From Stenotrophomonas raiganjensis (SeqCode) (GTDB taxonomy: Bacteria; Pseudomonadota; Gammaproteobacteria; Xanthomonadales; Xanthomonadaceae), in NCBI RefSeq assembly GCF_030658505.1, contig NZ_JAUTXR010000183.1:13696-77695 (forward strand): 64,000 bases of DNA, read 5' to 3'. The notes beneath the pieces were generated by a model. That model saw only the letters and a list, made by a program, of their open reading frames with translations, searched no databases and was not told where the DNA came from. Positions 1-64,000 of this stretch are shown in pieces. The first letter of the stretch is position 1, and the number at the start of each line of letters is the position of its first letter. The position numbers were made by a program, and so were the translations under genes.

Positions 1-1
1 A

Positions 2-787
2 CGTCTGCATGCATTGGCCGCCGCGCAGGCTGTCAGCCAGCAGCATCGCGATGACGCCAGCGCCGAGTATGAACAGGCGCGTGCGGCGGTGAATGAAGCA
101 CGCGCGATTCTCGCCCGTCGCCAGCTTGACCTGCGCTATGCCACGGTCAGCGCGCCGATTGCCGGCCGAATCGACCAGGCGCTGGTGACCGAAGGTGCGC
201 TGGTCGGTGTCGCCGATGCCGAGCCGATGGCGGTGGTGCAGCAGATCGACCAGGTCTATGTCGATGTGCGCCAGCCCGCGGCCCAGCTGGAGTCGCTGCA
301 GCGCAGGGCCTCGGGCGCTTCAGAGCTGCCGGTGACGATCATCGGGGCGGCCGGCAAGCCGCTGTCCGAACGGGGCCAGCTGCTGTTCTCCGGCGTCAAC
401 GTGGATGCGCGAACCGGCGATGTGATCCTCCGCATCCTGGTCGACAACCCGCAGCGCCAGCTGCTGCCCGGCATGTATGTGCGCGCGAAGGTGCCACGTG
501 GTGCCCCGGCCAGCGCGCTGACCGTGCCGCAACAGGCGGTGCTGCGCAGCGCCGGTGGCCAGGCTTACGCCTGGGTGATCGCCGGTGATGGCAAAGCGGT
601 GATCCGCACGCTGGAAGTGGACGGCAGCGTGGATCGCCAGTGGCTGGTGCGTTCTGGCCTGAAGGCGGGCGAGAAGGTGGTGGTCGAGGGCCAGGAACGC
701 CTGCAGGAAGGTGTGGTGGTCGATGCGCGCGACTGGCAGCTGCCGGTCGCAGGCGCCGGTGCCGTGCAGGCCGGCAGCAAGGGCTGA
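2..787 (+). CDS. smeY: RND efflux periplasmic adaptor (membrane fusion protein), 5' end missing
   Basis: The frame is open to the left edge, so the N-terminus (signal sequence, first half of the hairpin) lies outside the window; 261 residues are visible. They run from the second arm of the coiled-coil hairpin (EYEQARAAVNEARAIL), through the lipoyl-like segment (ATVSAPIAGRIDQALVTEG), to the beta-barrel and membrane-proximal domain (LLPGMYVRAKVP, VPQQAVLR). The adaptor links an inner-membrane RND pump to an outer-membrane channel. The pump gene starts 36 bp downstream, with no outer-membrane channel gene following. That layout, and the feo genes about 6 kb away, match my recollection of the smeYZ locus (aminoglycoside efflux) of S. 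maltophilia. The family is certain; the smeY name is a synteny-based inference. Confidence 0.85.
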   Translation, partial: RLHALAAAQAVSQQHRDDASAEYEQARAAVNEARAILARRQLDLRYATVSAPIAGRIDQALVTEGALVGVADAEPMAVVQQIDQVYVDVRQPAAQLESLQRRASGASELPVTIIGAAGKPLSERGQLLFSGVNVDARTGDVILRILVDNPQRQLLPGMYVRAKVPRGAPASALTVPQQAVLRSAGGQAYAWVIAGDGKAVIRTLEVDGSVDRQWLVRSGLKAGEKVVVEGQERLQEGVVVDARDWQLPVAGAGAVQAGSKG

Positions 788-823
788 GCCTGTTCCGGGC
801 CGGTCCCTCCAGGAAAATCCAAC

Positions 824-3800
824 ATGGCACGTTTCTTCATCGATCGCCCGGTGTTCGCCTGGGTGCTGGCGATCTTCATCATCCTGGCCGGCGTGCTGGC
901 GATTCCGCGGCTGGCGGTGGAGCGCTATCCGGCGGTCGCGCCACCCAGCGTCAGCATCTATGCCAGCTATCCGGGTGCCAGCCCGCAGACGCTGAATGAT
1001 GCGGTGGTCGGCCTGATCGAGCGCGAGCTGTCCAGCGTCAAGCACCTGCTGTACTTCGAGTCGTCGGTGGATACCTCCGGCGAAGCGTCGATCACCGCCA
1101 CCTTCAGGCCCGGCACCGATCCAGAGCTGGCGCAGGTGGACGTACAGAACCGGATCAAGGCGATCGAACCGCGCCTGCCGCGCAGCGTGCGCCAGAACGG
1201 CCTGTTCGTGGAGGCGGCCGATTCGGGCTTCCTGATGCTGGTCGGCCTGCGTTCGCCCGATGCCAGCGTCAGTGAGGCCGCGCTGGGTGACTTCATGGCA
1301 CGCAACATCATCGAAGAGCTGCGCCGCATCGATGGCGTCGGCCGCGTGCAGTTGTTCGGTGCCGAGCAGGCGATGCGGGTGTGGCTGGACCCGACCCGGC
1401 TGACGGGCTACGGCCTGACCATGAGCGACGTGGCGGCCGCCATCGAGCAGCAGAACCTGGAAATCTCACCGGGGCGCATCGGCGATTCGCCCGGCGTGCC
1501 GGGCCAGCGCATCACCGTGCCGCTCAGTGCTGATGGCCAGTTGTCCACACCGGAGCAGTTCGCGGCCATCGTGCTGCGCGCTGGGGCCGACGGCTCGCGC
1601 GTCGTGCTGGGTGATGTTGCCCGCGTCGAACTGGGCGCGCAGAGCTATGCCTGGGGTACCCGCGAGGATGGGCATCCGGCCACCGCCGCCGGCGTGCAGC
1701 TGCGTCCCGGCGCGAATGCCGTGCGGACTGCATCTGCGGTGCGCGAACGCCTGGCCGAGCTGGCACCACTGCTGCCGCGCGGGGTGGAGTCGAGCATTCC
1801 GTTCGACACCGCACCTTTCGTGAAGATCTCGATCCAGAAGGTAGTACAGACGCTGCTGGAAGCGATGCTGCTGGTGTTCGCGGTGATGTACCTGTTCCTG
1901 CAGAACTGGCGCTACACGTTGATTCCGGCACTGGTTGCGCCGATCGCATTGCTGGGTACGTTTGCGGTGATGCTGGCGCTGGGCTTTTCGATCAACGTGC
2001 TGACCATGTTCGGCATGGTGCTGGCGATCGGCATCATTGTCGACGACGCGATTGTAGTGGTCGAAGGCGTGGAACGGATCATGGCCGAGGAAGGCCTGCC
2101 CCCCCGCGAGGCGACCATCAAGGCGATGCGCGAGCTCACCGGTGCGGTGATCGGCATCACCCTGGTGTTGACCGCCGTGTTCATCCCGATGGCGTTGGCC
2201 AGTGGTTCGGTGGGTGCGATCTACCGCCAGTTCACCGTGGCGATGGCGGTGTCGATCCTGTTCTCGGCGCTGCTGGCACTGAGCCTGACGCCGGCATTGT
2301 GCGCGACGCTGCTGCGCCAGAACACGCATGGCCATCATGGCCGTGGCGGGCTGTTCGGCGCCTTCAATCGTGGCTTCGAGAAGATGACCGGGCGCTACCA
2401 GCGCGGCGTGGCGTCGGTCCTGCAGCGCAGCGGGCGGGTGATGGGCATGTTCGCTGCGTTGGTGGCGGCGCTGCTGCTGGGCCTGCACTGGCTGCCGGGC
2501 GCATTCCTGCCGGAAGAGGACCAGGGCTATTTCATGACCTCGATCCAGCTGCCGGCCGAGGCGACGGCCGAGCGTACGCTGGCCGTGGTCGAAGCCTACG
2601 AACGGCATGTGGCCTCGCGTCCGGGCATCGGTTCCAACCAGTCGATCCTCGGCTACAGCTTCTCCGGTTCGGGCCCGAGCGCGGCGCTGACCTACACCAT
2701 GCTGAAGGACTGGGGCGAGCGTGCCGGTGCCACCGCAGCGGGTGAGGTGGAGGCGGCACAGAAGGCGATGGCGACCCTCGCCGAGGGGGAGGTGATGAGC
2801 GTGATGCCGCCGGCGATCGACAGCCTGGGACGTTCGTCCGGATTCTCGCTGGCCCTGCAGGCCCGTACCGGGCAGAGCCAGGCCGAACTGCGCGCGGCGT
2901 TGCAGCAGCTGCTGAAACTGGCTGAAGCCAGCCCGCTGCTGTCTGAGGTGCACGCCGATGGCCTGCCGGCCGGCACCAGCGTGCGGCTGGATATCGACCG
3001 TGCCAAGGCCGAGGCGATGGGCGTGGGCTTTGCTGACATCAGCAGCACGCTGTCGGCGGCAATGGGTTCTCAGTACGTCAACGACTTCCCCAACAAGGGG
3101 CGCCTGCAGCAGGTGATCCTGCAGGCCGATGCGTCGCACCGGATGGAGCTGGAAGACGTGCTGAAGCTGTACGTGCGCAACAGCGAGGGCGGCATGGTGG
3201 CATTGTCCGAACTGGTGACCCCGCACTGGACCGAGGCGCCGCTGCAGCTGCAGCGCTATCTCGGCTTCCCGGCACTGAACCTGTCCGGTGCACCCGCTTC
3301 CGGCGTATCGACCGGCCAGGCGATGGCGGAGATGGAGCGGCTGGCCGAAGCGCTGCCGTCCGGCTTCGCCCTGCAGTGGACCAGCCAGTCGCTGCAGGAG
3401 CGCGAGTCGGGGGCGCAGGCACCGTGGCTGCTGCTGTTGTCGATGCTGGTGGTGTTCCTGGTGCTGGCGGCACTGTACGAAAGCTGGTCGATTCCGCTGG
3501 CAGTGATGCTGGTGGTGCCACTGGGCCTGCTCGGCGCGGTTGCGGCGGTGCTGTTGCGCGGCATGCCCAACGATGTGTTCTTCAAGGTCGGCATGATCAC
3601 CGTGATCGGGCTGTCGGCGAAGAATGCGATCCTCATCGTCGAGTTCGCCCGCCAGCTGCAGCAGCAGGGGCGCGGCTTGGTGGAAGCGGCGCTGGAAGCG
3701 GCGCGGCTGCGCCTGCGGCCGATCGTGATGACCTCGCTGGCGTTCGCACTGGGCGTGGTGCCGCTGATGCTGGCGCGGGGCGCGTCGAAGGAAACCCAGC

Positions 3801-3973
3801 AGGCGATCGGAACCGGCGTGTTCGGTGGCATGGTCAGCGCAACCGTGCTGGCGGTGTTCTTCGTGCCGGTCTTCTATGTAGTGGTGCAGGGGGCGCGGCA
3901 GTGGATCGCGCAGCGCCTGCGCAGGCGCCGGCCGATGCCGGAAGGACCCGTGGATGGAACGGAATATCGTTGA
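824..3973 (+). CDS. smeZ: RND efflux inner-membrane transporter (AcrB/HAE1 family)
   Basis: A 1049-residue proton/drug antiporter, full length for the HAE1 family. The N-terminus MARFFIDRPVFAWVLAIFI is the classic RND start. Two porter-domain blocks separate the two halves of the 12-helix membrane domain. The proton-relay aspartate pair is visible in TM4 (GIIVDDAIVVVEGVERI, about residues 402-418), and FLPEEDQGYF marks the start of the second periplasmic loop. It follows the adaptor gene by 36 bp and forms an operon with it. By synteny this is probably SmeZ, whose known substrates include aminoglycosides. Family assignment is firm; substrate range is inferred. Confidence 0.93.
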   Translation: MARFFIDRPVFAWVLAIFIILAGVLAIPRLAVERYPAVAPPSVSIYASYPGASPQTLNDAVVGLIERELSSVKHLLYFESSVDTSGEASITATFRPGTDPELAQVDVQNRIKAIEPRLPRSVRQNGLFVEAADSGFLMLVGLRSPDASVSEAALGDFMARNIIEELRRIDGVGRVQLFGAEQAMRVWLDPTRLTGYGLTMSDVAAAIEQQNLEISPGRIGDSPGVPGQRITVPLSADGQLSTPEQFAAIVLRAGADGSRVVLGDVARVELGAQSYAWGTREDGHPATAAGVQLRPGANAVRTASAVRERLAELAPLLPRGVESSIPFDTAPFVKISIQKVVQTLLEAMLLVFAVMYLFLQNWRYTLIPALVAPIALLGTFAVMLALGFSINVLTMFGMVLAIGIIVDDAIVVVEGVERIMAEEGLPPREATIKAMRELTGAVIGITLVLTAVFIPMALASGSVGAIYRQFTVAMAVSILFSALLALSLTPALCATLLRQNTHGHHGRGGLFGAFNRGFEKMTGRYQRGVASVLQRSGRVMGMFAALVAALLLGLHWLPGAFLPEEDQGYFMTSIQLPAEATAERTLAVVEAYERHVASRPGIGSNQSILGYSFSGSGPSAALTYTMLKDWGERAGATAAGEVEAAQKAMATLAEGEVMSVMPPAIDSLGRSSGFSLALQARTGQSQAELRAALQQLLKLAEASPLLSEVHADGLPAGTSVRLDIDRAKAEAMGVGFADISSTLSAAMGSQYVNDFPNKGRLQQVILQADASHRMELEDVLKLYVRNSEGGMVALSELVTPHWTEAPLQLQRYLGFPALNLSGAPASGVSTGQAMAEMERLAEALPSGFALQWTSQSLQERESGAQAPWLLLLSMLVVFLVLAALYESWSIPLAVMLVVPLGLLGAVAAVLLRGMPNDVFFKVGMITVIGLSAKNAILIVEFARQLQQQGRGLVEAALEAARLRLRPIVMTSLAFALGVVPLMLARGASKETQQAIGTGVFGGMVSATVLAVFFVPVFYVVVQGARQWIAQRLRRRRPMPEGPVDGTEYR

Positions 3974-4346
3974 AGACCTGCATGAACTGCAGTTGATGGC
4001 GCTGGAGCAGCGCCTGTGCGACGCGCTGCTGGACGATGACCACGATACGCTGAGCACGCTGGTATCGCCGGCCTTGTTCATGATGGATGGGCAGGGCGGG
4101 CGCATGCAGGATCTGCCGTGGCTGGGCGATTGGCTGTCCGGAACCCTGCAGGTGCGCAGCCTGCAGCTGCACGCGGTGGAAACGCTGCTGTGCGGTCGGC
4201 TTGCGCTGTTGTCCAGCGACGTGCGGTTGGCGGTGCGGCGGCAGGGCCGGGAGCGCGAACTGAAACTGCGCCTGTTGCGGGTCTGGACCTGCAGCTCCGG
4301 TGGCAGCGGCGCGCAGTTGCTGTCGATGGCGGTGCTGGTCGCGTGA
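3954..4346 (+). CDS. Small NTF2/SnoaL-like (DUF4440-type) protein
   Basis: A 130-residue soluble protein overlapping the 3' end of the efflux pump gene by 20 bp, so probably translated with it. The helical N-terminus (LHELQLMALEQRLCDALL) followed by LSTLVSPALFMMDGQG and a beta-rich second half (LQLHAVETLLCGRLALLSSDVRL) has the layout of the NTF2-like/DUF4440 fold, a cone-shaped barrel of widely varying function. No catalytic residues can be assigned. The role is unknown; linkage to efflux may be only positional. Confidence 0.7.
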   Translation: MERNIVEDLHELQLMALEQRLCDALLDDDHDTLSTLVSPALFMMDGQGGRMQDLPWLGDWLSGTLQVRSLQLHAVETLLCGRLALLSSDVRLAVRRQGRERELKLRLLRVWTCSSGGSGAQLLSMAVLVA

Positions 4347-4429
4347 GTGCGGTCAGGCCGCTTTCAGGCCCTGCTCACCGCGAGGTGGTAGGGTCGAGCA
4401 TTCCTGTAGTGTCGACAAGGAGTCGAGCC

Positions 4430-5128
4430 ATGCGTGTAGTTCCCAGTCTGTTGGCGGCCTCCCTCGGGTTGGTCCTGGCTGCGTGCCAGCCGGCGCAGGC
4501 GCCTGCTGCCGGTGGCACCGACACCGTCCCGCCCACGCCGCAGCCAGGTGCCGGTACCGCCATTGCCACCGGCAGCGAAACCACGTACCAGTGCGGTGAT
4601 CTGAGTGTGGACGCAACGTTCAATGGCGAGGATGCGGCCACGGTAGTGATCGGCGAACGTACCTTCGCCATGACCTCCGAACGCGCGGCATCCGGCGCCA
4701 GGTATGGCGATGGCCAGGGCAACAGCTTCTGGACCAAGGGCAGCGATGACGGCCTGCTGAGCCTGAAGGGTGAAGCGGACCGTGAGTGCCACGCGGTGGA
4801 GGCTGCCGAAGGCGATGGCAGTGCCGGCAATGCCGCGTTCCGTGCCACCGGCAATGAGCCCGGCTGGCTTGCGGTCGTTGATGGCGACGCGCCTGGCCTG
4901 CAGGTGGAAGTCGACTATGGCGAGCGTCGCTTCGACGTGGCCAAGCCGACCGAAGGTGCCGACGGTTGGAGCGGCAAGGCGTCCGACGGCACCGACGTCA
5001 AGCTCAGCTTCCAGCGCACCACCTGCCAGGACGACATGAGTGGCGAGGCATTCGATGCCAAGGTGAACCTGACCATCGGCACCCGCCAGTATCACGGTTG
5101 CGGCAACTTCGGCGCGAAGCAGCCGTAA
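4430..5128 (+). CDS. Lipoprotein with MliC-like lysozyme-inhibitor domain and a COG3650-like domain
   Basis: The 232-residue protein begins with a lipoprotein signal (SLLAASLGLVLAAC, lipidated Cys near residue 19), which sets the start at 4430, preceded by AAGGAG. After a Pro/Gly-rich linker comes a segment (TYQCGDLSVDATF, ASGARYGDG, SFWTKGSDDGLLSLKG, closing Cys) with the spacing of MliC, a membrane-bound inhibitor of C-type lysozyme. The C-terminal part (NEPGWLAVVDGD, VDYGERRFDV, then a paired-Cys segment) resembles the domain of COG3650 lipoproteins. Expected in the periplasm or on the outer membrane, where it may protect peptidoglycan from host lysozyme. Domain calls are by pattern. Confidence 0.8.
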   Translation: MRVVPSLLAASLGLVLAACQPAQAPAAGGTDTVPPTPQPGAGTAIATGSETTYQCGDLSVDATFNGEDAATVVIGERTFAMTSERAASGARYGDGQGNSFWTKGSDDGLLSLKGEADRECHAVEAAEGDGSAGNAAFRATGNEPGWLAVVDGDAPGLQVEVDYGERRFDVAKPTEGADGWSGKASDGTDVKLSFQRTTCQDDMSGEAFDAKVNLTIGTRQYHGCGNFGAKQP

Positions 5129-5135
5129 GCCATCT

Positions 5136-5163
5136 GTAGAGCCGAGCCCACGCTCGGCTCTAT
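5136..5163. repeat. SMAG-type REP palindrome
   Basis: GTAG head followed by a stem-loop (AGAGCCGAGC / GCTCGGCTCT) in the 45-bp gap between two convergent lipoprotein genes. It is a single unit of the GTAG-headed REP family of S. maltophilia, well placed to act as a 3' stabiliser or terminator-like hairpin for both genes. Confidence 0.75.
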
Positions 5164-5173
5164 CATCCAGGGG

Positions 5174-5707
5174 TCAGCCCCCGCAGGGCTTCAGGTCGAG
5201 ATCGAAGTCCAGGTCATAGCGCGTGTTGATTCCGATCAGCGCTGCGCGGACAGCGCAGTCACCTCGATGACGCGCGACCAGATCGGTGAAGATCTTCTCG
5301 CGGCCCTCGCAGTACTTCGCGCTGGCCTCTTCCAGCTCGCGGCGACGCTCTTCGTCGTACGGCTCTTCGCCGGCGAAATGCTGGCAGGTGTTCTCGCGCG
5401 CGAGGAAGGCCTGCACGTCGGCCGGCATCGCACAGTAGATGCGCACGTCGTCGACGTCGTACACATCGCCTGGGACCGCACAGCCTGCGGCTACACGTGC
5501 CTTGTCCAGGCCCTCATCGCCCGAGGGCAGGTTGGTAGCGGGCTCGGCTTCGGCGGTGGCCTCGACGGCGGCTGGTGCCTCCACCGAAGGTGCGGCCGTC
5601 ACCGCCGCTTTGGCCGGCGTGGCGTCGGTAGCGTTGTCCGCTGCCTGCGGCGAGCACGCCGCAAGCAGGGACAGGCAGCCGATCAGCGCAAGGCGCTTAG
5701 TCGGCAC
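5174..5707 (-). CDS. Hypothetical lipoprotein
   Basis: A 177-residue protein with a clear lipobox ([11 protein letters not shown], Cys at residue 18), then an Ala/Glu-rich low-complexity linker to about residue 65. A compact C-terminal domain of about 110 residues contains Cys residues in AGCAVPG, RIYCAMP, ENTCQHF and KYCEGRE, probably disulfide bonded in the periplasm. I do not recognise the family. Its first codons overlap the end of the efpL frame by 11 bp on the same strand, so the two may be co-transcribed. Confidence 0.75.
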
Positions 5708-6263
5708 GGCCAGCGAATTCGCCGGTGGCGGTGTTCACCAGCACGCGTTCGCCGTTGACGATGTACTCCGGCACCATGATTTCGATGCCGGTGTTGAGCT
5801 TGGCCGGCTTCGGGCGCTTGGTGGCGGTGCCGCCCTTCAGTTCCGGCGGGGTCTCGATCACTTCCAGCACCACCGAGGCCGGCAGCTGAATCGCCACCGG
5901 CTGCTCGTCGATCACCTGCACGTAGATGCCGGTGAGGCCGTCGGTGATGTAGCCGGCGTCGTCGCCGATCACGTCCGCGTCGAGAGTGTAGGGGGTGTAG
6001 TCCTCGTCATCGAGGAACACGAAGGCATCGCCGTCCTTGTACGAATAGGTGGACTGGCGGCGCAGCAGCTCGACTTCGACCAGGTTGTCGTCGGCATCGA
6101 AGCTGGCATCGAGCTTGTTGCCACCCGGCACGCTGTACATGATGAAGCGGAAGCGGACGTTGCCGCCGCGACCCTGCGGCGAGCTGCGCTCGATGTCGCG
6201 GATCTGGTACACGCCGTTGTTGTACTCGACGACGTTGCCCTTCTTGATGTCGTTGGCTTTCAT
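5697..6263 (-). CDS. efpL: Elongation factor P-like protein (YeiP/EfpL)
   Basis: A 188-residue three-domain EF-P paralogue that enters the ribosomal E site and relieves stalling at difficult motifs. The N-terminal KOW-like domain ([20 protein letters not shown]) has the tip loop SSPQGRGG with Arg32 at the apex, as in the YeiP branch, where no modification is known to be needed. The C-terminal OB domains end in [17 protein letters not shown]. Length fits YeiP (about 190 aa). Confidence 0.92.
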
Positions 6264-6312
6264 GGTGATCTAGGTCGTTGGGGGAGGGCGCCGTCCCGGC
6301 GCCCGGGGGGAA

Positions 6313-7083
6313 TCACTTCGGAGCGAGGCGGGTGGCGCCGTCCAGGCGGATGGTCTCGCCGTTGAGGTAGGTGTTGCCGAGGATGAAGCCGACCAGGCTG
6401 GCGAAGTCTTCCGGCTTGCCCAGGCGCGACGGGAACGGGATCGAGGCGGCCAGCGACTGCTGCACGGCTTCAGGCATGCCGTCGACCATCGGGGTCCAGA
6501 ACACGCCCGGAGCGATGGTGTTGACGCGGATGCCGAAGCGCGACAGTTCGCGCGCCATCGGCAGCGTCATCGAGACCACGCCGCCCTTGCTGGCGGCATA
6601 GGCGGCCTGGCCGATCTGGCCTTCATAGGCAGCGATGCTGGCGGTGTTGATGATGACGCCGCGCTCGCCGTCGGTGCCGGCGTCGTTGTGCTGCATGCGG
6701 TTGGCCGCAGCCTTGGCGACGTTGAAGCTGCCGACCAGGTTGACCATCACCGTGCCCTGGAAACCGGCCAGCGGCATCGGGCCCTCTTTGCCCAGCACGC
6801 GGCCGGCGCCGAGGATGCCGGCGCAGTTCATCGCCACGTTCAGGCCGCCGAGGAAATCGTGGGCCTGGTCGATGGCGGCTGCGACAGCGGCCTCGTCGCT
6901 GACGTTGACGTTGAAATAGCGGGCCTTGTCGGCACCCAGATCGGCAACGGCGGCGGCGCCCTTGTCGTCGTTGAGGTCGAACAGGGCCACCTTGCCGCCC
7001 TGGGCGACGAGGTGCTGGGCCACGGCCAGTCCGAGGCCGGAGACGCCGCCAGTGATCACGGCACGTACGGAAGACAGCTGCAT
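6313..7083 (-). CDS. SDR-family 3-hydroxyacyl-CoA dehydrogenase (HSD10-like)
   Basis: The start MQLSSVRAVITGG at 7083 gives 256 residues. The frame stays open further upstream, but that stretch lies over the next gene. Seen: nucleotide motif TGGVSGLGLAVA, NCAG motif, catalytic Ser/Tyr/Lys (NTASIAAY, YAASKGG) and IAPGVFWTPM. The overall pattern fits type II 3-hydroxyacyl-CoA dehydrogenases, which oxidise 3-hydroxyacyl-CoA or 2-methyl-3-hydroxybutyryl-CoA in fatty-acid and branched-chain amino-acid breakdown. The neighbouring HMG-CoA lyase and enoyl-CoA hydratase support that role. Confidence 0.88.
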   Translation of the reverse strand: MQLSSVRAVITGGVSGLGLAVAQHLVAQGGKVALFDLNDDKGAAAVADLGADKARYFNVNVSDEAAVAAAIDQAHDFLGGLNVAMNCAGILGAGRVLGKEGPMPLAGFQGTVMVNLVGSFNVAKAAANRMQHNDAGTDGERGVIINTASIAAYEGQIGQAAYAASKGGVVSMTLPMARELSRFGIRVNTIAPGVFWTPMVDGMPEAVQQSLAASIPFPSRLGKPEDFASLVGFILGNTYLNGETIRLDGATRLAPK

Positions 7084-7184
7084 TGCACGATCCTGCAGGT
7101 TCTGAGAACCGCCGATTCTAACGGAAGCCGCGACCGTCGCCGTTGTGCACTGCGCCGCCGCTGCAGTGCGGCGCAGTGCGGCGA

Positions 7185-8081
7185 TCACCCGGCGGCGGCC
7201 AGCGCCTGCCCGGTGCGGCTGGCGGTGGCGCGGCCGAGCAGGCCGGCCAGCCAGCGCCCGGTCTCGGCCAGTGCCGGCAGGTCCACGCCGCTGTCCAGGC
7301 CCAGGCCCTGCAGCAGGTAGACCACATCCTCGCTGGCGACATTGCCGCTGGCACCCTTGGCATACGGGCAGCCACCGGCGCCGGACACGGCGCTGTCGAC
7401 CACGCGTACGCCTTCCTCCAGGCAGGTGGCGATGTTGGCGATGGCCTGGCCGTAGGTGTCGTGGAAGTGCACGGCCAATGCGTCCATCGGAATCTCGGCA
7501 GCGACCGCCTGCAGCATCGCCCGTGCCTTGCGCGGGGTGCCGACGCCGATGGTGTCGCCCAGCGAGATTTCGTAACAGCCCATCTGGTGCAGGGCGCGCG
7601 CCACCCGCACCACGTCGGCCAACGGCACCTCGCCCTGGTAGGGACACCCGAGCACGGTGGAGACGTAGCCGCGCACGCGCACGCCATCGGCGGCGGCGCG
7701 GCGCAGGATCGGCTCGAACCGGGCCAGCGATTCGTCGATGCCGGCATTGGTGTTGGTGCGGTTGAAGGCTTCGGACGCGGCGGTGAACACCGCCACTTCC
7801 TCCACGCCCACCGCACGGGCGCGGTCGTAGCCCTGTTCGTTCGGCACCAGTACCGGGTAGTGCACGCCCGGCCGGCGCTGGATGCCGGCATAGACCTCGG
7901 CGGCGTCGGCCAGTTGCGGGATCCACTTCGGGCTGACGAAACTGGTCGCCTCGATGCTGCGCAGGCCGGTGGCCGACAGGCGGTTGATCAGTTCGATCTT
8001 GTCGGTGGTGGACACCGACTGCTTTTCGTTCTGCAGGCCGTCACGCGGGCCGACCTCGACGATGCGGACGTAATCGCTCAT
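7185..8081 (-). CDS. mvaB: Hydroxymethylglutaryl-CoA lyase
   Basis: A 298-residue DRE-TIM metallolyase that cleaves HMG-CoA to acetyl-CoA and acetoacetate, the last step of leucine degradation. The N-terminal VEVGPRDGLQNE, the metal-binding HFHDTYG and the Cys-containing SGAGGCPYAKGASGN are diagnostic. It overlaps the VOC-protein gene upstream by 4 bp, indicating one transcript with the enoyl-CoA hydratase. liuE would be an equally good name. Confidence 0.95.
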   Translation of the reverse strand: MSDYVRIVEVGPRDGLQNEKQSVSTTDKIELINRLSATGLRSIEATSFVSPKWIPQLADAAEVYAGIQRRPGVHYPVLVPNEQGYDRARAVGVEEVAVFTAASEAFNRTNTNAGIDESLARFEPILRRAAADGVRVRGYVSTVLGCPYQGEVPLADVVRVARALHQMGCYEISLGDTIGVGTPRKARAMLQAVAAEIPMDALAVHFHDTYGQAIANIATCLEEGVRVVDSAVSGAGGCPYAKGASGNVASEDVVYLLQGLGLDSGVDLPALAETGRWLAGLLGRATASRTGQALAAAG

Positions 8082-8479
8082 GCGGCTGCCCCATCGGCCG
8101 GACGGTGGCAGACCGCTTCGATGTTGTTGCCGTCCGGGTCAAGCACGAAGGCGCCGTAGTAGTCCGGGTGGTACCACGGGCGCAGGCCCGGGGCGCCGTT
8201 GTCGCGGCCGCCAGCGGCGAGCGCGGCGGCGTGGAAGGCGTCCACCTGCGCGCGGCTGGCGCAGGCGAACGCCACGTGCACGCCGTGACTTGCGGTGCCG
8301 GCATTGCCGAGCCAGAAGAACGGCTTGCCGTCGCTGCCGAAGCCGACGTGGTCGTGTGCCCCTGTCTGCTCGGCGGTGACTTCCATCACCACGCCGATCT
8401 GCAGCGGCGCCAGTGCCTGCAGGAAGAAGGCCTTGCTGCGCGCCAGGTCGGCGCTGGTCAAACCAAGATGATCGAGCAT
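8078..8479 (-). CDS. VOC-family (glyoxalase/dioxygenase-fold) protein
   Basis: The start at 8479 (MLDHLGLTSADLARSKAFF) gives 133 residues; an in-frame ATG seven codons earlier lies over the preceding gene. Two beta-alpha-beta-beta-beta modules typical of the vicinal oxygen chelate fold are visible, with DHLGL at the start, HVAFA in the middle, and the closing YYGAFVLDPDGNNIEAV, where the glutamate is a usual metal ligand. Substrate unknown. Sits between enoyl-CoA hydratase and HMG-CoA lyase with 4-bp or smaller spacing, so it belongs to the same operon. Confidence 0.85.
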   Translation of the reverse strand: MLDHLGLTSADLARSKAFFLQALAPLQIGVVMEVTAEQTGAHDHVGFGSDGKPFFWLGNAGTASHGVHVAFACASRAQVDAFHAAALAAGGRDNGAPGLRPWYHPDYYGAFVLDPDGNNIEAVCHRPADGAAA

Positions 8480-8481
8480 GT

Positions 8482-9270
8482 TCAGGCTTCCGTGACCCAA
8501 TGGGGGGCGCGCTTGTCGAGGAAGGCGCCCAGGCCTTCCTGGCCCTCGGCGGACACCCGCAGGCGCGCGATCAGGGCGGCATTATCCCGATCCAGCGCGT
8601 CGCGGTCATGGCTGTCGCGGACCTGCCGCACCAGCTGCTTGGCGGTGGACGAGGCGATCGGGCCGGCCTTGTCGAGCAGGGCCAGCTGGCGTTCCAGGGC
8701 TTCGTCCAGGCGTTCGGGCTCGACCAGCTGGTGGACCAGGCCGATGCGCAGCGCGGTATCGGCGTCGAAGTGCTCGCCGGTGGCAAACCAGCGGCGGGCC
8801 TGGCGCGGGCCGATGGCCTCGATCACGTAAGGCGAGATGACCGCCGGCAGCAGGCCGAGGCGGCTTTCGGTCAGGCCGAAGCGGGCCGAGGTGCTGGCGA
8901 TGGCGATGTCGCAGCAGGCGACCAGGCCGACGCCGCCGCCGAAGGCCGCGCCGTGGACCCTGGCCAGGGTCGGCTTGGGCAGCTCGTCCAGGGTGCGCAT
9001 CAGCCGTGCCAGGGCCAGCGAGTCCTCGCGGTTGTCGGCCTCGCTGGCGGCGGCCATGCCGCGCATCCACTGCATGTCGGCGCCGGCCGAGAAGGAGGCG
9101 CCGTGGCCGGCCACCACCACCGCGCGGACCGCGTCATCGCGGCCGGCTGCTTCCAGGGCCGCGGTCAGCCGGGCGATCAAGCCGGCGTCAAAGGCGTTGT
9201 GCAGCTCCGGCCGGTTCAGCCAGAGGGTGAGGACGGCGCCGCTGCGCTCGATCTGCAAAGCATCGTTCAT
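8482..9270 (-). CDS. liuC: Enoyl-CoA hydratase/isomerase family, probable methylglutaconyl-CoA hydratase
   Basis: A 262-residue crotonase-fold enzyme: oxyanion-hole segment ASFSAGADMQWM, then HGAAFGGGVGLVACCDIAIAS and TESRLGLLPAVISPYV. Paired with HMG-CoA lyase it would hydrate 3-methylglutaconyl-CoA to HMG-CoA in leucine catabolism. The crotonase family is certain; the LiuC role is inferred from the neighbour, and other short-chain enoyl-CoA substrates are possible. Confidence 0.88.
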   Translation of the reverse strand: MNDALQIERSGAVLTLWLNRPELHNAFDAGLIARLTAALEAAGRDDAVRAVVVAGHGASFSAGADMQWMRGMAAASEADNREDSLALARLMRTLDELPKPTLARVHGAAFGGGVGLVACCDIAIASTSARFGLTESRLGLLPAVISPYVIEAIGPRQARRWFATGEHFDADTALRIGLVHQLVEPERLDEALERQLALLDKAGPIASSTAKQLVRQVRDSHDRDALDRDNAALIARLRVSAEGQEGLGAFLDKRAPHWVTEA

Positions 9271-9389
9271 GGGATTCCAGGGTCACTCCATACCTGTATG
9301 GATCATAGCGGGCCATTGGTCATGGGCCATGACGCGGCGCGGGAATGTTAGAATCGAGAACCATTTACATCCAGCAGAGAACACGCTAG

Positions 9390-9644
9390 ATGACGCTGTC
9401 CGAACTGCCGCTGCACACCTCGGCCGTGGTCGAGTCCGTGCAGGACCTGCATGCCAACGATGCCATTGCCCGTCGCCTGCGCGAGCTGGGCTTCGTGAAG
9501 GGCGAGGAAGTGCGCCTGGTGGCCAAGGGGCCGGTCGGTGGCGAACCGTTGCTGGTGCAGGTCGGGTTCACCCGGTTCGCGCTGCGGATCAGTGAGGCCA
9601 AGCGCGTCGTGATCGACGCCAACCGCCAGGAGCGACGCGTATGA
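9390..9644 (+). CDS. feoA: Ferrous iron transport protein A
   Basis: An 84-residue SH3-like cytoplasmic partner of FeoB. The pattern MTLSELPLHTSAVVESV, RRLRELGFVKGEEVRLVAKGPVGG is typical of FeoA. Its stop codon overlaps the feoB start by 4 bp (ATGA), so translation is coupled. Confidence 0.95.
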   Translation: MTLSELPLHTSAVVESVQDLHANDAIARRLRELGFVKGEEVRLVAKGPVGGEPLLVQVGFTRFALRISEAKRVVIDANRQERRV

Positions 9645-11506
9645 CTGCTGCAGCCTCTACTGCGCCCCTGCGCATCGCGCTGGTCGGCAACCCCAACAGT
9701 GGCAAGACCGCGCTGTTCAACCAGCTGACCGGCAGCCGGCAGAAGGTTGCCAACTACACCGGGGTCACCGTCGAGCGCAAGGAAGGCCGCCTGCGTGCGC
9801 CGTCGGGTCGCGAATTCGCCGTGCTCGACCTGCCGGGCGCCTACAGCCTGCATCCGGCCAGCCTGGACGAGGCGATCACCCGCGACCTGTGCCGGGGCTT
9901 CTACCCGGGGGAAGCCGCACCGGACGTGCTGCTGTGCGTGATCGACGCCACCAACCTGCGCCTGCACCTGCGCTTCGCGCTGGAACTGCGCGAGCTGGGC
10001 AAGCCGATGGTGGTTGCCCTGAACATGGTCGATGCGGCCCAGCGCCGCGGCATCCAGGTGGATGTGGCCGCACTGGAGCGCGAACTGGGCGTACCGGTGG
10101 TGGAGACCGTGGCGGTGCGCAAGCAGGGTGCCAAGGCCCTGGTCGAGCGCCTCGATGCGATGGTGCCGCACCTGGACGCACCGGTACCCGGCCCGGAAGG
10201 CGGCATCGATTACCACGCCAAGGTACGCGAGATCCTGTCGGTGGCCGTGCGCATGCCGGCACGGACCGCGAAGATCGACGACGCGCTGGACCGCTGGCTG
10301 CTGCATCCGGTGTTCGGCCTGGTCAGCCTGGCGGTGGTGATGTTCCTGATCTTCCAGGCGGTGTACGCCTGGGCGACGCCGTTGATGGACGGCATCGAGG
10401 CCGGCTTTGCCTGGCTGGGTGAGTTTGTCGGCAGCGTGCTGCCGGAAGGACCACTGGCCAGCCTGCTGACCGACGGCATCATCGCCGGTGTCGGTGGCGT
10501 GGTGGTGTTCCTGCCGCAGATCCTGATCCTGTTCTTCTTCATCCTGGTGCTGGAGGAATCCGGCTACCTGCCGCGCGCGGCGTTCCTGCTCGACCGCATG
10601 ATGGCCGCCGCCGGCCTGTCCGGCCGTTCGTTCATCCCGCTGCTGTCCAGCTTTGCGTGCGCGGTGCCGGGCATCATGTCCACGCGCAGCATCCAGGACC
10701 CGCGCGATCGCCTGGCCACGATCCTGGTGGCGCCGTTGATGACCTGTTCGGCGCGCCTGCCGGTGTACGCACTGCTGATCGGTGCGTTCATCCCGCAGAA
10801 GACGGTGTGGGGCGTGTTCAACCAACAGGGCCTGGTGTTGTTCGGCCTGTACGCCGCCGGCATCCTCAGCGCGCTGGCGATGTCGTGGATCATGAAGAAG
10901 TGGCGCCGCGACAAGAGCGAGCATCCGCTGATGCTGGAACTGCCGTCGTACCGCCTGCCGCACGTGCGCGACCTGGCCGTGGGCCTGTACGAGCGCGGCA
11001 TGATCTTCCTCAAGCGCGTCGGCGGCATCATCCTGGCGCTGACCATCCTGCTGTGGGTGCTGCTGTCGTTCCCGGCGGCTCCGGCCGGCGCCACGATGCC
11101 GGCCATCGACTACAGCTACGCCGGCCAGATCGGCCATGCGATGGCGGTCTTCTTCGCGCCGCTGGGCTTCAACTGGCAGATCTGCATCGCGCTGATCCCG
11201 GGCCTGGCCGCGCGCGAAGTGGCGGTGTCGTCGCTGGCCACGGTGTACGCGCTGTCGGCCGCCGATGACGATGCCGCCAGCCAGGCGTTGACCCCGCTGA
11301 TCAGCGACGGCTGGTCGCTGGCCACCGCACTGTCGCTGCTGGTCTGGTACATCTACGCCCCGATGTGCATCTCGACGCTGGCCACCATCAAGCGCGAAAC
11401 CAACTCGTGGAAGCAGATGGGCTTCGCCGCGTTCTACCTGTTCGCGGCGGCTTACGTGGCGGCGCTGATCACCTACCAGGTGACCAAGGCGCTGGGAGGC
11501 GGCTGA
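9641..11506 (+). CDS. feoB: Ferrous iron transporter FeoB
   Basis: A 621-residue inner-membrane Fe(II) transporter with an N-terminal G domain (G1 GNPNSGKT, G3 DLPGAYSL, G4 NMVD), a helical spacer, then two Gate modules and core membrane segments (LSSFACAVPGIMSTR, LAAREVAVSSLATVYAL). Somewhat shorter than E. coli FeoB (773 aa) but in range for the family. Lies between feoA and a small membrane protein gene, with 4-bp and 1-bp overlaps. Confidence 0.96.
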   Translation: MTAAASTAPLRIALVGNPNSGKTALFNQLTGSRQKVANYTGVTVERKEGRLRAPSGREFAVLDLPGAYSLHPASLDEAITRDLCRGFYPGEAAPDVLLCVIDATNLRLHLRFALELRELGKPMVVALNMVDAAQRRGIQVDVAALERELGVPVVETVAVRKQGAKALVERLDAMVPHLDAPVPGPEGGIDYHAKVREILSVAVRMPARTAKIDDALDRWLLHPVFGLVSLAVVMFLIFQAVYAWATPLMDGIEAGFAWLGEFVGSVLPEGPLASLLTDGIIAGVGGVVVFLPQILILFFFILVLEESGYLPRAAFLLDRMMAAAGLSGRSFIPLLSSFACAVPGIMSTRSIQDPRDRLATILVAPLMTCSARLPVYALLIGAFIPQKTVWGVFNQQGLVLFGLYAAGILSALAMSWIMKKWRRDKSEHPLMLELPSYRLPHVRDLAVGLYERGMIFLKRVGGIILALTILLWVLLSFPAAPAGATMPAIDYSYAGQIGHAMAVFFAPLGFNWQICIALIPGLAAREVAVSSLATVYALSAADDDAASQALTPLISDGWSLATALSLLVWYIYAPMCISTLATIKRETNSWKQMGFAAFYLFAAAYVAALITYQVTKALGGG

Positions 11507-11760
11507 TGGATGCGGGCCTGCTGATCCAGTACCTGATCATCGCGGTGGCCGTGCTGGTCAGTGCCTGGGTGGTGCTGAAGAAGCAGTTCCCCGGTACCGT
11601 ACGCAAGCTGCGCGGCGCATTGGCGCTGGCCCTGATGAGGCCGGGCCGCGCTGCCTGGCTGCAGGCGCTGGGGCGGAAGATCGCGCCGCCGGCGACTGCA
11701 GGTGGTGGTGCCTGTGGTGGTTGCGACAGCTGCGGGCCGACTCCGCCGAAGCAGCACTGA
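11506..11760 (+). CDS. Small FeoB-associated membrane protein with Cys-rich tail
   Basis: The ATG shares its A with the feoB stop (TGATG), so this 84-residue protein is almost certainly translated from the feo message. It has one N-terminal membrane helix (LIQYLIIAVAVLVSAWVVL), a basic middle, and a C-terminal tail GGGACGGCDSCG with three closely spaced cysteines. It resembles the third gene of the feoABI operon reported in S. maltophilia and recalls FeoC/FeoP accessory proteins in position. The Cys motif could bind iron or sense redox state; this is inference. Confidence 0.8.
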   Translation: MDAGLLIQYLIIAVAVLVSAWVVLKKQFPGTVRKLRGALALALMRPGRAAWLQALGRKIAPPATAGGGACGGCDSCGPTPPKQH

Positions 11761-11770
11761 CGCTGCTTTT
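11749..11770 (+). terminator. Weak hairpin with T-run after the feo operon
   Basis: AAGCAGC (overlapping the last codons) pairs with GCTGCTT followed directly by a short T-run. The 7-bp stem is modest; it may end feo transcription together with the REP palindromes that follow. Confidence 0.35.
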
Positions 11771-11778
11771 CCTGCGCT

Positions 11779-11845
11779 GGTGGGTGCGAACCTTCTGCCG
11801 GTGGGTGAGGGCTTCGCCCTGTGGGTGCGAACCTTGGTTCGCACG
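11779..11845. repeat. REP-like repeats with GTGGGTGCGAACCTT units
   Basis: Two copies of GTGGGTGCGAACCTT (from 11780 and 11821) flank a small palindrome (GAGGGCTTCGCCCT). The second copy forms a stem-loop (GTGCGAACC TT GGTTCGCAC). A near-identical unit lies at 12411-12435, on the other side of the DUF4304 gene. Confidence 0.7.
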
Positions 11846-11855
11846 CTCTCCGGAT

Positions 11856-12317
11856 TCAAACCTCTCTGCGGATGATCGCCCGGAAGTTCCCGTCCTGGTT
11901 CAGTCGCCGCACCGATTCGCGGTTTCCATGCGCTGCCGCGAAGCCCGCCACGTCAGCCAGGGCATCGAGCAGCAGGCCTTTCAGCCCGTCGCGGTTACCG
12001 GCCTCCAGCAGATCTTCAAGATCCTGCTGGATGAAGGTCCGGCGCAGGCCCGGCGTTTCTTCGATCCGCCAATCGACATGCGGCGTGGGAATGCTGGAGC
12101 GGTACCGGAAAGCCGTTTCAAGATCGTCAGGCGCGAGGGGATACTCGAGCAGCTCCGGAAAGTAGAGTCCAGCATTCACATAGAAGCCCCGGCTTTCGCT
12201 GGCACGCTGGTGATTCACGACAAGCAGGGCGGCATCGAGCAAGCGGTAGCGGGTCGTCGACGTCCCGGCAAAGCCGGTCTTCCTGGCGCACTTGCTGAAG
12301 ACGGTCGAGGATTTCAT
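11856..12317 (-). CDS. DUF4304-like protein
   Basis: Starting at MKSSTVFSKCARKTGFAG gives 153 residues; a longer frame exists upstream, but the domain pattern begins here. The segment KTGFAGTSTTRYRL, LLVVNHQRA, GFYVNAGLYFPEL resembles DUF4304, a domain common in accessory regions and sometimes near polymorphic toxins. No catalytic residues can be pointed to. The gene is bracketed by two REP-like units in the same orientation, which suggests it is an insert in this locus. Confidence 0.7.
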   Translation of the reverse strand: MKSSTVFSKCARKTGFAGTSTTRYRLLDAALLVVNHQRASESRGFYVNAGLYFPELLEYPLAPDDLETAFRYRSSIPTPHVDWRIEETPGLRRTFIQQDLEDLLEAGNRDGLKGLLLDALADVAGFAAAHGNRESVRRLNQDGNFRAIIRREV

Positions 12318-12410
12318 GGGCGTTGCCTGGGCCGGAAGAAGGCTCACAGCCTTGAGGCGCAGTGCCTGACGGTCAATTGGCAAACGCGACACGCGCAACG
12401 GGCGTCGCAG

Positions 12411-12435
12411 GTGGGTGCGAACCTTGGTTCACACG
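12411..12435. repeat. REP-like palindrome, copy flanking the DUF4304 gene
   Basis: GTGGGTGCGAACCTTGGTTC, then ACACG, differs from the unit at 11821-11845 by one base and lies in the same orientation, giving direct repeats about 590 bp apart around the DUF4304 gene. Confidence 0.75.
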
Positions 12436-12440
12436 CTCTT

Positions 12441-13022
12441 CTAGTTGGCCCGCGCTCCCAGCTCGCTCGCCAGTGCCAGCCAGCGGCTGCGTTGCGCCGG
12501 TGTGCTGCTGCGTACCGCGCCAAGGCGGCTGACCCGTACCGGGCGGATGCCGCAGAATTCCAGGAGCGGGGCGCGCAGCTGGGTGATGCCCGGGTCGCGG
12601 TAGATCCAGCGGTAATACCAGAGCGGTGTGTCCAGCGTGGTGATCACCCGCGCGCTGCGACCGGCCAGCAGGCGATCCCACCACACCGAATCGCGCCGGT
12701 AGCGGAAGGCATACCCCGGCAGCAGGACGCGGTCGAAGAATCCCTTCAGCAGCGCGGGCATCCCGCCCCACCAGGTCGGGTAGACCAGCACCAGGTGGTC
12801 GCAGGCCTTGATCGCGTCGGCGGCATCCTGCAGATCGGGTTCAAGCGGCTGGACCTGGCGATAGCCGTGGCGCAGCACCGGATCGAATTCAAGTTCCCCC
12901 AGCGCGAGCAGGCGTACCCGGTGGCCGGCATTTGCGGCGGCCGTGGCGTAGAGCTGGGCGAGGGCGCCACACAGGCTGTCGCGGTCGGGATGGCCCAGCA
13001 GGATCAGGATGGAGCGGGACAC
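12441..13022 (-). CDS. NAD(P)H-dependent quinone oxidoreductase (flavodoxin-like fold)
   Basis: A GTG start at 13022 (VSRSILILLGHPDRDSLCGAL) gives 193 residues matching the NQO/MdaB/KefF-like flavodoxin fold. Seen: LILLGHPDRDS at the FMN phosphate loop, LVLVYPTWWGGMPALLKGFFDRVLLPG over the flavin, and a C-terminal helix. Such enzymes reduce quinones by two electrons and protect against redox cyclers. Downstream of a MerR-family regulator gene on the same strand (55-bp gap), which probably controls it. Confidence 0.88.
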   Translation of the reverse strand: MSRSILILLGHPDRDSLCGALAQLYATAAANAGHRVRLLALGELEFDPVLRHGYRQVQPLEPDLQDAADAIKACDHLVLVYPTWWGGMPALLKGFFDRVLLPGYAFRYRRDSVWWDRLLAGRSARVITTLDTPLWYYRWIYRDPGITQLRAPLLEFCGIRPVRVSRLGAVRSSTPAQRSRWLALASELGARAN

Positions 13023-13077
13023 GGCAACCTCGGGCAATGGAAAGTGCGCGAGGCTGCGGTCTGCCCCAGGGGCAGAG

Positions 13078-13473
13078 TCAAGCCTGGGTCGCGCAGCCGC
13101 TGGGTTCCAGTACGCAGTCACTGCTGCCGGAGAGCAGCCATTGCTGCAGTTCGTCGCTGACCTGTTGCAGGGCGCGCTCGACCTGCGCCAGCCGCGCGCG
13201 CTCGCTGGCAACGCGCGCGCGCTGCTGTTCCAGCAGGGCCAGCACCGCGGGCCAGTCGAGCCGCCCGTCGCGGCCCTGCAGGCGCGAGATCGCAGCCAGC
13301 GTAATGCCCAGCGCCAGCGCCTGGCGGATCAGCTGCACCCAGGCCACGTCCTGTTCGCTGTAGTCGCGATAGCGATTCACGCGTGGCACCGGCGGCAACA
13401 GTCCGCGCGCCTCGTACAGGCGGATGGCCTTGGCGCTGGCGCCGGTCAGGCGGCTGACCTCGGAAATGCGCAT
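13078..13473 (-). CDS. MerR-family transcriptional regulator
   Basis: A 131-residue protein with an N-terminal winged helix (MRISEVSRLTGASAKAIRLYEARGL, NRYRDYSEQDV) and a C-terminal dimerisation coil (ALLEQQRARVASERARLAQVER). Cysteines in the tail (SSDCVLEPSGCATQA) could sense metal or redox state, but they are not arranged like CueR or SoxR. Lies between an SDR gene (4-bp gap) and the quinone reductase gene, all on the minus strand, so it likely regulates this group. Confidence 0.9.
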   Translation of the reverse strand: MRISEVSRLTGASAKAIRLYEARGLLPPVPRVNRYRDYSEQDVAWVQLIRQALALGITLAAISRLQGRDGRLDWPAVLALLEQQRARVASERARLAQVERALQQVSDELQQWLLSGSSDCVLEPSGCATQA

Positions 13474-13477
13474 CGGC

Positions 13478-14239
13478 TCAGTCCCGCACCAGCCCGCCGT
13501 CGACCACCAGATTCTGGCCGGTCACTGCGCGTGACCACGGACTCGCGAAGAACAGCGCGGCATCGGCGAATTCGGCCGGGGTGGTGACGCTGCGCAGCGG
13601 CGTGTTGGTGGCGATGTAGTCGAACACCGCGTCGGGTGTGGCGGCGCTGGCGTCGGTGGTACGCAGCAGGCCGCCGGACAGCATGTTCACGGTGATCCCG
13701 TGTGGGCCGAGGTCGCCGGCCAGGGTGCGGGTCAGCGACAGCAGCGCGGCCTTGGCCGCGGTGTAGTCGTGGTAGGGCACCACCGGATTCTGGAACAGGT
13801 TGGTGCCGATGTTGATGACGCGGCCGAAACGGCGCGCCTGCATGCCAGGCAGGGCGGCCTGCACGGTGTTCAGTGCGCCGCGCACGCTGCCCTCGAACTG
13901 CGCCTGGAAGGCTGGCCAGCCGATGTCGGCGGCGGTGTCGCGCGCATCGCCATTGAACGAGAACGTTGCCAGCGCGTTGTTGACCACGGTGGTGATGCCT
14001 TGGCCGAAGTGGGCCAGTGCCTGCTGCAGCATCGCATCGACCTGGCCGCGCTCGGTGACGTCGGCCGGCAGCGCGATCGCCTGTCCGCCCAGCTCGGCAG
14101 CCAGTGCACGTGCAGTGCTTTCGCTACGGTGGTAGTTGATGATGACGCGTGCGCCCTGCGCGGCGAAGGCGCGGGCGATGTGCTGGCCAAGTCCGCGCCC
14201 GGCACCGGTGACCAGCACCAGCTGTTCGCTGATCTGCAT
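13478..14239 (-). CDS. SDR-family oxidoreductase (FabG-like)
   Basis: The start MQISEQLVLVTGAGRGLG at 14239 gives 253 residues; the frame is open for another 1.2 kb upstream but overlaps dapB and carA. Seen: TGAGRGLGQHIA cofactor loop and YTAAKAALLSLT with the catalytic Tyr/Lys. The expected Ser is in a changed context (INIGTNLFQNPVVPYHDY), so the catalytic Ser may be replaced by Thr. Substrate unknown. First gene of a three-gene group with MerR and the quinone reductase. Confidence 0.87.
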   Translation of the reverse strand: MQISEQLVLVTGAGRGLGQHIARAFAAQGARVIINYHRSESTARALAAELGGQAIALPADVTERGQVDAMLQQALAHFGQGITTVVNNALATFSFNGDARDTAADIGWPAFQAQFEGSVRGALNTVQAALPGMQARRFGRVINIGTNLFQNPVVPYHDYTAAKAALLSLTRTLAGDLGPHGITVNMLSGGLLRTTDASAATPDAVFDYIATNTPLRSVTTPAEFADAALFFASPWSRAVTGQNLVVDGGLVRD

Positions 14240-14329
14240 GAGGGAGCTGCCATCCATTGCATGAAAGGGCATGCAGCGTAGCAGCGATGGCGCTTGCCGG
14301 AGCGGGCGTGCTGCCGCTAGCCTGCAGGC

Positions 14330-15058
14330 ATGAACCAGACTCCCCTGCGATTGCTCATTCACGGTGCCTCCGGGCGCATGGGCCAGGCCCTGCTGCGGCT
14401 GGCCTCCGAACACCCCGAAACCCTGCAGATCGTAGCCGCCGTGACCGGTCGCGCGCCGGCCCAGCGCGTAGTCGACGGCGTGCCGTTCTTCGGCGCCAGT
14501 GAATTGCCGGGTGCGCCGGTGTTCGATGTGGCGATCGACTTCAGCCTGCCCGAGGGCTTCGATCCGATGCTGGCGCTGTGCGTGGAGCGTGGCGCGGGCC
14601 TGGTCTCGGGCACCACCGGCATCTCCAGCACCCAGCGCCAGGCGCTGGACGCGGCGGCGGCGAAGATCCCACTGGTCTGGGCCTCGAACTTCAGCCTGGG
14701 CGTGGCGGTGCTGGACGAGCTGGTCGAGCGCGCGGCGCAGGCGCTGGCCGGTTGGGACTGCGACATCGTCGAATCGCACCATACCCAGAAGAAGGATGCG
14801 CCGTCGGGCACCGCGCTGACTCTGGGGGCCGCCGCGCAGCGGGGCGGGGCGGAGCCGCACTACGCCAGCCTGCGCGCTGGCGATATCGTCGGTGAACACC
14901 TGGTCCAGTTCACCGGGCTGGGCGAGCGCATCGAGCTGGTGCACCGGGCCACCAACCGCGACATCTTCGCCCGCGGCGCCCTGTTCGCCGCCCGCCAGCT
15001 GCAGGGGCGGGCCCCGGGCAGCTACCGGGTGCGGGATCTGCTGGACGGGCCGCGTTAA
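14330..15058 (+). CDS. dapB: 4-hydroxy-tetrahydrodipicolinate reductase
   Basis: A 242-residue enzyme of the lysine/diaminopimelate pathway that reduces HTPA to tetrahydrodipicolinate with NAD(P)H. Seen: N-terminal GASGRMGQALLRL nucleotide loop, SGTTGIS, and the substrate-binding SHHTQKKDAPSGTAL. Slightly shorter than E. coli DapB (273 aa), as often seen in this group. Stands upstream of carAB, separated by a REP pair. Confidence 0.95.
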   Translation: MNQTPLRLLIHGASGRMGQALLRLASEHPETLQIVAAVTGRAPAQRVVDGVPFFGASELPGAPVFDVAIDFSLPEGFDPMLALCVERGAGLVSGTTGISSTQRQALDAAAAKIPLVWASNFSLGVAVLDELVERAAQALAGWDCDIVESHHTQKKDAPSGTALTLGAAAQRGGAEPHYASLRAGDIVGEHLVQFTGLGERIELVHRATNRDIFARGALFAARQLQGRAPGSYRVRDLLDGPR

Positions 15059-15061
15059 CCG

Positions 15062-15120
15062 GTAGCGCCGGGCCGTGCCCGGCGTCGGTGTCGGTTCCGC
15101 CGGGCATGGCCCGGCGCTAC
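15062..15120. repeat. Inverted pair of SMAG-type REPs
   Basis: GTAGCGCCGGGC-GTGC-CCGGCG at the left and its mirror (CGCCGGGCATGGCCCGGCGCTAC) at the right, both GTAG ends facing outward. The pair sits between dapB and carA and can fold into a large cruciform. Confidence 0.8.
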
Positions 15121-15214
15121 CAGCGGGCGCCGCATACGCCGCCGGATTGAAATGAATGCGCAATCGCCTGTTCATGAACAGCGATAACTGCTGGCGCGAG
15201 CGCCCCGGCAGCGC

Positions 15215-15220
15215 TACAAT
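15215..15220 (+). promoter_or_regulatory. Possible -10 element upstream of carA
   Basis: TACAAT lies about 25-30 bp upstream of a terminator-like hairpin in the carA leader. No good -35 box was found at the expected spacing, so this is a weak call. Confidence 0.3.
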
Positions 15221-15244
15221 TCGCACTCGCCGAATCACGAAAGC

Positions 15245-15279
15245 CGGACCGGTCCCAGACCGTACGTCCGCGCTTTTTT
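15245..15279 (+). promoter_or_regulatory. Terminator-like hairpin in the carA leader (possible attenuator)
   Basis: CGGAC-CGGTC pairs with GACCG-(TAC)-GTCCG around a CCA loop, giving a roughly 10-bp stem. It is followed by CGC and six T residues. It ends about 70 bp before the carA start and after a possible -10 box, the layout expected of an intrinsic attenuator on the carAB message. Function is inferred from structure and position. Confidence 0.5.
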
Positions 15280-15347
15280 GCAACCGGATTTCCGTGAAGC
15301 GCAGGCGTGACTTCGGCAGCCCCCTCGGTAGCCAAAGTGAGATTCCC

Positions 15348-16475
15348 GTGACCCAAGCCGCAATCCTCGTCCTCGAAGACGGCACCGTATTCGAGGGCGA
15401 ATCCGTAGGCGCGCCCGGCCTGTCCGTCGGTGAGGTGGTGTTCAACACCGCCATGACCGGTTACCAGGAAGTGCTGACCGACCCGTCCTACGCCCGGCAG
15501 ATGGTCACGCTGACCTATCCGCATATCGGCAACACCGGCATGACCGACCAGGACAATGAAGCGTCCAAGGTGTGGTCGGCCGGCCTGATCGTGCGCGACG
15601 TTCCCCGCCGTCCCAGCAACTGGCGCAGCCAGGTGTCGCTGCAGGACTGGCTGATCCAGCGTGGCGTGGTCGCCATCGCCGGCATCGACACCCGCAAGCT
15701 GACCCGCATCCTGCGCGAGAAGGGCGCGCAGAACGGTGCGCTGATGGCCGGCGACATCGACGTGGAAAAGGCACTGGAAGCCGCCCGCAAGTTCCCGGGG
15801 CTGAAGGGCATGGATCTGGCCAAGGTCGTCACTACCGAGAAGACCTACACCTGGACCGAGGGCCAGCTGGACCTGGACGCCAATGCCTTCGTCAGCGTGC
15901 CGGCGAAGTTCAAGGTCGTGGCCTACGACTTCGGCGTGAAGACCAACATCCTGCGCATGCTGGCCGAGCGTGGTTGCGAAGTGACCGTGGTGCCGGCGCA
16001 GACCCCGGCCGCCGAAGTGCTGGCGCTGAAGCCGGACGGCGTGTTCCTGTCCAACGGTCCGGGTGACCCGGAGCCGTGCGACTACGCCATCGACGCGATC
16101 AAGACCTTCATCGATGTGAAGATCCCGACCTTCGGCATCTGCCTGGGCCACCAGCTGCTGGGCCTGGCTTCGGGCGCGCAGACCATGAAGATGGGCCACG
16201 GCCACCACGGTGCCAACCACCCGGTGCAGGACCTGGACAGCGGCCGGGTGATGATCACCTCGCAGAACCACGGTTTCGCGATCGATGAAGCGACCCTGCC
16301 GCCGACCCTGCGCGTGACCCACCGCTCGCTGTTCGACGGCACCAACCAGGGCGTGGCCCGCACCGACGTGCCGGCGTTCTCCTTCCAGGGCCACCCGGAA
16401 GCGTCGCCGGGCCCGACCGATGTCGGTCCGCTGTTCGACCGCTTCGTGGTGCTGATGGAGCAGGCCAAGGCGTGA
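15348..16475 (+). CDS. carA: Carbamoyl-phosphate synthase small (glutaminase) subunit
   Basis: The GTG at 15348 ([19 protein letters not shown]) is the family start and gives 375 residues; the frame extends upstream but without family similarity. The N-terminal domain is followed by a class I glutamine amidotransferase with the nucleophile Cys in [10 protein letters not shown] and the His/Glu in [11 protein letters not shown]. It supplies ammonia to CarB for arginine and pyrimidine synthesis. Confidence 0.96.
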
Positions 16476-16622
16476 TCAGTATGCCGCCGGCCCCCGGCGG
16501 CGTCGCGATGGACCGTAAACCCCGCATCGCTGCTGCCCCCGGCGCGGCGCTGCGGATCAAGATTCCTGATCGACAGCGTGCGATCACCCCCCTTGTCACG
16601 CTGTACTGACTTAGAGAAGAAA

Positions 16623-19861
<3,239 letters not shown>

Positions 19862-19865
<4 letters not shown>

Positions 19866-20338
19866 GAGCCCCCATCACGATGAAGGGCGCGCAGAAGCTG
19901 CGCGACGAACTGGATCACCTGAAGTCGGTCAAGCGCCCCAAGGTGATCGCCGCCATCGCCGAAGCACGTGAGCATGGCGACCTGAAGGAGAATGCCGAGT
20001 ACCACGCCGCGCGCGAGGAACAGGGCTTCATCGAAGGCCGCATCAAGCAGCTTGAAGGCGAGCTGTCGCACGCCGAGATCATCGACGTGAGCAAGCTCAA
20101 TGCCGGCTCCAAGGTGGTGTTCGGCGCCAGCGTGACGCTGGCCGACGTGGAAACCGACGAAGAGAAGAAGTACCAGATCGTCGGTGACCTGGAGGCGGAC
20201 ATCAAGCAGGGCCTGATCGCGATTTCCTCGCCGGTGGCGCGCGCGATGATCGGCAAGCTGGAAGGTGATTCGATCGTGATCGACGCCCCGGCCGGCCAGC
20301 GCGAGTACGAGATCGTCAGCGTCAGCTACGTGGACTGA
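19862..20338 (+). CDS. greA: Transcription elongation factor GreA
   Basis: A 158-residue factor that enters the RNA polymerase secondary channel and triggers cleavage of backtracked RNA. The N-terminal coiled coil contains the acidic tip ([20 protein letters not shown]), and the C-terminal FKBP-like domain ends in [10 protein letters not shown]. The ATG lies inside the carB stop (ATGA). carB-greA-rpfE are tightly packed and probably co-transcribed. Confidence 0.96.
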
Positions 20339-20342
20339 CCGC

Positions 20343-21260
20343 GTGGCGACGGCGACCCTGCTGTTGCCTGCACGCAGCCGCTTTGCCGCGGCTGCGCTGC
20401 CGGACGATGTGGCGCGTGCGCTCGGGCGTGCCACGACGGTGCAGGTCGCACCGGGCGAACGTGCGCAACTGACGCGCCATTTCACGGTTGCCGCGCCGCA
20501 CTGGCCGGTGGCCGCGTTGACCCGCCAGCGTGACGTCGGTGATGCCGCCGGCGCCAGCTGGCTGCGTGCCGATCCAGCCTGCATGGTGCCGGACATGCAC
20601 GGCGCGCGGATGATGGCCTACGGCGAAACGCTGCGGCCGACCCTGGCCGACAGCCTGGCGTTGCTGCCGGTGCTGCAGCCGCTGTTCGCCGATGCCGGAT
20701 TCGTCCTCGACGCACCGGACCCGGCGCGCTGGTACCTGCGCCTACCGATCGACAGCGAGCTGCCCGACTTCGACAGTCCGGACGAGGTGCTGGGCGACGA
20801 CCTGTTCTCGCACCTGCCGGACGGGCAGGGCGGCCGTCGCTGGCGGGCGCTGATGACCGAGGCGCAGGTGCTGCTGCACAACCATTCCTGGAACCAGCAA
20901 CGCGCTGCGCAGGGACAACAGCCGATCAATTCGCTGTGGTTCTGGGGCGGTGGGGTGATGCCGGTGTCGGTCAGCACGCCGCACGCACAGGTGCGCAGCC
21001 GCGATGCGCTGTTGCAGGGCCTGGCCCTGGCGGCGGGCGTCGCCGTGGATGGCGAGCAGGCGGTGGATGCACTGGTTGATCTGCGCCAGCTGCGTTCCCT
21101 GCAGCAGCTCGGCAACGACGCGATCCGTCCGTTGCTGGCGGCGCTCAAGCGTGGCGAACTGCAGCGGCTGGTACTGGACTTCGAGGACGGCCTGCAGTTC
21201 CAGCTGGACCGTGGCCAGCGCTGGCAGTTCTGGAAGAAGCCGCGCCAGCTTCACGATTGA
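20343..21260 (+). CDS. rpfE: RpfE-like protein (phosphoglycerate-mutase-like annotation)
   Basis: A GTG start 4 bp after greA gives 305 residues. The protein matches in context the rpfE gene that lies between greA and recJ in the Xanthomonas rpf region. Seen: DMHGARMMAYGETLRPTLADS, an aromatic/Asn-rich segment LLHNHSWNQQRA, and NSLWFWGGGVMP. The last two resemble part of the family often labelled cofactor-independent phosphoglycerate mutase, but I see no clear catalytic metal site. The biochemical role is not established; the name rests on synteny. Confidence 0.75.
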   Translation: MATATLLLPARSRFAAAALPDDVARALGRATTVQVAPGERAQLTRHFTVAAPHWPVAALTRQRDVGDAAGASWLRADPACMVPDMHGARMMAYGETLRPTLADSLALLPVLQPLFADAGFVLDAPDPARWYLRLPIDSELPDFDSPDEVLGDDLFSHLPDGQGGRRWRALMTEAQVLLHNHSWNQQRAAQGQQPINSLWFWGGGVMPVSVSTPHAQVRSRDALLQGLALAAGVAVDGEQAVDALVDLRQLRSLQQLGNDAIRPLLAALKRGELQRLVLDFEDGLQFQLDRGQRWQFWKKPRQLHD

Positions 21261-21283
21261 TCCGACCCCAGATGTTTGCCGGG

Positions 21284-21308
21284 GTTGCCGGCCAGCGGCC
21301 GGCACTAC
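21284..21308. repeat. SMAG-type REP palindrome
   Basis: GTTGCCGGCC-AGC-GGCCGGCACTAC, with the GTAG head on the minus strand, between rpfE and recJ. Confidence 0.75.
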
Positions 21309-21337
21309 CGCAGGTAACGGGCGAAGCCCTGCCAGCC

Positions 21338-21391
21338 TCAACGGACCTCGCTGACCACCGTCGGCAGCGTCCAATACCCGCCGTTCCCGCG
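21338..21391 (-). pseudogene. Vestigial 3' end of a DUF1176-type gene
   Basis: On the minus strand this stretch encodes GNGGYWTLPTVVSEVR and a stop. The intact DUF1176 gene downstream of recJ ends GVPGGTWELPTLVSEVR and a stop. The DNA of the two ends aligns as well (TCAxCGGACCTCGCTxACCA). No upstream DUF1176 domain is left here, so this is best read as the tail of a lost paralogue between rpfE and recJ. Confidence 0.6.
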
Positions 21392-21425
21392 CGCGGTATC
21401 ATCCCCCTGTCTTTCGTAACCGGCG

Positions 21426-23189
21426 ATGCCGATGTCCCTTGCCGCCGATGCTGTGCTGCCGTCCTCAGATACACCGCTGATCCGCCGCCGCGATGCGGTG
21501 GTGCCCGGTGCCTGGCCGGACGGTACGCTGCCGTTGCTGGCACGCCTGTACGCCGCACGCGGCGCGCATACCCCGGAACTGGCGCTGCCGAAGCTGGGCA
21601 GCCTGCATGCGCCCGAGCTGCTGACCGGCATCGACGATGCAGTGGGCCTGCTGGTCGAGGCCATCGCCAACGACAAGCGGATCCTGGTGGTCGGCGATTT
21701 CGATTGCGATGGCGCCACCGCCTGTGCGGTCGGCGTGCGTGGCCTGCGCATGCTGGGCGCGCAGCATGTTTTCCACGCGGTGCCGAACCGCATGGTGCAC
21801 GGCTATGGCTTGTCACCCTCGCTGGTCGAGGAACTGGCTGAGCTGAAACCGGACCTGCTGGTCACGGTCGACCATGGCATTGCCTGCCACGCGGGCGTGA
21901 CTGCAGCCAAGGCGCGTGGCTGGCAGGTGCTGGTCACCGATCACCATCTGCCGGGTCCACAGCTGCCGCCGGCCGACGTGATCGTTGATCCGAATCTGGA
22001 CGGCGATGCCTTCCCCAGCAAGTCGCTGGCCGGCGTCGGCGTGATCTTCTACGTGCTGATGGCGCTGCGCCGGCAGATGCGCGAGGCCGGCGTCTTCGCC
22101 GATGGCAAAGGGCCAGACCTGACCACGCTGCTGGACCTGGTGGCGGTTGGTACCGTTGCCGACCTGGTAGCGCTGGACCCGAACAACCGTGCGCTGGTCA
22201 GCGCAGGCCTGCGCCGCCTGCGCGCTGGGCAGGGCTGTGTCGGCCTGCGTGCGCTGATCGAAGCCAGTGGCCGTGATGCCGCGCGACTGACCGCCACCGA
22301 TATCGGCTTCGCACTCGGCCCGCGCCTGAACGCGGCGGGCCGGCTGGAAGACATGGCATTGGGCATCGCGCTGCTGCTGACCGAAGACCCGCGCCAGGCG
22401 CGCGAGATCGCGCAGACGCTGGAGCAGATCAACTCAGAACGCCGCGCGGTGCAGCAGTCGATGACCGACGACGCTGAGCAGGCGTTGACCCGCGTGGTGC
22501 TGGACATGGCCGGACAGCGCCCGGTGGCAGCCTGCCTGTTCGACGCCGACTGGCATCCCGGCGTGGTCGGCCTGGTCGCGTCGAAGATGAAGGATCGCCT
22601 GCATCGGCCGGTGATCGCCTTCGCCCCGGCCGAACCGGGCGCCGACACCCTGCGTGGCTCAGCCCGCTCGATTCCCGGCCTGCACATCCGTGACGCACTG
22701 GCGCTGGTCGATGCGCGTCATCCGGGCTTGATCGAACGCTTCGGTGGCCATGCCATGGCGGCCGGCCTCAGCCTGCGGCTTGATCACGTCGATGACTTCA
22801 AAGCTGCGTTCGTCGGTGTGGTGCTGGAGATGCTTGACCCGGCGGCGCTGCAGCAGCAGGTGTTGAGCGACGGCGAACTGGCCGCCGACGAGCTCGACCA
22901 TCGCCATGCCGACGCGCTGCGCCTGGCCGGGCCGTGGGGCCAGGGCTTCCCCGAACCGCTGTTCGACGGTCACTTCGAAGTGGCCAACTGGCGCGTCCTG
23001 AAGGAACGCCACCTGAAGCTGGAACTGCGCCTGCCGGGGGTACCCGGCACGATCAACGCGATCCACTTCGGCGGCTGGCACGGAAACGCGCCGGGCCGCC
23101 ATGTGCATCTCGCCTACCGGCTGGCCTGCGATGACTATCGTGGCGGCAGCGCCATCCAGCTGATCGTCGAGCACTGCCTACCCGCATGA
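21426..23189 (+). CDS. recJ: Single-stranded-DNA-specific exonuclease RecJ
   Basis: A 587-residue DHH-family 5'-3' exonuclease used in RecF recombination and mismatch repair. Metal-binding motifs are visible: VVGDFDCDGATACA, TVDHGIACH, VTDHHLPGPQLP, and the DHHA1-type FGGHAMAAGLSLR. Adjacent to greA/rpfE as in the Xanthomonas rpf region. Confidence 0.95.
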   Translation: MPMSLAADAVLPSSDTPLIRRRDAVVPGAWPDGTLPLLARLYAARGAHTPELALPKLGSLHAPELLTGIDDAVGLLVEAIANDKRILVVGDFDCDGATACAVGVRGLRMLGAQHVFHAVPNRMVHGYGLSPSLVEELAELKPDLLVTVDHGIACHAGVTAAKARGWQVLVTDHHLPGPQLPPADVIVDPNLDGDAFPSKSLAGVGVIFYVLMALRRQMREAGVFADGKGPDLTTLLDLVAVGTVADLVALDPNNRALVSAGLRRLRAGQGCVGLRALIEASGRDAARLTATDIGFALGPRLNAAGRLEDMALGIALLLTEDPRQAREIAQTLEQINSERRAVQQSMTDDAEQALTRVVLDMAGQRPVAACLFDADWHPGVVGLVASKMKDRLHRPVIAFAPAEPGADTLRGSARSIPGLHIRDALALVDARHPGLIERFGGHAMAAGLSLRLDHVDDFKAAFVGVVLEMLDPAALQQQVLSDGELAADELDHRHADALRLAGPWGQGFPEPLFDGHFEVANWRVLKERHLKLELRLPGVPGTINAIHFGGWHGNAPGRHVHLAYRLACDDYRGGSAIQLIVEHCLPA

Positions 23190-23195
23190 AAAAAC

Positions 23196-23265
23196 GGGAC
23201 GGAGGGGATCAGGTCGCAAGTGGCAAACAAGGCACAAGCGACTTGATTCCCTCCGTCCCCTTTTT
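23196..23265. terminator. Long bidirectional terminator between recJ and DUF1176 gene
   Basis: GGGACGGAGGGGATCAGGTCGC (23196-23217) pairs almost perfectly with a mirror arm ending at 23259. An A-run lies before the stem and a T-run after it, so it can serve both convergent genes. The stem is about 22 bp with a 20-nt loop, longer than an ordinary terminator. Confidence 0.85.
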
Positions 23266-23273
23266 CTGTGGCG

Positions 23274-24323
23274 TCAGCGGACCTCGCTTACCAGCGTCGG
23301 CAGTTCCCAAGTGCCCCCTGGCACGCCCCGGCATAGCCCAGGTGCCACCTCCGACGTTGCGATGAAGTTCGTCCCGTCCCACGTCCAGGCTGCGTGGGAA
23401 ATGCAGTCAGCGAGGCCGCGGCCCTTCTGCGCGGCAACGATCTGGCCATCGTCGTAGTCGATCGCATCGCTGGTCACCCATTGTGCCTGGAACGGCGGCT
23501 GTGGGCGGGCCACCCAGTAGCCATCGCCGCTGTTGTAGGCCGCTCGCCAGCAGGGCACGTTGACCAGCACGTGCTGTGCGTCCAGGCGGCGGACCTCCAG
23601 CGGCGAGTTGCTCAGCGGAATATCGGCATCGGTTTCCTGCAGGCCTTCGCAACTGTCGTCGTTCAGGGTGGCGCGCAGGGCTGCGCGCAGGGCGGGTGAA
23701 GCAGCCAGTCGTGCAAACGCAGGATCGTCCGGGGGCGAGTCCTGGGTAGCGGCCTTGCGCACCACCGGCACCGGCAGGGCGGCGGGGACGCTGGATTCAG
23801 GCGTACTACCCTTGCGCATCACTGCGCCGGCTGTACCGAGGCGACCCTGATACTCATCGATCTTCAGCAGCACGGCTGCCGCACCCTTGTCCGACAGCGA
23901 CCAGCGATGGCTGGCGCCATCGGTCACGCTGATCCCGCCATCGCGCACCAGCGCGGACAACAGCGCGCTGGTCTGCGCGGCATTCAAGCCATGCGTGCCT
24001 TCGCCCTTGGTGGGGGCCAGCACACCCAGATCCTGCTGCTGGATGCGCAGGTGCAGCGGGCCCTTGGGCTGGGGCTGGCCTTCTTCCGGCTGCAGCGACA
24101 GGCGTCCCTGTATCGCCTGGTTGGGGCCGCCCCTGCGAATGAGCAGCACGCTCAGGGGGCTGTCTTCGTCGGTGGCATAACCGGCGGCGCGGCAGGTCAG
24201 GGTGTTGTCACAGGCCACCACCCAGTCGTGGTGCTGGAAGTACAGGCTCTTTGCCGGAGCTGCAGCGCCGGTTGCAAGAGGGCTGACCAGGAACAGCAGT
24301 GCAGGAAACAGGAAGGAACGCAT
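23274..24323 (-). CDS. DUF1176 domain-containing periplasmic protein
   Basis: The start at 24323 gives 349 residues beginning with a signal peptide (MRSFLFPALLFLVSPLATGAAA). The pattern YFQHHDWVVACDNTLTCRAAGY (start) and DGYWVARPQPPFQAQWVTSDAIDYDDG, RGLADCISHAAWTWDG, PTLVSEVR (end) is characteristic of DUF1176. Paired cysteines suggest disulfides. Function is unknown. A remnant of a related gene end lies upstream of recJ. Confidence 0.85.
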   Translation of the reverse strand: MRSFLFPALLFLVSPLATGAAAPAKSLYFQHHDWVVACDNTLTCRAAGYATDEDSPLSVLLIRRGGPNQAIQGRLSLQPEEGQPQPKGPLHLRIQQQDLGVLAPTKGEGTHGLNAAQTSALLSALVRDGGISVTDGASHRWSLSDKGAAAVLLKIDEYQGRLGTAGAVMRKGSTPESSVPAALPVPVVRKAATQDSPPDDPAFARLAASPALRAALRATLNDDSCEGLQETDADIPLSNSPLEVRRLDAQHVLVNVPCWRAAYNSGDGYWVARPQPPFQAQWVTSDAIDYDDGQIVAAQKGRGLADCISHAAWTWDGTNFIATSEVAPGLCRGVPGGTWELPTLVSEVR

Positions 24324-24551
24324 GGGTGTCCATACACATGGGCGGGGCCACATGGTGCCTACCAATGCGCGTCGCGACCAGCCTGAATGAGAGGGTCTGA
24401 GGGTGCCGATCTGTGATGGAATTCGCGCTGTCTCGAAAATACTTAATGAATTCATCTCCTTATCCAGCCGCGGATGTGTCAAAAAGCTGGCGCATGTCAC
24501 ACGGCAATGGCAAAGTCAGGCCACGACCAACATGGGACGACGGAACGCCCG

Positions 24552-26795
24552 ATGTACGCCGAATCACTGCTCCCCGGCGCTGTGCTGCAGCGCCTGCACC
24601 AGGACCGACGCCTGATCCGCGTCGAAACCGCCTTGGACCCGGACACGTTCCTGGTCAAACGCTTCGAGGGAAGCGAGGCGGTGTCGAACCCGTTCACCTA
24701 CCGTATCGACCTGCTCTCGATCCAGCCACGGCTGGAACTGAAACAGCTGGTCGGGCAGCCGCTGCGCCTGCAGCTGGGCGATGAGTTCGGCAATCGCAGC
24801 GTGCACGGCTACGTGCGCGAGTTCGCCAGCACCGGGCAGCAGGCACAGTTCAGTGCCTACCGCGCCGAGCTGGCGCCCTGGTTCGCCTTCCTCGACTACA
24901 CCTGCAACTGCCGCATCTTCCAGGACCGGAACGTGCTGCAGATCATCGAAGAGGTGTTCGCCAGCTACGCGCAGCTGGCGAAGTTCCGCTACGACCTCAA
25001 CGCCGGCAAGCTGCCGCCGTTGCCGTACTGCGTGCAGTACAACGAATCGGATTTCGCCTTTGTCAGCCGCCTGCTGGAGGATGCGGGGCTGTACTACAGC
25101 TTCGTGCACGATGACGAAGGCCACACCCTGGTGATCAGTGATGATTCGACGCTGAGCACCGTGCACGGTGAGCCGCGCCCGATCGCCTTCGTGTCCGACC
25201 AAGGCACGCTGGCCAGCACCGGGCTGCACCGCTGGGGCGCGCGTCGACGGGTCGGGCCCAGCGTGCAGACCCTGCGCAGTTTCGATTTCAAGCAGCCCAG
25301 CCAGTCGCTGGACGGCAACCAGGGCAACCAGGTGCCGCTGGGCCTGCTGCCGCCGCTGGAGCAGTACCGCTACGATGGCGCGGCACGCTTCACCAACAGC
25401 CGCATCGGCCAGGCATTGGCGGCCGTGCGCAATGAAGAGGTGGCCTGGCCGACCAAGCTGTTCGAATGCGCCGGCAATGCCGGTGAGCTCGACGCCGGGT
25501 CCTGCTTCGAACTGCAGCGCCATCCGGATTTCATCGGCCGTGACGACACCGATCGCAGTTTCTTCGTGGTCAGCGTGCAGCGCGAAGGCCACAACAATTT
25601 CGCCGCCGACTTCGGCAGCGCCGAAGCGCCCAGCGTTGAAGTGCAGGCGGAAGTCCTGCGCCGGCGCATCCCGTACCGCCCGCTGCGGCGCACGCCCTGG
25701 CCGCGCATGCCGGGCCCGCAGACCGCGACCGTGGTCGGCCCGCCGGGAGAAGAGCTGCATGCCGATCGCTATGGCCGGGTCAAGGTGCAGTTCCACTGGG
25801 ACCGGCAACTGGATCGCCGCGAGAATGCCTCGTGCTGGATCCGCAGCGCCAGCCCCTGGGCCGGTGCCGACATGGGCGGTGTCTCGCCACCGCGCGTTGG
25901 CCAGGAAGTGATCGTCGACTTCCTCGACGGTGACCCGGACCGGCCGATCATCACCGGCCGCGTCTACAACGAAGACAACATGCCGCCGTTCGGCATGGAG
26001 GTCAGTGGCCTGAAGTCGAAGACGGTCAAGGGCGCCGGCTGGAACGAGATCACCATGCACGATGGCGCCGGTGGCGAGCTGCTGAACATGCGCGCGCAGC
26101 GCGACATGGTCACCACCGTGCTCAACGATCAGAACGCCAGCATCAAGAACAACAAGTCCACCTCCGTCTCGGTCAATCACCGCATGGATGTCGGCTCCAA
26201 CCAGGACATCAGCGTTGGTGGCAACCGCGGCATCACCGTCACCGGCACCGACACCCTGGGCGTCACCGGCACCCGCACCACCAACGTGACCGGTGCAGTC
26301 ACCGAGAAGTACGAGAGCGGCGAAACCAAGACGATCGTGGCGTCCGGCTACACCGAAACCATCACCGGCGATTTCAAGACCACGCTGACCGGCAACTACA
26401 CCAGCCAGCGCACCGGCACCTGGACCGAGACGGTGACCTCCACCTCCAGCCGCACCGTCGGCGGGCTGGTCACGGAGACGCTGAAGGCAGCACGTGAAGT
26501 GACCATCACCGGCCAGGACAAGCGCAAGGTGCAGGGCAAGGTGGACGACAGCAACGTCGGTGAGCGCGTCATCGATGTCACCGGCAACTTCAGCCAGGAT
26601 GCCAGCGGAACCCATAGCCAGGGCTCAGACGGCGTGATGAGCCTGGAGTCGGCAGTCAAGCTCACCAGCAAGGTCGGCGGCTCGGTCATCGAGATCACCG
26701 ACAGCGCGATCAAGATCACCGCCGGTGGTTCGGAAGTGGTGATCGACGCGGGCGGTGTTTCGGTCAATGGCAGCGAGATCAAGCTCAACTGCTGA
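24552..26795 (+). CDS. vgrG: Type VI secretion tip protein VgrG
   Basis: The ATG at 24552 (MYAESLLPGAVLQRL) gives 747 residues. Order: gp27-like N-terminal ring (RFEGSEAVSNPFTYRIDLLS, YNESDFAFVSRLLEDAGLYY), gp5 OB-fold (DRYGRVKVQFHWDR, VSPPRVGQEVIVDFLDGDPDRPIITGRVYN), then a long repetitive beta-helix spike (residues about 520-747, rich in VTGTxT / TETITG repeats) ending KLNC. It forms the puncturing tip of the T6SS and carries cargo, here almost certainly the Rhs protein encoded 1.8 kb downstream. No core T6SS genes are in the window. No fused enzymatic domain is visible. Confidence 0.95.
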   Translation: MYAESLLPGAVLQRLHQDRRLIRVETALDPDTFLVKRFEGSEAVSNPFTYRIDLLSIQPRLELKQLVGQPLRLQLGDEFGNRSVHGYVREFASTGQQAQFSAYRAELAPWFAFLDYTCNCRIFQDRNVLQIIEEVFASYAQLAKFRYDLNAGKLPPLPYCVQYNESDFAFVSRLLEDAGLYYSFVHDDEGHTLVISDDSTLSTVHGEPRPIAFVSDQGTLASTGLHRWGARRRVGPSVQTLRSFDFKQPSQSLDGNQGNQVPLGLLPPLEQYRYDGAARFTNSRIGQALAAVRNEEVAWPTKLFECAGNAGELDAGSCFELQRHPDFIGRDDTDRSFFVVSVQREGHNNFAADFGSAEAPSVEVQAEVLRRRIPYRPLRRTPWPRMPGPQTATVVGPPGEELHADRYGRVKVQFHWDRQLDRRENASCWIRSASPWAGADMGGVSPPRVGQEVIVDFLDGDPDRPIITGRVYNEDNMPPFGMEVSGLKSKTVKGAGWNEITMHDGAGGELLNMRAQRDMVTTVLNDQNASIKNNKSTSVSVNHRMDVGSNQDISVGGNRGITVTGTDTLGVTGTRTTNVTGAVTEKYESGETKTIVASGYTETITGDFKTTLTGNYTSQRTGTWTETVTSTSSRTVGGLVTETLKAAREVTITGQDKRKVQGKVDDSNVGERVIDVTGNFSQDASGTHSQGSDGVMSLESAVKLTSKVGGSVIEITDSAIKITAGGSEVVIDAGGVSVNGSEIKLNC

Positions 26796-26814
26796 GCCGC
26801 ACGGGAGAAACACG

Positions 26815-28428
26815 ATGCAGGACACCCCCATGCTGCGCGGCCTGAATGCATTGCGCGATGCCTGGCTGGAAGCCACCGCCGACAGCAGCCGGCGCCTGCT
26901 GGTCTGGCGCTTGCCGGCTGCGGCCAGCCGGCTGCTGGCCGCATTCTTCGAGATGCAGCGCCACGACGCCGGCCGCGACACGCCGGACTACTTCCTGCGC
27001 ATCGATACCGCGTACGAACTCGGCTTCCGCTACAGCCGGCAGCTCAAGCAGGACCTGCTGGACCGCTACCTGGCCAGCCAGGAGGATCTGCGTGCGCAGC
27101 AAGTGACGCTCGGCTGGCGTGGCCCGCACGAAGGGCATCCGGACAGCGCACAGGGTGTCGTCGAGGTGCTGGAGAGCTTCATCGAGCATCATGGCGAACA
27201 CCTGCGCCTGCTGGCGGCGGTGCTGGAACCGGAGCGCTGTGTGCCGGGCGAGGGATTCGAACGCTGGGTGGACGCCGCGCTGGCCGCCGGCCCTGGCCAG
27301 CGCCTGCGCCTGGTGCTGGTGGATACCGACGAGGATCCGCGCTGGCAGCCGTTGCTGGAGCGCCACGGCAAGGTCGCACGGATCGTCACTGCGCCGATCG
27401 ACATGTTCGGCATTGCCCGCGATACCGCTGCGCAGTCCGGTGGCCGCGGCCCGGAAGTGCTGTACCGCCAGCTGCTGGCGGACCTGATGCTGTTGCTGGA
27501 GCGCGGAAGCCCGTCGCAGGTCGTTGCCCGTGCCGAACGCGCACAGGGCTTGGCGATGCGGCACGGCTGGCAGGACCAGCAGTCGGTGGTGCAGATGATG
27601 GTGGCTGGTGCGTGGTTGAAGCACGGCGATCACGGGCAGGCGATCAACAGCTACCGGCAGGCTCGCAGTGCGGCCGAGGGCGCGCGCCTGGGCGGCAACC
27701 CGGCAGCACCGGAACTGGTGATGCAGAGCTGGTTTGGCGAGGCCGGCTGCTGGCTGGCAGCCAAGCAGCCGGAGCGCGCCGCACAGACCTACCTGCAGGC
27801 CTCGGCGTCAGCGGCGAGCATTCCACACCCGATGTTCGCACTGGAGGGCCAGCGCATGGCCGGCTGGTGCCAGCTGCAGGCCGGCCAGCGCGAAGCGGCG
27901 CGCACCCAGCTGCTGGAGGCGATCCGCATCGCCAAGCCGCTGGCGCCGGCCGACCGCAAGGCCACCACGCTGCCGCAGGCGCTATGGGACCTGTTGCAGC
28001 TGCAGGATGCGCGCCGCTGCGAATCGCTGCAGCAGGTAGCCACCGACTACCTGCAGGCCAGTACCGGACTGCTGGAAAAGGCCGATGCCCAGGGCCGCGC
28101 GCTCGGCCCGCGACCCGCACGGCCGGCATTGGACGCCATCGACGCGGAGCTGGATGCCGCGCTGGAGCGTGGTTTCCACCGCGCCCAGCAGGAGCGCGAG
28201 CGGTTGATCCAGGGCGGCGACGAATTCTTCCGCAAGATCGTGGCCGTCGGCCGCGATTTCCTCGACCCGGGCTGGAACGGCCTGCCGGCCATCGAACACC
28301 CGCTCGATCACGAGATACCGGTGTGGAGCGAACCACCGGCGATGCAGCCGTTGCCCGATCCCAGTGGCCTGCTGCAGGCGCCCGTCGCGGCAGCCGGCCC
28401 GACCGTTACAGGAGTGGCTGTTGCATGA
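26815..28428 (+). CDS. TPR-like protein between vgrG and rhs, candidate effector-loading adaptor
   Basis: The start at 26815 after GGGAGAAA gives 537 residues. I do not recognise a named family. The N-terminal ~200 residues are a mixed domain (LVWRLPAAASRLLAAFFEMQ, LRLVLVDTDEDPRWQPLLERHG). The middle shows TPR-like helical pairs (QAINSYRQARSAAEGA, ERAAQTYLQASASAAS, QREAARTQLLEAIRIA), and the tail is Pro-rich. No signal peptide or membrane helix. Position between vgrG and the Rhs cargo is where adaptors and chaperones (Tap/DUF4123, Eag/DUF1795) are found, but neither pattern is seen, so it may be a different adaptor type. Confidence 0.8.
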   Translation: MQDTPMLRGLNALRDAWLEATADSSRRLLVWRLPAAASRLLAAFFEMQRHDAGRDTPDYFLRIDTAYELGFRYSRQLKQDLLDRYLASQEDLRAQQVTLGWRGPHEGHPDSAQGVVEVLESFIEHHGEHLRLLAAVLEPERCVPGEGFERWVDAALAAGPGQRLRLVLVDTDEDPRWQPLLERHGKVARIVTAPIDMFGIARDTAAQSGGRGPEVLYRQLLADLMLLLERGSPSQVVARAERAQGLAMRHGWQDQQSVVQMMVAGAWLKHGDHGQAINSYRQARSAAEGARLGGNPAAPELVMQSWFGEAGCWLAAKQPERAAQTYLQASASAASIPHPMFALEGQRMAGWCQLQAGQREAARTQLLEAIRIAKPLAPADRKATTLPQALWDLLQLQDARRCESLQQVATDYLQASTGLLEKADAQGRALGPRPARPALDAIDAELDAALERGFHRAQQERERLIQGGDEFFRKIVAVGRDFLDPGWNGLPAIEHPLDHEIPVWSEPPAMQPLPDPSGLLQAPVAAAGPTVTGVAVA

Positions 28429-28553
28429 AGTCGAACAAGACCGTGGTGATGCTGGTGGCCATCGTGCTGGGCATCATCGTCGTGACCTGGATCAGCGCCG
28501 AGTACCGTGACGAAGTAAAGGCGTTCCTGCGCGCGTTGTTCCGCGCCTTGTAA
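28425..28553 (+). CDS. 42-residue single-pass membrane protein
   Basis: The ATG overlaps the previous stop (ATGA). The product is a short basic N-terminus, one hydrophobic helix (TVVMLVAIVLGIIVVTWIS) and an amphipathic tail (YRDEVKAFLRALFRAL). The stop is followed 19 bp later by the rhs start, so it is co-translated with the T6SS cargo genes. Function unknown; it could anchor the TPR protein or shield the producer's membrane. Confidence 0.7.
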   Translation: MKSNKTVVMLVAIVLGIIVVTWISAEYRDEVKAFLRALFRAL

Positions 28554-28572
28554 AGCAACAAGGAGTGTTGCC

Positions 28573-31500
28573 GTGAGCATCGCCGCCAAGCATTTCGATC
28601 CGCAGCTGGGCATCGACATCCACATGTACGCGGTGCCGCCGTGCCCGTTGCCGACCCCGCACATTGGGCTGGTGCTGGATCCGTTCGACTACATCCCGTT
28701 CATCGGCTCGACCATCAAGGTCAACGGTGTGCATCGTGGCACCGCCGGGACCGGCGGCCTGGATATCCACATCCCGCTGGGGGTGTGGGGCCCGCCACTG
28801 GCGGCGCCGATGGGCCCGCAGTTCGACGGCGAAGAAATCTTCATGGGCAGTCGTACCGTGTCGGCCGATGGCGAGCCGTTCTCGCGGCTGGCCATGCCAG
28901 TGCTGGACTGCAACCTGGCCGGGATGATCAACCCGTTCCGGATGAAGAAGCCGAAGAAGCCGCTGCGCGCGATGTCGCTGCCGACCGGCTTGAACGTGGC
29001 CATTCCCACCAGCGTTACCGTGGGCGGTCCGCCGACGGTGTCATGGACCGCGCTGGCGTTCCGCGCCGCATTCGCCGGCCTGGGCAAGCTGCGCAAGAGT
29101 GCCTTCTTCCGCAAGAAGATGGATGCGTTCGCCAACTGGCGGCGCGGCAAGTGGGGCCATCTGCCCTCTGGCTTCCTGAAGTGCAAGGTGCTGCGTGCGG
29201 AGCCGGTGGATATCCGCGATGGCAGCGTGGTGGTCAGCCACCAGGACTTCGACATTCCCGGGCGGCTTCCATTCGCGTGGCAGCGCAGCTACGGCTCGCG
29301 CCGGGCGGGCGAGCCCGGCCAATGCGGGGCTGGCTGGCAGACACCGGCCGACATCCGCCTGGAGCTGCTGGACGACGGCAGCGTGTGGCTGTCCGGGCCG
29401 GACCAGGTCGCCTTCTTTCCTGAGCTGCCGCCGGCCGATGGCGACGCCGGAGCGATCCTCGACTTCGTCGATGGCGCACGCCTGCTGCGCCGGCGCGGGC
29501 AGTGGCAGGTGCGCTTCAAGAGCGGGCTGCGGTATGTGTTCGGCGGTGAACTGCCTGCAGGCGTGAGCGCGCTGCCCAATCCACAGTCCTGGCCGATCGA
29601 GCGCATCGAGGATGCGCACGGCAACCACTGGCGGTTCGAGCGTCGCGACGGCCATCTGGTGCGCATCGTCGAGAGTGGCATCGGTGACCTGCAGGGCCGC
29701 TTCATCGAAGTAGAGGCCCGGCACGGTCGCATCGACCGCATGGCGCTGCATGACCCGGCCACCGGCCTGGTGCATCCGCTGGTGAGCTACCGCTACAGTG
29801 GCGAGGGTGATCTGTTGGCGGCCGTCGATGCGCTGGGCGCGCCGCGCACCTTCGCCTACGAGCAGCACCGCATGGTGCGGCACACCGACCGCGTTGGGCT
29901 GTCCTTCCATTACGCGTTCGACGCGCAGGGCAGGGTGGTGCATTCGTGGGGCGACGGTGGCCTGTACGATTATCACTTCGAGTACGACGCGCTGCTGCGC
30001 GAGACCCGGGTAACCGACTCGCTGGGCCACCTGAGCGTGGTCAAGTTTGACGAGAACCAGATGCCGCTGTGCGAGATCGATCCGCTCGATGGCGTGACGC
30101 TGTTCGAGTACGACGATTTCGGGCGGACCGTGGCGGTGACAGATCCCGAGGGGCTGCGCACGGCGTTTGCCTATGATGCGCATGGCAACCTGGTCTGCCT
30201 GACCCGCGCCGATGGCACGTCGATCCAGATGGAGTACGACCTGGACGACCATATGGTGTCGCTGCGGACGCCGGATGGTTTCGATTGGCAACAGGCGTAT
30301 GACGGCCAGGGCTTGCTGGTCAGCCAGACCGATCCATTGGGTGCAACCACCCGCTTCGAGTACGACGCACGGGGACAGTTGGAGTCGCAGACCAACGCGC
30401 GGCAGGCAGTCACACGCCTGCGCTATGACCGTCATGGGCTGGTGGCAGCGGTCGTTGATGCGCTCGGCCATGAGAGCCGCTTCGAGCACGATCCGCTCGG
30501 CAACCTGCTGCGCCAGGTAGATCCGCTGGGACAGACCAGCCGCTACGAGTACGACGCGAAGGGACGCCTGTTGGCCACTGCTGGCCCCGATGGGAACGGT
30601 GTGCGCTGCGAGTACGATGCCGAAGATCAACTGGTGCGCTACACCGATGAAGTGGGCGCGCAGACGCGGCTGCAGTACGTGGGCATCGGCCAGATCGGCA
30701 AGCGCCTGCAGGCCGATGGCCACAGCGTGGAGTACCGCTACGACACCGAAGAGCAGCTCATCGCGGTCATCAACCAGCGCGGCGAGACCTATCAGCTCGT
30801 ACGCGATGCGCTGGGCCGCATCGTCGAGGAGGTGGACTACTGGGGGCAGTCGCGGTGCTATACCTATGACGCGGCCGGACGACTGACCTCCACCGTGGAT
30901 CCGCTGGGCCAGCGCATCGCCTTCACCACCGACAAGCTCGGGCGCATCACCCGCAAGACGCTGCCCGACGTACGCCAACCTGGCCAGCAGGTGCAGGAAC
31001 ACTTTGTCTACGACGTGCAGGGGCAGATTGTCGAGCTGCGCAATCCGGCGCGTACGGTGAAGCGCCGGTATGACCCGCTGGGGCAATTGCTGGAGGAACT
31101 GCAGGATGGCTTCCGTGTCGGCTATGGCTACGATGAAGTGGGAAATGAGGTCCTGCGCGAGACATCGGCGGGTAACCGGGTGGCGTTTGGCTACGACCTG
31201 CGGGACCAGACGGTGTCGGTGGCGATCAATGGCGAGTCGCCGATCTCGATTGAACGCGACGCGTTGGGACGCACGACACGCGAGCATCTGAGCCCGCATC
31301 TGCAGCGCGACTTCACCTATGACAGCCGCAACCTGCTGACCTCGCAGTCGGTGCTGAAGGATGCCGCGCCGCTGTTCGAGACTCGCTACGACTATGACCG
31401 CAGTGGCAACCTGACCCGTCGCAGCGACAGCACGCAAGGCGTGGACGAGTACCGCTACGACGCGATTGGGCGCCTGCTGCAGCACATCGACCCGAAGGGA

Positions 31501-33090
31501 AGGGTCGAGCGCTACTTCAACGACCCGGCCGGCGACAGGCTGCGCACCGAGGTGAAGCAGGTGCAGGCGCGCAAGGTGGTGGGCGGCGACGATGACGACC
31601 TGACCACCTGGACGCGCGAGGGCACCTACCAGGGCATGCACTACGTGTTTGACCGGGCGGGCGACCTGGTTCGCAAGGGCGTACCGCATGGGGATGCGCC
31701 GGATGACCTGACGCTGATCTGGGATGCCAACCATCGGTTGGCCGAGAGTCGCCGCAACGGGCAGTCAACGTACTACGGCTATGACCCGTTGGGGCGGCGG
31801 GTGTTCAAGCGCAACTCGACGCAGACGACGTGGTTCTTCTGGGATGGAGACGCGTTGCTGGGTGAGGTGCAGCAGGCTAATGACGCCGAAGAGGCGGCGC
31901 CGGTGTGGGTGGGGAATGTGGCGAGCCTGGTGGAGGTGAGGCGCCGGCAGCGGCGGTTGGAAAAGCTGCATGAGCGAGTGCGGGAGTATGTGTACTACCC
32001 AGGGACGTTTGAACCTCTTGCACTTCTTGTGAAGCGAGCCGAGGGATGTGCTGGTGAGCTTCCAATCTCAGCGCGAACTGTGCCAGGTGGTCCAGCAAAA
32101 GTTGAGTCTGCCGACGTCCCCAGAAAAAGAGCGCCATTGATGGGCTCTATTGGAGGTAAGGGGTTTGGGGCGCTGGGCCAATTCGTTCTGGGAGAGCCAA
32201 CAGCTGACTTGGCAGAGATGTCAAAGGAAGGGGGCGCAGAGTACTGTTCATCGCATGTCGCTGATCCGGCCGTAGAAGATCGCTCTGGAGAGCGTCCCGT
32301 CGCTGACGTTGAAGAGCTATCTAAGGAAACTCTGAAAGAAGATTCGACGACGGTAGCACTGCTTTACCAACTCGACCCGAATGGAGCTGCCGTTCGAATT
32401 CTGGACACGAATGGGGGCCTGCACTGGCAAGCGCGATTCACGAGCCTCGGCGCTGCATTTGTCGCCGATAACTGCAAGTTGGAACAATCTCTCCGCCTGC
32501 TCGGGCAGTGCTACGACGAAGAAACCGGTCTTCATTACAACCGTCATCGCTACTACGACACTTGGATTGGCGGCTACATCTCTCAGGATCCAATCGGGTT
32601 GGATTCCGGCGTAGTAAATGTGTACGAGTTTGGTTCAAATGCGCTGTGTTTTGTCGATCCTTTGGGGCTATGGAACAAGCATCGAAAGAATGGCCAGTTT
32701 GCACGAAAGCCTGGTCCGAAGCCAAAGCCGAAGCCGAGTGTTCATGGCAATTCAAAGACGTCAACTAAACCCTCAGTTCTGTATGCGCAGTACGACGAGT
32801 CCGGTGTTTTCCAGAAGTGGGGTATCACTCAAGAAGTGGCCAATCCGAGGGCTCGATACGGGAATTCCATTCCGCGTGACTGGGACGTAATTGAGGTGGC
32901 GCGAGGGACGAGGCAAGACATGCTCAATCTTGAACGCGAGTTGACAAGTGCGCTGCCGGGACCCAGGAACTTTGAGAGCTGGGCTGGTAGCAAGCCCGGT
33001 GCAGCGCTATCCTCGGCGGCGAAGAACGCCTTGACTATGGCGGACGATTTGGCGAAGAGGCTTGCGGCTGCTTCCGGTTGTCGCAGCTAG
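28573..33090 (+). CDS. Rhs polymorphic toxin with PAAR-like N-terminus
   Basis: A GTG start (AAGGAG 5-10 bp upstream) gives 1505 residues. Residues 1-140 are a PAAR-like VgrG-capping domain (PLPTPHIGLVLDPFDYIPF, VNGVHRGTAGTGG). About 215-1150 are Rhs/YD repeats (RYEYDAKGRLLA and variants) forming the toxin cocoon. The conserved core end RYYDTWIGGYISQDPIGLDSG ... DPLGL stops at residue 1366. The last 139 residues are the variable toxin, with YAQYDESGVFQKWGIT, RARYG and LERELTSALPG. This spacing resembles a URI/GIY-YIG-fold nuclease, an inference from motif layout. From about 32.0 kb on the DNA is visibly more AT-rich, as expected of an exchanged tip. Confidence 0.92.
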   Translation: MSIAAKHFDPQLGIDIHMYAVPPCPLPTPHIGLVLDPFDYIPFIGSTIKVNGVHRGTAGTGGLDIHIPLGVWGPPLAAPMGPQFDGEEIFMGSRTVSADGEPFSRLAMPVLDCNLAGMINPFRMKKPKKPLRAMSLPTGLNVAIPTSVTVGGPPTVSWTALAFRAAFAGLGKLRKSAFFRKKMDAFANWRRGKWGHLPSGFLKCKVLRAEPVDIRDGSVVVSHQDFDIPGRLPFAWQRSYGSRRAGEPGQCGAGWQTPADIRLELLDDGSVWLSGPDQVAFFPELPPADGDAGAILDFVDGARLLRRRGQWQVRFKSGLRYVFGGELPAGVSALPNPQSWPIERIEDAHGNHWRFERRDGHLVRIVESGIGDLQGRFIEVEARHGRIDRMALHDPATGLVHPLVSYRYSGEGDLLAAVDALGAPRTFAYEQHRMVRHTDRVGLSFHYAFDAQGRVVHSWGDGGLYDYHFEYDALLRETRVTDSLGHLSVVKFDENQMPLCEIDPLDGVTLFEYDDFGRTVAVTDPEGLRTAFAYDAHGNLVCLTRADGTSIQMEYDLDDHMVSLRTPDGFDWQQAYDGQGLLVSQTDPLGATTRFEYDARGQLESQTNARQAVTRLRYDRHGLVAAVVDALGHESRFEHDPLGNLLRQVDPLGQTSRYEYDAKGRLLATAGPDGNGVRCEYDAEDQLVRYTDEVGAQTRLQYVGIGQIGKRLQADGHSVEYRYDTEEQLIAVINQRGETYQLVRDALGRIVEEVDYWGQSRCYTYDAAGRLTSTVDPLGQRIAFTTDKLGRITRKTLPDVRQPGQQVQEHFVYDVQGQIVELRNPARTVKRRYDPLGQLLEELQDGFRVGYGYDEVGNEVLRETSAGNRVAFGYDLRDQTVSVAINGESPISIERDALGRTTREHLSPHLQRDFTYDSRNLLTSQSVLKDAAPLFETRYDYDRSGNLTRRSDSTQGVDEYRYDAIGRLLQHIDPKGRVERYFNDPAGDRLRTEVKQVQARKVVGGDDDDLTTWTREGTYQGMHYVFDRAGDLVRKGVPHGDAPDDLTLIWDANHRLAESRRNGQSTYYGYDPLGRRVFKRNSTQTTWFFWDGDALLGEVQQANDAEEAAPVWVGNVASLVEVRRRQRRLEKLHERVREYVYYPGTFEPLALLVKRAEGCAGELPISARTVPGGPAKVESADVPRKRAPLMGSIGGKGFGALGQFVLGEPTADLAEMSKEGGAEYCSSHVADPAVEDRSGERPVADVEELSKETLKEDSTTVALLYQLDPNGAAVRILDTNGGLHWQARFTSLGAAFVADNCKLEQSLRLLGQCYDEETGLHYNRHRYYDTWIGGYISQDPIGLDSGVVNVYEFGSNALCFVDPLGLWNKHRKNGQFARKPGPKPKPKPSVHGNSKTSTKPSVLYAQYDESGVFQKWGITQEVANPRARYGNSIPRDWDVIEVARGTRQDMLNLERELTSALPGPRNFESWAGSKPGAALSSAAKNALTMADDLAKRLAAASGCRS

Positions 33091-33105
33091 ACCTATGGAG
33101 GACAG

Positions 33106-33504
33106 ATGGAAGTGACGTTGAGCGGAAGGTTGGGCGGGCCAGAGGTGGGGGTGAAGTATCAACCTGAGATCGTCCAGGCACGCGCTAGATTGAAGTCCGC
33201 GTTCGCAGAGCTGTCTATTGATGGTCTGGAGACGATCGATGTTGAACTGTGGATCAGTGGCAGTTTGACAGAGTATTGCCCGGAAGGGATTTCATCGTCG
33301 GTTAGATTCTCTGCCAAGAAAAAGAGTGTTCTGCTTGCTGTCTGCGTTGGAAAGGACGAGGCAACGTCCGTCGATGATGATTGTGCTGCATCGGCAATTG
33401 GAGGTTGGCTGACGCGCGGTTTCGAAAGTGCAAAGCTGCCGCGCAGTGCCGGTAAGATTGATTTCTCGGGCGTTGCTGGCGCCGTGAATCTCTGTTTCGC
33501 TTGA
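33106..33504 (+). CDS. Candidate immunity protein for the Rhs toxin
   Basis: A 132-residue protein starting 15 bp after the rhs stop with a good ribosome site (GGAGGA). Slightly acidic, no signal peptide or membrane helix, so cytoplasmic. No family recognised. The position directly behind a variable toxin tip and the AT-rich composition shared with that tip make it the first choice for the cognate immunity protein. Confidence 0.7.
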   Translation: MEVTLSGRLGGPEVGVKYQPEIVQARARLKSAFAELSIDGLETIDVELWISGSLTEYCPEGISSSVRFSAKKKSVLLAVCVGKDEATSVDDDCAASAIGGWLTRGFESAKLPRSAGKIDFSGVAGAVNLCFA

Positions 33505-33521
33505 TTGGTCCGGGAGGCCTG

Positions 33522-33992
33522 GTGTGTCCTGATTGGGGTTCCTGTTTTGAGCGCCTCGATGAGATGATCGCTCGATCAGCGCGGGTAAGGGTGTTTCCTG
33601 GTCGTGCTGCTTCTCCGGAGCTTGTGGAGAATGCAGAGAAGGAGCTTGGGTTGGCTCTGCCAGTTTCCTACAAGGCTTGGCTTGGTGAGTTTGGCAACCT
33701 TTTTGTAGGTCCAGATCCCGTTTTCGGCCTCGCAGATGCGGAGATCCGTGACGTGGCTGATGACGACCTTGTCTACAACGCTCGCTTGGTCGAGGAGAAC
33801 GGCTTTCCTCCAGAAGGCCTGATTCCGATTTTCGTTCCAGACTCGGACGAAGCCTTCTACTTCGATACACGTGGAGGATTGAAAGGCGGGGAGTATCCAG
33901 TTCTGCGGTACGACTACAATACCGGGGAGTTCGAATTCTCTTCGCCATCATTCTTTGATTTCCTGATGGGCCTCGTTCGTCGCTCAGGTTAA
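33522..33992 (+). CDS. SMI1/KNR4 (SUKH)-family protein, candidate immunity protein
   Basis: A GTG at 33522 preceded by GGGAGG gives 156 residues; a TTG at 33501, overlapping the previous stop, is the alternative. The segment ASPELVENAEKELGLALPVSYKAWLGEFGN followed by LIPIFVPDSDEAFYFDTRG is the SMI1/KNR4 pattern, a superfamily used as immunity proteins against many nuclease toxins. It could protect against the adjacent Rhs tip, possibly in place of the 132-aa protein, or be left from an earlier tip. Confidence 0.8.
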   Translation: MCPDWGSCFERLDEMIARSARVRVFPGRAASPELVENAEKELGLALPVSYKAWLGEFGNLFVGPDPVFGLADAEIRDVADDDLVYNARLVEENGFPPEGLIPIFVPDSDEAFYFDTRGGLKGGEYPVLRYDYNTGEFEFSSPSFFDFLMGLVRRSG

Positions 33993-34188
33993 AGACGTTC
34001 TTGCCTTCTGGTTCCTGGCCTTGCCCTGCCTGCTATGGTGTGGCTGTAGCGCTGTGCTCATACGCCCTGGGTGGCGTGGTCGCTCGGTTGGCGACCTCTC
34101 GCGTTGCGCAATCCGGTGCTGACGTTGAAGCGCCGCTGCAAGCGTGCATTAATTTATTTCATGTGCAGTGCCTTCATTGGTCTCTGTG
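33993..34188. other. Gap with a short rhs-core scrap
   Basis: No convincing gene. Bases 34105-34135 match 31037-31067 of the intact rhs core at 27 of 31 positions, including TGCGCAATCCGG and TGAAGCGCCG at the same 9-nt spacing. This looks like a remnant of an earlier, displaced rhs end. Confidence 0.55.
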
Positions 34189-34265
34189 GTGGTCCTGGAT
34201 GTGCGAAATATTGATGATCAAGAATTCAAGATGGCGTTGATTGCGGTGGTAGCGTCTTCGAGGCG

Positions 34266-34898
34266 GTGCGGATAGCAAACAGTAGTTTTGACAATTGCGG
34301 AATGTCGTTGTCCAAGCGCCCTTCAAGGATGAGTTCCGTCCGCGATGTCAGAGTCTCGAACTGCAAGGTGATCAACTCTGAGATCGGGCCGACAGTGTTC
34401 GAGGATGTCCAGGTCGAAGGGTTGGATGTGAATCCAATTCTCCTGCTCTGGTCCTGCTTCTATAGGAGGGTGTGCCTTGTCGGGAAGATTGGGAAGATCA
34501 GAGTCAATATCGAGCCCTCCGCGTTCTGCACGGATTCCGGAGTTCTCGCGGAATTTGCGGAACGGCGCGCGGCGTTCTATTCAAGCGTAGACTGGGCTCT
34601 GGACATCAGTCGGGCGAGGTTTGTCGACTTCGCCTGCAAAGCTGTTCCTCTCGCTTTGATCCGGAGAGATCCGGAGACTCAGGTGATAGTCCGGAAGCAG
34701 GACTTCTCTGGGGTCGATATGCTGGGAACTCAGTTCGCAAGTGCGTTCCCTGAGACGCACACGAGACTAGGCATCTTCGGTGAGTCGATTGCTGAGGAGG
34801 CGTTGCTTGTGGTGCCTTTGGCCGCACCAAGGAAGCGACGTGAAGACTGGGCAGGTGGGATCGCAGAGTTGAGGCGTTTGGGGATTGTCTCGGGTTAG
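34266..34898 (+). CDS. Orphan immunity-like protein, possibly 5'-frameshifted
   Basis: The open frame from a GTG gives 210 residues with early pentapeptide-like phrases (SSFDNCGMSL, VSNCKVINSEIGPTVFEDVQVEG). I recall similar short repeats in uncharacterised proteins encoded near Rhs toxins; the family is not certain. The same frame continues upstream without a good start (DGVDCGGSVFEAVRIAN). A second frame just before it reads VVLDVRNIDDQEFK from GTG 34189 and would join smoothly if one base were missing near 34227. So this may be a frameshifted gene. AT-rich like the toxin tip. Confidence 0.5.
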   Translation: MRIANSSFDNCGMSLSKRPSRMSSVRDVRVSNCKVINSEIGPTVFEDVQVEGLDVNPILLLWSCFYRRVCLVGKIGKIRVNIEPSAFCTDSGVLAEFAERRAAFYSSVDWALDISRARFVDFACKAVPLALIRRDPETQVIVRKQDFSGVDMLGTQFASAFPETHTRLGIFGESIAEEALLVVPLAAPRKRREDWAGGIAELRRLGIVSG

Positions 34899-35042
34899 GC
34901 GAGTTTCCGCTCATGCTCGGCTCTCTTCCCATTGGATTGTAGAGAGTCTTGGGTGAGGGCCTGTTTCGACGGCATCGCCCCATCCAACCCCATTTGCCCC
35001 AGCCACGCGTTGAACCGTCCAACCTCCCGCTGGAGCAGTCCC

Positions 35043-37967
35043 ATGCCCCTCGTCCACCGCGTGATTCCATCCGTACTGGCCCTGCTGCTCTGCGCTGTCG
35101 CTGGGGTTGCCCAGGCGCAGTCCACCAAGGCCGTCCGGCCCGTCCGGTCTGTGCCGCTATTGCAGGTTGCCGGCGCCGAGCAGCCCATCGCGTTGCGCCA
35201 GGCCCGCATCGAAGGTGACATCCAGGCCGGCATCGCCCAGACCCGCATCACCCTGGAGTTCCACAACCCGAACCGGCGCGTGCTGGAGGGAGAGTTGCAG
35301 TTCCCATTGGCCGAGGGCCAGCAGATCACCGGGTTCGCCCTGGATATCGGCGGCGAACTGCGCGAGGCGGTGCCGGTGCCCAAGGACCGCGGCCGCCAGG
35401 TCTTCGAGGAGATCGCCCGCCGTGGCGTCGACCCCGGCCTGCTGGAGCAGACGGCGGGCAACCAGTTCCGCCTGCGCATCTACCCGCTGCCGGCCGGTGG
35501 CAGTCGCCGCGTGCAGCTGGTGCTGCGCGAGCCGCTGGCCTTCTCCAGCCGGGGCTGGCGGTGGACATTGCCGTTGCAGTTCGCAGCAGGTGCTGCCTCC
35601 GTTGACGTCAAGGTGCAGGCGCCCGGGGCGATGACCGTGGGTACCGCACCGTTCCAGATCACGGCGGGCCAGCTGCAATGGCAGGGTCGCGGCGCGCAGC
35701 TGCCGGCACAGCTGCAATGGACCCTGCCGGCCGAACGCAAGCCGCTGGTGCAGGTGGCGCCGTGGCAGGACGGCCACTATCTGCTGGCGCAGCTGCCGGT
35801 GCCGATCAGTAGCGCTCCCCGCATGCTGCCGAGCGAGGTCGGCCTCCTGTGGGACGGTTCGGGTTCGTCCGGCCAGCGCGATCGCGCTCGCGAGTTTGCC
35901 CTGCTGGACCGCTACTTCGCTGCAATGGGCAATGGCACGGTCGCGCTGACCGTGCTGCGCGATCGCGCCGAGCCGGTCCGCAGATTCCGCATCCGCGGTG
36001 GCAACTGGAGCGAGCTGCGCGCCGCTTTGCAGGCGGTGCGCCCGGACGGTGCCAGTGCGCTGGCGCAGTGGCAACCGCAGCCGAGCGTGAAGGAGTACCT
36101 GCTGGTCAGCGACGGCCTGCTGACCTACGGGCCGGAACAGTTGCCAGCGATGGCGCCGGATCAGCGCCTGTTTGCAGTCAGCGGCGCCGGTGCCCGCACC
36201 GACAGCACGCGCCTGCGCAGCTGGAGTGAAGCCCGCGGTGGCCGCTTCGTCGCCCTGGAAGCCGACGTCGATACCGCCGCGCGTGCACTCCTGTCTTCGC
36301 CGCTGGATGTGCAGGTCGACGCCGGGCGTGGCGTGCAGGACGTGGTGATTGACCGCCGCAGTGAAGCCGAAGGCTGGCTGTGGCTGCACGCGCGGCTGGC
36401 GGCGGAGGGTGTGCCAATGCGGGTGCGCGTTGGCGGTGGTGAGTGGCTGGCGCTGCCGGCCACGGAGAAGAGCGACGACGGTGAACTGCTCGCCGGCTTG
36501 TGGGCGCAGGCGCGCCTGCAGCAGCTGGGGGCCGACCGTCGTGGCAACCGCGAGGCAATGCAGCGCCTGTCGCAGCAGTTCGGCCTGGTCGGGCCGGACA
36601 CCTCGCTGATCGTGCTGGAAACGCTGGAGGACTACCTGCGCTACGCGATTCGCCCGGCGGGCAAACTGCGCGCCGAGTACGACGCCCGCTTCGCGCGCCA
36701 GGTGAGCGACCGCGCCGCAGCTGATCGCCTGCGTCTGGACGAGGTTGCCGCACGCTGGAAGGAGCGCCAGCAGTGGTGGAGCCGCCGCTGGCCGAAGGGC
36801 GCACTGCCGCAATTGAAGGGCCGGGCCCTGGAAGTCGCAGCCGCAGACGCTGCGATGGAATCGGCGCCGGTGGCGATGTTGGCCGCGCCGGCACCGGCGG
36901 CGCCTCCCGCGCCTGCACCGATGGCCGCCGCAGCCGAGCAGCGCATGCAGGCCGGCAGCCCGCGCGCGCGTCGCTCGGTGTCTGCAGCGAACAAGGCGCT
37001 GGATTCGATCGAGGTGGCGGGCGGCGTTGCCGGACCCTCGGCAGCCGCCAACAATGGCCAGCTCGGTATCCAGCTGGCGGCATGGCAGCCTGACTCGGCC
37101 ATTGCCCGGCGCCTGCGCCAGGGCCCGCCGTCGCAGCTCTACGACCGCTACCTGGCCGAACGCGAGGCACATGCCGACAGCAGTGGGTTCTTCCTCGACG
37201 TGGCCGACCTGCTGCTGGAGCAGGGCCAGCGCGAGCTGGCGCTGCGTGTGCTGTCGAACCTGGCCGAGATGGACCTGGACAACCGCCACCTGCTGCGCGT
37301 GCTCGGCTACCGGCTGATGCAGGCCGATGCCCCGGCGCTGGCGGTGCCGGTGTTCGAGCAGGTGCTGGCAATGGGCCAGGAAGAGCCTCAGAGCTTCCGT
37401 GACCTCGGCCTGGCGTTGGCCGCCGCCGGAAAGCCGCAGCAGGCGCTGGCGCCGCTGTACCAGGTGGTGGTGCGGCCGTGGGACAGCCGATTCGATGGCA
37501 TCGCGCTGATCGCGCTGGATGAGCTGACCAATCTGGTTGCACGCAGCACGCCCAGGCTCGACACCCGCAGCATCGACCCGCGCCTGCTGCAGGCGATGCC
37601 GCTGGACCTGCGCGTGGTGCTGTCCTGGGATGCCGACAACAGCGACATGGACCTGTGGGTGACCGATCCGAACGGCGAGCGTGCGTACTACGGCAACCGC
37701 CTGACCTACCAGGGTGGGCAGATGTCGCAGGACTTCACCGGCGGCTATGGGCCCGAGCAGTTCTCGCTGCGCAACGCCAAGCCGGGCAAGTACAAGGTGG
37801 AAGCAAACTACTTCGGCAGCCGCCAGCAGCTGGTGACCGGCGCGACCACGCTGATGCTGCGGCTGACCACCCAGTGGGGCACGCCGAAGCAGAAGGACCA
37901 GATGGTGACGATGCGGCTGAAGGACCGCGCCGAGACCGTGCTGGTGGGCGAGTTCGAGGTGAAGTAG
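35043..37967 (+). CDS. VIT-domain protein with TPR-like and DUF2135 C-terminal domains
   Basis: The ATG at 35043 starts a signal peptide (VIPSVLALLLCAVAGVAQAQ); 974 residues. The N-terminal VIT domain (QARIEGDIQAGIAQTRITLEF, EGELQFPLAEGQQITGFALDIGG) is followed by a degenerate VWA-like region (LLWDGSGSSGQRDRAREF), an Ala/Pro-rich linker, helical repeats (residues ~710-850), and a DUF2135 domain (LSWDADNSDMDLWVTDPNGE ... ANYFGSRQQ). This architecture occurs in secreted or periplasmic proteins of unknown function. No MIDAS DxSxS is exact, so metal binding is doubtful. Confidence 0.85.
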   Translation: MPLVHRVIPSVLALLLCAVAGVAQAQSTKAVRPVRSVPLLQVAGAEQPIALRQARIEGDIQAGIAQTRITLEFHNPNRRVLEGELQFPLAEGQQITGFALDIGGELREAVPVPKDRGRQVFEEIARRGVDPGLLEQTAGNQFRLRIYPLPAGGSRRVQLVLREPLAFSSRGWRWTLPLQFAAGAASVDVKVQAPGAMTVGTAPFQITAGQLQWQGRGAQLPAQLQWTLPAERKPLVQVAPWQDGHYLLAQLPVPISSAPRMLPSEVGLLWDGSGSSGQRDRAREFALLDRYFAAMGNGTVALTVLRDRAEPVRRFRIRGGNWSELRAALQAVRPDGASALAQWQPQPSVKEYLLVSDGLLTYGPEQLPAMAPDQRLFAVSGAGARTDSTRLRSWSEARGGRFVALEADVDTAARALLSSPLDVQVDAGRGVQDVVIDRRSEAEGWLWLHARLAAEGVPMRVRVGGGEWLALPATEKSDDGELLAGLWAQARLQQLGADRRGNREAMQRLSQQFGLVGPDTSLIVLETLEDYLRYAIRPAGKLRAEYDARFARQVSDRAAADRLRLDEVAARWKERQQWWSRRWPKGALPQLKGRALEVAAADAAMESAPVAMLAAPAPAAPPAPAPMAAAAEQRMQAGSPRARRSVSAANKALDSIEVAGGVAGPSAAANNGQLGIQLAAWQPDSAIARRLRQGPPSQLYDRYLAEREAHADSSGFFLDVADLLLEQGQRELALRVLSNLAEMDLDNRHLLRVLGYRLMQADAPALAVPVFEQVLAMGQEEPQSFRDLGLALAAAGKPQQALAPLYQVVVRPWDSRFDGIALIALDELTNLVARSTPRLDTRSIDPRLLQAMPLDLRVVLSWDADNSDMDLWVTDPNGERAYYGNRLTYQGGQMSQDFTGGYGPEQFSLRNAKPGKYKVEANYFGSRQQLVTGATTLMLRLTTQWGTPKQKDQMVTMRLKDRAETVLVGEFEVK

Positions 37968-38023
37968 CGCCGCGCCATGCGTGACTGTCTCACGGCACCG
38001 TTGGATCCGCGCATGGCGTGGAC

Positions 38024-39010
38024 CTAACGGATGCCGCTCGGCTTCGGGAAGCGTTGCCGCGGAATCCACCGCGCCAGCGCCACGCCGCCACCGAGGATCA
38101 GCAGCGTGCCGACGGTATGCCACAGCAACGCGGTGATCGCTGTATCTGGCAACGGAATCCTCTGCGCCAGCCAATCGACGAGCGGCCGCGCCAGCAGGTA
38201 GACCACCACAACGCCCAGTACCCGAAACACCCGCTGCACGATGCCCTGTGGGTCGGCCGGCCAGCCGACCCACTGCAGCCACGCCACCAGCAGTGCGAGT
38301 GCGAGCAGGCGTGCGGCTTCGCCCAGCGGCACGAGCGGTGTCCACAGCGAGGCCCAGGCCAGCGCCACGGCCAGGCCCAGCAGGGTGGGCAGCTGCCAAC
38401 GTCGCGCCGCGCGCAGCTCCGGCATCAGCAGCCACGCCAGCACGGCTACAGCGATGCCGATCAGCCAGCCGGCCAGTACGTCGGCGAGGAAATGCCGGCC
38501 CAGGTACATCCGTGACAGCGCCATCAGCAGTGGCCAGCCCGGCACCAGGACCCAGCGCAGCCAGCAGCGGCGGATGCCGAAGGCCAGCAACAGGCCGACG
38601 CAGGCGGCGGTGGCCACACCGACATGGCCACTGTTGAAGCCGTAGTCGGCGTCGGGCTGTGCCCGCAGCATTGCGGTGGCCTGCGCGTCCGGCAGTGCCC
38701 AGAAGGTGTGGCCTCCGCCATCCACCACGAACGGATGCGACGGCTCGCCCTTGTCCAGCACTGCTGCATCCACATCGGTGGGGCGGGGCAGTGCGGCACC
38801 CTGCTTGATCGCGTGGGTGGCGCAGGCCATCAGCAGCACCGCCAGCATCACGCACAGGCCGGCGCGCAGGCGTGCTCCGAAGGCGCACACCAGGATCAGC
38901 GCGGTATAGGCCATTTCGTAACCGAGCAGGCTGATGAACTGCATCAGCGACAGCATCCAGCCGCTGTCGAAGGTCTGCTGCAACCACAGGTGCCAATGTG
39001 TCTGGAACAT
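38024..39010 (-). CDS. PAP2-family membrane phosphatase
   Basis: 328 residues with several membrane helices. The three PAP2 signatures are visible: KQGAALPRP, NSGHVG (Pro to Asn in the usual PSGH) and SRMYLGRHFLADVLAG. These enzymes dephosphorylate lipid substrates such as undecaprenyl pyrophosphate or phosphatidylglycerol phosphate at the outer face of the inner membrane. Follows the acyltransferase gene by 9 bp on the same strand, so both may modify an envelope lipid or glycan. Confidence 0.88.
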   Translation of the reverse strand: MFQTHWHLWLQQTFDSGWMLSLMQFISLLGYEMAYTALILVCAFGARLRAGLCVMLAVLLMACATHAIKQGAALPRPTDVDAAVLDKGEPSHPFVVDGGGHTFWALPDAQATAMLRAQPDADYGFNSGHVGVATAACVGLLLAFGIRRCWLRWVLVPGWPLLMALSRMYLGRHFLADVLAGWLIGIAVAVLAWLLMPELRAARRWQLPTLLGLAVALAWASLWTPLVPLGEAARLLALALLVAWLQWVGWPADPQGIVQRVFRVLGVVVVYLLARPLVDWLAQRIPLPDTAITALLWHTVGTLLILGGGVALARWIPRQRFPKPSGIR

Positions 39011-39019
39011 CCGTTGTCC

Positions 39020-40228
39020 TCAATGCGCCGTCACGGCGCGGGCAGGCGCCGACGATAGCGGATCGGCGCGCAGGCCGAACAGGGGCCGCAGCCAGCGCAC
39101 GCGGCGGATGAGCAGCTCGTGGATGAGCAGGCAGCCGCCAACGGTGCCGGCCACAAGCAGCGCGGGCTCCAGCCAGGGGCCCAGCTGCAACGGACGCAAC
39201 GCATACAGGAGCACGATCAGCACGGTCTGGTGCAGGATGTACCAGCTGAACACCGCTTCCCGGCAATAGGCCAGGCCCGGCCACGGCCGCGAAAGCAGTA
39301 CCCGCGCCCAGCCGAACAGGGCCAGCAGCATGCACCACGTATAAAGGGCGCGGCCGATGCGTTCGGTCTGGCCCCACGGCAGCGCCAACACCCAGGGCTC
39401 CAGGTCGCCCACGTGCGGCAGCCGGGACAGCGCGCGGATACCCAGCTCCACGCACAGCCCGAGCAGGGCCAGGGCCAGGGTCAGGCGGCGACCGCGCGCC
39501 AGCAGGTCCCAGCCGCGCTGCCAGCGGGCAGCAAGAAAACCGCCGAGGAACAGGGGCAGCGATTCGGCGTGCACGTAGACGTCGTTCAACAGGGCGTGGG
39601 TGGGCGGCCAGCGTGGCATCAACACCAGCAGCGCCCAGGCCAGCCACGCGACCGGCAGCGCCAGCAGCAGGCCGCCCAGCACGCGGTCACCCGGCTGCCA
39701 GCGCGGCAACGCCCCGCGCAGTGGCCGCAGCAGGCTGGCCAGCGCCACGGCCAGGACGGTGTACGGCAGCAGGTAGGCCAGGTACCAGAGGTGGTTCCAG
39801 GTGAAGCCGTATTCGGCGCCACTGAAGTGCGCGCCGGGCCAGGGCCGGAACTGCCAGTAGCGCCACAGGAACCGGGCCAGCCCCGGCGCAACGTCGCCCT
39901 TGTCCACCGCCTCGCAGTAGGCCTGCAGGGACACGATTGCGACGATACCGAACAGCAGGGGCAGCTGCAGGCGCCAGCAACGACGCAGGGTGTGCCGCAA
40001 CCGCCCCTGGCCGGGCAGGGACAGGCCAAGCGCGATGCCGCTGATGGCAAACAGCAGCGGCATCCGCCATCGGTTCATCGCAATCATCGGCCATTGCAGC
40101 CAGTCGGCGGTGTAGGCGCTTTTCAGGTGGAAATCCCAACCGCCGACATAGGCCATGGCGGCGTGGTACAGGATCAACAGGGCAAAGGCGGCGACGCGCA
40201 CGGTGTCCAGATCGTGGCGACGGTGCAT
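39020..40228 (-). CDS. Acyltransferase family 3 membrane protein
   Basis: The start at 40228 (MHRRHDLDTVRVAAFALLILYH) gives 402 residues with about ten membrane helices. The early Arg-His and the WRMPLLFAISGIALG segment are typical of acyltransferase 3 (OafA/OpgC-like) proteins that O-acylate surface glycans. Divergent from a LytTR regulator gene with a 153-bp shared upstream region, and in tandem with a PAP2 phosphatase. Confidence 0.88.
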   Translation of the reverse strand: MHRRHDLDTVRVAAFALLILYHAAMAYVGGWDFHLKSAYTADWLQWPMIAMNRWRMPLLFAISGIALGLSLPGQGRLRHTLRRCWRLQLPLLFGIVAIVSLQAYCEAVDKGDVAPGLARFLWRYWQFRPWPGAHFSGAEYGFTWNHLWYLAYLLPYTVLAVALASLLRPLRGALPRWQPGDRVLGGLLLALPVAWLAWALLVLMPRWPPTHALLNDVYVHAESLPLFLGGFLAARWQRGWDLLARGRRLTLALALLGLCVELGIRALSRLPHVGDLEPWVLALPWGQTERIGRALYTWCMLLALFGWARVLLSRPWPGLAYCREAVFSWYILHQTVLIVLLYALRPLQLGPWLEPALLVAGTVGGCLLIHELLIRRVRWLRPLFGLRADPLSSAPARAVTAH

Positions 40229-40381
40229 GGTGGATGCCAGCAGAAGGAAGCCCCACCGTGCAGGCGGCAGTGCATGTCCCACCACTGGCTGGGGCGCTGT
40301 GGCAGCGCCGTAGGGACCAGTTGTGGGCCTGCAGGGACCAATGGCAGGTGCGGCCGGGGCCGGAGCGGTGACAATGCGCGA

Positions 40382-41266
40382 ATGGAAAATGGTGATCCGG
40401 CGGTCGTGGCCGCTTCTGTGACTGCTGTGCGGGCCCGCGCGATGAATGCCGCTGCGTTCTGGTCGCTGCTGTTCCTGTCCACTGCAGCGGGCAACGTTCT
40501 GGCGAAGTGGATGCGGGCGTTGCGTGATGAGCAGTCCTTCCTGGCCGGGGCGATTTCGATCGAGGAGTTCAGCAGTGCGCTGGCCAGCCTGGGCCTGCTG
40601 GTGCTGCTGCACAGGGCCGCGCGGCGATGGCCGTTGCATGCCGATACCTGGCGGTACCGTATTGGCTTCTATGTGCTGGGAGGTATTGCCTGGTGGCTGC
40701 TGCACGTAGGTGCGATGGTGCTGCTGCGCAAGCTGGCTTTTGCGCTGGTCGGCCAGCACTACACCTACGGTGACTGGCCGGCGCAGTGGTTCTATGAGTT
40801 CTTCAAGGACGTGCAGACGTACAGCCTGCTGGTGATCGCGGTGCATGCCGCGGCCTGGTTCGGGCGCCAGCGCCAGGGCGAAGCGAGCCTGCTGGCCGAG
40901 CCCGATGTCGGCCCACCGGTGGAGCCGGTCGAGCGCCCGCAGCACTTCCTGGTGCGCAAGCTGGGCAAGGAATTCCTGGTTGCGACCGCGGATGTGGAGT
41001 ACGCCCAGGCCGCCGGCAACTACGTGAACCTGCGGGTGCGCGGCCACGACTACCCGCTGCGGATCACCATGGCGGTCCTGGAGCAGCGACTGGACCCGGC
41101 GGTGTTCCTGCGCCCGCATCGCAGCTGGCTGATCAACCGGGGGCAGCTGAACTCGATCGAGCCGCTGGATGGGGGCGAGGCACTGCTTCACATGGCCGAT
41201 GGCGCCAAGGTGCCGTGCAGCAGGCGACAGTTGCCGTTGCTCCGGGAGGCACTGGCCAGCGGGTGA
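40382..41266 (+). CDS. Membrane-bound LytTR transcriptional regulator
   Basis: 294 residues. Four hydrophobic segments fill the first ~170 residues (AAFWSLLFLSTAAGNVLA, IGFYVLGGIAWWLLHVGAMVLL), then a LytTR DNA-binding domain (residues ~195-292: FLVATADVEYAQAAGNYVNLR, RITMAVLEQRLDPAVFLRPHRSWLINRGQL). The membrane-tethered form without a receiver domain is a distinct LytTR subgroup. Divergent from the acyltransferase/PAP2 pair, which is the most likely target. Confidence 0.88.
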   Translation: MENGDPAVVAASVTAVRARAMNAAAFWSLLFLSTAAGNVLAKWMRALRDEQSFLAGAISIEEFSSALASLGLLVLLHRAARRWPLHADTWRYRIGFYVLGGIAWWLLHVGAMVLLRKLAFALVGQHYTYGDWPAQWFYEFFKDVQTYSLLVIAVHAAAWFGRQRQGEASLLAEPDVGPPVEPVERPQHFLVRKLGKEFLVATADVEYAQAAGNYVNLRVRGHDYPLRITMAVLEQRLDPAVFLRPHRSWLINRGQLNSIEPLDGGEALLHMADGAKVPCSRRQLPLLREALASG

Positions 41267-41303
41267 AGGGGCGGACGGACCCTGCGGCCCGCCCGCCACT
41301 GGC

Positions 41304-42044
41304 TTACTTCTTGTCCTTCTTGATCATCGCGTCGATGCGCGCAGCGCGGGCTTCCGAGCCCGGGTGCGAGGACATCAGGCCGCCATCGCTGGACAGCTTG
41401 CGGAACATACTGGCCAGGGCGGCCGGGTCGTAGCTGTGGCGCTTCATGAACTGGTAGCCGTACTCATCGGCCGCGCTCTCTTCCTTCTGCGAGAACTGCG
41501 CGTTGATGAAGCCTTCGGCCAGTTCGCCGAGCTGGCCCTGGCTGAGCTGGGTCAGGTTGCCGTTGCCGGACGCGGCCAGGCCTTCGCGGCCGGCCGAGGC
41601 GAGCAGGGCGGTGCGCATCTTGGTCTTGCTGTGGCCCAGCTTGACGTGGCCGATTTCGTGGCCGATCACGCCACGCACTTCATCGTCGCTGGCCATGTCC
41701 ATCAGGCCCGTGTAGACGCGGACGCAGCCGTTGGCCATCGCCCAGGCGTTGACATCGGCCGTGCGGTACACCTTGAAGTTCAGGTTCAGGCCATCCTCGT
41801 TGGCCAGGCCCTGGGTGATCTTGGCCAGGCGCTGGGCGTACGGATCGTTGCCGGCCACCACCTGGTTGTCCTTGTCCATGTAGGCGCAGGCCTGGTCGGC
41901 GGCGGCCGAGACTTCCGCGTCGGACAGGGTCAGCGCCTTGCCGGCCTTCATGCCGGTGCTGGTCAGGCCCTTCAGGTCGATGGCCGAGGCGTTGGCGGCC
42001 AGCAGGCAGGCGGCCAGGCACAGGGTGGAACGCATGATCGTCAT
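41304..42044 (-). CDS. M48-family metalloprotease (LoiP/YggG-like)
   Basis: The ATG at 42044 has an AAGGAG 10 bp upstream; a second ATG three codons later is possible. 246 residues with a signal peptide (LCLAACLLAANASA). The zinc site HEIGH and the third ligand region EESAADEYG are intact. Length and layout match E. coli LoiP (YggG), an envelope protease. Unlike LoiP it lacks a clear lipobox. Confidence 0.88.
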   Translation of the reverse strand: MTIMRSTLCLAACLLAANASAIDLKGLTSTGMKAGKALTLSDAEVSAAADQACAYMDKDNQVVAGNDPYAQRLAKITQGLANEDGLNLNFKVYRTADVNAWAMANGCVRVYTGLMDMASDDEVRGVIGHEIGHVKLGHSKTKMRTALLASAGREGLAASGNGNLTQLSQGQLGELAEGFINAQFSQKEESAADEYGYQFMKRHSYDPAALASMFRKLSSDGGLMSSHPGSEARAARIDAMIKKDKK

Positions 42045-42223
42045 TGAAATGATGCTCCTTGGGTTGGGAATGACCGCGTGGCCCCTGTTCCCGCGGCGGT
42101 GGGGAAGTCTACCGGGATCGGGCCGCCGCGTGTCCAGCCGCAGCCGGGCCCTGGCCTGCCTCGCCGCCGGGTGGACGCCTGCGGTATCATTGGCAGTCAT
42201 CTTTTGAATGCATAACCGCCGAC

Positions 42224-43349
42224 ATGATCGAACTGAATCCTGTCCGCCAGCGCATCACCGATCTGACCGATCGCGTGCTGTCGCTTCGGGGGTATCTTTG
42301 ACTACGACGCCAAGAAAGAGCGTCTTGAAGAAGTAACGCGGGAGCTGGAAAGCCCCGACGTCTGGAACAACGCCGAGTACGCCCAGAACCTGGGCCGCGA
42401 ACGTTCCAGCCTGGAAAAGACCGTGGGCGGCATCGCCTCGGTGCTTGACGGCCTGGCCGATGCCACCGAGCTGCTGGAGCTGGCCGAATCCGAACAGGAC
42501 GAGGACACCGCGCTGGCCGTGGTCGCCGACCTGGACAAGCACCAGTCGCACGTCGAGAAGCTGGAGTTCCAGCGCATGTTCTCCGGCGAGATGGACAATG
42601 CTGCGGCGTTCGTCGACATCCAGGCCGGTGCCGGCGGCACCGAAGCCCAGGACTGGGCCGAGATCCTGCTGCGCATGTACCTGCGCTGGTGCGAATCGCG
42701 CGGCTGGAAGACCGAGCTGATGGAAGTCTCCGGTGGCGACGTCGCCGGCATCAAGTCGGCCACCCTGCGCGTGGAAGGCGATTACGCCTATGGCTGGCTG
42801 AAGACCGAGACCGGCGTGCACCGCCTGGTACGCAAGTCGCCGTTCGACTCGGACAACCGCCGCCACACCAGCTTCACCTCGGTGTTCGTGTCGCCGGAAA
42901 TCGATGACAACATCGACATCACCATCAACCCGGCCGACCTGCGTACCGACGTGTACCGTTCGTCCGGTGCCGGTGGCCAGCACGTGAACAAGACCGAGTC
43001 GGCGGTGCGTATCACGCACATCCCGACCAACATCGTCGTGGCCTGCCAGACCGGCCGCAGCCAGCACCAGAACCGCGACAACGCGATGAAGATGCTGGCC
43101 GCCAAGCTGTACGAGCTGGAGATCCAGAAGCGCAACGCCGAAAAGGACGCCGTGGAAGCCACCAAGTCCGACATCGGCTGGGGCAGCCAGATCCGCAACT
43201 ACGTGCTCGACCAGAGCCGTATCAAGGACCTGCGTACCGGCATTGAACGTTCGGACACCCAGAAGGTGCTCGACGGCGACCTGGACGAGTTCGTCGAGGC
43301 CAGCCTGAAGGCCGGCCTGGCCGTGGGCTCCAAGCGCGCTGATGCCTGA
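42224..43349 (+). CDS. prfB: Peptide chain release factor 2 (programmed +1 frameshift)
   Basis: Translation begins at 42224 and reads 25 codons to CTT-TGA (42296-42301). A +1 shift on CTT skips the T at 42299 and continues with GAC, giving 374 residues. The slippery context CGGGGGTATCTTTGAC, with an internal Shine-Dalgarno-like GGGGG, is the classical prfB autoregulatory site: low RF2 slows reading of the in-frame UGA and favours the shift. Stop-codon motif SPF (RKSPFDSDN) and the catalytic GGQ ([13 protein letters not shown]) are present. Confidence 0.96.
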
Positions 43350-43415
43350 TCGACGCACCTGCGCGGATGTCGTCACCCTCGTGCGCAACGCCGAGGGTGG
43401 CTGATCACGCTTCCG

Positions 43416-43484
43416 GTAGAGCCGAGCCCATGCTCGGCTGCTGTTGGCGCAGTAGCAGATGCGTCGAGCATGGCTCGACGCTAC
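43416..43484. repeat. Inverted SMAG REP pair
   Basis: GTAGAGCCGAGCCCATGCTCGGCTG on the left and GCGTCGAGCATGGCTCGACGCTAC on the right, with GTAG ends outward. The two stems are of different sequence. Lies between prfB and the MmyB-like regulator and overlaps the longest open frame of the latter, which argues for the internal start. Confidence 0.8.
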
Positions 43485-43503
43485 AACGGGTACGGCGGTA
43501 GCG

Positions 43504-44286
43504 ATGATGCGCAGCGAAAGTGAACGCAAGGAACTCGGCGGCTTCCTCAAGGCCTGCCGCGCCCGTGTCGATCCCGCCACGCTCGGCCTGCCGGTCGGGC
43601 GCCGGCGTACTCCGGGCCTGAAGCGGGAGGAAGTGGCGCTGGCGATCGGGGTCAGTGTCAGCTGGTACACCTGGATCGAGCAGGGCCGCGAAGTGCGTGC
43701 CTCGCCCGAGGTGCTGGAGCGCCTGGCGCAGGTGCTGCGCCTGAGCGACGACGAGCGCGCCTATGCGTTCGCACTGTCCGGCTACGGTGTGCCGCTGGAG
43801 TCGCCGGACGAGAGTGTCACCGACGGCCTGCGCCAGCTGGTGGAGGCGATGCAGCCGATCCCCGCCTACGTGCGCAACACCCGTTTCGACATCCTGGCCT
43901 GGAACCCGGCCATCGCCGATCTGTTCGTGGACTACAGCCAGCTGGCGCCGCATGAGCGCAACACGCTGCGGCTGATGTTCCTGTACCCGCCGTACCGCAC
44001 GCTGATCCTCAACTGGGAGGAGATGACGCGCGGGTTGCTGGCCGGGTTCCGCGCGGCGATGGCGCAGGCGCCGGACAAGGCGCCGTTCCTGGCGTTGGTG
44101 GAGGACATCGCCGCGCACAGCGAGGAGTTCCGCCAGTGGTGGCCGGAGCACGACGTGCGCCGGTTCGACGAAGGTGCGAAGAAGCTGAACCATCCCACGC
44201 GCGGGTTGCTGGACCTGCAGTACGTGGCGCTGGTGCCGGAGAGCCGGCACGATCTTTCCCTGGTGACCTACCTGCCGCGTAGGTAG
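43504..44286 (+). CDS. XRE-family regulator with MmyB-like ligand-binding domain
   Basis: The start at 43504 (MMRSESERKELGGFLKACRARV) gives 260 residues; upstream codons fall in a REP. The helix-turn-helix (RTPGLKREEVALAIGVSVSWYTWIEQGREVRASPEVLERLAQVL) is followed by a MmyB-type domain (YVRNTRFDILAWNPAIADLF, WWPEHDVRRFDEGAKKLNHPTRGLLDLQY), thought to bind fatty-acid-like ligands. Such regulators usually control an adjacent oxidoreductase; the semialdehyde dehydrogenase downstream is a possible target. Confidence 0.9.
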   Translation: MMRSESERKELGGFLKACRARVDPATLGLPVGRRRTPGLKREEVALAIGVSVSWYTWIEQGREVRASPEVLERLAQVLRLSDDERAYAFALSGYGVPLESPDESVTDGLRQLVEAMQPIPAYVRNTRFDILAWNPAIADLFVDYSQLAPHERNTLRLMFLYPPYRTLILNWEEMTRGLLAGFRAAMAQAPDKAPFLALVEDIAAHSEEFRQWWPEHDVRRFDEGAKKLNHPTRGLLDLQYVALVPESRHDLSLVTYLPRR

Positions 44287-44779
44287 AGGGTTGTTCGGCA
44301 GGGCTGCGCCCTGCACCTGCTCAATGCAACAGCAACGGCCAAAGCCAAGGCGGGATTCCGTCGGTTGGCGGGGCGGTGTCGGAGCGCGGGGACGCCGCAA
44401 GTACGTCCCTGTAGGCTTGGCAGCCGCATCCATGCGGCTGACAGACACCCCGCACTCCGACACCGCCCCACCTTGGACAGCTTCCGCGCGGCTGTTGGTA
44501 GGTGTCGACCTTGGTCGACACATCTGTCAGATATCGATATACGAGAATGGGGTCAGATCCGTTCCAACAGATCGCAGGAAACCCGCTTCTGCTGTTGAAG
44601 TTGCCGGCCAGCGGCCGGCACTACAGCGGGTGCAGGGCGCAGCCCTGCCGATAACCCCATTCAGGCAGGTAAGTGCAGGTCACAGGATAAGCAGACGCCT
44701 TGTTGCCTCCGCCAATCGGGTCCACATTCCTGTGCAGGAGACGGGCCGCCGCCCGTTGTCGAGACACCAGGAGACCTGC
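44287..44779. repeat. 493-bp gap filled with several REP-like palindromes
   Basis: No gene seen. It contains GGCAGGGCTGCGCCCTGC (about 44299-44317), a stem around GGCAGCCGCATCCATGCGGCTG (about 44418-44440), GGTGTCGACCTTGGTCGACA (44501-44520), GTTGCCGGCCAGCGGCCGGC ending CTAC (44600-44623), and a mirror of the first unit (GCAGGGCGCAGCCCTGC, 44632-44648). At least three stem families are mixed, with the first and last units inverted to each other. The sadA-type gene starts 130 bp further on. Confidence 0.7.
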
Positions 44780-46165
44780 ATGTCCGCTGCCCCCACCACT
44801 GCCATTTCCCGCGATCCGGCCACCGGCCAGCAGATCGCCAGCCATCCCTTCGCCAGCGATGCCGAGCTGGACGCGATCCTCGATCGCGGCCAGGCCGGCT
44901 TTGCCGCCTGGAGCACCAGCAGCCTCGAACAGCGTGCGAAGGTGCTGCGTGCGATGGCCGCGGTACTGCGCCGCGACCGCGGGACGCTGGCCGCGCTGGC
45001 CACTGCCGAAATGGGCAAGGTCCAGGCCGAATCGTTGGCCGAGATCGAAAAATGTGCCGTCCTGTGCGAGTGGTATGCCGACCACGGTGCGCAGTTCCTG
45101 CGCGACGAACCGACCCAGGTCCCCGACGAAAAGGCCTACGTGTCCTACCTGCCGCTGGGCGTAGTGCTGGGCATCATGCCGTGGAACTTCCCGTACTGGC
45201 AGGTGATGCGTGCTGCCGTGCCGATCCTGATGGGCGGCAATGGCTTCCTGCTGAAGCCGGCCGAGAACATCGTCGGTACCGCGCAACTGCTCGATGCGGC
45301 CTGGCGTGACGCCGGCTTGCCGGAGGGCACATTCATCGCGGCCAACATCAGCCGCGAGGGCACCAGCCGTGCGATCGCCGATGACCGTATCGCCGCGGTG
45401 ACCCTGACCGGCAGCGTGGCCGCTGGCCGCAGCATCGCCGCCCAGGCCGGGCAAGCGCTGAAGAAGGTGGTGCTGGAACTGGGTGGCTCGGATCCGTTCA
45501 TCGTGCTGGCCGATGCCGACCTGGATGCCGCGGTCGATGCGGCGGTGGCCTCGCGCTTCCAGAACAGCGGGCAGGTCTGCATCGCCGGCAAGCGCATCAT
45601 CGTCGAAGACGCGGTCTACGACCGTTTCGTGGCGCAGTTCTGCCAGAAGGTGCAGGCGCTGACAATCGGCGATGGCCGCGACCCGGCGAACCGCATCGGC
45701 CCGATGGCGCGCCAGGACCTGCTGGAGCAGCTGGATGCGCAGGTGCGTGCTTCGGTGGAAGCCGGTGCGCAGCTGCTGGTCGGCGGCCACCAGCTGGATC
45801 GTCCGGGCGCGTTCTATGCCCCCACCGTACTGGCCGGCGTGGAGCCGGGCATGCAGGCCTTCGATACCGAAACCTTCGGGCCGGTCGCCTCGATCAGCCG
45901 CGCCCGCGATGCCGACCATGCGGTGGAACTGGCCAACCAGAGTGAGTTCGGCCTCAGCGGCAACCTGTGGACCGGCGATCGTGCACGGGCCATGCAGCTG
46001 GCGCGCCGGCTGCAGACCGGAGGCGTGTTCGTCAACGGGTTCTCCGCGTCCGATCCGCGCGTGCCGATCGGTGGCGTGAAGAAGAGCGGTTTCGGCCGCG
46101 AGCTGTCGCACTTCGGCATCCGCGAGTTCGTCAACGCGCAGACCGTGTGGTTCGACAAGCATTGA
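44780..46165 (+). CDS. NAD(P)-dependent succinate-semialdehyde dehydrogenase-like aldehyde dehydrogenase
   Basis: The ATG at 44780 (CAGGAGACCTGC upstream) gives 461 residues, the length of the Sad/YneI and GabD branch. Seen: NFPYWQVMRAAVPILMGGN, LTGSVAAGRSIA, LELGGSDPFIVL and the nucleophile Cys in NSGQVCIAGKRIIV. It probably oxidises succinate semialdehyde to succinate. Followed after 63 bp by an acetolactate-synthase-like gene on the same strand. Substrate inferred. Confidence 0.87.
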   Translation: MSAAPTTAISRDPATGQQIASHPFASDAELDAILDRGQAGFAAWSTSSLEQRAKVLRAMAAVLRRDRGTLAALATAEMGKVQAESLAEIEKCAVLCEWYADHGAQFLRDEPTQVPDEKAYVSYLPLGVVLGIMPWNFPYWQVMRAAVPILMGGNGFLLKPAENIVGTAQLLDAAWRDAGLPEGTFIAANISREGTSRAIADDRIAAVTLTGSVAAGRSIAAQAGQALKKVVLELGGSDPFIVLADADLDAAVDAAVASRFQNSGQVCIAGKRIIVEDAVYDRFVAQFCQKVQALTIGDGRDPANRIGPMARQDLLEQLDAQVRASVEAGAQLLVGGHQLDRPGAFYAPTVLAGVEPGMQAFDTETFGPVASISRARDADHAVELANQSEFGLSGNLWTGDRARAMQLARRLQTGGVFVNGFSASDPRVPIGGVKKSGFGRELSHFGIREFVNAQTVWFDKH

Positions 46166-46228
46166 CGCGTTGCTTCCAACCTTCCTGCAACGATCCATCA
46201 CCAGTCCAGCGAAAAGGACGGCATTCCA

Positions 46229-47869
46229 ATGTCCAAGGGTTCAGACCTGCTCGTCGCCGCGCTTGAGAACGAAGGCGTCGAGCGTATTTTCGGCATCCCC
46301 GGCGAAGAGAACCTCGACGTGGTCGAGTCGCTGCGCCATTCCAGCATCGAGCTGGTCATCACCCGCCACGAGCAGGCGGCGGTGTTCATGGCCGCCACCT
46401 ACGGCCGCCTCACCGGCAAGCCGGGCGTGTGCCTGGCCACGCTCGGCCCGGGCGCGCTCAACTTCACCACCGGTGCCGCCTATGCGCTCCTTGGCGCGTG
46501 GCCGGTGATCATGATCACCGGCCAGAAGGGCATCGTCGCCAGCAAGCAGGCGCGCTTCCAGATCGTCGACATCGTCAGCACGATGAAGCCGCTGACCAAG
46601 CAGGCGCGGCAGATCGTCTCGGCGCGCACCATCCCGACCATCGTCCGCGAGGCATTCCGGGTGGCCCAGGAAGAGCGCCCCGGACCGGTGCTGCTGGAGC
46701 TGCCGGAAGACATCGCGGCCGATGAAGTCGAGGGCGTGGCACTGATTCCCCCGCACGCGGTGGACCGGCCGATTGCCAGCCCGGAGGCGCTGGATCGCGC
46801 GGCCGAGATCATCCGCAGCGCCAAGCGCCCGCTGCTGATGATCGCCTCGGCCGCCTCGCGGCCACAGTCCAGCGAGGCGCTGTCGGCGTTCGTGCTGCGC
46901 GCCGGCATCCCGTTCTTCACCACGCAGATGGGCAAAGGCGCGGTGGCCGGTGGCTCGGGCCTGTACATGGGCACCGCCGCGCTGACCGAGCGCGATTACG
47001 TGCACATGGCCATCGATCAGGCCGACGTGATCGTGACCATTGGCCACGAGGTCACCGAGAAGCCGCCGTTCGTGATGCGCCCGGGTGGGCCGACCGTGAT
47101 CCATATCGGCTACTCGCAGGCGGCCGTGGAGCAGGTGTACTTCCCGCAGGTGGAGGTGATCGGCGATATCGGCCGTTCGCTGACCCAGCTGGCCGACCGC
47201 ATCGAAGGCGCAGTGCCGAACGCCGACGCACTGCTGCCGTTGCGCGCGACCATCCTCGAGCATCTGGCTGACCGTGCCGAGGAGGCCGGCTTCACGCCAC
47301 AGCGCTTGGTGCACGACGTGCGCCAGGTGATGCCGCCGGATGGCATCGTGGCCTTGGACAACGGCATGTACAAGATCTGGTTTGCCCGCAACTACCGCAC
47401 CCAGGTGGCGAACACGCTGCTGCTGGACAATGCGCTGGCGACGATGGGCGCGGGCCTGCCTTCGGCGATCATGGCCTCGATCCTGTACCCGCAGCGACGG
47501 GTGCTGGCGGTGTGCGGCGATGGTGGTTTCATGATGAACAGCCAGGAGCTGGAGACCGCGCGCCGGCTGGGCCTGAACCTGGTGGTGCTGATCCTCAACG
47601 ATGGCGCCTACGGGATGATCCGCTGGAAGCAGGCGGTGGACGGCTTCACCGACTACGGCATGACCTTCAGCAACCCGGATTTCGTCAAGTACGCCGAGGC
47701 CTACGGGTGCAGGGGGCATGAGGTGACGGCGATCGAGCAGTTCATTCCCACGCTGGAGGCGGCGTTCAGCGAGGGCGGGGTGCACCTGGTGTCGGTGCCG
47801 ATCGACTACTCGGAGAACCAGCGGGTGCTGGTGGACGAGCTGCGCCAGGCGTTCCCCGGGAACGGGTGA
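46229..47869 (+). CDS. Thiamine-diphosphate enzyme, acetolactate-synthase-like
   Basis: 546 residues with the three ThDP-enzyme domains. The activating Glu is in [12 protein letters not shown], and the cofactor motif is [11 protein letters not shown] ... LNDGAYGM. The closest pattern is the catabolic acetolactate synthase (AlsS/BudB) type, which condenses two pyruvates. No regulatory subunit gene follows, consistent with a catabolic rather than an ilv enzyme. Acetolactate decarboxylase is not in the window, so other 2-oxoacid substrates remain possible. Confidence 0.85.
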
Positions 47870-47891
47870 CGCCGGCCCCGCCCGGTCTGGC

Positions 47892-47913
47892 AGGTGTCGA
47901 CCTTGGTCGACAT
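47892..47913. repeat. REP-like palindrome
   Basis: GGTGTCGACCTTGGTCGACA, the same stem as at 44501-44520, between the acetolactate-synthase-like gene and lysS. Confidence 0.6.
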
Positions 47914-48048
47914 GCAGAGCGCCAGCCAGGGTTGGCGGCTGCCGGGCGGCGGGCCGGCCCACGGCTGGGGCGGGGTGGTTTTGGTATGCTGTGGAACCGG
48001 CTGTGCCGGGTGCAAGATCCCCCCTCACTACACGATTCCCGCAGATCC

Positions 48049-49560
48049 ATGAGCGAAGCTACCGATACCCCCCCCGTCGACGAAAACAAGTTGATCGCCG
48101 AGCGCCGTGAGAAACTCAAAGCGCTGCGTGGGCAGGGCATCGCGTACCCGAACGACTTCCGTCGCGAGGACTTCGCCGGCCGCCTGCAGGAGGAGTTTGC
48201 CAACGCTGAAACCTGGACCGCCGAGGCCCTGGAAGGTAACGGCCGCCAGGTGAAGATGGCCGGCCGCCTGATGGCCAAGCGGATCATGGGCAAGGCCAGT
48301 TTCGCGCAGATCCAGGACGAGTCCGGCCGGATCCAGCTGTTCCTGCAGGGGGCCGTGCTGGGCGATGCCTACACCGCCTTCAAGGGTTGGGACGTGGGCG
48401 ACATCATCGCCGTCGAAGGCGGCCTGACCCGTACCAAGACCGGCGAACTGTCGGTCAAGGCCGAGTCGATCCGCCTGCTGACCAAGTCGCTGCGCCCGCT
48501 GCCGGACAAGTGGCACGGCCTGGCCGACGTCGAGCAGCGCTACCGCCAGCGTTACGTCGACCTGATCGTGACCCCGGAGTCACGCGCGGTGTTCATCAAG
48601 CGCTCGAAGATCATCCGCGCCATGCGCGCGTGGCTGGACAACCGCGATTTCCTGGAAGTCGAGACGCCGATGATGCATTACATCCCCGGCGGCGCGGCGG
48701 CCAAGCCGTTCACCACCCACCACAACGCGCTGGACCTGGACCTGTACCTGCGCGTGGCGCCGGAGCTGTACCTCAAGCGCCTGACCGTGGGCGGCCTGGA
48801 GCGCGTGTACGAGATCAACCGCAACTTCCGCAACGAAGGCGTCAGCACCCGCCACAATCCGGAATTCACCATGATGGAGCTGTACGAGGCCTATGCCACG
48901 TACAACGAAATCATGGACCTGACCGAAGGCGTGATCCGCGACGTGGCCAAGGCTGTCAACGGCGGCACCGAAGTCGAGTGGGACGGCGCGAAGATCGACC
49001 TGGGCCCGGCGTTCCGCCGCTGGCGCATGGACGAGGCGGTGCGCCACCACAACCCGGAAATCTCGGCGGCCGACTGCACTGACCGCGATGCGCTGCTGCG
49101 CCATTGCGAGCGCTTGAAGATCCGCGTCAAGCCGTCCTACGGTTGGGGCAAGCTGCTGCTGGAGATCTTCGAAGCGACCGTCGAGCACACCCTGATCCAG
49201 CCGACCTTCATCACCGACCATCCGGTGGAGGTCTCGCCGCTGGCCCGCGCCAACGACAATGATCCGGGCTACACCGACCGCTTCGAGCTGTTCGTCAACG
49301 GCAAGGAGCTGGCCAATGGTTTCTCCGAACTGAACGATCCGGAAGACCAGGCGCAGCGCTTCCAGGCCCAGGTGGCGGCGAAGGAGGGCGGCGACGACGA
49401 GGCGATGCACTACGACGCCGACTACATCCGTGCGCTGGAGTACGGCATGGCCCCGACCGGCGGTCTCGGCATCGGTGTCGATCGTCTGGTGATGCTGCTG
49501 ACCGGCAGCAGCTCGATCCGCGACGTGCTGCTGTTCCCGTACATGCGTCCGGAGCAGTAA
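48049..49560 (+). CDS. lysS: Lysyl-tRNA synthetase, class II
   Basis: The ATG at 48049 gives 503 residues. N-terminal OB anticodon-binding domain ([29 protein letters not shown]), then the class II core with motif 2 ([20 protein letters not shown]) and motif 3 ([12 protein letters not shown]). Located next to prfB and the rpf genes, as in Xanthomonas (there named lysU/lysS). Confidence 0.96.
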
Positions 49561-49849
49561 GTCGCTTTCCTGACTCCCGATTGTGCGCGCCGTCGCGAAA
49601 TGAGACGGCGCGATTGACGCCTCCCGCACTCGGCGTATCGTTAATGCACTACCTTGACGCCTGTTGTGGCTTGATCGGCGGCAGGGGGATGATGCATCGT
49701 GGAGAGTCCGCTTCACAATGCGACGACGATCATGAACCGGGACGAATGACACGGGAGCCAGGCCGATGCAGGGTGCGAGCGTTCGCAGCGGCAGAGTATC
49801 CTCGCCTGCTGATGATCCAGCATGGTCGAGAAACCAGGCAGAGTACGCG

Positions 49850-50928
49850 TTGAACATCGTCATTGTTGACGACCAGACGTCCGCCCGGACGATGCTGCGC
49901 CACGTCATCGAGGATATCGCGCCGGAACTGAGCGTGTATGACTTCGGTGACCCGCTGACCGCATTGGCCTGGTGCGAGGCGCATCCGGTCGACCTGCTGC
50001 TGCTCGATTACCGCATGCCGGAGATGGACGGGCTGGAGTTCGCCCGTCGCTTCCGCCGTCTGCCCAAGCACCGCGATATCCCCGTGATCCTGATCACCGT
50101 GGTTGGCGACGAGCCGATCCGGCAGGCCGCGCTGGAAGCGGGTGTCATCGATTTCCTGGTCAAGCCGATCCGCCCGCGCGAGCTGCGCGCACGCTGTTAC
50201 AACCTGCTGCAGCTGCGCCAGCAGACCGAGAATGTGAAGCAGCGTGCGCTGTCGCTGGAGCAGCGCCTGCTGGCCAGCATGCACGAGGTGGAGGAGCGCG
50301 AACGCGAAACCCTGTCGCGATTGGCTCGGGCCATCGAGTTCCGTGATGCCGGCACCAGTGCCTATCCGGCACCAGTGCCTATCTGGAGCGCATGGCGCGC
50401 GTTGCGGGATTGATCGCCGAGCAGCTTGGCCTGCCCGAGGATGACGTCAGGCTGATCGAGATGGCCGCGCCGTTGCACGACATGGGCAAGATCGCCATCC
50501 CCGATGCGGTGCTGCTCAAGCAGGGCAAGCTCAACGAGGAGGAGCTGGCGATCATGCGCCGGCATCCGCGTATCGGCCATGAGCTGCTCAGTGGCAGCCA
50601 GAACCGCTTCATCCAGGTGGGTGCATTGATCGCGCTGCGCCATCATGAGCGTTACGACGGCAGCGGCTACCCCGATGGATTGGTCGGCGATGCGATCCCG
50701 CTGGAAGCGCGCATCGTCGCCGTCGCCGATGTGTTCGATGCCCTGATCTCGCCGCGCCCCTACAAGGAAGCATGGACGATGGAGGCCACCCTGGCCTATC
50801 TCTATGCCCAGCGCGGCCGGCTGTTCGACCCGCGTTGCGTGGACGCGCTGATGCGCGGCCGTGAGCAGCTGGACCAGATCTGCGCCGAGCATTCGATGGC
50901 CTCCGCGCGCCCGGGGCTGGGCGCGTGA
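49850..50928 (+). pseudogene. rpfG: rpfG response regulator (CheY receiver + HD-GYP), frameshifted by a 17-bp tandem duplication
   Basis: The receiver domain (MNIVIVDDQTSARTML from TTG 49850; phospho-Asp in LLLLDYRMPEMDG) is in one frame. The HD-GYP domain (PLHDMGKIAIPD, RHHERYDGSGYPDGL) is in another. The break is a perfect tandem repeat of CCGGCACCAGTGCCTAT at 50349-50365 and 50366-50382. Upstream reading ends at 50413 (187 aa, no HD-GYP core). Deleting 17 bp gives 354 codons ending at 50928, with GTSAYLERMARVAG across the joint as in RpfG. In Xanthomonas, RpfG degrades c-di-GMP when RpfC is activated by DSF. A free HD-GYP fragment might start at ATG 50392 (GGAG 3 nt upstream). Confidence 0.92.
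50349..50382. repeat. Perfect 2 x 17-bp tandem duplication in rpfG
   Basis: CCGGCACCAGTGCCTAT occurs twice back to back. Since 17 is not a multiple of 3, it shifts the frame. It is not a homopolymer, so a base-calling error is unlikely. Replication slippage could create and remove it. Confidence 0.95.
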
Positions 50929-53102
50929 AACGCCTGTGGTCGCAGCTGCGGCTGCGCCTGGCCCAACGCCAGGACAGTGAACACGGTCAGCAGATCGTCC
51001 GCATTGTCCTGATCAGCCTGATCCTGGCCTACGTATTGTTGCCGGCACCGCGCCACGACCTGCCACATGAGCAGTACGCGGGCGTGCTGGCGATCGTGCT
51101 GACCGGCCTGAGCCTGTCGCTGATGCTGTTCGGCTGGCTGCTGTGGCGACCGGCCCGTTCCGACCCGCGTCGCGTACTGGGCATGCTGGCCGACTACGGG
51201 CTGATCGCCGCCGGCATGGTGCAGATGGGCGAGCCGCTGGCCTGGGTCTACATCGTGGTGATGTGGGTGACGGTCGGCAACGGCATGCGCTTCGGCAATC
51301 ACTACCTGTATGTAGCGGTGGCGATGGCGATGGTCAGCTTCGGCTGTACGGTGCTGCTGACCCCGTACTGGGAGCAGAACTTCCGCCTGGCGATCGGCCT
51401 CTGGCTCGGTTTGGCAGCCGTGCCCCTGTACTTCTCGACACTGCTTCGGCAGTTGACCGAGGCGATGGCCGAAGCGCGTCGTGCCAGCGAGGCCAAGAGC
51501 CGCTTCCTGGCCAACATGAGCCACGAGTTCCGCACACCGTTGAATGGACTCAATGGCATGACCGAAGTGCTGGCGACCACGCGCCTGGACGAGGAACAGC
51601 GCGAGTGCCTCAACACCATCCAGGCGTCGTCGCGCAGCCTGCTGGCGCTGGTGGAGGAGGTGCTGGACATCTCTGCCATCGAGGCCGGCAAGCTGCGCGT
51701 GGTCGCGGAAGACTTCGCGCTGTCCGACGTGATCCAGGCGATCGGGCTGATCCTGCTGCCGCAGGCGAAGGCCAAGCGCCTGGACTACCGGGTGAAGGTT
51801 GCCGATGGCGTGCCACCGCAGCTGCGTGGTGATGTGGGCCACCTGCGGCAGATCCTGCTGAACCTGGCCGGCAATGCAGTCAAGTTCACCGACAACGGCC
51901 GGGTCGAGATCCGTGTCGGCGTGGTGCATGCCGACACCAGCGGCGCGGTGCGGCTGCGCTTCGACATCCTCGACACCGGCATCGGCGTGGCGCCGGCGAT
52001 GCGTATGCGTCTGTTCGATGCATTCGAGCAGGCCGACGTCAGCATGGCACGCCGCCACGAAGGCACCGGCCTGGGCACGACCATCGCCAAGGGCCTGGTC
52101 GAAGCAATGGACGGTGACATCGGCTACCTGGAGAATCCGCCACGCGGCAGCCACTTCTGGGTCGAACTGCCGTTCGCGCCGCCACAGCCGCGGGTCCCGG
52201 GCGCTGTGCCGAGCCTGGCCGGCGATGAGGAGGTGGGGACGGGAGGCAACGTGATCGCCTTCGCCGATCCGTTCCTGCGCCACCGGGCACGCGTGCGCAG
52301 CATGCAGATCCTGGTGGCCGACGACCACGAGGCCAATCGCATGGTCCTGCAGCGGCTGCTGCAGAAGGCCGGGCATCGGGTGTTGTGCGTGGACGGCGGC
52401 GAAGCGGTACTGGACGCGCTGGCTGACAGCGAGTTCGATGCGGTCATCGTTGATCTGCACATGCCGGGCATGAGCGGCCTGGACATGCTGAAGGAACTGC
52501 GGGTGATGCAGGCTGGCGGTGGCCCACGCACGCCGGTGCTGGTCCTCAGCGCCGACGTCACGCCGGAGGCGATCCAGCGGTGCACGCAGGCGGGCGCGCA
52601 TGCCTTCCTGGCCAAGCCGGTGGTGGCGGTACGCCTGCTCGATACCCTTGCCGAGATTGCCAGCAACGCCCAGCTGAAGACGGTGGCCGCGCCGGTCATG
52701 CGCTCGGGCGCGCTCCTGCCGGATGGCGTGCTCGACAGCAGCGTGCTGGACGAGCTGGCTTCGCTGGGGATGGGCGACGGATTCGAGCGCGAGTTCATCC
52801 GCCAGTGCCTGGAGGACGCCGCGACCTGCATGGGCAGTGCCGGGCAGGCGGGCGAGGCCGCGCAATGGGACGTATTCCGCGAACAGGCGCACGCGATCAA
52901 GGGCGTAGCCAGCAACCTCGGGCTGATGCGCGCGGCCAACCGCGCCGGCGAGCTGATGCGGATGGCGGACTGGCAGCTGAAGGCTGAATGGCGTTCGCGC
53001 CTGGGCACTCTGCAGGAAGCGATCAAGGAGGGGCGGCGTGCGCTGGAGGCGCGGGCGGAGCGCCGCGCGCGCGGCACGGCCGATGACGGTGAAGCACGCT
53101 GA
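50925..53102 (+). CDS. rpfC: Hybrid sensor histidine kinase RpfC (DSF sensor)
   Basis: A GTG start overlapping the rpfG stop by 4 bp gives 725 residues, close to Xanthomonas RpfC (726). About five membrane helices in residues 23-172, HisKA with phospho-His at residue 200 ([16 protein letters not shown]), HATPase ([34 protein letters not shown]), receiver ([26 protein letters not shown]) and C-terminal HPt ([16 protein letters not shown]). It senses DSF, phosphorylates RpfG, and at low DSF sequesters RpfF through its receiver. The single five-helix sensor fits the short RpfC variant rather than the ten-helix one described in some S. maltophilia. Confidence 0.95.
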
Positions 53103-53121
53103 TCCATGCCATTGGCACCCT

Positions 53122-53149
53122 AAAAAAAGCCCGGTGGCCAACCGGGCTT
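53122..53149 (-). terminator. Intrinsic terminator after rpfF
   Basis: AAGCCCGGT / ACCGGGCTT stem (53127-53149), with a run of A on the plus strand that gives a U-tract for minus-strand transcripts. It ends rpfF transcription 25 bp past the stop and separates it from the convergent rpfC. Confidence 0.85.
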
Positions 53150-53174
53150 GAACCCTTCTGGGGGAGGGGAGGAA

Positions 53175-54047
53175 TCAGGCCGCGTCGATGCTTGCGCGAC
53201 GGGTCTGGGCCTTGATCAGGCGATCCATGGTGCGCAGCGAGCGATCGCCAAGGGCGAGGGCGGAATCAACCCACACCTTGGTGATCTCCAGCAGTTCGTC
53301 GTAGCTGACGGCCTGGGCGATGCCGCGTGCGGCGTTCATGGCCAGGTAGGACTGTGGGATCCGCTGCTGCTGGCGGATCAGGTCTTCGACCGCAGCGCGG
53401 CCTTCGCCCTTCTTCACCAGCACGTCAACCACGCCCATCGCATGCATTTCCTCGGCACTGTAGACCCGGCCATCGAGGATGATCTTCTCGGCCAGGTGCG
53501 GCGACACCCGGCGGCACAGGAACGAATAGGCGCCCATGCCCGGGAACAGGCCGAACAGCACCTCGGGCAGGCCCAGGCCGCTGCCTTCCTCGGCGACGAT
53601 GGTGTGGCAGGCCAGTGCCATTTCCAGGCCACCGCCGAGGGCGTCCCCCTGGATCAGGGCGATCGAGCGGACGTCGCCGCCGAACCCGGTATGCAGGTGG
53701 TGCACGCCTTCCACGCAGCGCTGGGCGTAGGTCAGCAACAGGTCGCGGTTGCCTTCGCGGATGAGGCGGGTGAACAGATCCAGGTCACCGCCCAGGTTGT
53801 AGGCGACGGCATCGGACGCCAGCACGAAGTGCCGCAGCTTGCCGCTGTGGCGCTCGGCGGGGCTCTGGGTGATGGCGGCCATGTAGCTCCACATCTCGTC
53901 GAGCATGTCCTTGCGGCAGCAGGGGCGGACGCCGGTGGCGGCATCGGCGTGCATGAACAGCCAGTGGGCAGCGCCGTCGGCGCTGTCTTCGGTACGGATG
54001 GTGGCGAAACGCGAGCCGCTGGAAGGCAGCTTTTCAATGGTGCTCAT
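53175..54047 (-). CDS. rpfF: DSF synthase RpfF (crotonase fold)
   Basis: The start MSTIEKLPSSGSRFATIR at 54047 gives 290 residues, against 289 in Xanthomonas. Crotonase fold with the two catalytic glutamates conserved: Glu142 in GDALGGGLEMALAC and Glu162 in GLGLPEVLFGLFPGMGAYS (Glu141/161 in X. campestris). It dehydrates 3-hydroxyacyl-ACP and releases cis-2-unsaturated fatty acids (DSF). Preceded by rpfB on the same strand, with a strong hairpin between them. Confidence 0.95.
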   Translation of the reverse strand: MSTIEKLPSSGSRFATIRTEDSADGAAHWLFMHADAATGVRPCCRKDMLDEMWSYMAAITQSPAERHSGKLRHFVLASDAVAYNLGGDLDLFTRLIREGNRDLLLTYAQRCVEGVHHLHTGFGGDVRSIALIQGDALGGGLEMALACHTIVAEEGSGLGLPEVLFGLFPGMGAYSFLCRRVSPHLAEKIILDGRVYSAEEMHAMGVVDVLVKKGEGRAAVEDLIRQQQRIPQSYLAMNAARGIAQAVSYDELLEITKVWVDSALALGDRSLRTMDRLIKAQTRRASIDAA

Positions 54048-54154
54048 GTAAGGGTCCTCGGCATGCGGCCCGCAGAGTGAAGTGGGTGGCCGGCGGGCCG
54101 AACGGTCCACACACGCGGCGATGCTACACCGCCCCTGTGGCGGCGTATGCGAAA

Positions 54155-54182
54155 GGGCCCGGGACGTTTCCGTCCCGGGCCC
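54155..54182 (-). terminator. Hairpin between rpfB and rpfF
   Basis: GGGCCCGGGACG / CGTCCCGGGCCC with a TTTC loop, a 12-bp perfect stem starting 27 bp after the rpfB stop. The T-tract on the minus strand is short (TTTC), so it may attenuate rather than stop rpfB transcription before rpfF. Confidence 0.6.
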
Positions 54183-54208
54183 GCTACCCTTCAAACTGCC
54201 ACAAACCC

Positions 54209-55885
54209 TTACTGGGCGGGCGTATCACGCAGTTCGCGACGGAGAATCTTGCCGACATTGGTCTTCGGCAGCTCCTTTCGGAATTCAACGATTCTGGGGT
54301 GCTTGTAGCCGGTCAGGTTGGCGCGGGCGTGCTCCTTCACCATCTCGGCGGTCAGGTTCGGGTCCTTCTTGACGATGACCACCTTCACCACTTCGCCGGA
54401 CTTCTCGTCCGGAACGCCGACCGCGGCCACTTCCAGCACGCCCGGCATCATCGCGATCACATCCTCGACTTCGTTCGGGTACACATTGAAGCCGGACACC
54501 AGGATCATGTCCTTCTTGCGGTCGACGATGTAGAAGAACCCCTGTTCATCCATCTTCGCCATGTCGCCGGTGTGCAGCCAGCCGTCGGCGTCGACCGCCT
54601 TGGCGGTTTCCTCCGGACGCTGCCAGTAGCCCTTCATCACCTGCGGGCCCTTGATGCAGAGCTCGCCGACTTCACCCAGCGGCAGGATGGCACTGTTGTC
54701 GTCCTTGATGCAGGCATCGGTGGACGGGATCGGCAGGCCGATCGAGCCGTTGTACTCGGTGAGGGTCAGCGGGTTGATGCAGGCTGCCGGAGAGGTCTCG
54801 GTCAGGCCGTAGGCCTCGACCAGGGTCACGCCGGTGACCTTCTTCCAGCGCTCGGCCACGGCGCGCTGCACGGCCATGCCGCCGCCCAGGGTGACCTTCA
54901 GCGAGGAGAAGTCGACAGAGTCGAAGCCGGGTGTGTTGAGCAGGCCGTTGAACAGCGTGTTGACGCCGGTGATGGCGGTGAAGCGCACCGACTTGAGCTC
55001 CTTGACGAAGCCCTTCATGTCGCGCGGGTTGGTGATCAGGTGGTTGCAGCCACCGAACTTCATGAAGACCAGGCCGTTCGCGGTCAGTGCGAAGATGTGA
55101 TAAAGCGGCAGGGCGGTGATGATCCACTCCTTGCCCATCTCGATGCCCGACGCGCTGATCCAGGCCGAGGCCTGCTGCATGTTGGCGATCAGGTTGCGGT
55201 TGGTCAGCATCGCGCCCTTGGCGACGCCGGTGGTGCCGCCGGTGTACTGCAGGAAGGCAATGTCGTCGTGGTCGATCTCGACCTTGGGCAGGCTGTGCCG
55301 GCTGCCCAGCTTGAGCGCCTGCCTGAAGCGCACCGCACCCTTCAGGTGGTAGTTGGGCACCATCTTCTTGATGTACTTCAGCACGAAGTTGACGATCACG
55401 CCCTTGCCGCCGAGCAGGTCGCCCAGGCCGGTGGTGATCACGTGCTTGACCGGCGTATCGGCGATGACCTGCTCGACGGTGTCGCCGAAGTTGTCGACCA
55501 CGACCAGCGCGGTCACGCCGGCGTCGACCAGCTGATGCTTGAGCTCGCGCGCGGTGTACAGCGGATTGACGTTGACCACGGTGAGGCCTGCGCGCAGCAC
55601 GCCGAAGGTGGCGACCGGGTACTGCAGGCAGTTGGGCATCATCAGGGCGACGCGGTCACCCTTCTTGAGCTTGAGCTCCCCCAGCAGGTAGGCCGCGAAC
55701 TGATTGACCAGCGCGTCGGTCTCGCCATAGGTGAGTACCTTGCCGAAGCTGGAGTAGGCCGGACGGTCGCGGAATTTCGCGACGGAAGCGTCGAAGACCG
55801 AAGCTACCGAATGGAACTCATTGACGTCGATCTCGGCGGGAACGCCTTTCGGATAGCTCTGCAGCCAGGGACGATCCAGACTCAT
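54209..55885 (-). CDS. rpfB: Long-chain fatty acyl-CoA ligase RpfB
   Basis: The ATG at 55885 has a strong GGAGGGGG 4-5 bp upstream; 558 residues, like FadD. AMP-binding P-loop [40 protein letters not shown] and C-terminal [12 protein letters not shown] are all present. In Xanthomonas RpfB activates free fatty acids, including DSF, feeding turnover of the signal. In operon order with rpfF. Confidence 0.95.
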
Positions 55886-56007
55886 ATTCCCCCTCCAGGA
55901 ATCGTGATGTATTAGGTTCCGACCCTGAGCGTATCGACAACGGCCGGTCATTGCAGCATACCCCGCCGTAGGGAAAACGCGAAGAGGGGTTCGCGGAGGC
56001 TGCAACG

Positions 56008-56082
56008 GTAGGTGCCGACCTTGGTCGGCACAGGATTGCGAGGGGGCGCTGTGGAGGTGTGCCCACCAAGGTGGGCACCTAC
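56008..56082. repeat. Inverted SMAG REP pair
   Basis: GTAGGTGCCGACCTTGGTCGGCAC and its outward-facing partner GTGCCCACCAAGGTGGGCACCTAC, between rpfB upstream sequence and the end of betA. Confidence 0.8.
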
Positions 56083-56119
56083 CGGTTTGGGGTGTGGGTC
56101 TGCCGAAGGGCCGTCTGCG

Positions 56120-57802
56120 TCAGCCCTGCTTGCGCACCGGTGCGCCGTTGGCCTTGTAGTACGGCGCGGTGCTGCGGGCCAGCGGGGTGCGGCCGCGGAT
56201 CACATCGGCCAGCTTCTCGGCCATCATGATGGTCGGCGCGTTGAGGTTGCCGGTCACCACCTGCGGCATGATCGAGGCATCGACGATGCGCAGGCCTTCC
56301 AGGCCGTGCACGCGGCCCTGGCCATCGACCACCGCCATCGGATCATCGGCGTGGCCCATCTTGTTCGAGCACGACGGGTGGTAGGCGGTCTCGGCATGCT
56401 CGCGGACGAATGCATCGATCTGCGCGTCGGTCTGCAGCGCGCTGCCCGGCGAGATCTCGCGGCCGCTGTACGGTGCCAGCGCCGGCTGCGCGAAGATCTC
56501 GCGGGTGATGCGGATCGCCGCGCGGAACTCGCGCCAGTCCTGCTCGTGCGACATGTAGTTGAACAGGATGCTCGGATGTTCGCGCGGGTCCTTCGAGCGC
56601 ACGTGGATGCGGCCGCGGCTGGGCGAGCGCATCGAGCCGACGTGCATCTGGAAGCTGTGTGCCTTGATCGGGTTGGAGCCGTTGTAATTGATCGCCACCG
56701 GCAGGAAGTGGTACTGCAGGTTCGGCCAGTCGAATTCGGCGTCGCTGCGGATGAAGCCACCGGCCTCGAACTGGTTGCTGGCGCCGATGCCGGTGCCCAG
56801 GAACAGCCACTCGGCGCCGATCGCCGGCTGGTTGTACAGCTTCAGTGCCGGTGCCAGCGAGACCGGCTTCTTGCACTCGTACTGCAGGTACATCTCCAGG
56901 TGGTCCTGCAGGTTGGCGCCGACGCCCGGCAGGTGGTGCACCAGGTCGATGTCCAGGCTGCGCAGCAGGTCGGCCGGGCCGACGCCCGAACGCTGCAGGA
57001 TCTGCGGCGAGGCGATGGCACCGCCACACAGCAGCACTTCGCGGCGCGCGGTGGCACGCTGCGGCTGGTCGTTGTGCAGCCACTGCACGCCCACCGCACG
57101 CTTGCCCGAGAACAGGATGCGGTCGGTAAGCGCGTGGGTGACGATGGTCAGGTTCGGGCGCGGCTTGGCCAGGTCCAGGTAGCCGCGGGCAGTGCTGGAG
57201 CGACGGCCCTTCGGGGTCACCGTGCGGTCCATCGGGCCGAAGCCTTCCTGCTGGTAGCCGTTGAGGTCGTCGGTGCGCGGGTAACCGGCCTGCACGCCGG
57301 CTTCGACCATCGCAGCGAACAGCTCGTTGTTGCCGGCCTTCGGGGTGGTCACCCGCAGCGGGCCATCACCACCGTGGTAGTCGTTGGGACCGATGTCGCG
57401 GGTCTCCGCCTTGCGGAAGTACGGCAGGCAGTCCAGGTAGGTCCAGTCTTCCAGGCCCGGCATGCTGGCCCAGTTGTCGTAGTCCATCGCGTTGCCGCGG
57501 ATGTAGCACATGCCGTTGATCAGCGACGAGCCGCCCAGGCCCTTGCCGCGGCCGCAGTCCATGCGGCGGTTGTTCATGAAGGGCTCGGGATCGGTCTTGT
57601 ACGCCCAGTTGTAGCGCTTGCCCTGCAGCGGGAAGGCCAGCGCGGCCGGCATCTGGGTACGGAAGTCGAGCCGGTAGTCCGGGCCACCGGCTTCCAGCAG
57701 CAGCACGCTGACATCGGCATCTTCGGTGAGGCGGGTGGCCAGCACGTTGCCGGCCGAACCGGCGCCGATGATGATGTAGTCGTACTCGTTATGGGTGCTC
57801 AT
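56120..57802 (-). CDS. betA: Choline dehydrogenase
   Basis: The start at 57802 ([21 protein letters not shown]) gives 560 residues. A GMC oxidoreductase: FAD loop [45 protein letters not shown], and [10 protein letters not shown] near the active site. Oxidises choline to betaine aldehyde at the inner membrane. Third gene of betI-betB-betA. Confidence 0.95.
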
Positions 57803-57903
57803 GGGTGTCTCCTGCAGGCCGCGACGCACTGCATGCAGGCGTCGCGGCGGAATGTCGGATCGGCGCGGTGGCCGGACGATGGGGCGGGCGCAGGCTGCGC
57901 CGG

Positions 57904-59376
<1,473 letters not shown>

Positions 59377-59414
59377 GGGGCGTACTCCTTGGAAGGGGGC
59401 GGGTGCTGGAACGC

Positions 59415-60005
59415 TTATAGCGCGACAGCCTGCAACTGGAAGTCGATGTAGCCGTAAGCGATGCGCCGGGATTTCTCGGCGTTGAACTGGCCGCCGACCA
59501 GGCTGCCGCGCAGCCACAGGCCGTCGACCATCGCGGCCAGGCCGCGGGCGGCGAGGCGGGCCTGCGGGTGGGGCAGCAGGCGGTTGAACTGGTGGCACAG
59601 GTTGGAGAACAGCCGCTGGTCGTTGGCGCGCTGCAGGCGGGCCAGTTCCGGCTGGTGCATGCTCGCGGCCCAGAAGGTGAGCCAGACGCGCATCGCGGTG
59701 CCGTTGATCTGGCTGTCGTCGAAGTTGCCATCGACGATGGCGCGCAGTTGCTCGCGCGGGTCGTCGCCGGCGTCGGCCCGGTAGCGGGCGACGGCGTCCT
59801 TCAGTTCGCGCAGGATCTGCCGCATCGCAGCATTGAGCAGGCCGTCCTTGTCGCCGAAGTAGTGGGCGACGATGCCGCTGGACAGCCCTGCCTTCTTCGC
59901 GATGGTGGCGACGGTCGCATCGGCCATGCCGATCTCGTCGATGGTCTGGAAAGTGGCCCGGATCAGCTGTTCGCGCCGTACCGGTTCCACGCCTTTCTTC
60001 GGCAT
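59415..60005 (-). CDS. betI: Transcriptional repressor BetI (TetR family)
   Basis: The start [20 protein letters not shown] at 60005 gives 196 residues. TetR helix-turn-helix ([28 protein letters not shown]) with the BetI-type C-terminal domain ([13 protein letters not shown] at the end). Represses bet genes and is released by choline. First gene of betIBA, divergent from betT across a 28-bp palindrome. Confidence 0.95.
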
Positions 60006-60057
60006 TGTCTCTCCACGGATTGCGACCCGAAGGATCGGGCTGCCGGCCATTATGCTT

Positions 60058-60085
60058 TTTATTGATTGAACGTTCAATCAATAAA
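60058..60085. promoter_or_regulatory. Probable BetI operator, 28-bp perfect palindrome
   Basis: The core TTGATTGAACGTTCAATCAA is extended by matching bases to 28 bp, in the 170-bp space between betI and betT. TTGATTGAACGTTCAATCAA-type sites are known BetI targets; position and symmetry support control of both operons. Confidence 0.85.
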
Positions 60086-60175
60086 CCCTAGGATGCGCTC
60101 GCGCCCCACGCCATGGGCCCGGTTTACCGGTCCGGCCCCGCCCATGTGCTCCCTCGGACTTGATGAGACGACCCC

Positions 60176-61726
60176 ATGTCTTCCCTGGCTCATCCCAAGC
60201 GTTCGCCCCTGCGCTTGAACCGTTTTGTCTTCTTCAGCTCGTCGGTGTCGATCGGCATCCTCGGGCTGCTCACCGTTCTCTATCCCGAAAGCAGCGAGCA
60301 CTGGCTGCAGTGGGCGCAGGCCGAAGTCTCGGCGGCGTTCGGCTGGTGGTACATGCTGCTGATCGTGCTGTGCCTGGGCTTCGTGCTGTGGCTGGCGTTC
60401 TCGCCGTATGGCCGCATCCGCCTGGGCCACAACGAGGAATCACCGGCCTTCGGCTACGTCGCCTGGGTCTCGATGCTGTTCTCGGCCGGCATCGGCATCG
60501 CGCTGCTGTATTACGGCGCCTACGAGCCGCTGGATCATTTCCTCAACCCGCCCGGGCAGCCCGGTGGTACGGTGGCCGCTGGCCGCGAGGCGATGGTGCT
60601 GACCTTCCTGCACTGGGGCCTGCATGGCTGGGCGTTGTATGCGCTGGTCGGCGTGGCGCTGGGCTACTTCGCCTATCGCCGTGACCTGCCGTTGGCGCTG
60701 CGTTCGGCGCTGTACCCGATCTTCGGTGAGCGCATCCACGGCCGTATCGGCGACATGGTGGATGGCTTCGGCATCCTGGCCACGCTGATCTCGATGGTCA
60801 CCAACCTCGGCATCGGTGCGCTGGTGGTGCAGTCCGGCCTGGTCTACCTGTTCCACATCCCGGATACGCCGCAGGTGCTGGTGGCGATCGTGCTGGTGAT
60901 GATGGTGGTGGCTACCATCGGCGTGGTTGCTGGCGTGGAAAAGGGCATCGCCTGGCTGTCCAACCTCAACGTGCGCCTGCTGTGCGGCCTGCTGCTGTTC
61001 GTGCTGGTCACCGGCCCGACCCTGCACCTGTTCGACGGCCTGATCCAGAACACCGGCGATTACCTCGGCGCGTTCGTGCGCAAGAGCTTCGACATGTACC
61101 TCAACGACCCGAAGGGCCGTGAGTGGATGGGCTCGTGGACGCTGTTCTACTGGGCGTGGTGGATTGCCTGGGCGCCGTTCGTCGGCCTTTTCGTGGCGCG
61201 CATCTCGCGTGGCCGCACCATCCGCGAAGTGATCATGGGCGTGCTGCTGATCCCGCTCGGCTTCACCCTGGCGTGGCTGTCGATCTTCGGCAACACCGCC
61301 ATCGACCTGGTGCTCAACCACGGCCAGGCGATCCTGGGTGACGTGGCCCAGCATGATGCGGCGATGACGCTGTTCAAGCTGCTGGAATACCTGCCCGCTG
61401 CGCCGTACGTGGCCGGTGCCGCGGTGGTGATCGGCTTCGTGCTGTTCCTGACCCCGGTCGATTCGGGCACGCTGATGATCGCCAACCTGTGTACCCGTCG
61501 TGTCGATGACGGCGTCGAGGACGGTCACGACGCGCCGATCTGGCTGCGCGTGTTCTGGGCGGTCGGCATCACCGTGGCCAGCGTCGGCCTGCTGCTGGCC
61601 GGCAACTTCAGTGCGATGCAGACCGCAGTGGTGCTGTGCGGCCTGCCGTTCTCGTTCACCCTGGCGTTCTACATGTGGGGCCTGCTGAAGGCGCTGCGTA
61701 CCGACCCGGACGCACCGCGCCGCTGA
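60176..61726 (+). CDS. betT: Choline transporter (BCCT family)
   Basis: 516 residues with 12 membrane helices. The BCCT signature is WTLFYWAWWIAWAPFVGLFVA, and SAGIGIALLYYG is the glycine-rich TM3 stretch. It lacks the long cytosolic C-terminal tail of E. coli BetT (677 aa), so osmotic activation may differ. Divergent from betIBA, imports choline for betaine synthesis. Confidence 0.93.
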   Translation: MSSLAHPKRSPLRLNRFVFFSSSVSIGILGLLTVLYPESSEHWLQWAQAEVSAAFGWWYMLLIVLCLGFVLWLAFSPYGRIRLGHNEESPAFGYVAWVSMLFSAGIGIALLYYGAYEPLDHFLNPPGQPGGTVAAGREAMVLTFLHWGLHGWALYALVGVALGYFAYRRDLPLALRSALYPIFGERIHGRIGDMVDGFGILATLISMVTNLGIGALVVQSGLVYLFHIPDTPQVLVAIVLVMMVVATIGVVAGVEKGIAWLSNLNVRLLCGLLLFVLVTGPTLHLFDGLIQNTGDYLGAFVRKSFDMYLNDPKGREWMGSWTLFYWAWWIAWAPFVGLFVARISRGRTIREVIMGVLLIPLGFTLAWLSIFGNTAIDLVLNHGQAILGDVAQHDAAMTLFKLLEYLPAAPYVAGAAVVIGFVLFLTPVDSGTLMIANLCTRRVDDGVEDGHDAPIWLRVFWAVGITVASVGLLLAGNFSAMQTAVVLCGLPFSFTLAFYMWGLLKALRTDPDAPRR

Positions 61727-61734
61727 GTGCTTGT

Positions 61735-61799
61735 GTAGAGCCGAGCCCATGCTCGGCTGCTGTTGGCGCAGAACCAGCCGAGCGCAGGCTCGGCTCTAC
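61735..61799. repeat. Inverted SMAG REP pair
   Basis: GTAGAGCCGAGCCCATGCTCGGCTG and the outward-facing AGCCGAGCGCAGGCTCGGCTCTAC just after betT. The left unit is the same sequence as the one at 43416. Confidence 0.8.
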
Positions 61800-61817
61800 A
61801 GGGGGCATCGCAAACGC

Positions 61818-61849
61818 AAAGGGCCGGATCCGCAAGGATCCGGCCCTTT
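61818..61849. terminator. Bidirectional terminator between betT and acnA
   Basis: AAAGGGCCGGATCC-GCAA-GGATCCGGCCCTTT, a 14-bp perfect stem with A/T ends, serves the convergent betT and acnA genes. Confidence 0.9.
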
Positions 61850-61873
61850 CCTCAATCGGGCGCAGCCGCGCCG

Positions 61874-64000
<2,127 letters not shown>

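What the first reader, a model, noticed from the sequence alone, without database searches (positions are those of the whole stretch)
49850..50928. rpfG, the c-di-GMP output of DSF sensing, is knocked out by a 17-bp tandem duplication
CCGGCACCAGTGCCTAT is present twice at 50349-50382. Removing one copy gives exactly 354 codons from TTG 49850 to the stop shared with rpfC, and rebuilds the conserved RDAGTSAYLERM junction. All other rpf genes look intact, so the strain would make and sense DSF without the usual HD-GYP response. Expected effect, from Xanthomonas work: higher c-di-GMP, more biofilm, lower motility and exoenzymes. A two-copy short repeat can be gained and lost by slippage, so this may be an on/off switch or a recent adaptive or laboratory mutation.
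Basis: partly seen in the sequence, partly recalled or inferred. Interest (0 to 1): 0.9.

Follow-up and report, generated by a model that had tools for sequence, protein, structure and literature searches.

The report
Quorum-response gene rpfG broken by duplication
In this Stenotrophomonas strain a 17-base stretch of the gene for the quorum-sensing response protein RpfG stands twice in a row, which shifts the reading frame and almost certainly disables the protein; it looks like a recent one-off mutation, but other broken versions of the same gene turn up in related strains, which may be the more interesting fact.

Summary
CCGGCACCAGTGCCTAT stands twice, head to tail, at 50349-50382 and splits rpfG into a receiver ORF (ATG 49766 to TGA 50413) and an HD-GYP ORF (50392-50928). 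The 80 best related loci and 78 of 78 other Stenotrophomonas genomes with a full-length match have one copy. The strain belongs to the S. maltophilia complex. The break looks recent: identical copies, and 54 silent against 3 replacing codon differences from D457 behind it. Best reading: spontaneous tandem duplication, loss of function. Reversal is plausible but untested. New here: seven other RpfG fragments with wrong-frame tails from S. maltophilia-like sources, against one for neighbouring lysS by the same rule. This hints at recurrent loss of rpfG, and is worth more than the single allele.

The parts
50349..50365 (+). first copy of the 17-bp unit (codons 195-200, ATG 49766 numbering)
50366..50382 (+). 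second, identical copy; shifts the frame
   Evidence: absent in 80 of 80 loci and 78 of 78 genomes with a long match
50351..50362 (+). GGCACCAGTGCC, interrupted palindrome inside the unit (again at 50368-50379)
   Evidence: weak single-strand DNA hairpin of the unit, -2.7 kcal/mol, 8 of 200 shuffles as good
49766..50413 (+).
   Evidence: Response_reg PF00072 E 2.3e-26; 200 of 200 residues identical to D457
50392..50928 (+). 3' ORF (ATG, 178 aa): HD-GYP domain without its start; holds HD (LHDMGK) and HHExxDGxGYP motifs
   Evidence: HD_5 PF13487 from profile position 23 on, E 3.9e-38
50347..50413 (+). stretch in which both frames are open (67 bases with the 5' frame's stop); no homopolymer longer than 3
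50925..53102 (+). rpfC, hybrid kinase of the short (rpf-2-like) type; GTG overlaps the rpfG stop
   Evidence: HisKA, HATPase_c, REC, Hpt; short N-part
53175..54050 (-). rpfF, DSF synthase (start at MSTIEK assigned here)
   Evidence: ECH_1 PF00378
54209..56005 (-). rpfB-like acyl-CoA ligase (start not refined)
   Evidence: AMP-binding PF00501

Best explanation
This is a recent, spontaneous loss-of-function allele of rpfG in one S. maltophilia-complex strain. During replication a 17-base stretch with an internal palindrome was copied twice, most simply by strand slippage (inferred). The ribosome leaves the frame after residue 200 and stops 15 residues later (shown by sequence). The products are a receiver domain without output and, at best, a poorly expressed HD-GYP piece lacking its first helix (inferred). 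RpfG output is therefore lost, and rpfC, whose start overlaps the rpfG stop, may be translated less (inferred). Loss of one copy could restore the gene (plausible by precedent, not tested). Other rpfG frameshifts in related strains suggest that losing RpfG is tolerated, and perhaps favoured, in some settings (lead, not proven).
For: Exact repeat, unique in genome; longest in window and beyond 20 random sequences. Single copy and open frame in 80 of 80 loci (the best 80 of 580 kept). Of 90 other Stenotrophomonas genomes, 78 have a full-length RpfG match and 12 none at 1e-80; the same 78 are 17 bases short of the window at this site. Recent: copies identical; codon differences behind the break (residues 204-381) are 50-55 silent and 3 replacing against L003, L004 and L005, and 47 silent and 10 replacing against L006. 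Control for bad sequence: of 218 relative ORFs with a hit in the window, six rows were frame-split, and rpfG (two of the six, one per relative) is the only one judged a real gene in two frames. Recurrent loss: among 120 listed RpfG fragments, seven run in the right frame from residue 1 and then continue in a wrong frame, with breaks after residues 110, 113, 122, 142, 182, 228, 289; one in the lysS control.
Against: No reads, no second strain with this allele, no phenotype. The 3' ORF keeps the catalytic motifs and has a GGAG 3 bases upstream of its ATG, so some HD-GYP protein by re-initiation is possible. RpfG is in one piece in the other 78 species genomes with a match, so loss is not common at species level. 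The lysS control is one essential gene and its query was less sensitive (its first 61 residues lie outside the gene).
Confidence: 0.8

Rival explanations
1. Phase-variable switch: the two-copy repeat is gained and lost often enough that the population is a mix of RpfG-on and RpfG-off cells.
For: Perfect short direct repeat with an internal palindrome; two copies could pair in a 12-bp hairpin on the minus strand. Precedents: E. coli K-12 phnE 8-bp insertion lost by slippage (PMC6469041 passages); pneumococcal capsule duplications (Waite 2001, 2003: titles in the reference list and one sentence of PMC4022640).
Against: Only two copies; no relative examined has two or three. The hairpin is not exceptional (z -0.9 on the plus and -1.5 on the minus strand). 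In Xenorhabdus, lrp mutations including tandem duplications of 26-116 bp were judged not to be phase variation (PMC6786866 passages), but the isolates tested there for reversion were, by the legend, point, frameshift and transposon mutants, so this says little about duplications.
Confidence: 0.1
2. Sequencing or assembly artefact.
For: 192-contig draft; no reads at hand.
Against: An exact 17-bp duplication is not a usual base-calling error (general knowledge); no other gene in the window was judged frame-split against two relatives.
Confidence: 0.07
3. Split but working gene: the receiver domain and a re-initiated HD-GYP protein both function, freeing the phosphodiesterase from RpfC control.
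For: 3' ORF of 178 aa with HD and GYP motifs, ATG inside the end of the 5' ORF, weak Shine-Dalgarno-like GGAG; its codons are still conserved.
Against: The HD_5 match starts at profile position 23, and intact D457 RpfG aligns with the solved HD-GYP protein 4mcw some 30 residues further upstream than the piece does, so the start of the domain is missing. Conservation is explained by recency.
Confidence: 0.05
4. Programmed or adventitious frameshifting restores full-length RpfG.
For: Both frames are open for 67 bases.
Against: No homopolymer over 3 in the overlap; not shared by any relative examined.
Confidence: 0.02

Closest known systems
RpfG of the Xanthomonadaceae DSF system (REC + HD-GYP response regulator)
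   Same: Gene order, receiver and HD-GYP domains, overlap with rpfC; 200 of 200 and 175 of 178 residues identical to S. maltophilia D457 RpfG in the two parts.
   Different: Here broken by a frameshift after residue 200.
rpf-2 variant of the S. maltophilia rpf cluster (PMC4517397)
   Same: Short RpfC sensor part (180 residues before the core) and RpfF 51-52% identical to the long-RpfC strains L007-L009, L011 but 94-96% to L003-L006.
   Different: Assigned by RpfC length and RpfF similarity; M30, the reference rpf-2 strain, was not compared. Lengths for relatives are counted from the previous stop codon and so are upper bounds.
Reversible inactivation by a short insertion or duplication (E. coli K-12 phnE; pneumococcal cap3A, tts, cap8E)
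   Same: A short insertion inside an ORF shifts the frame and its loss restores it.
   Different: Reversal is not shown here.
rpfG 6-nt insertion in a colistin-evolved S. maltophilia clone (PMC7529437, DA62004)
   Same: Small insertion in rpfG about 14 codons upstream, in a repeated stretch.
   Different: In frame, and accompanied by two other mutations; its effect alone is unknown. That the parent is D457 is inferred here from the smd locus tags and the genome position; the passages seen do not name it.

Membership tests
rpfG (RpfG family) | Receiver domain fused to HD-GYP domain | tested here: not met
   Both domains encoded but in different frames; a broken member by descent
rpfG (RpfG family) | Location next to rpfC, rpfF, rpfB | tested here: met
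rpfG (RpfG family) | c-di-GMP phosphodiesterase activity and RpfC phosphotransfer | not testable with these tools
   needs biochemistry
rpf-2 cluster variant | Short RpfC with five transmembrane regions | tested here: inconclusive
   Short N-part of 180 residues, against 385-428 (upper bounds) in L007, L008, L009, L011; a crude hydropathy count gives four helices in that part, six in those four
rpf-2 cluster variant | No DSF made in pure culture | not testable with these tools
   bioassay needed; literature only
Phase-variable locus by repeat copy number | Copy-number variation among close strains or within a population | not tested
   no same-species strain or reads available; other species have one copy
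Phase-variable locus by repeat copy number | Exact repeat whose length is not a multiple of 3 inside an ORF | tested here: met

The most novel reading that the evidence does not exclude
RpfG is a recurrent, independently lost output node in the S. maltophilia complex, so strains that keep the DSF sensor but discard its c-di-GMP output arise again and again under selection, and short tandem duplications such as this one are a reversible route to that state.
Probability: 0.3. Interest if true: 0.6.

Novelty: new member of a known kind. Interest (0 to 1): 0.35.

Why it matters
A single frameshifted regulator in a draft genome is ordinary. If rpfG is lost repeatedly, as seven other broken alleles hint, DSF signalling in this opportunist would have an evolutionary weak point at its output rather than at signal synthesis, and strain-to-strain contradictions about DSF phenotypes could partly be explained by unnoticed rpfG alleles. 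It would also warn against predicting phenotype from an apparently complete rpf cluster.

Tried and rejected
Chance repeat: rejected. Shared two-copy form with programmed frameshifting: rejected, 80 of 80 loci and 78 of 78 genomes have one copy. Old decaying pseudogene: rejected. Other frameshifts in the window as a sign of bad sequence: one search flagged six rows. Two are rpfG against each relative. One (13481-16394) holds an intact short-chain dehydrogenase, and the first 728 residues of the relative's long ORF have no Pfam match. One lies antisense to lysS and the TPP-enzyme gene upstream of it. One (42963-44523) has no Pfam match and lies antisense to two intact ORFs. One (6688-7762) lies antisense to intact ORFs by the ORF lists (not Pfam-tested, having failed). 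Palindrome as a hot spot: weak; GGCACCAGTGCC is one of several codon choices among relatives and folds only modestly. The search with the 3' piece (2843 hits, 120 listed) was not evaluated for broken alleles. Literature for natural rpfG loss in S. maltophilia: in the rows listed (part of the papers found in each) and the papers opened, only the in-frame insertion was seen. Two lung-evolution papers have no word beginning with 'rpf' in their main text (PMC10308010; PMC5253648); supplements could not be read. PMC7283896 was seen as abstract and outline only. Structure prediction was not used. The database control is one essential gene (lysS): it speaks against sequencing error, not for selection relative to other dispensable genes, and no protein search was left for a second control.

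Full report
What is there. CCGGCACCAGTGCCTAT stands twice, head to tail, at 50349-50382. Tandem Repeats Finder gives it the top score of the window. It has no other exact match in the 4.7-Mb, 192-contig genome. It is the longest exact tandem repeat of period 10-60 in the window (next 12, 10, 10); in 20 Markov sequences of the same length (periods 10-40) the maximum was 11.

Gene anatomy. Upstream lies a receiver domain (PF00072, E 2.3e-26), downstream an HD-GYP domain (PF13487, E 3.9e-38, from profile position 23), then a hybrid kinase (HisKA, HATPase_c, REC, Hpt), and on the other strand a crotonase-family protein and an acyl-CoA ligase. This is the rpfG-rpfC / rpfF-rpfB cluster. The 3' frame is open from 50347, has its first start at ATG 50392 and ends at TGA 50928 inside the GTGA overlap with rpfC. 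ATG 49766 is the better start: MQGASVRS... is shared by the four close relatives examined, L003-L006, and by database proteins, and published residue numbers fit it.

Relatives. By record titles the strain belongs to the S. maltophilia complex; the 12-kb loci L003 to L005 are 92.0-92.4% identical to the window. The 80 loci (the best 80 of 580) all have one copy and one frame. Of 90 other Stenotrophomonas genomes, 78 have an RpfG match at 1e-80 or better and 12 have none. 77 of the 78 have no stop inside the match. In G023 one TGA lies inside; it is probably the gene's own end, because RpfG of its neighbours in the list matches only to residue 379 (not checked further). The DNA comparison shows the same 78 genomes 17 bases short of the window at this site. 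The exact single-copy unit was found in three fetched loci of relatives, L038, L087 and L089.

Age. The two copies are identical. Silent/replacing codon differences for residues 1-200 and 204-381 (the latter behind the frameshift) are 36/1 and 50/3 against L003, 48/1 and 55/3 against L004, 44/0 and 54/3 against L005 (D457), 44/6 and 47/10 against L006. There is no sign of decay, so the break is recent.

Is it an error? Reads were not available. As a control, ORFs of 150 aa or more from the matching regions of two relatives (G061, G041) were compared with the window: 218 had a hit of 70% identity or more (antisense ORFs included), six rows were split between frames, two of them rpfG itself (one per relative). 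The other four lie antisense to, or run past, intact genes (the 6688-7762 case was judged from ORF lists only). rpfG is the only gene I judge to be really split.

Recurrent loss. The 5' piece was searched against 5.8 billion proteins (411 hits, 120 listed). A rule was applied to all 120 listed proteins: at least 95% identity over at least 80 residues to one of six intact RpfG of S. maltophilia-like genomes. Eight pass. Seven of these run from residue 1 and continue in a wrong frame of the same DNA: P0109, P0097, P0078, P0053, P0003, P0001 and P0002, breaks after residues 110, 113, 122, 142, 182, 228 and 289. The eighth, P0050, matches only in its middle and was dropped; P0047, 94% identical, ends without a foreign tail and misses the rule. 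Sources are ncbi for P0053, ncbi and lgn for P0003, jgi for P0109 and lgn alone for the other four; clusters hold 1 to 43 member sequences, whose sameness was not checked. The window's own tail would have ranked first and is not there. The same rule on the 120 listed fragments of the lysS search (1310 hits), an essential neighbour, passes five: one with a wrong-frame tail (P0234), two with short adapter-like tails (P0232, P0242; adapter identity recalled), one continuing in frame as another LysS (P0233), and one with an unrelated tail (P0239). So 7 of 8 against 1 of 5. Limits: the first 61 of the 187 lysS query residues lie outside the gene, which makes that search less sensitive; lysS is one gene; whether rpfG is lost more often than other dispensable genes is untested. 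A colistin-evolved S. maltophilia clone carried a 6-nt in-frame rpfG insertion between residues 181 and 182, along with changes in sodB and an intergenic region (PMC7529437 passages; parent D457 inferred from locus tags and position).

What it does. Loss of the fused HD-GYP output is inferred. The genome keeps one other HD-GYP (PF13487), 13 EAL and 28 GGDEF matches, so a change in the global c-di-GMP level is not assured. The RpfC sensor part is short (180 residues before the core) and RpfF is 51-52% identical to that of long-RpfC strains L007-L009 and L011 but 94-96% to that of L003-L006. This is the rpf-2 picture, reported not to make detectable DSF except on sensing DSF (PMC4517397, abstract and passages). 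In S. maltophilia FF11, rpfC or rpfG deletion lowered biofilm by about 20% at 37 C and 13% at 15 or 25 C (PMC11049440 section 3.4); rpfG deletion lowered clp promoter activity by 58%, and RpfC/RpfG promote protease; the paper's discussion states the biofilm sign both ways. In contrast, an rpfF mutant of K279a aggregated, moved less and made less protease (PMC6086056 passages).

Remaining functions of the pieces. The 178-residue 3' ORF holds LHDMGK and HHERYDGSGYP but starts some 30 residues inside the HD-GYP region that intact RpfG aligns to the solved homologue 4mcw. Re-initiation is possible (GGAG, 3 bases, ATG) but a stable enzyme is doubtful. In Lysobacter RpfG is reported to bind WspR independently of its enzyme activity (PMC10333796 passage), so a piece might retain something; unknown.

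Reversibility. Short insertions in ORFs can be lost again: E. coli phnE (PMC6469041 passages) and pneumococcal capsule genes (Waite 2001 and 2003, known here only from the reference list and a sentence of PMC4022640). In Xenorhabdus, lrp mutations, some of them tandem duplications, were judged not to be phase variation, but the duplications themselves seem not to have been among the isolates tested for reversion (PMC6786866 passages). The internal palindrome folds modestly (-2.7 kcal/mol, 8 of 200 shuffles as good; two copies together z -0.9 on the plus and -1.5 on the minus strand). A switch is possible and unproven.

Verdict. The phenotype forecast is partly contradicted for this species and cluster type, and the switch idea is untested. 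The allele itself is ordinary; the set of other broken rpfG alleles is the lead to follow.

Noticed in passing
P0001, P0002, P0003, P0053, P0078, P0097, P0109: Seven differently frameshifted RpfG fragments from S. maltophilia-like sources; possible recurrent loss of rpfG.
   Followed up: partly
window 50925-54050: RpfC is of the short type and RpfF of the matching variant (rpf-2-like), so DSF production by the strain alone is doubtful.
   Followed up: partly
L017: A record titled Bacillus subtilis SK7B5 carries a Stenotrophomonas-like rpf region (91% identity to the RpfG piece); probably mislabelled or contaminated.
   Followed up: no
12 of 90 other Stenotrophomonas genomes have no RpfG match at 1e-80; the gene may be absent or very different there.
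   Followed up: no
PMC11049440 section 3.4 and discussion passages: The paper states both that RpfC/RpfG raise and that they lower biofilm; the results section says the mutants form less.
   Followed up: partly
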